Shown: piece by piece, positions 1 to 64,000 of the stretch
Position numbering within the stretch: the first letter of the stretch is position 1
How the letters are laid out: each line of letters begins with the position of its first letter
Origin: Cheilinus undulatus
Taxonomy: Eukaryota > Chordata > Actinopteri > Labriformes > Labridae
Assembly: GCF_018320785.1 (NCBI RefSeq)
Contig: NC_054876.1
Span: 22,652,212-22,716,211 of the forward strand
Direction of reading: 5' to 3'
DNA: 64,000 nt
Notes under the pieces: generated by a model
Seen by the model: the letters and a program-made list of their open reading frames with translations, nothing else
Database searches by the model: none
Told to the model about the DNA's origin: nothing
Position numbers and translations under genes: made by a program

Positions 1-433
1 TTGGTAGACAAGTATAATATTTTACTTTATCATCGTCATCACCAAAAAAATCATCAGTGATCCTGAGCTCGTCGATTTCAAGCCGCAGCTCTCGATTTTC
101 CTCCAGCACGTCACTTCAGCGTGTCTGAGGACACACGATACATTCAGTCTGTCCCACCTCCTGAATGGTTTCATCCTCAGAGTTTAGCTGCCAGCTTTTC
201 TCTGCAGCCTCCTGTGTCCCTTCAGCATCGTCTTGCTCATCAGCATCATCTTGCTCACCAGCATCTCCTGTCTCAGCTGCTCGTGGTGTGTTGCTGTTCC
301 TCAGCTGTTCCTGGTTACCGGTTACAGAGCGCATAGTGTCTGTCGGTCTGATGTCAGTGTGACCCAGATGCAGCGATGGAGCCCAGTCTGGGTCAGTCTC
401 CGTCATCTCATATGGTTGACCTGCAATAACATT
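1..433 (-). pseudogene. THAP/DDE-type transposase-like gene fragment, cut by the window edge
   Basis: Read on the minus strand, an acceptor-like TTATTGCAG near 428-433 opens a frame with DWAPSLHLGHT, then an acidic, low-complexity stretch (GEQDDADEQDDAEG), then a leucine/glutamate helix (LEENRELRLEIDELR) and DDDDKVKYYT at the edge. DWAPSLHLGH and the KVKYYTGLP-like tail are, as I recall them, features of fish proteins that pair a THAP zinc finger with a DDE_Tnp_4 nuclease; the catalytic part would lie left of the window. An in-frame TGA lies between CPQTR and SDVLEE (116-118), where CGA would be one transition away, so this copy looks dead unless the exon ends before it. It could be a relic DNA transposon or a domesticated host gene. 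Family recognition is from memory and moderate. Confidence 0.42.
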
Positions 434-1418
434 AGAATTTTAGTACATTTTAAAGTGCAGTAGAAAGTACACAATTTCCCTTTGAAATATATCACAATTA
501 CTTCTAATCTGTCATTAGTCTAGTTAGTAAAGTAGTCAAATGTGTGTGTGTGCTTGGAAGTGAGATAAAAACAAGGTGAAAAGGCTTATGTGAATGCGAT
601 GTGCATTCTTTACTACCTTCATATAAGATTGTGCTAAGCAAATCAAATTTAAAAATAAGATTTAACAAGACTAGATCAATCAAGGTGTGCTGCCCTCCCT
701 CTGTGTTGAACATACTTCTTAAGTCTAATGATAAGTATATATTGTACTATGTACTGTTCAAATTGTACAATGTATGTACATGTTCTCAGGTCAGATTTCA
801 GTTTAGCAGTTCATATTATTTGTTTAGTGCTCTGATTGGTCTAGAAGTGATTCCTCATACTTTTGGTTAATAGTTTATGCCTGCTTGAGACCCACCCCAA
901 GTTAACATTCCTCTGTGATTCAGTGATATGGCTTTTCCACCTTTTTTCCATCAGACTTTTGTACACCATCAGGCTTTTTGTGTGTTACTGACCAGTAAGT
1001 ATGATTGACTCTGTAGATGTATATGTATCCATGTTTGTTGAATATGATTGGATTTCATACTGTTTTATTGATGATAATGCTTTGTTTTGATGCACCTGTT
1101 TTATGGCTGTGGCATGCATGCTTTCTAAACAGCGGTGCGCTCCTTACGAGTACACAAGGTAGATTATTTCTTAGCAGGATATCTGATTTACCATGTTGGT
1201 GTGAAAAACAGCACTCCATTCCCTTCATTTGGTGAGTAGACATGTGAGTAAGTGGTGTTTAAGCCTAGTAAAAGTGTTGAGTATATAACATGTTTTCACC
1301 AACAGGTGGCATAATTACCTAATTTAAGGTCTCATAAGAAGCTGTTGTTCTGCTAATGTGTTTTAGTGCATTTGAATTTATGTATATTTGTCCTTTCGGC
1401 CATTTTTATTCATACAGC
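434..1418. other. intergenic stretch with no recognised gene
   Basis: AT-rich sequence with a short TG run near 541-552. I see no splice-bounded exon, RNA gene or clear repeat boundary here. Confidence 0.5.
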
Positions 1419-1420
1419 TA

Positions 1421-2661
1421 CACTATATTGCCAAAAGTATTCGCTCACCTGCCTTGACTCGCATATCAACTTAAGTGACATTCTATTCCTAATCCATAGG
1501 GTTTAACATGATGTCAGTCCACCCTTTGCAGCTATAACAGCTTTAACTCTTCTGGGAAGGCTTTCCACAAGGTTTAGGAGTGTGTTTATGGGAATTTTTG
1601 ACTATTCTTCCAGAAGCGCATTGGTGAGGTCACACACTGATGTTGGCCAAGAAGGCCTGGCTCTCAGTCTCTAATTCATCCCAAAAGTGTTCTATCAGGT
1701 TGAGGTCAGGACTCTGGGCAGGCCAGTCAAGTTCATCCACACCAAACTCTCTCATCCATGTCTTTATGGACCTTGTTTTGTGCACTGGTGCACAGTTATG
1801 TTGGAACAGGAAGGGGCCATCCCCAAACTGTTCCCACAAAGTTGGGAGCATGGAATTGTCCAAAATCTCTTGGTATGCTGAAGAATTCAGAGTTCCTTTC
1901 ACTGGAACTAAGGGACCAAGCCCACCTCCTGAAAAACAACCACACACCATAATCCCCCCTCCACCAAACTTTACACTTAGTGCAATGCAGTCAGACAAGT
2001 ACCTTTCTCTTCGCAACTGCCAAACCCAGACTCGTCCATAAGATTGCCAGATGGAGAAGTGATTTTTCACTCCAGAGAACATTTCTCTACTGCTCTAGAG
2101 TCCAGTGGCGGCATGCTTTACATCACTGCATCCAATGCTTTGCATAGCATTTGTTGATGTATGGCTTAGATGCAGCTGCTCGGCCATGGAAACTCATTTC
2201 ATAAAGCTCTCTACGCACTGTTCTTGAGCTAATCTGAAGGCCACATGAAGTTTGGAAGTCTGTAGCAATTGACTCTGCAGAAAGTTGGCGACCTCTGTGC
2301 ACTATGCACCTCAGCATCTGCTGACCCCACTCCATTTTTTTACGTGGCCTACCACTTCATGGCTGAGTTGCTGTCATTCCAAATCACTTCCACTTTGTTA
2401 TAATACCACTGAGAGTTGACTGTGGAATATTTAGGAGCGAGGAAATTTCATGACTGGACTTGTTGCACGGGTGGCATCCTATCACAGTACCACACTGGAG
2501 TTCACTGAGCTCCTGAGAGCGACCCATTCTTTCAAAAATGTTTGAAGAAACAGTCTGCATGCCTAGGTGCTTGATTTTATACACCTGTGGTCATGGAAGT
2601 GATTGGAACACCTGATTTCAATTATTTGGATAGGTGAGTGAATATTTTTGGCAATATAGTG
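1421..2661 (-). mobile_element. decayed Tc1-like DNA transposon, family 1
   Basis: The ends are inverted: CACTATATTGCCAAAAGTAT on the left and the complement ATTTTTGGCAATATAGTG on the right, flanked by TA at 1419-1420 and 2662-2663, the Tc1/mariner target duplication. The transposase runs on the minus strand in at least three frames. A helix-turn-helix part lies at 2584-2384 (SSHEISSLLNIPQSTLSGII), a second DNA-binding part at 2335-2123, and the DDE core at 2082-1630 with [16 protein letters not shown] and [20 protein letters not shown]. In the core, the motif normally read QHDCAPVHK is QHNCAPVHK, so the second catalytic Asp is lost. At 1241 bp the element is near full length but cannot encode an active enzyme. 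A truncated relative lies at 28085-28900. Confidence 0.93.
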
Positions 2662-2663
2662 TA

Positions 2664-3868
2664 TTTGGTAATCACAGACGCTGTATATTATGTAGGTGTC
2701 CTATTATTACAAATACTGTAAATTAGATTTCTATTTCTGCCTAGAGATAGTATATCAGAATACATCCAGCCCTTTATCAAGTCCTTAACAAACTGTCCTT
2801 CGGGCCGGATCTGGACTGTGTCCGTGGATTATGGAGAGAGTTAGTAACCTCTACACCTTCAAGTCTTCTTTTCATTTTACCCACATCGAATTCACCCAAA
2901 ATGAGTGGCCGTTGTACAATAAAACCTCTTCTCTTTCCATGAAAAAATATTTTACCTGGATTTTTTGTATTTAAAGGTGAAATAAATATCTTGTATAAAG
3001 AGTAGTATTCAAAACAATGGAACCCTTAATAAATGAAGAAAAAGGAAAATCATTCATCGAATGTCAATAGGCATCTGAAACACTATGCTAACAATTTTCA
3101 AAGAAGAAGCTGAAGCAGTGGTAAGTAGAATAAAATGCAAACTCATTCAATTTCCTTCCATTTCTCAGTTTGGTTTGAACCATGTCTTCTCATGCCATCA
3201 CCATGGTGAGAGCTCACAGCATTTCTTTCTCCCTACGTGTCTCCCATAGTGATGAATACTTGGAGTAATGGCAAGGGAGGCCAGGTCTAATCCAAGAGAG
3301 TAATGGTCTACTTTTATATTTGTGGTTATGACCAGGGCAAACAAGAAAGAACGCAAATCAGCTGCACTGATCACAAACTAATCTCGGTCGGGTGGAAAGA
3401 CTGATAAGAGTACAAACACTCTGAGGGGAAGAGATTCTTTAATACAATTGCTTGTAATCTAATACAGTTAGGGTTAAAGGATGGATCAGATGCAATAAAT
3501 GTGAGAAAGATTTCACCTTCTTAAGTCAATCAAAATGAATAACTATTGGTAGGTGTTGGGTACAACTCTGAGAGTAGTGATTAGAAAAAAAATATGAAAC
3601 AAACCAATGGGAAATGTATGCTAATGGGAACATGAAAGCAAGCATCATTGTCTTCTTAATATAAAGCAAAATTCTATACAATATTAAGACTCTGACAGAT
3701 TACATATAGAAAAGATCTATTAAAATACAATTTTAATCAGTAACATCCCATAGGCTATTTGATTGTTCACTGGATAATATAGCTCCACAGTTAAAAAGAA
3801 GCCTCACAATAAACGTTTCTGAGGAGCCAACATAACTCTATGCCGCCATCTTATGGTATAACAACGTA
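2664..3868. other. intergenic stretch with no recognised gene
   Basis: AT-rich with no long reading frame and no repeat end I could pair. I see nothing specific in it. Confidence 0.45.
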
Positions 3869-3876
3869 GTCTAGAC

Positions 3877-4649
3877 CAGGGGTTTTCAAAGTGTGGGCAA
3901 GTGAGCCTCCCCTAGGAGAAGATCATTCATTCCACGGACCCCCACCACCATGAAAAAAAATAGGATTAAAAAAGATGTAACCTTCATTTTCAAACATTTG
4001 TCAAATCTGTAAACATTTTTATTTTTAACATTTTAATATTGTTGATACTTTGGTTTACATGTTTTTTGAAACATCTGTGTTACCCTGACAAACAGGTATT
4101 TGGTTTCAGTGATTAACTTATTGCCAGTACCACCTGATTGTTGTGCTCTGCACTCTAATTTAGTGGGAACCATGAGTTTGCATAAGCAGATCATCCTTCA
4201 CTTTCAGCCCTGCCTGGTACTCACTTTTGATCATTATTGGTGCCAAAAAACCTGCACCTGCAGAGGCTTGCTTTAGTTTTTATAGTGCTAAATATCTCAG
4301 TTACCTTCAGTGACTAAAATTACTTCCTATCAAAAAATTCCCCTGACTTGGTGCTTTGACTCAGTGTGACCCCAGGGCTTACACAGCCTTGCTGTCATTA
4401 GCTCATACATCTTTGCAAATTAAACAGTATCAATGTTTAGCATCATCAGCACCACTGCAGGAAAATCCTAACTTTAATAGTCGACTCTAGTATAGTCTTC
4501 GTAGTAACTATTAATCTGTCCATTTTGTCTCACACACAGTAAAGGTAGCAAAACAAATCACCTTGTTTTCTGGTTTATGGGTCCGCTCCCCCCCTGAAGT
4601 CCTGTGGTGCCCCCCATGGGAGGCCCACCTCACAGTTTGAAAACCACTG
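3877..4649. mobile_element. hAT non-autonomous element A (MITE)
   Basis: The left end reads CAGGGGTTTTCAAAGTGTGG. The right end, read in complement, is CAGTGGTTTTCAAACTGTGA, an imperfect terminal inverted repeat of about 20 bp. Both sides carry the same 8 bp, GTCTAGAC (3869-3876 and 4650-4657); 8 bp is the hAT target-duplication length. The 773-bp body has no transposase-like frame, so it would depend on an enzyme made elsewhere. Confidence 0.9.
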
Positions 4650-4657
4650 GTCTAGAC

Positions 4658-4978
4658 CATTGGTTCCCAGCCTGGGGTCTGGGAACCCCTTGAGGGGGTG
4701 CCAGAGATTTCATGGGGGGTGTGATGGCCTGTCTACCCTGAGGTTGTTACAGTTTGGTTCACTCAAACTACCTGAAATCATTGAAAACCTATACAAATGG
4801 TTCATACCCAGGTCTTTTGCTAATAACAATTGTGGTTTGGGCTGTTGTCTTAATGATGAAAACAATTTAAATTTATTTGTATTTTTGACATCAATATGTC
4901 ACTTTTCTGTGTGGGTCCTGGGGGGCAAGGCTTTTCTCAGATATATGAAGGGGGGGCTTAAACAGTTGGGAACCACTG
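4658..4978. mobile_element. hAT non-autonomous element B (MITE), abutting element A
   Basis: The left end CATTGGTTCCCAGCCTGG pairs with the complement of the right end, CAGTGGTTCCCAACTGTT. It is flanked by the same GTCTAGAC octamer at 4650-4657 (shared with element A) and 4979-4986. It is 321 bp with no credible coding content; the open frame spanning it is incidental. Confidence 0.9.
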
Positions 4979-4986
4979 GTCTAGAC

Positions 4987-5902
4987 GAAGGGCATGCATT
5001 GAGCATCATTTTGAGTCAACACTGGAAATCTTCTCACAAACACTTGATGAGGAAAATGGCCAGTCATATTTTATTCCAAGAGAAATCCTATAGGCCTAGT
5101 TATCAAACACAATTTTCATTAAAATAACTGTCAATTGAATCTAGCTAGTTTTCCCTTAACATAACTGGAGTCTTAATATAAATGGGCACACATATGTCCA
5201 GAAATTAAAATAATGTCATTTTTCTAGAAAACTCCTGCTTTCACAATGCTGGATTGACAGCAATTACCCCAATTTATAGTTCTTGGTGTTGGGGTTAATT
5301 TGGCTGGATCTATTTTTCTTGGGTTCTTCTGCTGTTGGGGTCTACATTTTCGCATGTTGTGCTCCTATCCTATTCTTTGTTCTAGTATTTGCCTTCGCAA
5401 ATTTGTCAAAGCACTTTGTAACCCATTGTTTTTAACTGTAAGGTTTTATTTCTTAATCTTACACTGCCTTCATAGAGCAATGTTTTAATTTTACGACGTG
5501 TAATTTGTAGTTGTAGTTTTTGTAGTCAAAATTCTATGTACGTTCCATTTTTATTCATGAAAGTTTTAATTTTATTTATTTATTTAACTTTAACTTTAAC
5601 GTTACAACACAACAGAAGTCATTTCAGGATACCTTCCCTATGGTTTATAGCCTTTGCACGTTTTTCTGTTTTAGCTGATCATGTTTGACATACAAGAGGA
5701 AAGATGTTAATTTTCATTTGTTTTGAAAGATGCTACTTGAATTTTCCTCGGGATTAATAAGTAACTATCTAACAAAAAATGATAGCGCTAGCCATGATCA
5801 CAAATGTGTTTGTTTTCGTTCGTCTATCGATCCAGTTGTAACATTACCACAGTGCCTGAGAGACTTTACCCAGGGATAATACGGTTCAAACACATATGCG
5901 TC
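4987..5902. other. abhd11 upstream region with a dispersed-repeat fragment
   Basis: No gene seen. A stretch near 5606-5643 (AACAGAAGTCATTTCAGGAT onward) recurs almost unchanged at about 8990-9024 inside abhd11, so both are pieces of one dispersed repeat. Confidence 0.5.
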
Positions 5903-5910
5903 TTACGTCA
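5903..5910 (-). promoter_or_regulatory. CRE/ATF-like site upstream of abhd11
   Basis: TTACGTCA here reads TGACGTAA on the other strand, a CREB/ATF-type octamer about 160 bp before the abhd11 start codon. The same octamer occurs upstream of mrps17 (56378-56385). Function is inferred from position only. Confidence 0.3.
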
Positions 5911-6066
5911 TGTCGCACCATCAGCTGTTGATAGAATGAAGCTCCGTTCAGTAGCGACCTCTTTCGGGGTGCTGTGCTTGTACTCTACTAGTCTCTGACG
6001 TCCTTGTTGCCGTTTTCAAACGCTCATGCTGTTTGTGAACCCCTCGGTAACGGAACACATGCTGCC

Positions 6067-9000
6067 ATGAGTTCTTTGTGTCGCCTGATCCAGAGAGGAT
6101 TTCTGAGCGGCCGGCTGTCCTGTCGTTTATTTCCCGGACTTCAGGATGTGTGCGGGGTGGCTCCCTTGGTCCGGACAGCCAGTTCATCCAGGTAACCCTG
6201 CTAGCTTACCGGCTAACTGATGCCCTCTGTTAGGCTGAGCTGTAGCGTGGTGCGAGGGGATATGATCAGAGGGGATATGATAACCAACTGTTCCTCTGCT
6301 AAACCTCATGCTAAGGCCATGTGTATATTTTTTACCATTAGCTTAGTTAAATGACATTCAGCCGTCTACTTAGCAAGAGGGTTAATCTGCTGGTGAGTTT
6401 TTATAATTGGACAGATTTGGACTAAAATGTAATGTATTATATTTTATTATGTAGCTTAATCAAACGTGTGTTGTTGATTTTTATTTGATGTGAGCTGTAC
6501 AATACCATATCCACGATAAAGAGCCAGTCTTACAGTAAGCCAATCAGTTGTGCCTTTTAATACAAAACCCCTGTAATTAATCCTACCTTCAGGAAGGTGC
6601 ACTGTAATGCAATAATATCATGTCCTTATGTGATGTCTCCTTAACATGCAACGAAGGCATGCATTAAAAATCAAAATGAAATGTTAACGTATTCTCAAGC
6701 AAACAAACTAAACTGAATGTCTTCTCTTCATCTAAATCATATTCAATCAAATCCTGTTTGAATAAGATGGTTCCATACAAATGGTGTAACTTTCTATAAA
6801 AACTTAGAAGAATTATATTAATTATCCAGCCTAGGGGTTATAACCAGGAAGATTATAACTAATTCATGTGTTATTTCCTTTTTCTTCAGCCCAGTCAGCT
6901 TGACATACGATGTCTTCGATGGGAAGGGAGAGAGCACTCCCCTGGTGTTTCTCCACGGCCTTTTCGGCAGCAAATCAAACTTCCATTCGATAGCAAAGTC
7001 TTTGGTCCAGCGCACAGGCAGAAAGGTAATGCAGTGGTGAAGACATCCCACCTTTTGGCTATTACAGCTACATTTCACCTTATGGTGGCACTAATGGTCC
7101 TGTTAGGTCCTGCCTCATGTACAGAGGAGTAGACAAGCCAAGTCCAATTTTGATCGATGACTCCTTTCCCACATGTCACTCCCCAGTCTTAACTCCTGAA
7201 TTCCTACTTTGTCCGCATCCTATTAAATTCAGGGGTAAAGCTCAAAATATATATTAGAGATTTCAAAGATTCACCCTCATGTTGTTGGGGTTTTTTTCTG
7301 AGCCCAAGCTCTTAAAAAAGCAGGTAAAGAAAGAACACGTAATCACTGTGCTGGTCAATGATTTGATCAAACTTTGCAGCAGTCTCTACTGTTGTATTTA
7401 ATACTGATGAGATGTTTCACCCCTTTGTGGACTTGAAGAAACGTATCACCTCATGCACATAATTTATCTTTTGACCTGTCACTGGCCTGGGATACAAAAA
7501 AGGTCAAGTACATACAAAAGTCTTTTTTAGAGCCCAGCTGATATGGATTTTTGGGGGCTGACACTGATATTAGGGAATAAAAAATTCTAATAACCAGTAA
7601 ATTGGCTGGTTACATTTTTGCATACTTTTTTATTATTAATAAATAATATAAATAACTAGACCATCAGAAAGCTGATAATTCTTCTGTATGCTTCTTGTTG
7701 AGATGGTACTGGGTGTTGGTGTGAGGAGCATCATATTGAAGAGTCTGCAATATTTTGCCAGCCCTACTCACATGGACCAGAGGGTCAAAATATTAGGAAC
7801 ACCTTTTACAACAACAGCAACATCCACCATAATCTAAGTAAAGAAGAATAAATTATCTCTCTGGCAGTGTCATTAACATTTAAAAAAACATGCATTTATT
7901 GAAGTAGAATTCATGGTAGAGATGTTGTTGTTGGTGTGTATGACATAGCATGTGTCTGATGAAGGTCTGAGTGTTTTTACAAATGATGGATTTATTATTA
8001 TCTGTGCCTATTATTATAAGAAAGTGGATACACACCGTATTAAAAGTCACTGGTAAAGCAACGTTTGAAACGTTTCGCTGTGATGTCCTCTAGATGAGTG
8101 AGCGTAATATTACTGTAAGATATTGAACTATTGCGCTCATTGTGTCATTACTGACTTGGATTAAGTTTAGAATTTACTAATGTTGAGCTAGCTTATCCTA
8201 ACTTTAGCTAGCTAACAAAACAGATAAGCGTGTTGGATACGACAAGGCATGTCATGACTCATGACAAGTGGGTTGAAATGATACAGGGAACTTTTGGAGT
8301 TATGTATTTTACAAACTAGTTCTAAACTTAACATTGAATCAAACCATTCTCTTAAACAAATCTGATGCTCAGCCAAGCTGCTCTGAGCTCTACTCTCTCT
8401 GCTGCAGGGAGGAAAATATGGAGCGTGCCCTCTCCTGGATAAATAATGGAACACAGACATCATGTTTAAGTAAAACTAAGTCTTATTCCTTGCTCTTCAT
8501 CAGCGATAAAACATTGGCGTCTATCGGCTAACTTTTGGTAGATAAACAGTTATTTTTGATAGGCTATAATCGTCCGATTAAATCGGCACACCAATCGGTT
8601 GGTTGGGCTCTAGTCTTTTTACTTCACTCTGCCCCCCATTCCAAGAGTCCTAATTGTCCTTTGTCTAGTTAGGTGCTGACTGTAGATGCCCGTAACCATG
8701 GAAACAGTCCACACAGCCCGGAGCTTACCTATGAGGCGATGGCTGATGACCTGAAACACCTCCTCGCCCAGTTGCGCATCGAGAAATGTGTCCTAATCGG
8801 CCACAGTATGGGTGGGAAAACGGCAATGACAACTGCCCTGACACAGGTAAGCACTTGACAGAACTGAAACTGCAGTGTTTCCCCTACCATTATATTAGGG
8901 GGGCGCCCCACCCCCCAATGGCACCCCCCACCCCCTTTGAAGGTCGAGTTAATTTTATTGAATTGTATTTTCTATGAAACACCAGATCACAACAGAAGTC

Positions 9001-9475
9001 ATTTAAGGATACCTTCCCTATAGAGCAGGTCTATACCTTGTCCCTTTATTAGATAAACTAAATAGCTTTATGTTATTTATCTTTTTTACAGGAATGTATG
9101 TAATTTCTGGGTCCTAGTTTTCTGCTTGTTCCTTCTGACTTGAGCATGAGCTAAAAAGCCCACACGCTTACTGACGCACCAGAGCCCTGCCACCTCCTTA
9201 CCATGTCAGAGCCTGGTTCACATGTGTGCTGGGATGCTTTGACTCAGTATCATGAGAGAGGGATCTCTAGTGCAGCTTGTTTATTTGCATGTGGGGAGGC
9301 CTTTTTGACAGCATAGGTAAACTTTACACTTAATATTGGTATTATACAGTCCTAAAGTTACTTCTGATGTGGTATGTAGGCAAAAAAGTTAATTTTCGAC
9401 CCTGCCATTCATACATACATGCATGCATAAATTACCTGTTTTAGATAGGCAGTTGTGAGAGGAAACCAGACCCAG

Positions 9476-9527
<52 letters not shown>

Positions 9528-12500
9528 ATGTATAGTGCTTAAAAAATGTATTAGACCACCACCCAAAGTAAGATTTATGCCACAGCTGCCCTAAATTAAC
9601 AGCATTGGTAAGTACCAAAATCATTTTTTATGTTTCTGCAATGGTTAATACACCAATATGTAGAAGCTCTTTAACCGAAATGATATTTTTAATGCTAAAA
9701 TGTAATTATTATTGTTATCCATGAATTTTTCAAATTTACTGATTTACAAAAAACTGAAAAAAAATAGTAATGCACATTAGTATTTCTTGATTAATATGTC
9801 AAGTTATAGTTATTTATTTGCATTCCTGCAAAGAAAAAATAGTTTTAGTGGTGGAATGTTATGCCTGATTAATTTGACTTCTCAGAGAAGCCCAGTGAGC
9901 CGGCTTAAATTTGGGTATAAAAAGGTGAATTCAGTTTGAAATTCCTCATTCCTGTTCAAAATGGTAAAATGTCGAGAGCTCACTGAAAATGAAAGAGTCC
10001 ACGTTAAAGCACTTCATGATGCTGGATGGTCTCTGAGACAAATACGCAAAGACATAAAGGTTCTCACAGTGTGGTCAAATATATTTTAATTGCTGAGACT
10101 GGTACTTATAAAATGTGCCAAGGAAGAGGCAGGAAATGAAAGTTAACTGAAGCAGATGTCAGACACTTCAAGATTTTAAGTACTAGAGACAGAAGGAAGA
10201 CCACTGCTGATCTTCAGGCAGAGATGAATGCTTCTAGATCAGAGTCTGAGAAAGTCTCCAGAATGACCATAAGCAGACAACTGACGGAACAAGACTTAAA
10301 GGGAAGAATAGCTGCTAAGAAGCCATTATTGAGGTCTGCAAACATCCAGAAATGCCTCAGATTTGCCAGGGAGCACAAACACTGGACTGTTGATGACTGG
10401 AAGAAGGTACTCTGGACAGACAAGTCCAAGTTTGAACTTTTCGGTCAGCATGGTTGTTTATGTCTGCAGAAAACCTGGAGAACGTTTTGATGCCAGATGC
10501 ATTGCACCCACAGTGAAACACGGTGGAGATTACATTATGGTATGGGGTCCCATTTGTGGATACGGCGTGGGCAAATTAGTGAAAATCGACAGTATCATGA
10601 ACAAGAACATATACCACAACATCTTAGTGCATCATGGAATCCCTTCTGGACTGAATCTGATTGGTGGTGGGTTCATATGCCAACAAGACAAGAACCCCAA
10701 GCATACTTCAAAGCTGTGCAGAGACTATTTGACCAAGAAAAAGCAATCTGGAGTGCTGGAACTGATGGACTGGCCAAGTCAAAGTCCAGATTTGAATCCT
10801 ATTGAACAAATTTGGGATTGAGTAGATTTAAAGATTGATGGCACAAAAGTTTCATCTAAAGCAAGTCTGTGGGAACAGCTAGAAACTATTTGGAACTCAA
10901 TAACAAAAGAGACTGTCAAAAAGTACATAAAAACAATGCCAGCAAGAATGCAAGCTGTTATCAAGGCCAAAGGAGGCCATACAAAATATGAAGTTTTTTG
11001 GTTATTATGTGTGAAAAAGGACTATTTAGTTGTTTCAGTTTGTTATTTGCCAAATAAATAATAACATTTTTAGTTTTAAACAAGTTTTTGAAAGATTTCT
11101 AAAATATTTATGTTTTCTCGTTTTTGTCACAGGTGGTCTAATAAATTTGTTAAGCACTGTATATAATTTGTATATTATTTATACCCAGATTTTTTTAGTG
11201 TTTGTGTTGTTGTCTCCCCCCCCCCCCCCCAAAAAAAAAAACTGTAAACCTGCTGAGCATGAAGTCACCTTTCTGTCTGCTTGCTTTTATGTACTTTGAA
11301 CTTAATAATACTCCTCTGGTCTTCTGCAACACCTTGCTGTCCTTTTTGTTTGATATTGGTTAAAACTCTTACTCTCTCGTTTGCAGCCTAGTTTAGTAGA
11401 GAGGTTGGTGGTGGTTGACATCAGTCCAGCACAGACCACCTCACGCACCAACTTCCACTATTACATCCAGGCCATGCAGGAGGTGAAGATCTCCAGTGAC
11501 ATCCCACGTTCCACCGCCAGGCGGATGGCTGAGGATCAGCTCCGCAGTTTGGTCAAGGTCAGGACAGGTTTTTGGTCTAAACTTTTCAATTTAAAATGCA
11601 ATGATGTCAGTGTACCTACTCTCATACTGAACTAGCTGTCACCATTTTTTGTAACCTGGCAACCAAAGAAAACAAGTTCTTACTGATATTTTAGTACTTA
11701 ACAGCGCTGATAAAATGCACTTGTTAGTAAGTGGTTGCCTTTAAACGTGTGCAGCTGATACACATTAAAATGATACAGTCTCTACCAGCTAGTAGCTTAC
11801 ATGTGGTTTCAGGTGTTTTTTTTGTTTTGTTTTGTTTCTTTTGTTTTGTTTTGGTTTTTTTTACGTTTTATGCAGAAAAAGCTGCCTATTTAATTTCTAA
11901 ATGTGTCTGTTAAGTGTGTTCCTAACAGTATTGGTATTGAACTGCTCTTCTCTCCCTCAGGAGCGCTCGGTGCGCCAGTTTCTGCTGACTAACCTGGTGG
12001 AGCAGAACGGGCATTATGCCTGGAGGGTCAACTTGGAGGCCATCTCTGCACACCTTGATAATATCATGAGCTTCCCTAGCTTTGACTCCACCTTTGAGGG
12101 GCCTACACTGTTTTTAGGAGGAGCAAGTTCTGCGTATATAAGGTAAAAAGACCACAAACACAGACTATATTTTCATAGAGCCCAATCTGTGGATTACTTC
12201 AATCTCTGAATATGCCAGGTATCATAGCACTGATTAAAGTATTTATTTTTCCATTTTCAAGAAAATTGTTGACAAAAAACACATTCAAAGGCAAAAGAAG
12301 TCCTTTTTCCATGTGAGAGTTCTGTGTTTTTCATGGATTTATTTTCCAAAAATAAGCATGAAACAAAAAACAAACAAAAAAACTGGAGCCACGTACTACC
12401 TGGTGGTTTTATACACGAGATTTACAATTGCAGTGCTTGGTGAAGAAGGGGTAGCTTACTTTTAGGCTCTTCCATTTTCTGGTGAAAACAAGCTTCAGAA

Positions 12501-14323
12501 ATCTGGAGAGACTTATTCAGTTTTTTTGTGTTTTTTTTTTGTTTTTAACTAAAAATGAAAACACAGGTCAGTCATGGTCAGTTTTTCTTGTTTCAATCAC
12601 AAAAATGAAAGAAAAAAACATGAAAAAATTCAATTCATGGTTTTTATTTTAGGTGGAGAGGGGGTTTTCTATAACTGTATGTAGAAATTAACAATTTCAA
12701 ATAATTTAGGCTTCTTATTTGATATGTTTACCTTTCCTGTTGGGTCACATGTTTTCCTGTTCTTAAAGTCTTTCTTTTAACAAGATAACAAAAAACAGAA
12801 TTGGGAGGGAAAAAACAACCTTTTAAAAAAAAAGAATTTGCTCATTTTTGTTCATAAGTAAGGGGTGAGCATGTGACCCAGTGGCCTTGACCTTTGACCT
12901 CCAAAATGTATTCAGTTTATCCCTGAGTTCAAGTGGACATTTGTGCAAAGTTTCAAGAAAATCCCTCAAATATTCTTAAGAAATCGTGTTTAAAAGAATG
13001 GCACAAATGGATAGACAACCCCAAATCCTCCATCCATACCTATCACCAGCATAGAGACATCATGCCTCTCTTGCAAGAGTTAAAAAGGAAAAAAAAAAAG
13101 ATAGGCCCGCCTAGGTGTATGTGGGTCCTCCACCAGTCCATTGCTAATGAAACCTAAGGTACATGTTAGACAATTACAAACCAAAACAACAAAAATACAG
13201 CGAATCATATGAAAAATGGCTAAGCTGAACTAGTAACCAGCAAAAAAATGTTAGAATCATAAAGCCGCTTGCAATAATCAGAAAATCAATACTAATTATT
13301 ATTAGTAATATGAAATACAGTACCAAATACAAAAAAGCTGCTCCAAATACTTATATTTTCAACAATTTAACAAGATTTGTCAACGCCACTGTTTTGTAAG
13401 TGTGATATTTGTTTCAAATGTGTCAGTACTGGAAATAATGCTAATTTTCATCCTGCAAAATGAATCTCTCATCATCTAAACGGGGAGAGAGAGAAACACT
13501 TTTCTTGAACTCCTGAAGATTTGACTTTTACTTCTTTTGGGCACAAAGAGCTCTAGGAAACAGCACATTGTACTAGTCTATAGATGTTAGTATCTCAGAA
13601 AGATGGAAGGCACAGATGACCAAGAAGTAAATGGCTGTAGCTACATATATGTAGGTCTAAAGACAAAAAATGGGGTAATTATTGATTGCAGACAACTATT
13701 GTAATTCATTTCAACAGAAAACTAGCAGAATCACACACTAGCACTGGGGGAGGGGGTAAACAAATGAAAAATAATATAAATGAATGTAATAAAAATTGCA
13801 AATGAAAATATACAGCACTTCAAACATTTAAAAATACAAATGGAAATGTACAGAAGTGTTTAAAAAATACTTGTATTAAAATAAAACAAAAACCCCACAG
13901 ACACAGCAATAGTTTTATTTATATGTATTTAGCCTTTTGTTACTTTATTATAGGAAACAATAATATTTTGAAAAAGATGCAAATATGAATTAAAATAAAT
14001 TCCCATTTTTTTTAAATTGTGTAGAAAAATATCTTAAATCTGATCTCAAATCTAACATTTCAGTTTTTGTTTCTTGTTTGTTTGTTTGTTTTTTTTTGTA
14101 ATCCTTCCATGTTTGTTGAACACACACAACCCTTTCTTTGTCTGATATTCTCACCTCCTATTCTCCTGCTCTTTTACCCTGATCCAGCTCTGAAGATTAC
14201 CCAGAAATCCAGAGGTTGTTCCCTCTGGCTGACATCCAGTACATTCCAGATGCCAGCCACTGGATCCATGCAGATAAACCCTTAGATTTCATCAGCTCCA
14301 TCATCACCTTCCTTCAGTCTTAG
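6067..14323 (+). CDS. abhd11: ABHD11, mitochondrial alpha/beta-hydrolase domain protein
   Basis: Six coding exons join in phase: 6067-6191, 6890-7025, 8673-8846, 11387-11557, 11961-12142 and 14188-14323, giving 307 residues, close to the human protein. The start at 6067 (MSSLCRLIQRGF) opens an Arg-rich, acid-poor leader typical of mitochondrial import. Residues 63-69 (LHGLFGS) form the oxyanion-loop region. GHSMGG puts the nucleophile at Ser132, and ASHWIHADKP gives the catalytic His286. The family acid, an Asp in human RVNLDAL as I recall it, aligns with Glu228 (RVNLEAI). In mammals ABHD11 binds the 2-oxoglutarate dehydrogenase complex and preserves its lipoylation. Intron 2 holds a hAT element and intron 3 a TA microsatellite and a Tc1-like element, neither breaking an exon. 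No frameshift or stop is seen. Confidence 0.96.
7528..8612. mobile_element. hAT non-autonomous element in abhd11 intron 2
   Basis: The left end TAGAGCCCAGCTGATATGG and the complement of the right end, TAGAGCCCAACCAACCGATT, share a short TAGAGCCCA inverted terminus. A perfect 8-bp duplication, GTCTTTTT, lies at 7520-7527 and 8613-8620. The 1085-bp body contains no transposase-like frame. The intact target duplication suggests a fairly recent insertion or slow decay. Confidence 0.88.
8878..9030. repeat. hAT-like repeat fragment in abhd11 intron 3
   Basis: CAGTGTTTCCCCTACCATTA followed by a G/C run resembles a hAT-type end seen in many fish genomes. The matching right end is not found downstream, so the element looks truncated. 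Its distal part (about 8990-9024) repeats the sequence near 5606-5643. Confidence 0.45.
9477..9520. repeat. TA dinucleotide microsatellite
   Basis: An unbroken TA tract of about 22 units directly precedes the left end of the Tc1-like element at 9533. Such tracts offer many TA insertion targets. Confidence 0.95.
9533..11159 (+). mobile_element. decayed Tc1-like DNA transposon in abhd11 intron 3
   Basis: The left end TAGTGCTTAAAAAATGTATT and the complement of the right end, CAGTGCTTAACAAATTTATT, continue together into AGACCACC. TA flanks both sides (9531-9532, 11160-11161). The transposase begins at 9961 (MVKCRELTENERVHVKALHD) and is broken by a frameshift within the first 40 codons. The core resumes across 10224-10490 and 10363-10821 with DDWKKVLWTDKSKFELFG, VKHGGDYIMVWG, QQDKNPKHTS (Lys where the usual motif has Asn) and DWPSQSPDLNPIEQIWD followed by a stop. 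It lies in the sense orientation of abhd11. It is a different family from the elements at 1421 and 18606, judged by its ends. Confidence 0.93.
12840..13075. repeat. dispersed teleost repeat in abhd11 intron 5
   Basis: A passage running from GGCCTTGACCTTTGACCTCC, through CAAGAAAATCCCTCAAATAT, to a GGACGGACAACC-like end (here ATGGATAGACAACCCC) matches in outline a high-copy fish intron repeat I recognise. The boundaries were not resolved, and the frame through it is not a gene. Confidence 0.45.
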
Positions 14324-14390
14324 CTGCATCCTGCCCTACGTCACAAAACTTTTTCCTGTGCTCAGCATCTCTGAGCGGCCTCTCACTGGA

Positions 14391-14396
14391 AATAAA
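14391..14396 (+). terminator. abhd11: candidate abhd11 poly(A) signal
   Basis: AATAAA lies 68 bases past the stop codon and would give a very short 3' UTR. Later AATAAA hexamers (near 14782 and 16133) allow longer forms; transcripts would decide. Confidence 0.5.
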
Positions 14397-16150
14397 AGGG
14401 ACAATTCAGCAGCTTCAGCAACTGCGAGTGGAGTCATTCATGGTGTCAACACTGGACCAAACTCGCCCTTTTACAGCAGTCAGTATTTACCTTGAAACAA
14501 AGTGTGTGTAGCGTAACGAGAACAAGCTTTGTTTTCACTGCCAGACAGATATTGTAATGAGGTTGGCTGATTTCTAGATGTACTTTTATTTATTTTATTT
14601 TAATTCTCAGTCTAACATAAAGGTGGTTACGTATATATGATACTAATCCAAAGAAACTCATTTGCACAGTGCAGATTTATGCTAATATCATTACATTGAG
14701 GTTTTAGGCCAAGTGAAAGCTTGGGTTGGCGGAGTGGACCAGAAGCAGTTCAGATGTTTAAGTTTTGACAGCGCTGGAATGAAATAAATACATTAAAGCT
14801 ATTGACTAAGAGGACGGAGGAATATGCAAAGCAAAAATCAGTTCTTAAATTAAGGTGTTTGGTATTGTGTGCTGGGTCATTCAGGCTCTGTATAGAGGCA
14901 GTTACATGGGCTTTATGTGTACAGATGGTTTGTTGAAGAAAATTAATTCAGTTTTGACAGTGGTGATATATTCAGTATTTTGGTCTAGAACATTGCTCCT
15001 CACATCCCCTTTTCTCTGTATCTGCTGCATTTAAGCAACAAGTCTTTACAGGTCAGAACTCGAGGTCAGAGAGAATGCTAGCTCTCATTTTGCTCAAAAC
15101 GCAGATTGTTCCCTGAATATCTCAGGTTACACTTGGATATGCTAATTGTTATACATGTGTACTATTATTGTCTGTCTGGCTACAAGCCTTAGTAATGGTG
15201 TTGTCTTTGTAGGCGATCAGTGTTTGATCAAAACTGTTTATTATCTGTATCTAACCTATATTTAAAACTAAGGCGCCATATGTGTATGACACAAATATAT
15301 GCTGCAGAAAGTTTTGTTGGTATAGTAACTGTGTTAATACCATTTCTGTTCTCATGGGTTTAAAAGTACAGTCCAGTAGTGAAACTGCCATCCGTATGAA
15401 TAAGCAGGGTGTTGTGAATTTGTATGTGCCTCCTTAGTGTAAGGCTCTTTTTCCAGTTCTGTAAAACTTGATGGAAAAAGTTTTATTCAACAGTTTTAAT
15501 AAGCAGACTGCAGATTGGCAGCTGGGTTGCCAGTTCTGTGTGAATTTTCTGACAAGGGGCTCTAACCAGTATGGGTATATCCCCTCATGGCACTTGACGT
15601 TTACTACAATCAGTATTTCATGTTAGTTTTATGTGAATGCAGAAGTCTAAACGGCTTTGAGTTAAGTTTGGTGAAAATGTCTGTTTTATTCTTTGAAGCT
15701 CCAGTTGGTGGAGAAGAATCATCTCATCCTCCTCAACCTCAGGACAGATTTGTCTTGTTGCACAATATGAATGAGAGGATTATTTACCACTGACATTTGA
15801 ATGCAGGCTCTGCTTCAGCTTCTTTAGTGCTGCAGTGGGCTGAATATTTCAGAACCAATGTCTACAATATAGAAAAGAGAATCTATTAACACTGAAAAGC
15901 TTTTTGAAGACTGTAATCATGTGTTCAGGATTGTATAATGTCAATATGAGCATGCCTTCTCTCTCATCATCAGATATAAAATCTTTAGTGCTATGTATGT
16001 CTGAGTCTGTTTAATATGTTGCCACAATGATGGGACTCATTCTAGATATTGCCATATATACATTTTAAATGTGTGCAAGATGAATATAGAAGTGGATTAT
16101 ATATTGCTGAAAATGTACACACTAAAATTCTAAAATAAAAATGCAAATAT
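14397..16150 (+). other. possible extended abhd11 3' UTR / intergenic
   Basis: There is no reading frame of note and no repeat with clear ends. An AATAAA-like hexamer near 16133 could end a long abhd11 3' UTR, but nothing in the sequence alone proves transcription. Confidence 0.35.
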
Positions 16151-16204
16151 CCTTGAATATTTTGTTTGAATCTTGAAATGTGTAGGTATCGAAGGCCTCT
16201 CACG

Positions 16205-16380
16205 ACCTTTATGGCAGTCCAGAGGTGGAAAAACTACATTTCTATTGTACTCAAGTACACCTACTCTGGTTAAAATTTACAAAAGTAAAAGTTCTGGTCT
16301 ATAAATCTTCTCAATTAAAAGTAAAAAGTATCTATTTTAAAGTTGAAGTACAGAGTAGAGAAAATATAACCTTTCCTTGT
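16205..16380. repeat. dispersed repeat, copy 1 (AGGTGGAAAAA...TACTCAAGTA type)
   Basis: AGGTGGAAAAACTACATTTC followed by ATTGTACTCAAGTACACCTA and AAAGTAAAAGTTCTGGTC. The same pattern recurs in the same orientation at about 16940-17120. This is a common fish repeat type whose class I cannot fix. Confidence 0.6.
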
Positions 16381-16939
16381 GTTAAATATTTTACAATATG
16401 AGAGCGGTGCAGTACCTCCTGAAAATGTGTGGCAACGTGAGTCTCCCCTGGCAAGAACAAAGCAGAGAGTCAAACTCGTTCCAAGGCAATAAAAACTGAT
16501 GAAGAATATGCACTATACATCATTTAGGAGCACCTAAAGTCAAAGACTGTAACTCTAACTCAGTGGATAACTTCACTTATGGTGTGTATATGTCTCACAT
16601 CAAAAACAAGACAAAATGAATGCCAGCAGAGATCACATTAACATCCAAACACAACTAAACACATATAAAAGATATCGAAACATTCTGCAAGGGCATGATG
16701 GGAACTCCACCCACACATCCCCCCAGGTTTGAAACCACAGTGGGCAAGCTTTGATCAGCTGACTTTGTAGAGAGTTGAACTAACACAGCTGGATCAAAAC
16801 TGTCAAATAAAATTAGATTTTGGGGGTTAAAATCAACTCCAGAATGTTTAACCCTGAGTTGTCAACACTCCAGTTTTTGCTGTGCATAACAGATGTTTTT
16901 GGATGTGATGTGGATTCATTCTCACTGTGTGCTACAGTG

Positions 16940-17120
16940 TAGTCAACAGGTGGAAAAAGTACAAGAGTATTGTACTCAAGTAAAAGTGCATTTACTCTGA
17001 TTAAAACCTACGTAAGTAGGAGTAAAAGTACCGATTTTAAAATGTATTAAAAAAAGTGCAAGTACCCAAAAAACTACTTAATTACAATCATTTGATTAAA
17101 TGCAATTAGGTACTTTGCAT
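16940..17120. repeat. dispersed repeat, copy 2, direct orientation
   Basis: CAGGTGGAAAAAGTACAAGA, then TATTGTACTCAAGTAAAAGT and GTAGGAGTAAAAGTACCGAT, parallels copy 1 about 740 bp away. The two may be independent insertions or the remains of one duplicated element. Confidence 0.6.
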
Positions 17121-17176
17121 CCCTGCTGCAGTCTGAATCAGCAAGCATTTTTAGGCAACTTTTGCAATAGAATTAA

Positions 17177-17182
17177 TTTATT
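17177..17182 (-). terminator. candidate poly(A) signal for the coiled-coil gene
   Basis: TTTATT here is AATAAA on the minus strand, about 520 bases past the stop codon at 17703. It is the clearest hexamer I found, but not the only possible one. Confidence 0.35.
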
Positions 17183-17702
17183 AACAGCAAGACACAAATG
17201 TACAGGAAACAAAAGAAAGGTATTCAAGTTCAACAAAATAAAGTGATGTGGCTCGTTCATTATCACAGTTATAATCATGGGTAAGTGATAAGGACAAATA
17301 GCAAACAGAACTCTACAAATACCCCACAGTACATAACACTAAGACTAACAATAATCTGCTTGTAATACGTTTTTTTATGACTGGTAGGTTTTTTCCAAAT
17401 AAAAGCTTGTTAAAAATGCTTAAAATCATGTCTGCTTCTCCCTGAAAAGAAATCAAAAAGGTGTGACTTTGTGAATCTTGTTCATGCAGTGGCTGTAATA
17501 TACATTTATAAACACACACAAAAGTCTGCTCTCTGTGTGCACGTGCTGCAATTGTGACTAAATTAAAAATGCCATTTGGTACAAAATTCTTTAACTCCAA
17601 CCTAGTTACAATAAGCAACAGGCATTTTTAAGTGGAAGGGAACTTTAAATTGTCAGATGGCTTTATGTGTCAAAAAAGCACACTAATTGCGAGACAATTA
17701 TT

Positions 17703-20700
17703 TCAATCAAGTGAAACTACCTCAAAGTCGTCACCTTTGCCACTATCTGAATCTAGCCCAACTGCATCTTGGTCCCCTTGACGGCTACTTTTTCCCCTCC
17801 TCAGCTTGTCCCTCCAGTTGCGTTGGGAAGGAGATGTGCTTGGAGTAGAAGTAGCAGATTTGGAGACAAAGATTTGGTTGGAGTTGGTTGTGGAAGGAGC
17901 AGATACAGCCAAAGGAAAGTTGGAGGGCCGCTGAATGGGCGGTTTGTTATTTCTCCTCAGGATACCCAGTCGGGAGGGCTTCTTCTGAGCCTGCTCTGCT
18001 TGCTGCTGAATTTGCAGCTGCTGGTGAAGCATCAGCTGAACGTCCTCCTGGGTAAAGCAAAAAAAAAGGCTGTCAGAGCACCAGAAATACTGACAGTGAC
18101 AAATCTGTAAACAGGGATGAGTGACAGGAAACATGGCAGAGATGTGATTTCTGGGACTTTTGGGAGAGCAAGGAGAGTAAGGATGTTTAGACCAACTAGA
18201 ATATACAGTAATGTGCAAACATTTCAGGCAGATGTAATCAAATGCTGCTAAACAAGAATGCTTCCAATATGATAAATGTTAGATTCTTCAAGGTACACTG
18301 GCTCACAGCTGTTCTTTGCTCAGTTTAAACTCTCCTTCACAGCTGTTTCAGTTTCAATTAATGATTGCATTTTAACCTACAAATTTAATTGAGGAAGAAT
18401 TCACAGTGACTTGAAGACCAAGAGTGGTCACACCAAATATAGATTTGATTTAGATTTTTCATGTGTTCATTTACTTCTTCTGCTCATGCATTTTGTTGAT
18501 AAAAAATGAACCATTTTAACTATGAATTACTAACTAAACATTTGCACTGTACTGTATATTTTAGCCTTGAATCCAACAATGACCCCTACCCTAATTTGGT
18601 ACATACAGTGCCTATAAAAAGCATTCACCCCCTTGGATGTCTAACCTTTTCGTAGATTTTATAAATCAATCATTGTCATAATTTTGCATTTTTGACAAAA
18701 ATGATTTCTACAAAGTAACATTAATCAAACAAAAATATGTGAGGTAAAATAAGTGACTGCATAAATATCCATCCCCTTTTAAGTGGCTGACCTCATTCAA
18801 CAGAGGTCTAGTCAATTGAAGTCTTACAATTTGTGAAATGAGGATCACCTGAGTGCAGTGATTGTGTCTCAAGTGATTGTAATCTAAAGACACCTGTGTC
18901 TGGAAGGCCATTTCAATGGTTAATCATTATTCCTGGCTACCATTACACCATGCAGACAAAAGAACACTCCAATCAACTCAGTCAGGGAATGGATACAAAA
19001 AAATTCCAAGGCCCTGTACATCCCTTGAAGTTCAGTTAAATCCATTATCAAGAAATGGAAGCAATATGGCACATGTGTAAATCTGCCTAGATCAGGTGTC
19101 CTCCCAAACTGAATGACCATGCAAGAAGGAAAAGAGTGAGCACCTCAGATATGCAAAATTGTTGGCTGGATTCTTCACCAGTCAAAGCTTTATGGGAAGG
19201 TGGAAGAAAACTCATTAAATATTGACTAGAGTTCACCAAAAGGCATGTGTGAGACTCCATGGTCAAGTGGAAGAAAGTTCTTTGTTCTGGTGAGACCAAA
19301 ATGGTGCTTTTTTGCCATCAGACAAAATACTTTATTTGACGGACACCAAACCATTCCCACTGTGAAGCACAGTGGTGCCAGCATCATGCTGTGGGGATGC
19401 TTCTCAGCAGCCGGCCCTGAAAGGCTTGTAAAGGTAGAGGGTAAAATGAATGCAGCAAAATATAGGAAAATCCTGGAGGAAAATCTTTTTCAGTCTGCAA
19501 GAGAACTACGGCTTGGGAGTGGATATATTTTACAGCAAGAAAATGACCTGAAGTAAGCAGCGAAAGCTACAGAGAAATGGTTTAAAGAAAACAAGGTGAA
19601 TGTTCCAGAGTGGCCTAGTCAAAGCCCAGACCTCAATCTGATAAGAGCATTTGTGGCTGGACATAAAAAGTGCTGTTTAAACCCTGTCCCTGTGTAACCT
19701 GACAGCTTGATCAATTTTGCAAAGAAGAATGGAGTAAAATTGCAGTGTCTAGATGTGCAGGCCTGATTGAGACCTATCCACACAGACTCAGTGCTGTGAT
19801 TGCAGCCAAAAAGTGCACCTATAAATACTGACTTGAAGGGCGTGAATATTCATGCAATCACTTATTTTACATTAAATATTTTCGTTTACTTTGTAGAAAT
19901 CTGTTTTTACTTTGAAATTGAAGGGATTTTTGTTATTTCTTGTCAAGAAAGCCAAATTATGTTGACCATGATTGATTTATAAAACTAATAAAAGGGTAAA
20001 ACAGCCAAGGGGGTGAATACTTTTTGTAGGCACTGTATTACCAAGAAGTTAATTTATATGCAGAATGAATATTTTAGCATCCTCTATGCTTCATTAGGGG
20101 AGCTCACATGTTGCAACCTAATTCTCTTTAAGTGTTAGGGAGAAACTGCAGTGGCCATGCAAAAGACAAAAAAGGGCTGTTTGTAATGGCAGTATTTTGT
20201 TTGTCCATGCTGGGCTTTTGTTGTAAAAAAAAAAATTGCTTAAAAAATAATGACAGAAATTTTGTTTTTGGATGACTGTAAACTCTTGACAACAGATCTA
20301 TAAATGATATGCTTGAAGTTTTGGTGTAATTGTTCAGTCTATCTGCACTGTAGTTTCTGTTTAGTCTGCAGAGATCCAGGTGCTCATCAGAACACATAAT
20401 GAATGAGGTCAGGACACTGTTGCAGAACAGCAGCTGGCAGTATCACCCTGAAGCCTGGCTCGTGCAGAATGTAACCCCTGAACATTTTAATTGTATTTGA
20501 GTACTTCACAATGATCATGTGTGATCTTTTAATTAACATTGGGTGTTAATCTTGGCCTACTTTATTGACATACATATTCACATTCCCCACTCTTGGCTTG
20601 CTTAGGCATGCTTTTTGGCTCCGTATTCTCATTTACGTGTCAAACATTTATTTGTTCATAGTCAACGCCCTTTCCTTGGAAATTGCTCCACTTTTTGTTT

Positions 20701-23350
20701 CTGTATTGAAAATTAAACTCGTCTGATTTACCTTCCAGGCCTCGAGCTCCAGTGACATCTCCAAACGTTTCTGTACAGCTTCCAGCACCTGGTTGTTCAG
20801 CAACATCATCTCTGATTTACTCCGCAGCAGCTCTTCCTCCATGGCCTTCTTCCTGCACAGCAGAACAGAAAGAATGACACATAACTCATAATAGAACTTC
20901 ATCTTTAAGCTTCTCTTTTCCTCCATCAATCCTGATTCACTGCTTATTCATAGGTGGTGATTGTGACTGTGTACTTACTTCTCTATGGCCTCATCTCTGT
21001 CCCGTAGAGCCTGCTGCAGAATAGTACTGTCCTCTGATCCTTTTCCGGGGTTGGACTTTGAAAGACCAAAAAAAGAGAAGGGTTAAATTTTCTCCAAACT
21101 CTGGTTATTTTTTAAGTGAAACTCACAATTCTCACTCTTATCTTTTAACACCGATCCTGGCCTATCTTGTTGCAAATACCACAGAGATGCACATCACAGG
21201 TACTGTCATTTGTTCTTGTCTGGTCACATAGCTGTGCTTTGACTCCTGGGCAGAGGTATTCACAATCTTTTTAATGAACGATTGAGAAATGCGTCAGCAG
21301 GAGGACACGGGTGCTTGTCATGTGTGCATAGCTTTCTGAGTAAAAGCCTAAGGGCTTGTTCTATTCTAAGGAGTCCTCCATTCCAATACTTTGTTGACTA
21401 TACAAACTGCATGCTGCATTGCCATCTATATTTAGTCCTTTATGTCTAGGGAACACTTCTAATAATAGGGCAGACTACTTGTACCAAGTAAAAGTTGCCA
21501 GGCAGAAACAATGTCAATTATAACATATTATTTCTTGTGTACATTGTTTTTGCTCCATTTCTTTTCTATTTCAAAGCAAACAATTTTCTGGCAAACATGT
21601 CCAATAAGGGCACTGGTTTGGCTCAGTGGGTAAAGCAGGCACCCATGTGCTGAGGATGTAGTCTCTGGTGCACTGATCACAGGATTGATTCCCAATCTCT
21701 GCACAGGTTTGGTGCAAATCTCCCCCATTTTCTAGCCCCATATTTCCTGTCTCTCTCTGGCCCCCAAAAATAATCTTAAAAAGACATATTCAATAAGCTC
21801 ACCCAAATTAAAGGTTTTAAAGATGTTAATGAGGGATACTAAGCTTTATTCGAATGCAAGTGTAGCCTGTACCTCTTTGGTGTGGCTGATTGCCAGTTTG
21901 CGAGCCACATTTTGCAGCTGGACCAGGGCATGGTCCAACCGGTTCTCCCCATCAGAGGGTTCAGGTAGGCTGGACTCTTGTTCCGTCAGTGGGTGCAGCA
22001 GCCGCAGAACAGACAGAACCTCTTCTGTGACCTATAAGAGGAATCAAAGGGGAATACTTCATACTATTCTTGCATATATGGGAACTTTGTTCTGGTGCCA
22101 TATGTAACTCTTACCCTCTCTCTGTGCTGGCTCCATCCCCGTCCATCTCGGTTCTCCTGCAGTTTGTCCACCTGAGCCTTCAGTTTAATGCTTCTTCTCC
22201 TGGACAGCTCCACCTCTCTGCGCACTTCTTTCAGCTGCAACCAAGAAATATGACAAAAGAGCATTTTAACAATGCATGTCAGCAGTTTTTTTTAAGTGTT
22301 CAGACACAGTAATTGCAGTCCTGCATGCTAAAAGTACAAGCTCATGACATTTTAACAGAATGTAAACAGAAACTGCTAATCTGGATTCCTGGGTGAATTG
22401 TAGACAAGAGATCCAGTCATACCGGATGAGGTGTATTACAAAACATCCAGACAAGGAAATATGAATCTACGGATGTATTCACAACATCAGACTCATACGC
22501 ATAAGCATAACTGATGAAGGGAATTTCATAACACAACATTTTCCTACAACTCAGAGAAAATTGTCCCAAGGAAAGCTTTTCTGCTCACTCACGTCAAACT
22601 TATTAATACTATCCTTAATTACTGTAAATTATATTCTGTCTTTTTCCTACTTGCTTGAATTGTGTGTTCATACATGTTTTGGGTATGCCATAGTGACAGT
22701 TGGGACAGTCTCCTCCCTGTTTAACAGGTCTTGTTGTTTGACAAGCCAGTCTGGAGTAGATTACTACCCAACAATCTCTCTCCCACTTATACAAACAAAA
22801 AAAAAAAGTAAAATCCTACCGTGTCTGAGACTGGTCCCAGTGTCCTGCGCCTGCCAAGTGGCCTTCCACTCCTGATGAGGTCTGGTAAAGTCCCATCTAA
22901 GTAGCTTCTCTGGAGGGAGCTGCTCCCACCCTCACTGGATACAGACTCTGTGGGCTCTCCGGTCTCCTCTGAGGTCAGCTCACCTGGAATGTCCTTCTCC
23001 TCAGTTGGTGAAGTGTTGCTGTCCTTCTCAAGCAGCTCCTCTTCACACATATCTCTCAAATTCAAACCAGTGATTAGGCATGAGTTATTGCAGAGACTCA
23101 CATCGGCACAATCTCCTTCAGAGGCGACATCCTCCTGATCTGCAGCCTCTTCAGGTTCTTGTTCTGCTAAAGTCACAGAGGTTGCTGGTTCTGTTGGCAG
23201 AATCGTAGGTCGGTAATATGTGGGTTGGACCTTTAGAGAACCCCACTGTCTGTCCTCCACTCTGGTCAGGGAGGAGTAAAGCTGATGGCTGGTGGTGATC
23301 CGAGGTCTCAGCTGCTCATTGAGCGCTGAGAAGGATTGAGAGAAGTTCAT
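17703..23350 (-). CDS. coiled-coil protein related to BICD-family-like cargo adaptors
   Basis: Six coding exons on the minus strand join in phase: 23350-22820, 22234-22115, 22031-21873, 21055-20979, 20852-20732 and 18047-17703, giving 450 residues. An in-frame TGA nine codons upstream supports the start MNFSQSF. Residues 1-177, one exon, are acidic and Ser/Thr-rich, probably disordered. Charged helical stretches follow (LKEVRREVELSRRRSIKL; RDEAIEKKKAMEEELL). The segment MMLLNNQVLEAVQKRLEM then LELEAWKEDVQLML resembles the C-terminal coiled coil of BICDL1/BICDL2, which link dynein and kinesin to Rab6/Rab13 vesicles. The tail is basic, then acidic (GDDFEVVSLD). I do not see the N-terminal CC1-box dynein-binding motif. 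A bicdl2-like gene is my best guess; another short coiled-coil family is possible. Tc1-like copies lie in intron 5 and upstream of the 5' end. Confidence 0.7.
18606..20035 (+). mobile_element. decayed Tc1-like DNA transposon, family 2, copy 1
   Basis: The left end CAGTGCCTATAAAAAGCATT and the complement of the right end, CAGTGCCTACAAAAAGTATT, both run on into CACCCCCTTGG, with TA on each side (18604-18605 and 20036-20037). Part of the transposase is open on the plus strand at 19245-19556 (VKHSGASIMLWGCFSAAGPE). The N-terminal part and the last catalytic segment (WPSQSPDLN-like near 19611) are spread over other frames with stops. It sits in intron 5 of the coiled-coil gene, antisense to it. 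Relatives are at 24783-26288 and at the right edge. Confidence 0.92.
21604..21785 (+). mobile_element. tRNA-derived SINE in an intron of the coiled-coil gene
   Basis: TGGCTCAGTGGGTAAAGCAG is an A-box-like tRNA head and GGATTGATTCCC sits where the B box belongs. A pyrimidine-rich unrelated stretch (CCTGTCTCTCTCTGGCCCCC) and a short AAAAATAATCTTAAAAA tail follow. A similar element is at 34087-34260. No target duplication was pinned down. Confidence 0.7.
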
Positions 23351-24782
23351 GATCAGCTCAGGACTGGTCAAAGTAGAACCTCAAAAGTCAGCTGGCGATA
23401 TTGTCGTGCTCTATACAAACATTAAATGAGCAAGAGGAAGACTGGAAGACAAGGAGGAGGCAGCATGAGAATGTCTCCTAACTGGTTTTTCCTGAAACAT
23501 GCGTCTTCACAGCAACACGACATGATGTGATGTGATGTCACAGGAGGTTGTGGCTTCATGTGGCCCGTCTCGGTTTTTTCTTCCTTCTTTCTATTGCTAC
23601 ACAAACATGACGTGTAAACATACCACAGCTGCAGGGGAACAAAGAGAGGAGGGTTTTTGATCCTGTAATGGAGACAGATTATCAAGGCTTGACATATGAT
23701 ACTTGATATAAACCTCTTATTATCATGCAACTCAAGAGAGAGCGTGTTATACAATGAAGGAAAACTGTGTCTTAATAATCTGACTTAAATATTTTCTCTT
23801 TGCTCCTATGAGGTCAAAACCACATTCACCCATTTAGTCACTGATTCATTTATGAAGTCTGACTGCTTTAGGGGAAAACACATTAGTAGTCTTTCTTTGT
23901 GGTTTAGGAAAAAGGGTGTTATTTTTTGTCGCAGAGCTCCACATATGAGCAGAAATGAGTTAGTGATAAACCCTTCTTATTCAAAACATGTTTTTCTTAT
24001 ACAGTGAGGTGAATTAAGTTTCAGACAAGTGTGTGCTAAATTCAAGGCTGTAGCCATGGAACAAAACAACAAATTCACCTGAGTTTACTGCCACTTATGG
24101 TTTGGTTTCACATCTTTCTAAAGGCCTCATACGGTTCAAACAGTCACGTCACGTTTTACTTTGCCATGGAAAGAAAAACGTGTATTCTAATTTCCCCAAC
24201 TTTGCGTGCTAACTGAAAACTTGAGTTATTTTTGCTGGAATAGAGAAATGAGGAAGTTTTTCCACTGTAATGTTGTGTGAGCTTTACAGACATGTATGTT
24301 TCCTTATCAGTGCCTCTCTTGTAGACGCCACTCAACATTTTTTACAGAAAAGTAGGTCACTGTGGGTTAGGACAGGTGGACCCAGTCCAGGCCGTAAAAC
24401 TGTTTATCATCTTTTATTTATGGCCGTCTCCAATAAATTAAATTTTAAATAGGTAATAGATCATCAGAGGACATCTCATCTGTGCCAGTATCTGTAAAGT
24501 GTGCTTACAGTTTCCCTGTGAAGTGTAACAAACATAGTGCAACAAGTAATTTAGTCTCAAATTCCAGCTCCAAGATGACTTTCACCTTTGACTTTTTCCT
24601 TTTGAGAGGTTTGTATGTGGTGAGAGAAGATGTTTATTCTAGTATTAATGTCATTGCTTCAATACTGTTTTTGTCTAAAAGTCAGAGACAAAAGAAAATG
24701 TTGCACACTTCTGCATGAAAACATTACCAAAGAACTGGTTCATGTTCAAAAACAATTCAATCATATTCTTTTGAATATCACA
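23351..24782. other. 5' flank of the coiled-coil gene
   Basis: This should contain the 5' UTR and promoter of the minus-strand gene ending at 23350. No coding exon, TATA box or CpG-rich core stands out. Confidence 0.35.
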
Positions 24783-26288
24783 AGTCGTACCTGTAAAAAG
24801 TATTCACTCCCCTCACTCCCTAACCCTGTTATTTGTTTAATATATCATACTTGCTAAATATAATTTTGCTTTTTTTTAACAAAAAAAAATCAAATATCAA
24901 AGTAAAAACAGATAAGTAATGTTGCTTATAAAAAAATTGTGATATCTAAAATAAGTTACTGCATAAATATTCACCCCTTCAAGCCAGTGTTTTGTGGGTA
25001 AATCTTTGGTTCCAATCACAGCACTGAGTCTATGTGGATAGGTCTCATTTAGGCTCTTCTTTGCTCAACTGCTCAAGCTCTATCAGGTTACACAAAGATC
25101 AGGTGGGAACAGCTCTCTTCAAGTCCAGCCACAAATTCCCTATTGGATTGAGGTCTCAGCTTTGACTTGGCTACTCCAGAACATTCACCTTGTTCTCTTT
25201 AAATCATGTCTGTGTAGCTTTCGCTGTATGCTTCAGGTCACTGTCATGCATCAAATAAATCCCCCAAGCTATATTTCTCGGGCAGACTGAATAGGATTGT
25301 CCTCCAGGATTTTCCTACATTTTGCTGAATTAATTTTACCCTCTATGTTTAAAAATCTTCCAGGGCCAGTTGCAGAGAAGCATCCCCACAGCATGATGCT
25401 GCCACCACTGTGCTTCACTGTGGGCATGGTGTGTTTGCTGTCCACCAAACATAGCTTTTTTCTGGTGGCCAAAAAGCAAAATTTTGGTCTCTTTACCACA
25501 AAGACCTTTCCTCCACTTGAATATGAAGTCTCCCACATAACTTTTGATGAACTCTTGTTGAGATTTAATATACGTGTTCTTCAACAGCGGATTTCTCATC
25601 TCCATTCTCTCATAAAGCTTTGACTGGTGAAGAACAGTTGTTTTTTGCAGTCTCTTCCATCTGAGCTGCTGAAGCTTGTAACCCCTTCAGAGTAGTCATA
25701 GGTGTTATGGTGACCTCTCTTACTAGTCTCCTTCTTGTACGGCCACTCAGTTTGTGAGGAAGGCCTGATCAAGGCAGATATACACATGTACCATATTTCC
25801 TTCATGGTGGATTTAACTGAACTCCAGAGGATGTTCATGACCTTGGGACATTTTTTTGTATCCATCCCCTGACTTAAATTTTCAATAACCTTTTCTCTGA
25901 GTTGTTTGGAGTGTTTTTTCATCTCCATGGTGTAATGGTAGCCAGGAATACTGATAACCCAGTGACTGGACCTTCCAGACAAAGGTTTCTTTTTACTACA
26001 ATCACTTGAGACACATTCACAGGTCTCAGATGATCCCCATTTCACCATGAGACTACTAGCTTCAATTGACTAGACCTCTGTTAAATTTGGTCAGTCACTT
26101 TAAAACAGGTGAATATTTATGTTGTAACTTATTTTACCTTAAATATTTCCTTTTAATTGATATTACTTTGTATCTGTTTTCACTTGGTCATTTAAGAGGT
26201 TGTTATTCCTTATTATATTGACCATGACTGTTTCATAAAGTCAATAAAAGGTTAAAATATTCGAGGGGGGGCATTTTGTGCCTTCATT
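24783..26288 (-). mobile_element. decayed Tc1-like DNA transposon, family 2, copy 2 (inverted)
   Basis: The same family as 18606-20035 but in the opposite orientation. Ends are worn (CCTGTAAAAAGTATTCACTC on the left; GAGGGGGGGCATTTTGTGCC on the right). Minus-strand frames include EMKKHSKQLREKVIENLSQG near 25924-25865 and VKHSGGSIMLWGCFSATGPG near 25425-25366, closely matching copy 1. Several frame changes make it inactive. Confidence 0.88.
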
Positions 26289-27106
26289 ATATAGAGGAGG
26301 CCAGTGGATAGAGTCTGAAATGGGAAAGAGAGCTGTTTCTTAACCAGTGAGGTTTTTAAATAACATATCCCAGAAAATTTAAAGGTCTTTTGTTCTCTTT
26401 CATCCCAGTTTACTATAAATATGCATATTATATCTCTTTTCCCACCCCTTTCTTAAAGCGTTACTAAGTATGAGCTCCAGGCATAAAATAAGGTATGATA
26501 GTCTGGGAAGTAAAATATTATAATACCAATACGGAAAAACCGCAACACTGACTCCAATTGTATGTTACAACAAAACTTCGAGATCTGGTTTCACCTTTTG
26601 TAAACAGATGAAAAATATAAATTCACATTTCTTCCATTGCATAACACCTTTAAACTGTGTGGTTGGGTAGAGAACACTTGATCACTCTTAAGAATTGAAA
26701 CAGGGCTTGGCTTAATACTGTTACTTAATACTTAACATGAGCTAAAATTTGGAACAAACTTCTAATCTGCAGTGTTAAAGAGGGCAGCTCATACAACCAC
26801 TGGGCCGGCCAATGAGAGTAAACAAAAATACAAAGGCAGGATTAAAGGAGGCTGTAACAAAATCGGTGAACCAATTTACTCTCCAGTCACATAAAAGCAC
26901 AGAAACAAAAGATGGAGCCTTCTGAGAAGAAGAAGGAATACCAATGCTGACAGTCAGTGTCCTATTTCCTCCATTACCTAAGACAATAAGACATCTCAAC
27001 TACTTGCATCATAAAGAATTATAAAGGTGAGACTTTAATTTATCATTCAATTTTGTATTTAATTTTATCAAAAATCATCATCATTAGCTCTCCACAGGAG
27101 GGATAT
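26289..27106. other. intergenic stretch downstream of sumf2
   Basis: AT-rich sequence with a minus-strand open frame at 26999-26775 that resembles nothing I know. No splice context or repeat ends support a feature. Confidence 0.4.
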
Positions 27107-27113
27107 AATTTAT
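27107..27113 (-). terminator. sumf2: candidate sumf2 poly(A) signal
   Basis: A TTTATT in the sequence TAATTTATTTATAC reads AATAAA on the minus strand, about 220 bases past the sumf2 stop codon. Confidence 0.4.
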
Positions 27114-27334
27114 TTATACACTCATCTTTCTGTCACCATCATTTCTAATATAAAAGTTAAGCATTATTTTGCCACTTGCCTTCTTGTTTTTCCTCCTCTA
27201 TGTCCTTAAAATCATCAGAACAGGTAACTAATTGGGCCCAGAGGGATTATCAAGTTGTTTGAACTTAGCTGAACAACTTTCCATTCAAAGAACAACACTG
27301 TCCTCCAGCTGACTTCAACTTGATTTCCTATTTT

Positions 27335-30300
27335 CTACAGTTCTGTTTTAACTTTCTTCTTCCCTTGTTTCTGTCCATCGCTGGCAGCACACCTGAATCC
27401 CAGGTTATCCGAGGCAGAGTCAGGAGTGTTTCCCATTCTGAAGGACAAAGAATCAATAGCATTAATCAGTGATGATTAGACATGATTTCTTTTGGCCCCC
27501 AGACTGTAAGCACTGTTTTTGATTCTTTTTTCTGTAATAACCCACCTTGTTGTTATTCGTGCCTTGTGATTGGCTGAACCATCCACCGTGTCGATCCAGG
27601 AGGCGCCACGCAGCACGTACATTGGCTGTGCAGCTCTAAAGGGAGTGGATGTCCATTCCCATGTGTTTCCCATCATGTCATGAAGTCCTACAAGACAAGT
27701 CAATGTTTAGAATATCTTGCATGTTTTAACTTGGACCTTAGACAAACTACCTCAGACTCTCTTAGGTTTTAACAGTAAATAATTCAGTAAATATTTTTTC
27801 TGCTTTCATCTGAATAAAAAATGTTACTATGTAGAACATCATATGGTTACCGCTTATTGTTTTAACAAAAATACAATTACCATAACTGTTCTGAGGAGGA
27901 AATGCTGAGACTGGAGAAATGCCATGGTATCCATCCTCAGCGGTGTCTCTATCAGGAAATGATCCCTTTAACAAACAAAAACATAAACCAGATAATTACT
28001 ACAAAGCCTGTTTTTCCACATTACAAATGTCTCTTCTTTTGAAAACGTACATTACAGGTTAACACTGCCTCTTATTTTTATTCATTCTATACACCCTTGC
28101 CACAGGTGTATAAAATCAAGCACCTAGTCATTCAAGCTCCATTTGCAAACATTTGTGACACAAAATGGTTCGTCCTGTAGAGCTCAGTGACTTTAAACGT
28201 GGCACTGTGTTGGATGCCACCTTTGCAATAAGAAATTTCATGAAATGTCATCCCAGCTTGATATTCCACAGTGAACTGTAAGTGATATTAGAAAATGGAA
28301 GTCTTTAGGAACGACAGCAAATCAGCCATGAAGCGGAAGACCACATAAAATCACAGAGCGACATTAACTACAGCTGAGGCTGTGTGTAAAAGTCGCCAAT
28401 GCTCTGCTGATTCTATAGCTGAAGAGTTCTGAAGTTCCACTGGATTTAAAGTAAGCACAAACACTGTTCAGTGGGTTTCCTAGCCTCGAAGCTGCATGCA
28501 AGCCTCACATCACCAAGTCCAATGCCAAGCATTATATGAGGCAGCGTAAAGCACACCAGCACTGGACTGTGGAGCAGGGGAAATGTGTTATGTAGAGTGA
28601 TGAGTCACTTTTCTCTGTTGAGGTGTCATCAGGCAGTTAGATGAGTTCATCTTGGTTTGGCAGGTGCCAGGAGAACGTTACCTGTCTGACTGCAATGTGC
28701 AAACTGTGAAGTTTGTTAGTGGAGGGATAATGGTATGGAGCTGTTTTTCAGGGTTTGGGTTAGGCCCCTTATCCCCAGTGAAGAGCAATCTTAAAGCTTC
28801 AGCATATCAAGACATTTTGGACAGTACTATGCTTGGCAACAGTTTGGGGAAGGTCCTTTTCTATTCCAACGCGAATGTGCCACAGTGCATTTTCATATTT
28901 ATGAAAAATAATTATCTGCAAAAATGTGTCACAAAGTAAATTTAAGGGTTATTGTACAGAGAAATGTTACAGCACTGTAGCAGACTAACCTGCCACAGGT
29001 TGGATCGGTTGGCCTGGAACTTGTTTCCCCATGGATAAGTCCGACCTGGAACAGAATTGACAGGAAAGAGCTGATATGAAATCAAAAAACTAAACGTCAG
29101 TTATTAAACGGAGCTCATATAAACCATTTCCCCCTTTCCTTCTGAGTAAAGTATAAGAATATACATTTAAACACAGGTCTAACTCTGTTTTATTGATTTT
29201 AGTTAGTAAGTTTTCAAAATATCATGAAACTCTCTTACAGTGTAGCAACATACAGCATATATTCTGTTTTAAGAGTTTACACTTGGTACCTTGTAGTCCT
29301 CCACGTGCAGCCCACTCCCACTCCTCCTCAGTGGGCAGTCTCTTTCCCTTCCACTTGCAGAAAGTCTGAGCATCAGTCAAGCTCACCTGAACCACCGGGT
29401 AGTCCAGGCGTTCCCGAATGCCTGAACCTGGTCCTGCTGGCTAAACAGCAGTGGGTCAAACAAGAAGTTTGATGGCAATGAAGGAATGCACATAAAAAAG
29501 AACTACAAAAAAAGAGTCAAGGTAAAGTCTTGACATCACCTGTCTCCAAAACACTCGCTCTATTGGCAACCACCAAGGAGCAGACTGGAGGGAAAACACA
29601 AGGAAGAGAGAAAGTCATTCACAACACAGCCTTACAGGTACATGCTGTTGTCAATAAAGCTAGGACACTTATTGAACCTGTGCATCAATTAACTTTTTAA
29701 TGATCAATTAGTTGCAATGAAGAAAACTGTAATTAAAGTAAAAGCCATGCACATAAAATGTAATAAGGTAAAATTGCAGGAGTATAAGGATAAGAAAAAC
29801 ATAATTAAAATAGCATGTATAAAATCACTTACGCCCAATTCAGAGCAATGTACAGGTGGATCTCAAAACTTTAGAATATCATGAAAAACTGAACTTGAGT
29901 GAAAGAAAAAATGGACAAGAAATTTTACTTTTTCACTATATTCTATTATTTTGAGATCGTGGAATTTTTTTGTGAGCTGTAAGCCATAATATTTCACCTT
30001 GTATTAGATTAATTCTGAAGGTATGGACATTTCACTTTTGAACTGAATCATAGCAATAAAAAATTAACTTTTAAATGATATTCTATTTTTATATCCACCT
30101 GTATACAATTAGGAATTAAAAATCTAAATAGCTTCATATATTGCAATAATGTGTCATACTTTGCTGCTAATTCTACCTCTGATCAAAAACTAACAAACAG
30201 CTGCAAATTTTCCTTTTCAGTAGCTGTGACTAATTAGAAAAACTGCTGATAGCTTACATGCTTCTTGCAGTGATAACTGTTTAAATTTTCATCAATGTCA

Positions 30301-30902
30301 TGTTATTCTTTCAATTTTCAATTAACCTAAAAATGAACTTGTGTCAAACTAATATAGATCCATTGCACTAAAAATTTCCAAACCGATAAAATTTGAGAAT
30401 AGAAACACCTCAATCCTCTGAGTGACTTTGCTCTTCAGCTCTTCTGACACAAAATCTTGAAACACAAAACTCCAACCAAACGTCTCCGCTTCAGTTTTGT
30501 ACTTCTGTGCTCTCACAAATTCTCTGTAATGAATGAGAGCCATGAAGGGTTAAAACACAGCATTTAGTTTGACTTATAAGGGGGAAATGCTTCATATCAG
30601 GGTGTGTTTATTACCTGAAATCTGCGTTTGTGACAGGGTACCTGTCTATTCTAAAATCCTGAAGTTCAGCTTCCCTGGTGGGGGACTCTCCATCTCTCCC
30701 ATCAGATGCACTGGTTCCCATTATCATCTTTCCTCCAGGTATAGTCACCATCTCATCTGCTAAGTCTTTTTGGCAGAAACAAACCCGGTAATCTCGACTC
30801 AGTGTGATTTATATGTTATCAGAAAGTTAAAAGGCATAAGGTCTTACCCGCCACTTCCAGTAAAAACGCAGCAAAGATCCAGGATACCAGTTTTATAGCC
30901 AT
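27335..30902 (-). CDS. sumf2: SUMF2, formylglycine-generating-enzyme paralogue of the ER lumen
   Basis: Nine coding exons on the minus strand join in phase: 30902-30848, 30759-30615, 30523-30409, 29584-29540, 29440-29290, 29045-28990, 27965-27881, 27687-27546 and 27437-27335, giving 298 residues (human about 301). [18 protein letters not shown] is a signal peptide. FGE-sulfatase fold signatures include [51 protein letters not shown] and [12 protein letters not shown]. Where SUMF1 has its two catalytic cysteines (SYCYRYRCAARSQNTPD), this protein reads [17 protein letters not shown], so both are absent, as expected of SUMF2, which binds and tempers SUMF1 rather than oxidising sulfatases. The last residues, KTEL, look like a KDEL-type ER retrieval signal. 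Intron 6 holds a Tc1 fragment and intron 4 lies beside a mariner-type MITE (29853-30101). Confidence 0.95.
28085..28900 (+). mobile_element. truncated Tc1-like transposon, family 1, in sumf2 intron 6
   Basis: CACAGGTGTATAAAATCAAG and the first codons [15 protein letters not shown]-like match the family at 1421-2661 in mirror orientation. The core [20 protein letters not shown] is open at 28652-28939. Both terminal repeats are missing and the sequence leaves the family at about 28900. It is antisense to sumf2. Confidence 0.8.
29853..30101. mobile_element. Tc1/mariner-type MITE in sumf2 intron 3
   Basis: The left end CAGGTGGATCTCAAAACTTT and the complement of the right end, CAGGTGGATATAAAAATAGA, continue together into GAATATCAT. 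TA flanks both sides (29851-29852 and 30102-30103). It is 249 bp with no coding content. Confidence 0.88.
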
Positions 30903-30985
30903 CTTTCAACATTCCCTTTCTGATATTTAATACACAGCTCATCCAAGTTTACTTCCAACATAGCATCTCATGCCCTATTCACTGG

Positions 30986-31004
30986 TGACGTCCCGACATG
31001 TCGG
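30986..31004. promoter_or_regulatory. CRE-like site and 12-bp palindrome upstream of sumf2
   Basis: TGACGTCC (30986-30993) overlaps a perfect palindrome, CCGACATGTCGG (30993-31004), about 85-100 bp before the start codon. It could be a promoter element; this is inference from position and pattern only. Confidence 0.25.
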
Positions 31005-31559
31005 AGGCATTTCAACGTCGCACCGGATATTAGTTCGTTCATAAATAGGATCCGTACCATTGAGGTTCCACTTTGTTGAAAACTTTTTAACCAGCGTTGA
31101 CCCTTTCTTTCTTTTTACCTGTTAGCAAGTTTCACCGCAATGCGAAGTCAAAACATATCTTTACAAATAAAATATGTCTAAATATTACCCAAGCAAATTT
31201 CGGATAAACAACACATTTACACAATGAGAATATCATGTAGAAGAGTACGGAATTATTTTAATGTTAAGAAAAGAAAATGTATACATCTTTGCAACCTTGA
31301 CAAAATGTGACAACATTGTGAGACTAGAGCTCAAGAAAAGCCTGCTTGTAGTTAAATACAAGATCAAAATGTGTGTGACTCTGTCTGGACTGCATTTGAG
31401 GCCACCACTTCAGGCACGAGCAAGAACTCTAGAATCCAGATCGTGTTATAGATATATTTTCATCTTCTTTTCCCAGAGTGCGTTGATTTCCTGCGTCCTT
31501 GACTGGCAGCATTCCCCCAAGACCGTTGGACCCTCGAGGACCTAAAGGCCTGGCTGTAT

Positions 31560-31690
31560 TAAACCCAACCCTTCAAGTCTCCACTGTAAAATGCCCCCCC
31601 GCCTCTCACAGAATAACAGCTGGGATGTGCCCCAGCCCCCCTTGGCCCTGAATAGGATACACAGAGTTGAAGCTAACACAGAAACATGCA
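31560..31690. repeat. SINE-like tail fragment
   Basis: AGCTGGGATGTGCCCCAGCC followed by CCCTGAATAGGATACACAGA matches the recurrent GGGATAGGCTCCAGCCCCC and GGATAAGCGG pattern common in fish repeats. Only the 3' part appears present. Confidence 0.5.
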
Positions 31691-31806
31691 AGAAACACTA
31701 GGAGTGGAGCAAATAATCAAAACAGAACAGGAAAAAATCAACCAAACACAAAATCACTCATGGATCAAGACAGCACCTCCACCCCTCTGGCTCCCAGACA
31801 TCCGGG

Positions 31807-31830
31807 AAAAAAAAAAAAAAAAAAAAAAAA
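31807..31830. repeat. poly(A) tract
   Basis: An uninterrupted run of about two dozen A residues directly before the G-rich repeat region. It could be the tail of a retroposed copy. Confidence 0.8.
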
Positions 31831-31849
31831 CTTGAGTACAAAATAGCTT

Positions 31850-32330
31850 CTGGGGGGGGCTGGAGGAGGGACTCATTCAGAAGGGCTGCCAGGGGGCATC
31901 CCAGACAGGCACAGGGGGTCAGGTGGATGGCCAAGTGGCATCCCAGAGGTGTACAAGGCTACAGGTGGGTGGCCAGGGGGAAGCCAAGAGGAGCACAAGG
32001 GTTCAGGTGGGAAGCCAGGGGGCCAGTCATGAACAGAGGTGTGGGTCAGGACCTCCGACGAGAGAGCCAGGAACAGGGGTCTGGGTCAGGACCTCTGATG
32101 GGGAGCCAGGAACAGGGGGACCAGATAGGGAGCCAGGAGCTGTGGTTTGGACAGCCTCCACATGGAACCAGAAGCTGCAGTTGGGATGGCCTCCGACATG
32201 GAACCAGGGTAACCAGCAGCAGAGCAGGGCTGAGGCTCTGGGTCACAGGAGACTTGAGTTTCTGGGACACTGGAAACTGGAATCTCTTGTACACTGGACA
32301 AGAATCTCTGGGTCCTTCCAGTCCATAGAA
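31850..32330. repeat. G-rich minisatellite-like region
   Basis: Imperfect repeats of GAGCCAGGAACAGGGG, GTCTGGGTCAGGACCTC and ATGGAACCAG recur with drifting unit length over about 480 bp. Purines dominate the plus strand. Open frames on both strands are a by-product of the composition. Confidence 0.7.
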
Positions 32331-33570
32331 CGGAACTAAAAATTCAACTGAAATCAAAGCTCATCACTGAGGAGTGTGCCTGCTGGGTCCATTATTGGTC
32401 AGTTCATTCTTTCATTTATCAGTAACAAAAATGAAACAAAAAAAGGACCCAAAAGCAATGGCCCTTATACAAAAATTGCTAAATGAATGAAAATACAAAA
32501 ATAACAACTTAACAAATACAAAACCAGAGACCTAAAAGACAAGAGGTACAGAAGACAAAGTACAGATATTCTCAAGCTGGGGATCCACAAACGAACTGAC
32601 CAAGACAAGAGAAAACACAGAAAGTGAATAGACTGGGAGTGACTGCAGAGGGACAGGTCCTGGGTCAGTGAAACATAGGATTTTGCTGTCATGGAAGCTT
32701 ACTTTGGCTAAACAGCCCCAGAGCTAGCAAGCTTGATTTGAGCACATGTCAGAACATAAAAACATGCCAGCATTCAATGTCTGTGCTTTTTCACTGAAGG
32801 GTGGGGGAGTGGCCATGCTGTAAGGGATAACTTGGGCATTGCTGTCCCATCAGAACAACTCCAGCTCTTATAAACTCACCTCACTGTGTCCGAAACAGAT
32901 TTTGTATGCTTACTGGAAATGTGTGCCTGAACAAATGGCCCAAGAACATTTTTACCCAAAACATAGTGCCTCCAACTGGCAGCATTAAGTAGTGTTTTTG
33001 CTTATTCACAAATCTTATAAAAATGAATCTATCCCACATCTTTTAAATTCAATTTGTGTTTCTCTTTCAATCTTAACAATCTGCCTCTGACTCAGCTGTC
33101 ATGGCGATGTGATGCGACCATAAAACAGGAAGTTGTACTCTTCAGGGGCTTAAAATGCTTTTAGAGTTGTGAGACTAGGCAGGAAAAAAATCCCTTTTGT
33201 AAAAAGAGAGACTTTTATTGATTTTGTAGCTGGGCGTGGCTTATGGGCTGAATAACCCCCCTTAAGATTTCAAAAAATCTGCCCCCACGCCACAATTAAT
33301 CTAGGATTTTGAAACATATTCATAGTGACAGTCATAGTATCACATCAATAGGAAAAGGCTAAAATAAACTATTTTTTATGAACTGGGAGTTTTTTGTTGA
33401 CTACTTAATATTAAAGTCTATTTAATATTACAGTCTACATCCAAACTTCAGTCACACATTGATCTCAGTGTATTGACATGTTTACAGCAACCTTATTCTA
33501 ACATATCCACTGTGTTAAGACACAAAGTTTGGACATCACTTTACAGGGACTTCTACAGAGCTTCACAACT
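32331..33570. other. intergenic stretch with no recognised gene
   Basis: A minus-strand frame at 32692-32465 is serine/leucine-rich with no family resemblance. Nothing else can be supported. Confidence 0.4.
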
Positions 33571-33574
33571 TCAA

Positions 33575-33740
33575 CTGCTATAATTATTTATTATTTATTT
33601 AACCAGGAAAGCCTCATTGAGATTAAGAGTCTCATTTACAACAGTGTCCTGGCCAAGACAGGCAGCTCAACAATTAACAGAGTTGCAGACATGAAAAATA
33701 AAAACCACAAAACACAGGTAAACCAATCCAGAATCACAGA
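33575..33740. repeat. dispersed repeat fragment (TTTATTTAACCAGG type)
   Basis: TTATTTAACCAGGAAAGCCT, then CATTGAGATTAAGAGTCTCA and TGTCCTGGCCAAGACAGGCA matches a widespread fish repeat I recognise by sight but cannot classify. Confidence 0.5.
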
Positions 33741-34086
33741 TCAACAAGTCATCAGTCAGAACATAAGCAACCTGGTTCATCTTCCTCCAATCCCTTTAAT
33801 CTACTTTTAATATCATATGGATGTCAAGTAAGAGTCAAATAAAACTAGAGAATTTTAATGCCTACATCAGTGGTTCCCAAAGGGGGCACAATAAGGCAAG
33901 GCTTAGCAACACAAGCTGATGACTTCAGCACTGCAGAATTGGAGCAATTCATTGATATCACTTAGATTCGACAGTGCCATTGAGAGCCTGGTCACACTCT
34001 GTCTATTTGCAACAACCTACCTGGGTGTGATAGTTGTTTTTTCTGCTGTTGCTGCTATTAAGACAAAAACAAACAAACAAATCAGA

Positions 34087-34260
34087 GCAGGGCATGGATG
34101 GCTTAGTGGCTTAAGGCGTGCCCCATGTACACGGTCGGACTGGCCTGTGGCACTCTACTGCATCTCTCCCCAGCTCTCTTATCCCTGTTTCTGATTCTAT
34201 CCACAGTCCTCCTCTACTAATAAAGGCGGACAAATCCCAGATATCTTTAAAAAACAATCA
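34087..34260 (+). mobile_element. tRNA-derived SINE
   Basis: GATGGCTTAGTGGCTTAAGG is an A-box-like head, GCGTGCCCCATGTACACGGT follows as in the copy at 21604, and ACTAATAAAGGCGGACAAAT is the tail region. It lies between sumf2 and cct6a. Confidence 0.6.
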
Positions 34261-34479
34261 TTAAACAAAAATATATATATATATATCTCAAAGCTGGGAT
34301 TGTCAGCCTCACAGCTGCACCCAAGCCTCAAGAGATCTGTAGCACCAAAAAGCCCACAGTAGTCACTGAATTTTTGGCAAGACTTCTAAATCTTGATCTT
34401 CAGAGAGTTATCATTTTAAACTAATATTTTTAAGTTTTGATGTTATGGTAAATTCACATTAAGGAAAACCTTGAGAAAG

Positions 34480-34650
34480 ATTATACACACTGAAAGCGTT
34501 GGTCAGATGAGACCAAACTAGAGCTCTTCGGCCATAGAGTTGTTGCTTATGTTTGGAGTAAGAAGGGAGAGAGGTATAACCCAAAGAACTCTGTCCCAAC
34601 ACTAAAACACAGCTATGTGGAAGCTTCACTGTAAGGGGGGTAATAACTTT
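34480..34650 (+). mobile_element. Tc1-like transposase fragment
   Basis: The translation includes WSDETKLELFGHRVVAYVW and SKKGERYNPKNSVPTLKHS, the segment around the first catalytic Asp of a Tc1 transposase. The rest of the element is absent. Confidence 0.8.
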
Positions 34651-34827
34651 GTCCTCATTAATTGAACCATTGGTTGTGTGTTAACCATTTATTGATATTA
34701 CAGTCCAGGCATGGCTGGTAGTTTTATTTTTAATGTGTTTTAGTGTTCCTCCAGGTTAATTAGTGTATTATTTATTGAATGTAGATCACTTAAAAAAAAA
34801 CAAGACAAAATCTTTCAAGAGCCGAAA

Positions 34828-34836
34828 ACAATCTTT
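34828..34836 (-). terminator. cct6a: candidate cct6a poly(A) signal
   Basis: TTTAAT in AATCTTTAATGGG reads ATTAAA on the minus strand, about 260 bases beyond the cct6a stop codon. Other hexamers are possible. Confidence 0.3.
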
Positions 34837-35095
34837 AATGGGTAGAAACAAAACTGAGTGATTGAGGTCAGTGCTTTTAACAAAATCTCATAAATAAACC
34901 AATCAGAGGGAGACATTGACAAATCCATGAAAAACCATGACTAGCAAAACAATGGTTTCTGACAGACGCTGTGATGTCTACAGCAGGCTGTCCATCAGAC
35001 TGGGGTGCTTCAAAGTTCAAAGAGGGGCAACAAGTTTACTCAACTGTCATTATCCCTGTGATTATGATAACAGCTGCAGCTCCTTCAGTTAACAT

Positions 35096-38000
35096 TTATC
35101 CTTTTAGAGATGACATTCCAGCTCGCATGATCTCATCCACCAACAAGATGTTGCTGGCAATCACCGTGCTATGAAGGGAAAAACGAGGTTAGAGAGGACA
35201 ATCCTTGATAATTTAATTATTAAATTAATGTACAGATGACGTATGCATAAGCTCACCATGAATGAAGCAGCTGCTTCTTAACACTGTAATTATCCCATAC
35301 ACCTGCTTCTCCTGCCACCATTGGTTCTCCTGAAAAACATGAAGATTCAATGAAGAAAAGAGGTTGTGCTAGAAGCCAAATGGGATAATGCAAGCACAAC
35401 TCAGTAATGTGAAATACAACAATTTAAGGACTCTTCACTAGTATAAGGATATGAAATAAGGCTACTGCAGGAAAGGTCTATTTCTACAAAAATTTGAACC
35501 CTACACAATCTGTATTTTCAGACACTTCTGTGTTATGGCGGTTATCTGGATTATAGCAAGCATGCAATTGATGCTCAGTAAGTAAAAAATAGCTCAGACC
35601 TATTTAAATTCATTCAGATTCAAGCCAAAAATTGGTAAGCAATATTTCTGAGTTAATAATCATACTGCCATGAGACTTAAAAATCAGCAACCAAAGATGT
35701 ATCTTAAATGCATTAAAATGAATTGCTTTGAGTGATCTGAAGTATGTGTTATGGTTCTGACCTGTGCTAAGATCCACTCCAACTAGCTGACCAGACTCTT
35801 TGTACTCTGTCTGCAGCTTCAACAGGGTCTCCTGTGGGTCATAGCCTGAATTCTGGGCCAAAACCTGACAAAACAAATGCAAATTAAAATCAAAGTAGTA
35901 AAACAGTATGAATGCTGCTGACAAGAACAAGGTAGATTTACAGTATTTCAAGTCTCATAATAAAGTTGATGTGAGTAGTAGTAAAACAAAGAAACATGAT
36001 TTTCATACAAACATGATGCCATTTATTTGTTTATTTATAAAGGGACCATGTACAATAAAAACCATAAATGTTTCCATTTGATGCATTGTACCAGAGTTGG
36101 TTTAAAGCTAATTTACATCTGCAGTCCCTTGGCAGGTCACAATTAAACCATCAATTATAAAACATCACAAAGAAATGGAAATAAAACAACATTTAAGGGG
36201 TCAAGTAAAAAGCTCTCACCTTAGGGATGACTAGAAGAGCATCTGCAAATGCCTGGACTCCCAGCTGGGCTCTGCCTTTCACATTTGGCTTATGTTTTAC
36301 CAGAGTGTCTGCCACAGCCACTTCAAATGCACCTGCACCTGGCACAACACAACCTGAGGAGACAAGGATTAAAAGGAGACACTCAGAAACTTAAAATACT
36401 TGCCAATGCTCAGACAAAAAGAAATGTATTCATTTTTTCCAATCCTGACTTAAAAAGAAGTCAGGGGAGTTTGTTCTGATCAGCTGAATACACGTAGAAG
36501 AGACAAAAACTCTTCTAGTGCAGAGGAAAAGACCAGAGTCACTTTAGCACAGGCATGAGAGACCAGAGGGAGCCACATTAACATCTCTGGGTGTTCACTG
36601 TGCACACAGCAAAACTAAATATTTAAAAAGGAACAGTTGCAACCAAAACATAGAATTTAGAAAACACAATTTCATGTCTGAAATGATCAAAGTTGCCAAG
36701 TCTGAGATGTTAAAACACTCTGCTAAATGTGAAACATAATCAAATAATAATCAGAATCATAATATTATCAAACATATTTTTAAGCCAAATGCAGTATGAG
36801 AAAAAGTAATACTGGTTTTTAATATCACTGCTTAGCCTAGAGTTAATTTAAACTAAGAACCGAGAATAAAAATTAAAACATGATGAACTACACCCAGGTA
36901 GGTATATATAACTGAACAGAATTACTTTGCTAAATTTTTCTCTTAAGTGATTAAAAATTCAAGGAACAAAGTAAGTTGTTAAAACATTTCTTGTTCTTTG
37001 ATTCTCACCATCTTCAATAGCGTTCTTGACTGCCCTCAAACCATCTCTTACAGCGTCTTTGATCTGTGTGAGGGTGTGTTTGTTGGGTCCTTTCACCAGC
37101 AGGGTAACGGAGCGGGGATTTCCACACTTCTCAATAAATGTGTACTTCTCCTCTCCCTGCAAGAAAGAGCCACCCAAAATTTTACAAGTCTGCATCGATA
37201 TCTAAAACATTCATAACAGTATGCTAGCAGTGTATTTGAGATACGTTTACTCACCAGTGTGTGTTCATAAACCAACCCAGCGTTTCCCAAGCACTCCGGT
37301 GTAAGGTCATCAACTGAATTCATGGCAATGCCACCACAAGCAAGGGTGAGCCTGCAGAGACAATAACACACTGTATGAATTATTAAGAAAACCTTAACAT
37401 GTAGGTTGAAATGTAAAGCCCCTGGAATTACAGCATCTGTGGACAGAAGAAGCTGTCAGTACGTGCTGCTCTCCTGATGTAACAGAATCAAGTGTGCTGA
37501 ATCATTCAGGTTAATGAAGCAGGTGCACCTCTGCTCCTTCAACAGAGGACATCTTCTACTAATGTAAGATGGGTAATCAGGGTTAAAGGTTGATCAAAAA
37601 TACTTCTGAGTCAAATCCTTTGATTAGTTTGTTGGGGGTCACTGGCAGAGAGCTGTGAATAACTGCTGAAAAGCAGCACACATTAACCTTTGCTTCTCTT
37701 TATACCTTGTATTTTTTGTTTACTCAATATCCTTATCCACGTTTGTTATGTTTATGTTTAGCTGAGACATAGTTGTTAGCTATGTACACTAAAACCTGGT
37801 AACTTTGTTGTAATCATCATCCAGCACTGCACTTTTGTTACATAATAATAAAAAAACATCAATAAAAATTTCTTGAGTTAAAAACATACTTTTGAGAGCC
37901 TAATAACATTAAGTTAACTTCTGATTTCCTGATTCCTATCCCATGACTGACATAACAGCATGTTTGTTTGTTTTTTACCAAAAACTGTTTAACGAAATCC

Positions 38001-41000
38001 TTAAATTATCAGTATCTCAAAAATTTTACATAAAATGGAGCATGGGGACAATAAATAAACCATAAAGCTATGTTACACAACCTGGCACCAGGAAAAATAT
38101 TTATAAGCAATTTATTGTAACTGCTTACTTGATTTAAATAGCCACATTTCTCCTCTCTCTCTCTGAGTGGAGAGAGTCCTGAGCAATGCCATCTCCCCAA
38201 CCCCTCCTGCTTTTCTTTTATCACTTCTGATTGGTTAAAAGTCATAGACTGAAATCTCTACACACACATCAAGTCAAACACAGTGCAGGAGGAGAAAATA
38301 TCCTGCATTTATTCTGTGCTCTTTAGTGCGGAGAGGGGACACATCACTACAGGAGACACGCAAAAACATTTTCTCTGCCAAGACAAGCTTTTGGTGTGGC
38401 TCTCTGCTCTGGTTTTAAAAAGAAATATGGCCCAGTTCCGAGGAAACAGCAGCTTTCCTGCAGCGACACCCAAGCCAACAGCTAATGCGACAGCAGCCCC
38501 TGAATATACCGGACAAGCAGACCGCAATGATCAGAGTGGGAGTAGAGTGAAAACATCTATTCTGTCATGGAAAGCTGCTGCTTTGTTTAAAAGACTTTGT
38601 CCAGTTCAGACAAAACCGAGGCTAGTCAGAGCTAATCACTCCACTTGCCTTGTAGACAACCACTTGCAACAGCTAACCATTTCCCCATAACCATCACATA
38701 CTCATGCTGAAGCAGGTCGGCAGAAGAGCGAAAACATCTTTCATAACATGAAAAGAGTACAGGTTGTTTTAATTCTTTACTTCATACAGAGACGTGGTCC
38801 AGTTCTAGTAAAAAGGAAGTAATGCTAAAGCTATATCTGAGTATTTACAGCAGTAGAGGCAGCAATTAGAGGGCTGTCAGTACAACTAAACCCCGCCCAC
38901 AGCGTAACTGTGTGTATGGCTCCATTTACCACAGTGGAGGCAACCATTACCAACGGCCTTCAGTACAAGCAAACCCAACTCTGTAATGGTATGACTCTGA
39001 AAGTAGGATCACTCAGTCAGTCAGAGATTCAGATACATGGAGGCCCACATGTGGCGCTGACCTCAGCAGTCAGCCAAAAAGAAGTCAGGGGAGTTTGTTC
39101 TGATCAGCTGAATACACGTAGAAGAGACAAAAACTCTTCTAATGCAGAGGAAAAGACCAGAGTCACTTTAGCACAGGTATGAGACCAGAGGGAGCCACAT
39201 TAACACCTCTGGGTGTTCACTGTGCAAACAGCAGAACTAGTGACAAGCACAATACCAACTAAAAGACGGAGGAAAAGAAGAAAATACACAAATAAACTTG
39301 ACAGTATAAGAACAATAAGTGGAAAACAAAGACAATGTTTAAACATCTTCTTATCAACTAAAAACATATAGCAAAGACTAAATCTCTCCTAAAGCAGAGG
39401 GAAAGAAGAACACAGTGACTGTAGAACAGACAATTGTAGCACCATGTCAGCCTCCCTGGGTGTTCCCTGTGTAAAGTGGTTGTCACAAGTTTAAAAGAAA
39501 GAAGCCTAAAAGGATTATTAGAGGAGAAATTTTGGTTTTGCAGAATATATCCTTGAACATATCCTTGGCAATTATGGTTTATTCATTAGACACTTGGACA
39601 CACTGGTCTGTTGGCTTTTGTTGTGACTGTTCAGACTGATAAGCTCCCTTTAAAGGAAGCAGATGAAATTCAAGTGACAGACATCCTTCTGTGGGACAAC
39701 TGTAAGTTGACAATTGAAACATACCTCTTTATTAGCTATCACTTTGCTACCCTACAGTCTTCTTCCTTTTGGCTGCCTTTACTTAGTATTTTTTTCTAAT
39801 AATGAACCAACTGTAATTCATTTTCATTTTATTTTGACAACATCATACATGGCAACCAACCAGCCTTGTTCTTTTTCAACTCTTGTAAGGAATGCTCTAA
39901 ATTTTAATTTAACATAAATGCATATTCAAATAACCAACTTATATTTTTCCCATTTTACGGAAAAAGGACTCTGGCATCGTAGAGAGGAAATGTTTCTTTC
40001 TTACCTCTCCATGTTCCTCCTCTTTGCCCTGCGCAAGGCCACAATGCCTTCTTTGGCAAGGGCATCCAAGGAGAATGGGTCAATACCCTACACAATAAAG
40101 AGAAAACAAGCATTTTATTGATCAAAAACAGAATTAAGAAATAAAACTTGTCCCTTTTACCCATGTAAACATTATTCTGATCCGCTGAATACATGTAGGG
40201 GAGGATGATACTCTCCAAATGCAGAGGTACAGATCAGATTTACTTTAGCACAGATGAAAGAGACCAGGGAGAGCTACGTCAGCATCCATGGGTGTTCACT
40301 GTGCACTCAACAGGATCAAATTCCATTATTTTCAACAAATTAGCTGAAGCATACCTTCTGGTTAATGACGACAAAACCCTTCTCTCCATTGGGACAGACT
40401 TTGTTCTTCAGGGCGATGATCTTCTGAACACGTTCCTCGATGAACTTCCTTTCTGCAGCCACAAGCTTTTCCCTCTCCTCGGCACTCTTGTAGAAGAAGC
40501 CAGAGTTTACTTCGGTCTTTTCGTACTCCAAAGACACGTTGCACGTCAGCACAAAGGCATCCTCCACCCTCTTCTTCATGTCTGGGTGACGAGCACCGTG
40601 GTCCAATACCAAACCTCTGATCAGTCTGAAGAAGACAAAAAGAAAACACAGAAACTATTATTAGTCCTGAAATACTTCACATAATTGAAACACTACTTTT
40701 ATAGGCATGAGCTGTCTCTTGTCCCTCCATCTAGGTTTTTATTTTTATATTTGAAGACTTACTGTGTATCGCAGTCAGTCTTGTGTTTCATCTCCATGAT
40801 TTCTACCATGTACAGGTCAATGGGTTCATTGGGTTTAGTGATGGCAAGCACAGCATCAACCACAGCCTGAAGACAAACACATCATTACACACCATTGAGG
40901 AAATTGTGACAGAAAAGAATTCTTAGTTTACAGGTAATGATCCTCATTATAGAGCAATTACATTTGTGACAGGAACATTTCTCACCATTTACATTAAAAC

Positions 41001-43694
41001 TGAGGATTAAGTTTACTGAGAGTGAAAATAACCAAAAAAAAACAGTCCCTCTGTGATCAGTCACAGATCCTCTCTACTTTATTTACTCCACTTTGCTCCC
41101 TCACCTCTGTGAGCAGGTCTGCAAGCTCTGCATGGACCTTGGTCCTCAGTGAGGTGCGTGCTACATTGATGAGGGTTTCTCTGTCCATTTCACGGGTCAC
41201 CTTCACATCCTCCAGAGCAGCCAAGGCTTTATCTTTTGCTGCTTCAAAACCTTCAGCGATGATTCTTGGATGAAGACCCTGAAGCAAAGGATAAAGCGGA
41301 TTCTGGGTATGAGCATGATTTCTGAGCATATCAATATCCAAATAATGGGGGGAAACACTAAATAAATATAACAAACAAAGCTGACCTAAATACTCGTCTG
41401 TGATTGTAGAGCTTTAAATTAAAGTTATCTTTCTTTTTTACCTCTGACACATAGAGGTCAGCCTGCTTCAGCAGTTCACCAATGATGAGGACATTAGAGG
41501 TGGTCCCATCTCCAGTGATGTCATCTTGTGCCGTAGCAACTTTAGCAATGAGTGAGGCTGTTGGGTGCTGAATTTGCTGCAAAAAAAAAAAAACAACAAC
41601 AAAAAAAAAAAGATTTATTGTATCATGAAAGCAATTCATCATGGTGATTGCACAATATTGCTTTGAAGTATTGAAAATGGACTGCAAGGGTAGAAAACTT
41701 AGACCAATGCAACTACAGACAGTTCTATCAAGGTTGTTTTTATTGTATGGTCTATAATAGCGTGTCTAGTCATCCAATCAAAATATCAATCATGTCAGAA
41801 ATCCATCCGACCGGTCAGGAGCAACTTGTCAGGCCATAGTTGGTGCACGGTCGATCGTCACATCCCCCTGTACACAGCATAACAAACAAATACAATCCGA
41901 CTGAAAGTCGGTACGACTTCCAAGTGAGTCGAGCCACTCAAAAATCGTGGCTAAATCGAGGAAATATGCAAACGTGTACTCCTGGCTTCAGGGGATTATC
42001 TCATTAATTCTATCACTACATGAATCCCCCAACAGCAATAGGAATGTAGAATATTTTGTTTATTAAATCAATACATTTTGACTGAGGTGGCTTGAGATTT
42101 TTTTTTTTATTATTTTAAAGGGTGACCTGACAGAAAACAGGTTGAGAAACCCTGGTCTATAAAATGCCTTTTTTAAATGTCCGCTTCTGTCTTACAAGGA
42201 TATTCATTTTTACATATTTGAAAAGAGAAGCCATGTGGCATATGCCTGAGTTTAGCTAAAACTCAAGGTGTGTAAATTGTTTTTTTTCCCCTCCATACAC
42301 ACAAAAGCAAGTGCAGAAATTGCATGAAAATAAAAGTTGGCACCCTTGCAGCTCTCGTTCAGTATGTAGGCAGTATAATTTGATGTGTATGACAGAAGTA
42401 CTGACTTGTTGCTGCACCAGACATTCATGGGTCCATGGACTTCAGTAGCCAGCACTCAAGTTTAATGGCATAATGTGTTTCAAATGTTAGCAAGACACCG
42501 GGCAAAATATTTAGAAATGGTAACTTGCCTTTTAACCCCCCCCCCCCAAATTACATAAACTCCAAATACAAGCAGAATAAACAGCTATTTTCTGAGAGAA
42601 AGAGTTGACATGTCATTAAAATAAAAAAAAGACCACATCTGCAGCAAAAATTTTCAGACACCCTATGGAAGCTGTCTGCCTTTGCACTTATAGGAGCAGA
42701 CAATACTTTTTCAAAACTGTAATACTGAATCAAGCTCTTTTTTACTGATAGTTTTCACAATATTCATACAGGGTTAATAGGTATCCACACATTAGGAGGG
42801 TGGGGCCACTCCACCACTGGAGAAAATAATGAAGGAGCAAAGAGGACAGTGATGTCAGTGACAGAAGACGACAATAAAGAGGACATGACAATACTAAGTT
42901 TCAAAGCTCAGCACTTTCTTACCATCTCATGTAACAAGACGTTGCCATCTTTGGTCAGCTTGATGTCTCCTGCACCAGACACCAGCCTGCAGACACAGAC
43001 AAGCAATGGAGTTCATGTTAAAATCCTGGCTGCCGATGTATGAAGTCTTCTACAATGAAAGGACCCGCTCAGAAATGAGGTATCATGATTAACTGTAGTT
43101 AATATAATGATTATTTCACTTATTGTTGCCATCTGCCTCAACTGCCAGGTGAAGAAAGGTTTGTCCCTCATCGCTCCAGGAGATTTTAAGATAAGCTGAC
43201 AGCATCGTTCTGAGTTGAACCGTAACTATAAGCCATTAGCCATAATCTGCTAGCATGCTAACATTAGCTTGCTGTTGTCAAAACGGGTCGTGACGATGAC
43301 TGGGCAGGACAACGTGCACCGGGAAAATCCGTTTCCAGCAACTGGAGGCCCAAATTTAATTAAGTACTTTGTGATGGACATTTACAAGAAGTAGACAGAT
43401 GCAGCTTTCCTATCGGTGAAAATATACTCTGGTGTGGCGACAGAGTGACTATAATATCCCCTGTGCACAGTCTTCACGTGAATTGCTGCTCATGCTAGCT
43501 CGTTAGCAACGTTAGCTTAGCACGCGTGCTGCACAAAGGGTTCCGGGCTGAACTCACATTTTCATGGTCCCCTTCGGTCCCAGGTTACTTCTCAACACAT
43601 CCTGGAGTCCCCGGGCGGCACTGATATTAACCGCCAGGGCAGCCTGGGCCCTGGCCACCTCTGCTTTCGGGTTCAGAGCTTTCACGGCAGCCAT
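35096..43694 (-). CDS. cct6a: CCT6A, T-complex protein 1 subunit zeta
   Basis: Thirteen coding exons on the minus strand join in phase: 43694-43558, 42986-42923, 41576-41442, 41278-41105, 40866-40763, 40625-40355, 40087-40005, 37351-37255, 37156-37009, 36353-36220, 35864-35762, 35329-35257 and 35168-35096. They give 531 residues, the length of human CCT6A. The start [19 protein letters not shown] and the end AGMSSLKG are family-typical. [11 protein letters not shown] (about 36-46), KLTKDGN, GDGTTSN (89-95) and VVPGAGA (407-413) are the group II chaperonin ATP-site motifs. [15 protein letters not shown] and [11 protein letters not shown] belong to the apical/intermediate part. The product is one of eight subunits of the cytosolic TRiC/CCT ring that folds actin, tubulin and WD40 proteins. 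Introns 6, 7 and 9 each carry an H/ACA snoRNA-like copy. Confidence 0.98.
36020..36150. repeat. dispersed repeat fragment in cct6a intron 10
   Basis: TTATTTATAAAGGGACCATG followed by TACAATAAAAACCATAAATG resembles a frequent fish interspersed repeat. Boundaries are unclear. Confidence 0.4.
36469..36604 (-). ncRNA. H/ACA-box snoRNA, copy 1, in cct6a intron 9
   Basis: Read on the host (minus) strand, the 136-nt copy begins TGCACAGTGAACACCCAGAG. The 5' hairpin closes GCACAG with CUGUGC and has an upper stem CCAGAG/CUCUGG, leaving an internal loop for target pairing. The hinge reads UAAAGUGACU, an H-box-like AAAGUG. The 3' hairpin closes CUGGUC with GAUCAG and has an upper stem UAGAAGAG/CUCUUCUA. 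ACA lies exactly three bases before the predicted 3' end. Human CCT6 loci host H/ACA snoRNAs of the SNORA15 and SNORA22 families, which fits; which family this is I cannot say from sequence alone. Such RNAs guide pseudouridylation of rRNA and are trimmed from the spliced intron. Confidence 0.82.
38340..38840. repeat. imperfect tandem unit array in cct6a intron 7
   Basis: Three related units follow one another. Each has a GTTTTAA-like core and an ATGGCCCAGTTC-like end: CTGGTTTTAAAAAGAAATAT then GGCCCAGTTCC; TTTGTTTAAAAGACTTTGTC then CAGTTCAGAC; TTGTTTTAATTCTTTACTTC then GGTCCAGTTCTAG. Units are about 180 bp apart. GTGAAAACATCTATTCTGTC and GCGAAAACATCTTTCATAAC begin two of them. The origin is unknown. 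Confidence 0.5.
39093..39226 (-). ncRNA. H/ACA-box snoRNA, copy 2, in cct6a intron 7
   Basis: Nearly identical to the copy at 36469-36604 over its whole length and into the 3' flank. It differs by a 2-base loss in the 5' hairpin (CUCUGGUCUCAUACCUGUGC) and a few substitutions. GCACAG/CUGUGC, CUGGUC/GAUCAG and the terminal ACA all remain. The high identity between introns 7 and 9 points to recent duplication or gene conversion. Confidence 0.8.
39341..39475 (-). pseudogene. decayed H/ACA snoRNA copy in cct6a intron 7
   Basis: Read on the minus strand, ACACAGGGAACACCCAGGGA, CCCTCTGCTTTAGGAGAGAT and TTTTTAGTTGATAAGAAGAT follow the order of the intact copies with many substitutions. The closing stem of the 3' hairpin is weakened and the terminal ACA is not conserved, so it is probably not expressed as a stable RNA. 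Confidence 0.6.
40170..40305 (-). ncRNA. H/ACA-box snoRNA, copy 3, in cct6a intron 6
   Basis: A diverged 136-nt relative of copies 1 and 2. It starts TGCACAGTGAACACCCATGG. GCACAG/CUGUGC closes the 5' hairpin, the hinge AAAGUA fits the H-box consensus ANANNA, and CUGAUC/GAUCAG is a perfect closing stem for the 3' hairpin. The terminal triplet is AUA, an accepted ACA variant, three bases before the end. Changed bases next to compatible stems suggest structure kept by selection. Internal-loop sequences differ partly from the other copies. Confidence 0.78.
41757..42153. mobile_element. possible hAT-type element in cct6a intron 2
   Basis: GGTCTATA occurs on both sides (41749-41756 and 42154-42161), the 8-bp length of a hAT target duplication. 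The right end, read in complement, is AGGGTTTCTCAACCTGTTTT, a hAT-like terminus. The left end does not show a matching repeat, so the call is tentative. Confidence 0.4.
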
Positions 43695-46380
43695 CGCGAA
43701 GCAGAACAACCAGCGATGTAAAAGTAAAAAAGTAACACCGGCAGGGACTCCGCACTGCCAGGGCTCGAGCGCTCTCGAAAGGAGGGTCGGTTTCCAGAAA
43801 GGTCCACACGTGGTCTCGTGCTGCCTTTATGCTACCAATGTAGGCTCGGACAATCTGGTTTGTAAAGATTTGAACTCGTAAAACAAGCATTTTTAACAAT
43901 AGACGAGAAAGGAAATTATCTGCACTTAGTTTTCTTGTTTACCTGTGTATTTACCAAATGCATTTTTATTTGATACTAAAGTAGCTTCGATTGGCCCACG
44001 TAAAAATTCTATGTGCTCTACATTTTCATAATTTTCTGGATAAAATCCATATTCTACAGATTTACACCAAACCTAGACTGACTAAGTGGACAATCTGCCC
44101 TTGGCCTCTTCCTGTTTCAAAAGCTGGTTGAAAGTTTTGATACCATTAAAGAACGTGTCCTTTCTGATTGTTTACTATTATTATTAATACATCTTTCAGT
44201 ATTTAAAAATGTTGTCAAATTCTTGAATTAATTAATTGATTACTAATTTGGTTAATTATTTTAATCGACTGACAACACTAGAGTAATTTCTATTAAGAGT
44301 TAAGGGGCAAAGATGTGTGATGCTCCCACTGTTCTAGCGAGGCAAAGTACTCTTGAAGTCTACCCAAATTTCAGTCTTGATTGAAAATGTTACAATCATG
44401 TTGTTTTCTATGTCACTTACAACAGCTTTTAAAATTCCGACTTGTATTAAAACGCTGATATTGGCAATGGTAGCTCTTGATCTATGTTGAGAAAACTTGA
44501 TTATCCTATATTTTTTGTCACTGTTGCACTGAGTGTGGCGTTTAAAACACCAGATACGAGGTCTGGTGTGCTCGTAAACTTTGGCATTGCTGGTTCTTCC
44601 TGAATTATAAGATTTCCAACAACCACTGAAGGCAGCACTAGTCACACCCTAGATGACGCGCCGATTGGCCAAGTTATGTCACCTCAGAGACGGTCTGGAT
44701 ATGGATATAGAGCTCCAAGTACACACCTCATGTTATGTTATAAATAAAATGTTGTTAGGATGGCACTTGGCGGAGTTTAAGCTTCAGTTTTTGTTTCCTG
44801 AACAAAATTCAGTGAGCACTTTTGTACACCCTTATCCCCCCAATAAACCGGCATGTTTGGTTATCTTGTCTCTTGGATGGAAAAATGAGCAGTGTAGAAG
44901 CAGCACCAGGAACTCCGTCGGTCCATGAAATGTTATCGTTCCAAGAAGACACAAAATGAAAGAAATTCAAGACTTTTTTTCATTTACATCAGAAGTTTAA
45001 TTCAATATGTACAACTAATTTTATCAAAGCACTGCAATTTGCATTTACCACATTGTGATATTAATCCTCTCCTGTCAATTTGTTGACCAATACAGGTTAG
45101 GATACCACACTTACTTTACAGATATAGGACTGACCACCACATTTTTTTTGTTTGGTAAGTAAGCCTACTGTGTATATCTACAATCTGACCTTTAAAAACC
45201 CATTAATGTCAAGCAGCACAATCACCGGTTGCAACTGATTACTTGAAAAAGAGATAGGCCACACTAGTCTGCATACAGTAGTACGCAGATACTGATTAGT
45301 TGTGCTGAAGTCAAAATAATTTCCATCACAGTGTACCCAGGATGCTGAAGTTAGAAGAAATCTGGAGGTATGGTACATTTAAAAAGGAGACACAAACAAG
45401 GATAATTAGCGCAAGTTCAACTTCAGAATAATATTCTATTCATCAACAATTAAGTAGGTTCTAACATTTCACTGGTTGTTAACCTACATTTTTGTGCCTC
45501 TTCAATACATTATTGTTTAAAATAATTTTATTCCTCCCCTTGATAAAGCCAGGGGTTACACATCGTTATCAGTTGGCTGTGATTAGAGCCATACAATCGT
45601 AAAATGACATTTTCTGGAGGAGTGAATACCCGGTGACCTTTACCAGACACAAAGCTAAGGTCCGAATTTAGACCTGCAAAACAGTCCCCATATATCTGTC
45701 ACTTAAAAAACAACACTGATTTGTAAACTGCATGCTCCTCTTTCTAAAACAAACAAACACCTGCTAACTCAAATCAAACTCATAATAAAGGCTAACTGCT
45801 CTGTAATCATATTTTTTTGTTGTGAGAAACTGAAGGGAGATGCATTTGTTGACTTCTTATTAATGATAGTGCAAAGAGGGCTTTTGTTTTGTTTTTTTTT
45901 CAGGGCTTTTGTCAGTTTTCTTCTGCAGCATATTTTATGACGACATTTTCAGCCCCTGTGACCAGCACTACAGCTGCCAAATGTTAGAGTTGCATCTCTT
46001 CTCACATCTGAACAAAAACTGATGACAGTTTAATATCATCTTTAAAAAAAAAGGCAAGCCATTTAAAATCAGATCTTTCACATGACAGAGACAGGGAGGA
46101 GCATGTCCAGTTATATTTTGTCTACATAAGTCGCATTAATGGATCAGTAACACAGTAACTGCAGTAACAGATACAGTTTGATGATTATCTGCTGAAGTAA
46201 GACATTCTAACCCCACACAGAAAACGGAAGTAAAGAAAAAAAGAAAGGAAAAAAACTGAAACGTGCCGATGTTACGCAGATAACCCCGGTAGTGCACACT
46301 CCAACGGCTGGTTATGCTCTCTGCAGATCAGTGATGTTTGCAAGGGTTGCTGAGAGGTTCCCCCTGCTGTTTGTCACTGG
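43695..46380. other. cct6a promoter side and probable nipsnap2 3' UTR; no gene seen
   Basis: The left part holds the cct6a promoter, rich in CpG near 43560-43830. The right part, below 46381, is likely nipsnap2 3' UTR; TTTATT at 45527-45532 (AATAAA on the minus strand) is one possible end. In human the serine-phosphatase gene PSPH lies here; I find no trace of its exons. Confidence 0.45.
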
Positions 46381-49300
46381 TTACTTCAAGGGTGAAGTCT
46401 TCATGGGAATCATTACTCTAGATTCCATGTGCTGAATGAGAGGGACTGTAGGACAGAGAGGAAACAAGTCAGGTTACTGTGAGGATTCAGTTTCATAGGA
46501 AAAGACATGAAAGCACTGAAACATGTATGGAAGCTAGTTTGACCAACAATCCATGTCCGTTTCCATCCTTAGAATAATTTTAATCCTAAACATATAACCT
46601 AAAGTGATCCATATTTAATCGATTCATTCATGTTTATTTTATGGATTTTAAGTATTGAACTCAAACATGAAACCCCTTTTCATTTATCTTCTAGAAAAAA
46701 CGGGCATAAATTATTCCTCTGTTTACTGTTAAAGCTACATGTAAGTTCAAAGTTGTTCAAGTTGTGTCCTAAATCCTGACTAGAACATGATTTCTGCAGT
46801 ACTAAAACAAAGGAAAATGAACATAGGAAATCAGAGTCACAATGGGTAAAAGTCAAGTTAAATAAGAAGTGTTGGGTAATATGTAATATGACAGAACTTG
46901 TAAACAAGTAAAAATATTTTTAGTTTTTGCTGAAGCTCTCTGTTTCAGATGGCTGTAGCTGTATGCAGTAAATGATGAAAGGCTACAGAGATATGAGGTC
47001 ACAGCTATAATACAATCCTGGATCCCATCTGTGGTCACTTGGTGCCAATTTAGCTTTAATTTACCACAATAAACAAACATATGTGTCCAAAGGCAGGTAA
47101 CAATCTGCTCTTGGATGTCATCATTAGAATCCAATTCCATCCTCATTTAACCAGTTTCAAGTCAGACCTCCTAGGACAATCAGGAAACAATAGACTTAAC
47201 AATGAGGAAAAAAATCTCAACTGAATGTCCTTTTTTTTTTTTTTAATAAACATAGGCTGCACCAGAAGCCCATACAGTGTTCTGTCACTCTAAAGAGACA
47301 TTATTCTTGTTGGATGGGTTACAAAATGGAGAGCTTCCAACTTAATCATGTACTGTGTCAGAAATAGTAACATTAATAGGAGATGCAGTCTTCTTAAATC
47401 ACTTCCTCTCAACTGAAGCAAGAAAAAGCTTTAAACTCCAAAAGCAGGTTACATCCTGACTTTTTCAGGTCAAATAATAACCATTAAACTACTAAGAGTG
47501 GATGTTTGATATAATTGTCCAGCACTATAAAAATAGTAAGAGGAGGGGAGATGCTTACCAGTATAATAAACAACCTCGTCCCAGCCTTCACGCTGCCACG
47601 CCGCATTTCTGATGTTTTCTCTGGACTGAAGATCTTTATAAGCTGAAATCAAAGACATACAATTATATATTTTTGGTTAAACTGTTGGCTGTGTTCTGTT
47701 CGTATCAAAATAAATTTAGCCACACACCGTCTTCTAAGAAAAGCATTGAATTCTGACAAATAAATATTGTAAATATTTGTAGAACAGATATTTACTGCTA
47801 ATGTCCCACATACATAAATCTACAGCAATTTTACTATTGTTTGTAACATTAGAAATGGGCAGTAATACAGTAATATCATATATCCCACGGTATTTAATAA
47901 CAGGGGTGGTACTGTTTAAGACCGTGCTGTGGAATGAGCAAAGGTTTACAATAAATGTCTTTAGTGTGTGTTTGTTTCAGATGCAGATTTAAGACTTGTT
48001 AGTAGAGCAGGCATCCATATACAGAGGCTCCAAACTCACACTGGTCGAGGGATCAAGCTCCCAGTGTGGCAAGATGCTTTGAAAGTGATAACAGAACTCC
48101 TGCTGGTTATGTTAGGCTACTGTGTCAAACAACAAACCAGGACTCAGGTACATATTCCCTTTCCTATGCCTTTGCTCTATGTGTTGCTGCAAAAATTAGT
48201 AATATTTACAGCTGATCTTTATCTGTTTAAAACCATAGAAAACATTGCATCACATTCCTAGATCCAGTCTAAAAATGGTTGGGGGTTATTTTTCATATTA
48301 ACAAGGGGAGAAAAGAGAGCATATGTGGGCTTTTATGCAGAGAGAAAAAGAGAAAGGGAAGGGACAAAACTTTATCTGATCCACTGTCCTGATGTGCACA
48401 TGTACGCCAGCAAGTGGTGGTTCTGTCCTGCTTCTTGTGAAGTGTTGTGTTTTTTAACACCTGGCAGTAACACCATATACTGCAGGAAATTGTGGAAATG
48501 TTTAACAGGATAGAAAATTGGATACTGCCCAACCCAATGTATGCTACTCTATAATACATTAATGCTTCAAAGTTGTCAAACCCCAGAAACACTGCTTACC
48601 CCATAAATGGTGAACTGTGTACAGACTTCCAATCTGTGAGAAAAAGCCTCCCACTGCCTCCTGGTTCTGCTGGCGGATTTCAATAGCACGCGCCCTGCAA
48701 AACATAAAGAAATATGTTACCCAAAATGAATAAATAAATAAATAAAAGCTTTTTATCATAGGTTTGAACCATAACCACCAACATAAATCTGTAGGTTTTA
48801 AAGTTCAAATTAAATTGGAACTGATACCCCCATAATTTCTCTAAATTTAAAACAGAAAATATTGATGTTGAAAATTAAACACAGTCATAGTATTGTATCA
48901 TCTATGTTTATTTTTAAACATTGGTGCCTTTCTGTTTCATTAGATGGGTACATTCATAGCATTTAAAAGGGCAATTAGAGTCAGCCTTGAGATTGATAAA
49001 TTGTATTTAATAAATCTCGTCATGCTTTAGAGTCATGCAAAGATTAATATAGCCAAAAAGTACCGTTAAATCATATTCACCTGCTACAGTCTGCAAACCA
49101 ACAGAGTAAAATAGAGGTGAAGAAATTATTAACGGTGCATTATAATAACTTTGGTGTTATCACAAAATATGAAGACAGCTTATAAGCATCTTACTCAAAT
49201 GGATCCAATAAGATGACTGTCTAATACTACATTTAAAAATAAATTAAGACAGAAAGGGAGCTGGGTTAGAAATTCATGCTTACCAGTAATTTCCCCACTC

Positions 49301-52300
49301 GATCATTGTCCCTGGCTGAAATCCGAATATGAGGAAGGGGAGACGATGAGTAAAACCACAGCAACAGAGAGAAACATATTCATGCATAAAAAGAGCAAGC
49401 TATTCAAGTTGTAATCGACTGAGTTACCCTAAGTTGGTATGATCGAAGCTCATAGATGTTGGGTCCTGGACGAGGGACGGGTTCATTCCAGAAACTGAAC
49501 TCCAGCAGCAGCTGGTTCCTGCGAGAAAGCAGCATCTTTCCCCTCTCATTCCTGTAGTCCATAAACGTCTGCACCAATGACAAAGAAGAGCAAGACATTT
49601 CTCAGTACAAGACACTCCTATTAAATTTGGAAAAACACTACATATCTTGTCTGTTGCCAGGCTAGTATAAGAAAGTAAAGTCAGCTATATCTGCTACACA
49701 GATCAGGATCCGATCTGGTCTAGGGCTGCAACAAATGATTATTTTTTATGTCGACTAATCAGGTGATTATTTTTACGGTTCGTCGACTAATCGTGGCTAT
49801 TTGGCATACTATTTTGGATTCCCGGTTTACCTTGCCTCCTTATGCATGCACACCTGTGAAAACTTAACGGTTTAGCAAATTGACATATGTCAAGTTGCTA
49901 CATCTTCAAGGTTTGTTTTTCCTCTAATATAAAAGCATTGAACTGATAACTAAAGTAAACTGCACACAAAATAGCGTTACTGAAAAAAACGTTAGCCTAA
50001 CAAATATTAAAGGTGGTTTTCCGACTGATTAACGCACGGCACCAACGTTATAAGTAGGATACTGGAATTAATCCTCGTGCCTGAAGCACAAAGGGCTCAG
50101 TAACTAAATGTAAAAGATCTAAAAGATACTCATGCAACTTGCAAACTTGCCCACTCGCGGTATTTGAAGGCGCAGCAGCTACAGTGTGTTTACGTTTTCA
50201 GGTGTTCGTGCCTTGCCGTAGTGCTGCCATGGTACGAGAGTTTGACTTGAGACAGTTTGCAGTTGACTTGTTTCGCCAATTTGTTTTCTGTAAAATGTTC
50301 CCAAACTTTCGAAGCTTTGGGTCGGCTTTTAGTATGTTCTCCGTGCTTTCCGCCATGCTTAATTTCTTCTTCTTAGTTTCTGTGAATAATGTAAACAGTG
50401 GGAGCGATACTGCCCCCACCACTTCCTGTAGTGAACTGCAAGTACAGATGAGTCCTTACCGGCCGGTACTAGATTTTACCAATACAAAAAACAATAATAC
50501 GACGCGTCGACACTTGAATTTCCGCATCGACAAATTTTTATAGTCGACGCAAACGATTATGTCGACGAATCGTTGCAGCCCTAATCTGGTCAGGCTGTTT
50601 AAGCACAAGAGTATCGAGCATGAAATGCACCAAAGTTACATTTCCATCAAAAAAACAAAAAATCAAAGTTAATTGTGGTGAAACATTTACATGAAAAAAT
50701 GCTAACTATATCAATTTTTAAAGGTGCAGTGTGTAATATTTAGCCTAGCAGCATTTAGCAAAAAACTTGGTTAAAATGAAAGGTAACATTTATAAGTAGA
50801 TTGATCTAAATTAGTGTTGACATCTGATAACATATTTTTTAAATTTATGTTTTAAATTAACTTAGAATAAGCCTTTTATTCATACTTAGGGAGGGTCCCC
50901 TCCAAGGACGCTGCCATCTTGGATTTTTGCATTTTGCCTGTTTCTATGGCACCATAGAAGGAACCAAATAACAGTTAAGCATGCATTGATTTTTAAACTT
51001 CATTGGTTCCCACAGTTATCACCAGAGAAATGAGCATCACACTCCAGAATTGACTGCTAGATATTGATAGTCCCAGTTTTACACACTGCACCTTTAAGGG
51101 ACCACTGCTTACTCAGTTCTTACTATGTGACATGAAATGGAACTTACTTAAGCATCACTTACCTTATTCTGTCTGAGCTTGTTCATGACTTCAGTGAGAG
51201 CTGGGTATCCTCCACGATATCTCCACAGATGAACTAGAATAGAAGAAGCAGAAGAGCCCATATTTATGCAGATGCTTCTGTCAGGTGTTCTTTGTCTGTT
51301 TTATGATGCATCTTTCTGGATCATCTGTGACATGAGCTGACAAGTAAGTATTCAGGCTTTGAGCTATGAATCTCTTGTCATTTTCTGAAATTATATGATC
51401 TTATTAGTAAAACAGCATCTTATAAAATGTCAGACTCCAAATGATTTATGCTTAATTAAAACTTTGGCTGCTGCACAACACTGATATTTCATTTAGAGCT
51501 AAAACCATTGAAAGGCTCTGCCAATCAGGAGAAAAAATTCATTCTGCTATTTCTCATAAAGAATTATCAGATTACTGTGACAGGCATTAAACCTGAAGAA
51601 TCATCAAAAATAATCTTTTGTGAATTATGAAAACCCCTTCTTTTCTGGGCTTAACACAATGAAATGAAAACTAATTTGCTCAGAGTATGCAACCCTTAAG
51701 TTGCCAGTTTCACTGCCCTGCAATAATAGAAGCTGAATATAGTCAAGGCAAAAAAAAAAAAATACCCTAGACTATCCTTTAACTTAAATACTGTAGGAAA
51801 ACTCACCGTGGTACAATGCCTCACCTCATATGCACACTGAACATATTTAATGAAAACTATCTTTTCTGCCTCATGTTAAACTGCTACATCGTAACAAATC
51901 TTATACTTTTAGATCATGTTTATTCAGCACCCATGCACTCTTTGCAACTGTACCATTAACACACACAGACTTCTAAATATATTGTCTAAATAATATTGCC
52001 TACTTAGAGTTTGTGCATATTTGATTTTTTAAATAATTTTTCATGTGTTTCATATTTAATATTTAATTCCTGTACATTGAGAGCAAAGCTAATCAGAGTC
52101 AGATCCCTTCTTTTGCCTAAACTATCTTGCAAGGCATAAATAAACTTTTTTTTACAAATGATAATAAACTCATCAGCTGGTTGTTGTTTTAACCTACTGA
52201 TTGATTTGACTGTGTAAAATGCCAGACAAAACAGACAAATGTTTAGAGTAAATACTGTACAGTTCATAGCCATGATATATTCAGTACAATCCTACAGATC

Positions 52301-54154
52301 CTTTTGTCAAATGCTGCTAGTGATGTATGAATTGTCACATACACATTTGTACAGAAACACTTATGAAACAAAGCATAACAGATTCCCACACCTGCCTGAT
52401 CCTGCTCTCCATACCAGGTGTTCCAGGTTCCCACAAGCTCACAGGGGTATTCAGGGTCAGTGTGAATAGAAGGCAACACATCCTCACTGAGGGAACACAC
52501 ATGCATACAGTCTAAGAGAACTGCAAAAAAGTGGATTGATATTTGAAATATATACAAAACCAGTCATTTAGACAACCAAGATTACTTACCAGAGTGCATT
52601 GTAATCATCAAGGCACTCAGGCTTGACATTGTGAACTGCAAAGAAACAAAACATAGACATTTCAAACCAAAAAAGTTTTTAAAAAATGTCATAAAGATGT
52701 ACAAAGCACATGCAATCTTGATAATATGTGGCAAGGATCCACCATAACTTTCACAGAAAGATGCAAACAGTATATACACTGTATTTTGTAGAGATTGTTG
52801 TCTTCTTTTTTGGCGAGCAGATGAGAGTGAGCGTCTTTTCTGGGGTCAACCTTTCGAACAAAGAGAGATTTGAACCAGCTGTCTTCACGGAAGCCTGAGA
52901 GGCTCCTGCCATGAAACAAAGCAAAATGTTAGATACAAGCTTTTACTGCAACACGGATACAAAATTGGACCATCATGTCCCCTTGATCTACAAGTCTCAA
53001 ATCATGTCTCTCCCAGTGCAGTACCCCAACATGTCACTGTATCTGCTCTGGTAAAAGTTTTTAACACAATTATTAATATTTTACAAAAAAATTTGTTTGG
53101 ATTTTGTCAGACTTCTCCGTAATACAACGTGACAATGTTGGGGCACAGGTGAAAGTTACAAATGTATATCTTGTTAGCTCTACTTGTTAAAACTCGTGGT
53201 TCAGCTAATATACCTGTGCTATTAGGAACTGAGTTTAACAAGCAACTTTGTACAAATCCTTAAGACAAACCAGCTCATGCAATGCACAGACAGTCCAGCA
53301 GCAGTGAATCCTATAAGCTGCTGTACATACTGCACATAACCAGAGGATTAGTTCACATGAACTTGAAAGCAGCCTTTCTGCATGAGAAGTATTTTGTTTT
53401 CCCGTTTAAACTTCATTAAAAGTGTCAACAAACTATCTTCTCTAAGCAGCTGTATTGCTGTCTTATCAAGAATCAGTATCTGTTTATCAGCTGATTAAAA
53501 CACAAGATTGACTCTTTTCTGAGATGTCAGTTTATTTCCATGATACCTAAATCACAGTCCCTCAGTGGAACCATAACTTTCTGTAGGACAGACACCTGCT
53601 GCAGTAAGAAACTGGGTCCTTCACTGATCACAACGAGCCCTGCATTCAGAGAAATACTGCATTTTGACCTTGAAGTTGAATTCAGTTTACAAGTTAGAGA
53701 AACTTATTTTCTTTTTGTAGATAGTTATGCACGGTAAAACTACTATTGTATGCGCAAAACTATGCACTGCACAAGAGTAAGTGTAACAGAAGTCTCAACA
53801 CAACCTCCCATTAGGTGAGGTTGGTATTTAGCATTAGCAAAAAGTTAGCAAGTTTAGAGTTGGGGTGCTAATGCTAGCTACGTTGCACGGATGTCTGTAC
53901 CGTCTGTACGCACATAACGTCCTCACGTTAGCGTTAACTTTAGCTTAGCCACATAGCATACCGGCGGACTTTGTCATTGCCGGTAACTACGCATGAGCTG
54001 ACCATTCACTGAAGCAGCACATCTATATCCACACAAGCATGTTGAACTCATGAAACCCTTACCTTACTACTAGTGTGATCTGTCCGTTCGCATTAAGCCC
54101 ATTTCTCATGTGTTTCAGGCCTATACCCACTCGGTGAAGGACTATGGTCGCCAT
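46381..54154 (-). CDS. nipsnap2: NIPSNAP2, mitochondrial NIPSNAP-family protein
   Basis: Ten coding exons on the minus strand join in phase: 54154-54063, 52905-52778, 52635-52590, 52486-52392, 51233-51163, 49568-49428, 49315-49284, 48694-48600, 47642-47559 and 46445-46381, giving 282 residues (human 286). [19 protein letters not shown] is a basic mitochondrial leader. [65 protein letters not shown] and [10 protein letters not shown] are NIPSNAP landmarks covering both ferredoxin-like repeats. The end [11 protein letters not shown] is family-typical. NIPSNAP1 and 2 sit in the matrix and, on depolarisation, stay on the surface as mitophagy signals. Position beside cct6a and mrps17 favours nipsnap2 over nipsnap1. 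Exon 2 must end CAGT before GTATAT to keep KIQFHNVKP in frame, so that donor is weak. Intron 5 carries a hAT element and a TTAA-flanked MITE. Confidence 0.97.
49721..50583. mobile_element. hAT non-autonomous element in nipsnap2 intron 5
   Basis: It starts TAGGGCTGCAACAAATGATT and ends with the exact complement GTTGCAGCCCTA. Subterminal copies of GTCGAC appear at both ends. The 8-bp duplication ATCTGGTC is perfect (49713-49720 and 50584-50591). An open frame on the minus strand at 50422-50198 contains [20 protein letters not shown]; it might be a retained start of a transposase, but I see no catalytic part in 863 bp. Confidence 0.93.
50718..51097. mobile_element. TTAA-flanked MITE in nipsnap2 intron 5
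   Basis: TTAAAGGTGCAGTGTGTAA on the left is matched by TTACACACTGCACCTTTAA on the right, an exact 19-bp inverted repeat counting the flanking TTAA. A TTAA target is the piggyBac habit, so a piggyBac-type MITE of about 370 bp is the best reading. No coding content. Confidence 0.88.
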
Positions 54155-55025
54155 CTTTCCCTGAACGCTGCTGTCAGTAGGAGGTTGTTAAACACGGATG
54201 GTGTAGCAGACCGAGGTGTTCCCGGTGGAGCTGACGTTACTTACTCTAACGTAACCCCGTGTTAACCTTATGCACCAGAACCACCGTATTATGTTAATTA
54301 TTTTACACCTCAGAAACCGACTATCCAGATACAGCAATTCAAATTTACAGAAAGATTATTCGGCAACATTAACTTTTAACCTGCTGTAGAATGAGGAGCT
54401 GACATCTTAATTTATTATTCAATTTAGTCTTAAAACAACACCACTGATTTTAGAGGGGCTACACAGTTTATATTATTTTTCTTTAAAAGCAACATATCAC
54501 TTCTTGATTTAAGTTACTTGGCGTCAAAATTGAAGACTGCCCAAAAACGGCCCTTGTTCTACTCAATGTTTAACAAACAATAAAAGCAAAGTAAAAAAAA
54601 AAAAATACAAAAATCATTTCAAGTTTAAAGTTTAGTTTTAGTTATAGCAAACTACTTAACATATTCAGCAGAGCAATGCGAAACACAGATTTGTTTTTGA
54701 AAATTCATTTGTATGAACATACTTGTTTATGAGTAGTTTTTAATGTTACAATTTTTATTTTTTTCAATCAAATCTTGGGTCAAAAGTAAACAGGCACACA
54801 GATGCATGTTTCTAATTTACTCTTTAATGTTAATACTTTAGAAATATGCCTTTGCATCAAAACAACGAGATCACATATTGTTTATGGTTGTTCAAATAAA
54901 ACCGTATAATAATCAGTTGCTCTCTATAATCATATTTATACAAACACATGGAGCAACAGTAAAGACATAACTGCAAAGAAACTTTTCAGCCAACATTACT
55001 CAATATACAAAAATATTGTTTTCCA

Positions 55026-55966
55026 TCATGAAGTTGATGAAGTAGATGAAGTTTGTGCTGGTGGTGTATCAGCACCACTTGGCACAGCAGAAATGTTTAG
55101 CTCTTGTATTTTCTCTAGCAATGTAGCGTCTTCCTCCAGGTTCAGCGGTAGGTCAGTCAGCTGCTCCACAAACTCAGTTCCTGCAACCCTCTTTCCCGTC
55201 AGGGGGTCAACCACCTGACCAACCTTATGCACAATTTCTACCAGTTCATGCTTCACGTGTTTGGACCTGGCCTCCAGTAGAGCCTTGAGAAGGACTATAT
55301 CCCCAACAGTGCATTGTTGCAAAGCATCATGGACAAAGTAGGTTTTCCTCTTGTTGTAGTACTGCAGAGAAAAATAAATGTGAGTTTAAACAGAAGCTGA
55401 TTTCAAATCTTTTGGTTATATTAAACTGAATCTCAGCAATTTACAATTATGACTGACTACGAACAAAAGGGTGAATTGTCATTTAACAACTTATCTAAAT
55501 TGTTATAAAAATGAACATCAAATTAACACCACAAGTTACCACATACAAACAGATATTATGTGTAAAAACAATCACAGCATTCCTTCTCTTTTTTTGAAAT
55601 ACTACCGGCAACATATGATTTAAAATCACTTCACAAATATTTAGTGTCATCAAGATTTTAAAAAATCAAGTATCATCAAAGTACCAGAGTTAACAATCTC
55701 ACTTTTTATAAAGCCATGAAATTCAGTCGATAATTCCTGTGTTTCCATTCGGAAATTTAATAGACATGATAACAAATCACTCTGAAGATGATTTCTGAGT
55801 AAAAACCCGGGGCATCTGCGAGCTCTTAGAGCCCTTAGGAACATTTTTAAATGTTCACCTTGAGCAGGTAGGGGTCCAGGACCAGCCTCGTGACTCTTAC
55901 TTTAGCTGTTTTTTGCATCTTGGTCCCTATTACTCTGCCAATGATCCATTTCGCATGGACCGACAT
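55026..55966 (-). CDS. mrps17: MRPS17, small mitoribosomal subunit protein uS17m
   Basis: Two coding exons on the minus strand, 55966-55859 and 55361-55026, join in phase 0 to give 147 residues. [20 protein letters not shown] and [19 protein letters not shown] are the S17-type OB-fold start. [18 protein letters not shown] (about 41-58) is the conserved S17 core. [20 protein letters not shown] follows as in vertebrate MRPS17. The protein contacts 12S rRNA in the mitochondrial small subunit. Human MRPS17 is about 130 residues; the excess here is a Ser/Thr/Pro tail after about residue 130 ([16 protein letters not shown]). The gene is 870 bp upstream, in genome order, of nipsnap2 and on the same strand. 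Confidence 0.95.
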
Positions 55967-56377
55967 CCTGAACAGTCCTGTGAAGTTAGCACAGAAGATT
56001 CAAGAAAAAGGGGTAAATTAACAGACACAAGATTTTCAGAGTCTTATGCTATTTTGCAAATGAAAAATTACGATAAAAGTTGTCAGGACAATTCTCTTTA
56101 TATTATTCATGGATAATAAGTTTCTAAAAGAGAGAATGAAGAGATCAGCGTTAGATAGTTAGCCTCTGTACAGGCAACGTTGGCTTTAGCTTCATAGCAG
56201 CGTTCATTTAAACGTACATTGAATACAGCTATGTGGCCTATATTAAACATTAACGCAGATTAACACTTATGTCATGTAGAAATAAATTAACTCACCAAAA
56301 CAGATTGAACTTAATAACTAGGGAAGGTCAAAAATGTTCAGACCGAGGGCTTTCCCATGCTTCTTGGCTGACGTTGA

Positions 56378-56385
56378 TGACGTAA
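56378..56385 (+). promoter_or_regulatory. CRE/ATF-like site upstream of mrps17
   Basis: TGACGTAA lies about 410 bp before the mrps17 start codon in a CpG-bearing stretch (ACGTAAACTACGGG). It is identical to the octamer before abhd11. There may be a 5' UTR intron between here and the start codon. Confidence 0.28.
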
Positions 56386-56899
56386 ACTACGGGTATAAAC
56401 GAGGGACAAAACGTACGAAACGTAGCGGAATTTTGTTGTGATCATTTTTATTTTTTATTTTTTTGAGGGGGACGGGAGTGTGTAAAATTTATAATATTTA
56501 AGAATATATATGTTTAAATATACATTAATAGTCATTGTGTAGTCATAAAACTAAGTGTATGTCGTAGCCATATTAGCTGTCTTTTACTGAGCTTTTATTG
56601 AAAGTAGCATCATCTTGTATGTATCAAGGCTAATGTATTCTGCAATTCACTTGCTGAATTGTGTTTTCAGAACCATGTTAGTTTCCTTTCCCACCTCGTC
56701 AAAGAAAAGAAAATAATCACTCTGGGCACCAGGTGGCAGTAGAAAACATCACTTATAAACCTGAGGGGTCAGCCTGTACAACACATGAGAAGAAAAGCAC
56801 AAGGTTAAGATACAGACAAATATCCAGCATAACATGTGTGATGAGTTGTTTATTAAAGCCTCAGTGATAGTCTACTTACAATAAGCTGCCTGTTTTTCT

Positions 56900-57620
56900 T
56901 CCAATGGAGAACACGAACAAAATAAATGTACTTGAACAGTCTAGTACATTTTCTGAGTAGGCAATCTTTACTTTCTTTTAGTATTATTTTTGGAGGAAAA
57001 TATCATGTTTACTTCACTATATTTGATAGACAAACATACTTTTCACTCCACTACATTTCTAAGTTCTAGAGCCCCAACATTGGGCTGGTTTTACTATTAA
57101 TTATCAAAAAAATTACAGACTCCTAAATGCGGTTGTTATTGCATGAGATCATTGGCAACATATTTTTTAATATATTCTTAAAATTTGAAAAAGATCTAAC
57201 AATTTTAATGATCTATGGTATCAAAAGCACTGGAATTTAGGCCAATGATAATCAGTCCTATTTTTGACCAAGAAACAGAGCATCCTCTTAATTTAACAAG
57301 TTCAGTGGCAAAATTTGTAAAAGTGAGTGGAAGAGGACTTACCTCACCAGTTCAACCCAGTTTTTGTTGCCACCATCTCTATGCAGTTTGACAGTGTGCA
57401 GGAGTTTGCCTTTAGTGATAAACAAAAAAAATGTGTTGCCATAGTATCAAATTTTTTATATGCATTTTTAAAAGTATTTGAAATACTTATGTATCTTTAA
57501 AAGAAATTACTCAAGCACTTTAATTAACAAAATAATCTGACTGAGAAACTTTTGTTTGTATTGGAGTAATATTTGACCAGAGGGATGTACTCAAATGAAG
57601 TTGCTTACTTCATCCACCAC
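56900..57620. repeat. dispersed repeat, inverted copy of the 16205-17120 type
   Basis: TTTTCACTCCACTACATTTC near 57040 and the end ACTTCATCCACCACTGG near 57602-57618 resemble, in complement, the CAGAGGTGGAA...TACTCAAGTA repeats near 16.2-17.1 kb. The interior is degenerate. Confidence 0.5.
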
Positions 57621-57899
57621 TGGGTTCTTTTTCTAATTCCAAATGACACCAAGTCTTAGAATTATTTCAGGTGGTGATTGTTAACATGAGAACCCCAAAC
57701 TTATTATACTGTCAATACATTTGTAAGGTCAGTGGGCTATTAAAGAGAAGGAATACTTATTCAAATGTTGTTGAATTACGCTGTTCTGAGGGCAAGAATA
57801 TGAGTAAAATAGATTTCTGCAAAGGATGCTGGTGTTCTGCTTTTTCAATAACTACTGTCAAATCAGAAATATATATTCTATCAATTAATACTCTCAGCT

Positions 57900-58375
57900 C
57901 ATAACAACCTTATGTTTAAGTACGGCCAACTCCATATGCATAGTCAGAAAATGAGGGTCAAGTTCTGCTTGCACTCCATGTGTAGCACTAAATACCTGAC
58001 TGACAGGTACGGACTTAATCTATCTAACAAGATAATAGCAGACCCACAGCATCCCCTCTGGTCTGAGTATGAACTCCGATCACAGTGCACTGAGTGTCAA
58101 GAATGAGGACAAAAAGAGGCACCACATTGTAGCAAGGAGCATTCAGCTGCTCAACAAGCTCTGATAATGTAGGACTCAACACTTTAACATGAACTTGCTG
58201 CTTCACATTCCTCACATATAATTTAATTTTGCATTTTAGTAATGTATCTTATAGATTTAGTTTAAAGTTATTATTTGCTGTCCTGTATAAATGTGGATGT
58301 CTTTTGTCATTTATGTTTTTATGCTCTTGGTGCGAGACAATACCCTTAAGGACGATAAAGGCCTAATTTATTCAA
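57900..58375 (+). mobile_element. LINE 3' end remnant
   Basis: The plus-strand translation LSNKIIADPQHPLWSEYELR then, in another frame, HHIVARSIQLLNKL resembles the C-terminal tail of fish L2/Rex-type LINE ORF2 (KIISDPSHPLHSEFELL ... IRLLN). The 3' end GACAATACCCTTAAGGACGA then TAAAGGCC matches the usual short terminal motif of such elements. It is 5'-truncated and frameshifted, with no reverse-transcriptase domain left. Confidence 0.65.
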
Positions 58376-61300
58376 TTTGAGGGAAAGTATATTTTTTCTG
58401 CCATAGAATCCCCTTATATCATCCTGATACATTTGCAGTGGCTCTTGTCAGTCATTTTTTCACTTCTGTTAGTAAAATCACAATAAATCAAATCCCCACT
58501 TTATCTCGGTATTGATCAGTACTTTACCTTTGAGACTGGAATATTAGCACAGGAGTGCTTTGAGTGAAATGCTAATGTTAGCATGATATTATTATTGCAA
58601 TGACATATATATGCTCATGTTTGGGGAGTATAATTATTCACTACATTTATAATCAGCTGGCATTCATCATGTTATTCTTAGAGCTGTGAGTTTTAGATAC
58701 AAAACAAAGAAGTGAACTGAAATTTGATCTAATGATGGTGTCAGCTGCAAATTAAGGGCATCATAAAAGTCTCAGTACATCCTCCAGTTACATGATTATG
58801 TGCACCAAATTAATTCACCATTAATCACTTTATGAGTTCATCAAATAATTGTTCATGTATTTAATACTAAATACTTGCTTTGCCACTATCACTATTTTCA
58901 TTTTTGTAACTCTCCACTTTAGTAACATCTGCTCATCAATGGATGTAATTTTACATAATTATTTTCTATCACCTTTACATTAGGTTCTCTTTCACACAGC
59001 CAATAATCTTTAAGAAAGGTCATGGCCTTCAGTAACCTGACACACCAGATGGATGTGTTTCACACATCCATCTGGAAAACCTTGAATATACAGCGTTTGG
59101 GAAAGGGCAGAGCCTTTGAAAAAGAACTTGGAGGGTGACTGGATGAACATTCTGTCTGTCACATCTTTACATCTTTAAAACACGTGACATAGCCGCTAAC
59201 AAGCTGTGCCTGCGCCCCTACTGACTAGGCTAAACTCCATAAAGAACTACATAATGTGAACCATAGCTACTGTAGACATGTCAGTACACAACTTTTGTGG
59301 TTTTGTAACCAAAAACCACTCAATGTTGTTCTCAGGTCTTTTTTTAACAAAGAAATGTCGTCAAGTTCTGATTAAACCTACGCTTTAGCAGCATCCATGC
59401 TAATGTCTTCCGCCATAATTGCACCAGCCTTTTCTTGCTGCTTGCATATGTCACGACTCTGAAAGTACTGCCCCTTGATGCTGATTGGTCCTGTCACTTT
59501 CTAACCGGGCCCAAACAGTTCAAATGTGAGCTTTGCAAGATGGATTTGCCAATGATAAACACGGAAACGGGCAAATCCATCTGCTTTGCAAGGTTAGGCC
59601 TTCAGATGAAATGTTACAAATTCAAAACTCCCTCTTTAAAGAACTTTGTGAAAGGGCATTATTAATCATTTACTAATTTTTGTGCCTTTACCTTAACATT
59701 GGTTTCATAATGCCAGACTCTTCTTAAATGACCAAAACATAGGCACTCTTGGAGATCTCTACAGAGTCACATGTCAGAAACCAAAAGAGAGGAAGATTCA
59801 TATAAAAGTGCTCATATGAAGAGATTAACAGTCTTGTCCCACTTGGCCATGGCTCCAAACCAACTGCAGTCAGACCAATCTGGTCCTAATCAGAGCCATG
59901 TTGTAGTAAAGCACAGGTCTGGGTCTCTGATTCCCATTTAAGGCAGTGTACCATTGAAGTATCTCAGCCAGAAATACAGAATTAGCCAACTTTAGTCTCC
60001 TTTAAAAAAGAGTACTAAAACACATTGCGTTGTACTGAATGTTTTCCCTGTTGTACCGATTGTATGACAATAATAACAGACTAAACTGACTTTATGCAGC
60101 TCTAAATAGAAAACAGAGGTAGTGAAACCTTGGCTGTCACTAAAGCAACCGTCAGAAGACACATAGACTACAGAATGTAAATGCTCTTTGTCAAAAACCA
60201 CAGGAACAGCTTCATTATAAGGGCGACCTCTTGTCAAATCTTTGGGTAAGCCTACAAGTGCAGACCACATGGTATCAAAGGCACATATTACAATATTTAT
60301 CCAGAGATAATTGCAAATGCAGCTAATGTTTTCATACGTGAGAAAGCTCACATTGCGGGTTATCAGCCCTGTATCATGTGAGACCATGGCAAACCCGACA
60401 TAAGACAGAGGCCTGATAGCACAAAGACTGTGTGATTACACATGTATGTTTTCTATGATAACACAGTGACCTGCTAATCAGCCAATTTTATATTTTCAGA
60501 TTAACATGCTAGAAAAGTGTTGACCTAGTTCTTATTATGTGAGTTATTAGTCTGCAGATATTGCATTGTTTTAAAGATTAGACTATCATGCTAGGGTGTT
60601 TGTGTTTGACTTTGACCAAGTCTATCACTGAAGTCGAACTGGCCCTGTGCATTGGGTCATTTAAAGAAAATTTGATCACACTGTGGAAATGTTGGGTAGG
60701 TTTGATTATGTTCAGAGAATACCATGTGGTTTTGTTTTCTAGTGATAAAGTTTAGTACGCTAAAAACTTATGATAGAGCATTGATTATACACCAAAGTAT
60801 AGAACAGAAACTTAAAGATGTGGTTAATACATTCAAATCAGAAGCACTTTTTAATGTCCTCCAATATCTGCAGGGGCCAAGTCTTGTTGGCTAGTATAAA
60901 CATCTGAAATAAGCCATGTATTGAACATCTAACTTTATACAATACAATCCCTGGAACATGACCCTGAATGCTCATCAACATGGTTTGATTAGGTTTGACA
61001 TTCAAATTTAGATATTGCTGAGCTCTGAATTATACCATTTCCACTAAGACCAATTGTAGATCCTATTTTTCTTCTTTTTGTTGCAGAAAAGCTTAAGGTC
61101 CTAAAAAGTAGACAGGTTTTTTATAAAAATCTGCAGCTTTGTATTTATAGTGAGCATGGACATGCGCTTATACAAAACAATTTGTTAAAAACACGTTTTA
61201 CTAGTCTGAATGTCGGGACTCAGGCTGTGAAGATAATTAGGTCAGGCAGTCTGCCTCACTCTGCTTCCATCACAGAGGGTGAAAAGTTTAATGTGCGATA

Positions 61301-61900
61301 GCAAAGAGGTGGCAGCATGAACTGAGGAAGGGCAAGGCATGGACAGGAAAACCTCGACAGCCTCAACAAGTGCAGTGAATCATACAACGGCTGGCTAATG
61401 TGTTTGTTTTCAAGGTGGATTGAACAGAGGGTTAATGGAAGTCTTCTCCTTCTGGGCTTCAGCCAAAACTTAGAGCTGGTGATGATTAGACAGAGATGAG
61501 TAACCTCAAGGCCCCATCTGTCTCTGACTTTCTAAAAACTTTCTCTTGTCGTTGTTCTCTTTATTTCTTTTTCTCTCTCAGAGTTGATCTAACCCCATTC
61601 ACCCATCATCTGTCTTGACAACAGGCGGTGGCATGTTGCAAATTGGTCATTTAGTCTATAAAGAAACGTCAAAAATACTCATCTTAAGAGAGATGTATGC
61701 TTAGCATGTGCTTTTCATTTCACTTAAATATTTCAGCACATTCTGGACTTTGTACAAAATAAAGCACACTGGCTGTAATCAGTTGCATGTCCACCAATAT
61801 GACTTATTTTTCACAAAACTTCAGAGGCATCAAATATCTATGGCCCAGACAGTGAATGTTGTGTTTCTTACACATAAATAAATGATTGTGTTAAAAGTTA
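58376..61900. other. intergenic stretch with no recognised gene
   Basis: Small open frames (59435-59665 plus, 60387-59992 minus) show no family resemblance and no convincing exon borders. I find no RNA gene or paired repeat ends. Confidence 0.4.
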
Positions 61901-61929
61901 AAGGGATATTTTAGTATTTTTGGAGTTGA

Positions 61930-63150
61930 GTTGTATGAGATACTTGGCAACAGTGGTGGCATTAGCCTCCAGTAATTTCAGTGTATTGCTCCTTTAAGGA
62001 GATCGCACTGTGGGCACCAGCAAGAAAGCTAGGCTGTTGAGAACTACAGACGGATAAAGTTACTTCATATAATTTAGAGAGTTTAACTCGAAAATGGTCC
62101 CTAAAACAATACTGGTTCAATTGTATGCTATATCAAAATGTTGATGTGCATTTTTCACCCAGAAGGCCTCTGTGTTTGGTACTACTTTGCAAAGTAAGCT
62201 TTGGCTACGTTTTCTCCCGCCTCGGCATTACTAGCAATCCGATCAGCTGTTTGGATATGTCTACCTTGCAAGAGACAACAATGACAGACTAAACTCAAAC
62301 TAGTTGTTTCAGTTCAACAGTTGACACATTGTTTTCATAAAGTAAACACATTACTCTGACTGTGGCTTAGCTATTTGACAGACATCGGAGAAGAAAGTGA
62401 CAGCTGTAAACTTACCTGGAAGACAAATTTTTATTCAGTTCTTCTGGTCGGGGTTGGTTTCTCCAAATGATTGCCCAAAAGTTGAAGAGGGTCAGTAAAA
62501 AAAACAGCATTCAGTAAGACAGAGAACTCTGGCTGGGGAGTGATGCAGGCTGTTGGCATCTTTGAGCTGCTATACTCTGATTAGGAAAGCCTTGAAGAAG
62601 TGTTGAAGAAGTCCAACTCGTGACAACAGTAGCTCTTTGGGTTTGTGTGCATGGGCTAACAGTTTGCACACCTACACCACCAGGTAACTTGGGATCTCAC
62701 TTGCGCACCAGTTTCAGTTAAAGTTTTTCCCCTCTCTCTTTCAGCCCACTGAGTCTCCATCTGCAGAGGTTGTACTTCTGTGTAGTCTAAATTTTAGTTT
62801 TGTTTTAGCTTAATTTGTTTTTATTGTTTCTGAGGAAGTGTGTATGTCCACGCATCTGACCTGGAGATGGCAATATGAGGCGGAAGAACATGTATCTGTA
62901 GCTTGCATTGCAAAATAGTGCCAAACAAAGGCTTGCTATGTGAAAAATGAAATGCTTAAAAATGTTCAAAGTAGAATACATTTGAGCCAGTATTGGTTTT
63001 TTTGGCCCACGTTTACCTAAAACTTGCTCAATTTCATGGAGCAACTGTACCAATCTGTAGCGCTGTATAGCCTAGCTTCCTGGCCGGTGCCCACTGCTGA
63101 CTGCTTGAAAGTGCAATGCACTCTGAAAACACATCTAGTTTTGAGAGCAT
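61930..63150. mobile_element. element with long imperfect terminal inverted repeats
   Basis: GTGGGCACCAGCAAGAAAGC (62010 on) is matched in complement by GTGGGCACCGGCCAGGAAGC ending at 63069-63094, each followed by TAGGCT. Outward of these, TCAGTGTATTGCTCCTTT on the left resembles the complement of AAAGTGCAATGCACTCTGA on the right. About 1 kb lies between the arms. The outer ends and target duplication are not resolved, so the class is unknown. No coding content is seen. Confidence 0.6.
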
Positions 63151-63869
63151 TTTTAATTTTAGAACGTATAAGAATCTGATTCCCAGATACAGATTATAAC
63201 CCCTGCATGCTCCCTTTTTGTATGTCTTTTTTCTAAAAACAGTATATACGATTTTTATTTGAAAATATTGTCATACAAATATCCAGCATACATGGGCATG
63301 GTGTGATGAAGGCTCTGAAAGTATGATTCATAAATAAACTTGCTTTAAACAAGTTAGGGTGTGAGTCAGAGGTGGGAGTGTCCCATTCCTTAAGAGTGTG
63401 ACACTGTCACAACACATGACATCCTGTCTTTTTCTTGGCCTCCGCACTTCACTACCTTGATACTGAGCATTACAATGTGTGGTTGTACATTCTCGCTCTC
63501 CAGCCTCCAATAACATTTGGTGTAATGACTTATTCCATATTTTGCATTTGATTGAATGTGAAATGGTTTTGCTTTGCTGTGTTTATGCTGTCATGCAATG
63601 GGCCTCTGTCCGTGTCCTGACAGAGGTGAAGCTGTTGGAGATCTGGGTCCTCAGGGGAAGGGTTATAAATCATCTGGTATTTGGCAGAAGAATATTAAGC
63701 TATTAAAGAACTAATACTGAGAAAAGAGATATCCCATCTGCCTCTCTTTCAATTGTTTGCTAAAATATCTCCAAAATGAGAAAAGATGAACTCATAATGC
63801 CTGTTCATTAAGTTTTCATTTGGGCAGTTGGTGGTTTCAATCGTGGTGAGTATAATTTGGCTTTTAACA

Positions 63870-64000
63870 AGTCACTTGTTAATCAATATTCCTGGCTACC
63901 ATTACACCATGAAAACAAAAGAACACTCAAAGCAATTCAAAGAAAAGGTTTACTAAATGAAAAGTATAAGTCGGGGGAAGGATAGAACATTTTTTCCAAG
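63870..64000 (+). mobile_element. Tc1-like transposon, family 2, copy 3, cut by the window edge
   Basis: TTCCTGGCTACCATTACACC followed by ATGAAAACAAAAGAACACTC closely matches the segment near 18930 within copy 1. It begins internally, so the left terminal repeat is missing, and continues past 64000. Confidence 0.8.

Follow-up and report, generated by a model that had tools for sequence, protein, structure and literature searches.

Similar stretches within the introns of a chaperonin gene of Cheilinus undulatus raise the question of whether they form a family of H/ACA snoRNAs and, if so, how that family multiplied inside a single host. The window analysed (64,000 nucleotides of contig NC_054876.1, positions 22,652,212 to 22,716,211) carries the host gene on its minus strand:

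35096..43694, minus strand: cct6a (TCP-1/CCT subunit zeta), coding part including the stop codon, 13 coding exons

Eleven of the 13 exons were joined in frame by a script using GT/AG junctions, and exons 12 and 13 were placed by eye. Compared with the PDB, the predicted product matched T-complex protein 1 subunit zeta (E = 8.6e-281) better than zeta-2 (E = 7.9e-262), and with its frame open the gene is apparently intact.

Searching with Rfam covariance models, we obtained three full-length matches to RF00414 (SNORA22, box H/ACA) above its gathering score of 80 bits, together with a fourth, degraded relative:

36469..36605, minus strand: SNORA22 copy 1, cct6a intron 9 (655 nt); Rfam RF00414, 85.8 bits
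39093..39227, minus strand: SNORA22 copy 2, cct6a intron 7 (2653 nt); Rfam RF00414, 94.2 bits
40170..40306, minus strand: SNORA22 copy 3, cct6a intron 6 (267 nt); Rfam RF00414, 86.1 bits
39343..39474, minus strand: decayed SNORA22 copy, cct6a intron 7; three-copy model R1, 41.4 bits, E = 1.3e-9

All copies lie inside introns 6, 7 and 9 in sense orientation to cct6a, the customary host of SNORA22, a familiar guide for the chemical modification of other RNAs. The initial annotation, which had proposed an H/ACA family spread over three introns in this orientation, was right on family, host gene, introns and strand, and its coordinates agree with the Rfam boundaries within 1–2 nt; the SNORA22 identification is correct and the observation confirmed. 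The decayed copy, 115 nt upstream (in the sense direction) of copy 2, scored 28.3 bits against RF00414 (E = 0.18), below gathering; model R1 was built from copies 1–3, and the E value it returned for the decayed copy rests on rough calibration. Matches to SNORA35 (24.3 bits; gathering score 39) and Six3os1_3 (17.8 bits; gathering score 40) were taken as chance, and a plus-strand R1 match at 40113–40244 (E = 0.064), which partly overlaps copy 3 on the opposite strand, was taken as its shadow.

We conclude that cct6a very probably harbors three intact intronic SNORA22 guide RNAs and one dead copy, generated by cis-duplication within the gene. Copy 3 lies 48 nt from the 5′ splice site and 82 nt from the 3′ splice site of intron 6, and copy 1 lies 115 nt from the 3′ splice site of intron 9. 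The 1741 nt between copy 2 and the 3′ splice site of intron 7 count against this reading.

Folding against shuffled sequences yielded the hairpin–hinge–hairpin–tail architecture in all three intact copies (z = −2.99, −3.66 and −3.51 for copies 1, 2 and 3), with equally good folds in 2, 1 and 1 of 200 shuffles, respectively, and no H/ACA fold in the decayed copy (z = 0.08). Each intact copy has its tail box 3 nt before the 3′ end predicted by Rfam; the box reads ACA in copies 1 and 2, AUA in copy 3 and, at the corresponding place of the decayed copy, AGA. Both hairpins and the terminal ACA or AUA, reported earlier as retained in three copies, are present, and the fourth copy is decayed by score, fold and tail alike. 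The H box has the consensus ANANNA, which AAAGUA in copy 3 fits; AAAGUG in copies 1 and 2 lacks the final A, a point against three intact guides. Pseudouridylation pockets are positioned 14–16 nt upstream of the H or ACA box. The 3′ guide strand begins 15 nt ahead of the tail box in copies 1, 2 and 3, which also have the 3′-pocket sequence AUUCAGC in common. On the 5′ side, the distance from pocket to H box, measured from the 5′ upper stem, is 15 nt in copy 2; in copies 1 and 3 it is 17 nt, which falls outside this range and likewise counts against our reading.

How the copies relate to one another was assessed from their sequences and flanks. Copies 1 and 2 are identical at 131 of 135 sites and differ in addition by one 2-nt indel, their likeness extending over 17/17 nt on the 3′ side of the snoRNA and 11/12 nt on the 5′ side before the flanks become unrelated. 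The duplicated units are therefore delimited as follows:

36452..36617, minus strand: duplicated unit with copy 1, 166 nt
39076..39239, minus strand: duplicated unit with copy 2, 164 nt

These units agree at 159 of 164 aligned sites, and outside them similarity ends; near-identity including the flanks, as originally described, is thus borne out, though the flank likeness is short (17 + 12 nt). Copy 3 matches copy 1 at 104 of 137 sites (~76%). Its stems, described as compatible despite the divergence, hold up in the alignment of the three intact copies, where standard pairs fill 97.2% of the 108 pair cells. Covariation across these three sequences is weak: two-sided changes affect 3 of 36 pairs, and 37 of 500 shuffles equal this. 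The 20-nt flanks of copies 1 and 3 agree at just 4/20 and 9/20 positions. Conservation of the stems over 24% divergence, combined with dissimilar flanks, suggests selection on the snoRNA itself. A near-identical pair, a diverged copy and a dead copy represent three degrees of divergence, in line with the three ages that had been proposed.

At the four substitution sites between copies 1 and 2, copy 3 agrees with copy 1 at two and with copy 2 at two, and it has the indel state of copy 1, a pattern that does not nest the copies cleanly. To order them, the Rfam consensus served as outgroup at the 30 sites where copy 3 departs from a state common to copies 1 and 2. The consensus had the state of copies 1 and 2 at 13 of these sites, that of copy 3 at 8 and neither state at the other 9; for the decayed copy the counts were 12, 10 and 8, respectively. 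Given this split, no copy is named ancestral.

Several copies with sharp edges are also what a plain interspersed repeat scoring as H/ACA by accident would leave, and genome-wide scatter had been named in the initial annotation as one way to refute the snoRNA family. BLAST with copies 1 and 3, using a tool that skips very common words, recovered these three loci and nothing else in the 1.17-Gb genome with either query, which makes a dispersed repeat unlikely. Contradicted at BLAST sensitivity, and facing a specific, full-length RF00414 match, this origin is extremely unlikely. LINE-mediated retroposition of copy 1 (or 2), in the manner of mammalian snoRNA retroposons, would account for the 8-nt direct repeat TTAAAAAG that flanks copy 1 and resembles an L1 target site (consensus also given in PMC2832892). 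Among 2792 sampled intron-window pairs, however, 2.6% show a repeat of at least 8 nt by chance, one side of this repeat overlaps the duplicated unit, and no 3′ poly(A) is present, the 30-nt 3′ flanks containing 17% A in copy 1 and 10% A in copy 2. All three BLAST matches moreover fall within one gene, and in a chicken study snoRNA retroposons were not evident and duplication was mainly intragenic (PMC2653536). Examined for the poly(A) and target-site duplication of L1-type retroposons, the copies lack an A tail and offer a weak direct repeat, and we rejected this assignment; retroposition is very unlikely.

A more serious competitor gives copies 1 and 2 an old origin and attributes their likeness to gene conversion between introns 7 and 9, with no recent duplication. 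The 97% identity covers the snoRNA and a further 17 and 12 nt and then ends sharply in unrelated flanks, as a conversion tract also would, and the lack of clean nesting among copies 1, 2 and 3 at the substitution sites and the indel points the same way. Yet a conversion tract requires prior homology, one transposed block equally predicts the common 17 + 12 nt flanks, and a comparison of two sequences leaves the changes between copies 1 and 2 unpolarised. We regard conversion as doubtful, though the likeliest of these three alternatives, and favor cis-duplication within cct6a.

Intron-encoded H/ACA snoRNAs are released by splicing, debranching and exonuclease trimming. If the three cis-duplicated copies are expressed and processed in this way, cct6a would be transcribed and spliced, and exonucleases would trim the debranched introns back to the snoRNA, which the dyskerin–NHP2–NOP10–GAR1 proteins would protect; each resulting RNP could then guide pseudouridylation. 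The 3′ pocket of copies 1 and 2 may pair with 28S rRNA at U4501 (human numbering), a position near the peptidyl-transferase centre, with a shorter match for copy 3.

Against a provisional, hand-entered piece of 28S rRNA, copies 1 and 2 matched U4501, the predicted SNORA22 antisense site (PMC8522698), with 8+6 pairs, a result reached by 3 and 4 of 1000 shuffles in a control holding the 3′ guide strand 14–16 nt before the tail box. In the same control, copy 3 formed 7+3 pairs at U4501 (equalled by 85/1000) and the decayed copy 7+4 at U4500, one base off (315/1000). When the position rule was dropped, 13 and 12 of 200 shuffles equalled the matches of copies 1 and 2. The 6-nt 5′ element of the U4501 match lies ~7 nt off the upper stem, which only UCU adjoins. 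On this control, copies 1 and 2 appear to separate from chance and copy 3 does not clearly do so. With AUUCAGC retained throughout the intact copies, but a copy 3 match in the range of chance and a 5′ pocket differing by 2 nt, the target drift suggested in the initial annotation may or may not have occurred. Knockout of SNORA22 in human cells had no effect on ψ4966 (PMC10454564), and the only U4501 modification was that of an artificial substrate in yeast (PMC8522698); these results render the endogenous SNORA22 target doubtful.

Most likely, the extra copies would raise the dosage of one guide or make it redundant. Rather improbable is a joint reading in which the copies divide labor, copies 1 and 2 keeping the stronger U4501 pocket while copy 3 (altered upper stem, weaker element), and copies 1 and 3 (5′ pocket shifted by 2 nt), would act at other positions or be inactive. 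It parallels the active/inactive SNORA22 pair of Xenopus, where SNORA22(1) and SNORA22(2) are said to differ in their upper stems only and one shows no activity toward the U4501 substrate in yeast (PMC8522698). Xenopus reportedly likewise has more than one SNORA22 per genome, a point to set beside the fish expansion suggested in the initial annotation, with paralogs differing in the upper stem as copy 3 does here, but two copies rather than three intact ones.

The fish copies resemble human SNORA22/ACA22 in their CCT6-type host, in the full-length RF00414 match and in retaining the 3′-hairpin consensus AUUCAG and CUCUGCA. Human SNORA22, however, resides in the CCT6P1 pseudogene (PMC10454564, PMC6466398), whereas here three copies occupy cct6a itself; human CCT6A hosts SNORA15 (PMC6466398), for which positions 34000–48000 of the window gave no Rfam match up to E = 1. 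The chicken ACA22 counterpart, GGgACA14, is also intronic in CCT6A (intron 3), but is listed with one isoform and with other predicted targets, 18S-775 and U12-19 (PMC2653536). Paralogs across introns of one host recall the intragenic (cis) duplication of snoRNAs in chicken and platypus; ~90% of chicken H/ACA snoRNAs are singletons (PMC2653536), and in 7.3% of human H/ACA families with at least two expressed members a single host carries every such member (PMC8178906).

SNORA22 in CCT6A, two Xenopus SNORA22 copies and cis-duplication of snoRNAs are already in print, and genome browsers running Rfam may well list these copies; a limited look through open-licence PMC papers found no fish SNORA22 array. 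The locus looks like a real but ordinary local snoRNA duplication. It offers a clear-cut case of H/ACA copy gain inside one host gene, an arrangement less common in human, and it supplies three intact natural variants with a mostly common 3′ element and a differing upper stem and 5′ pocket. Such variants let one ask which part of SNORA22, a guide whose endogenous target is not agreed on, matters.

An Rfam 15 run over the 64-kb window returned three matches at or above the gathering threshold, all of them full-length SNORA22 (RF00414, box H/ACA) on the minus strand, so that each of the three intervals proposed in the initial annotation belongs to an H/ACA family. The copies are listed with two further elements of the window.

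36469–36605, minus strand: SNORA22 copy 1 (85.8 bits, RF00414); cct6a intron 9 (655 nt), sense, 115 nt to the 3′ splice site
39093–39227, minus strand: SNORA22 copy 2 (94.2 bits, RF00414); cct6a intron 7 (2653 nt), sense, 1741 nt to the 3′ splice site
39343–39474, minus strand: decayed SNORA22 copy (28.3 bits, E 0.18 over 4227 families, permissive Rfam scan of 34000–48000); cct6a intron 7 (2653 nt), sense, beside copy 2 in one intron
40170–40306, minus strand: SNORA22 copy 3 (86.1 bits, RF00414); cct6a intron 6 (267 nt), sense, 82 nt to the 3′ splice site
1630–2094, minus strand: ORF remnant with a DDE_3 transposase match (PF13358)
10333–10821, plus strand: ORF remnant with a DDE_3 transposase match (PF13358; 26.6 bits, below the cut-off of 28.6)

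Both DDE_3 remnants are likely relics that we infer to be of Tc1/mariner type. The fourth SNORA22 copy, already described as decayed, reached 41.4 bits (E 1.3e-9) with a covariance model derived from copies 1–3. Run on the window with default filters, this model yielded six matches with E of 10 or less, comprising the four copies, an overlapping antisense match at E 0.064 and one at E 9.8; none is convincing as a fifth copy. SNORA15, which human CCT6A hosts according to PMC6466398, gave no Rfam match up to E = 1 in 34000–48000; it may have been lost, have moved elsewhere or have diverged.

The host gene has 13 minus-strand exons, which can be connected through GT/AG junctions without breaking the frame; 11 were joined by script, and exons 12 and 13 by eye. 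The script-joined exons encode 483 residues, for which T-complex protein 1 subunit zeta is a better match (E 8.6e-281) than zeta-2 (7.9e-262), identifying the host as cct6a. All snoRNA copies are sense to this gene, and the intact ones do lie in three of its introns. Intron 7 also carries, near copy 2, a set of degenerate direct repeats (38351–38755) with a spacing of about 180 nt, at 38351, 38538 and 38719. Elsewhere in the window, an ORF at 55026–55385 (minus strand) with a Ribosomal_S17 match (PF00366, E 6.1e-6) is probably mrps17, a gene that lies near CCT6A in human too.

Folding recovered two hairpins, hinge and tail in 3/3 intact copies, with −42.5 kcal/mol (z −2.99) for copy 1, −43.4 kcal/mol (z −3.66) for copy 2 and −41.6 kcal/mol (z −3.51) for copy 3, whereas the decayed copy adopted no H/ACA fold and was about as stable as its shuffles (z 0.08). 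The anticipated terminal ACA or AUA is ACA in copies 1 and 2 and AUA in copy 3. The H box consensus is ANANNA; copies 1 and 2 carry AAAGUG, which departs from it at the last base, and copy 3 carries AAAGUA. In the 5′ pocket, the upper stem lies 15 nt from the H box in copy 2 and 17 nt in copies 1 and 3. Standard pairs fill 97.2% of the 108 pair cells of the intact copies, consistent with the compatible stems claimed for the diverged copy 3. Changes on both sides affected 3 of 36 pairs against 1.4 expected, yet 37 of 500 shuffles equalled this; including the decayed copy gave 92.1% standard pairs and covariation equalled by 42 of 500 shuffles. Covariation thus offers weak support for the stems.

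The copies show the three degrees of divergence described initially. Copies 1 and 2 are identical at 131/135 snoRNA sites, apart from one 2-nt indel, and their flanks are alike over 17/17 nt on the 3′ side and 11/12 on the 5′ side and no further out, giving shared units of 166 and 164 nt with 159/164 aligned sites identical. Identity is 75.9% between copies 3 and 1 and 75.6% between copies 3 and 2, and the decayed copy shares 67–69% of sites with the others. In the 20-nt flanks, copy 3 matches copy 1 at 4/20 and 9/20 positions and copy 2 at 5/20 and 9/20. Since the snoRNA can still be aligned and folded where the similarity of its flanks has gone, it is best read, from this one genome, as being under selection. 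A BLAST search of the genome (1,173,462,691 bases, 46 contigs; very common words skipped) with copy 1 at an E limit of 0.001 and with copy 3 at a limit of 1 found the same three places for either query, arguing against a plain repeat scattered genome-wide; the decayed copy was absent, so BLAST at those settings misses copies so decayed.

The main points of the initial annotation are therefore correct and the feature is real: very probably three SNORA22 copies and one pseudogene in cct6a introns, derived by cis-duplication. Either a short block was duplicated within cct6a or, less probably, gene conversion has homogenized the products of an old duplication; the data do not separate the two. Retroposition could explain the 8-nt direct repeat TTAAAAAG at 36450–36457 and 36623–36630 around the copy 1 unit, but there is no A tail, and of 2792 intron-window pairs sampled, 2.6% have a direct repeat of at least 8 nt, making retroposition an unlikely source of copy 1 or 2. 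This is in line with a chicken survey that describes snoRNA duplication as mostly intragenic, with no evident snoRNA retroposons (PMC2653536).

The predicted SNORA22 target is 28S position 4501; the modified position in human 28S is given as 4502, not 4501, and Xenopus SNORA22 copies are described as differing solely in their upper stems (PMC8522698). We scanned the 3′ half of each snoRNA by script against a provisional 40-nt 28S piece. For copies 1 and 2, the highest-ranking two-part match to this provisional piece fell at U4501. Its 3′ element, AUUCAGCU, spans 8 nt and begins 15 nt ahead of the tail box; its 5′ element, UGGUCU, spans 6 nt and is separated from the upper stem by about 7 nt, with UCU adjoining that stem as an alternative. 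Against the same provisional piece, copy 3 retains AUUCAGC (7) and UCU (3), and the decayed copy matched best at U4500 (7+4). With the 3′ guide strand held 14–16 nt before the tail box, 3, 4, 85 and 315 of 1000 shuffled fragments equalled the match for copies 1, 2, 3 and the decayed copy, respectively; without this position rule, 13, 12, 104 and 194 of 200 did. On these counts, copies 1 and 2 only would match the published site notably, as far as the provisional 28S piece goes, and copy 3 appears to keep most element letters with a match within chance range. Target drift may have occurred, above all in copy 3; a division of labour among the three copies is improbable, if slightly less so given the weak match of copy 3.

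A CCT6-type host for SNORA22 is already known: as here, the chicken counterpart lies in CCT6A (intron 3; PMC2653536), whereas human SNORA22 resides in CCT6P1 (PMC6466398, PMC10454564). In human, just 7.3% of the H/ACA families that have at least two expressed members place every member in one host (PMC8178906), and in chicken singletons are reported to make up about 90% of H/ACA snoRNAs (PMC2653536), which makes a three-copy cis array unusual for H/ACA. Judging from listings, a weak negative, we found no published report of this three-copy SNORA22/cct6a arrangement. The finding is ordinary in kind, adding three new SNORA22 members and a pseudogene in a gene that hosts SNORA22 in chicken. Knockout of human SNORA22 is reported to leave 28S ψ4966 unchanged (PMC10454564), and the copies are of interest because they offer natural variation in a guide RNA with no settled true target.
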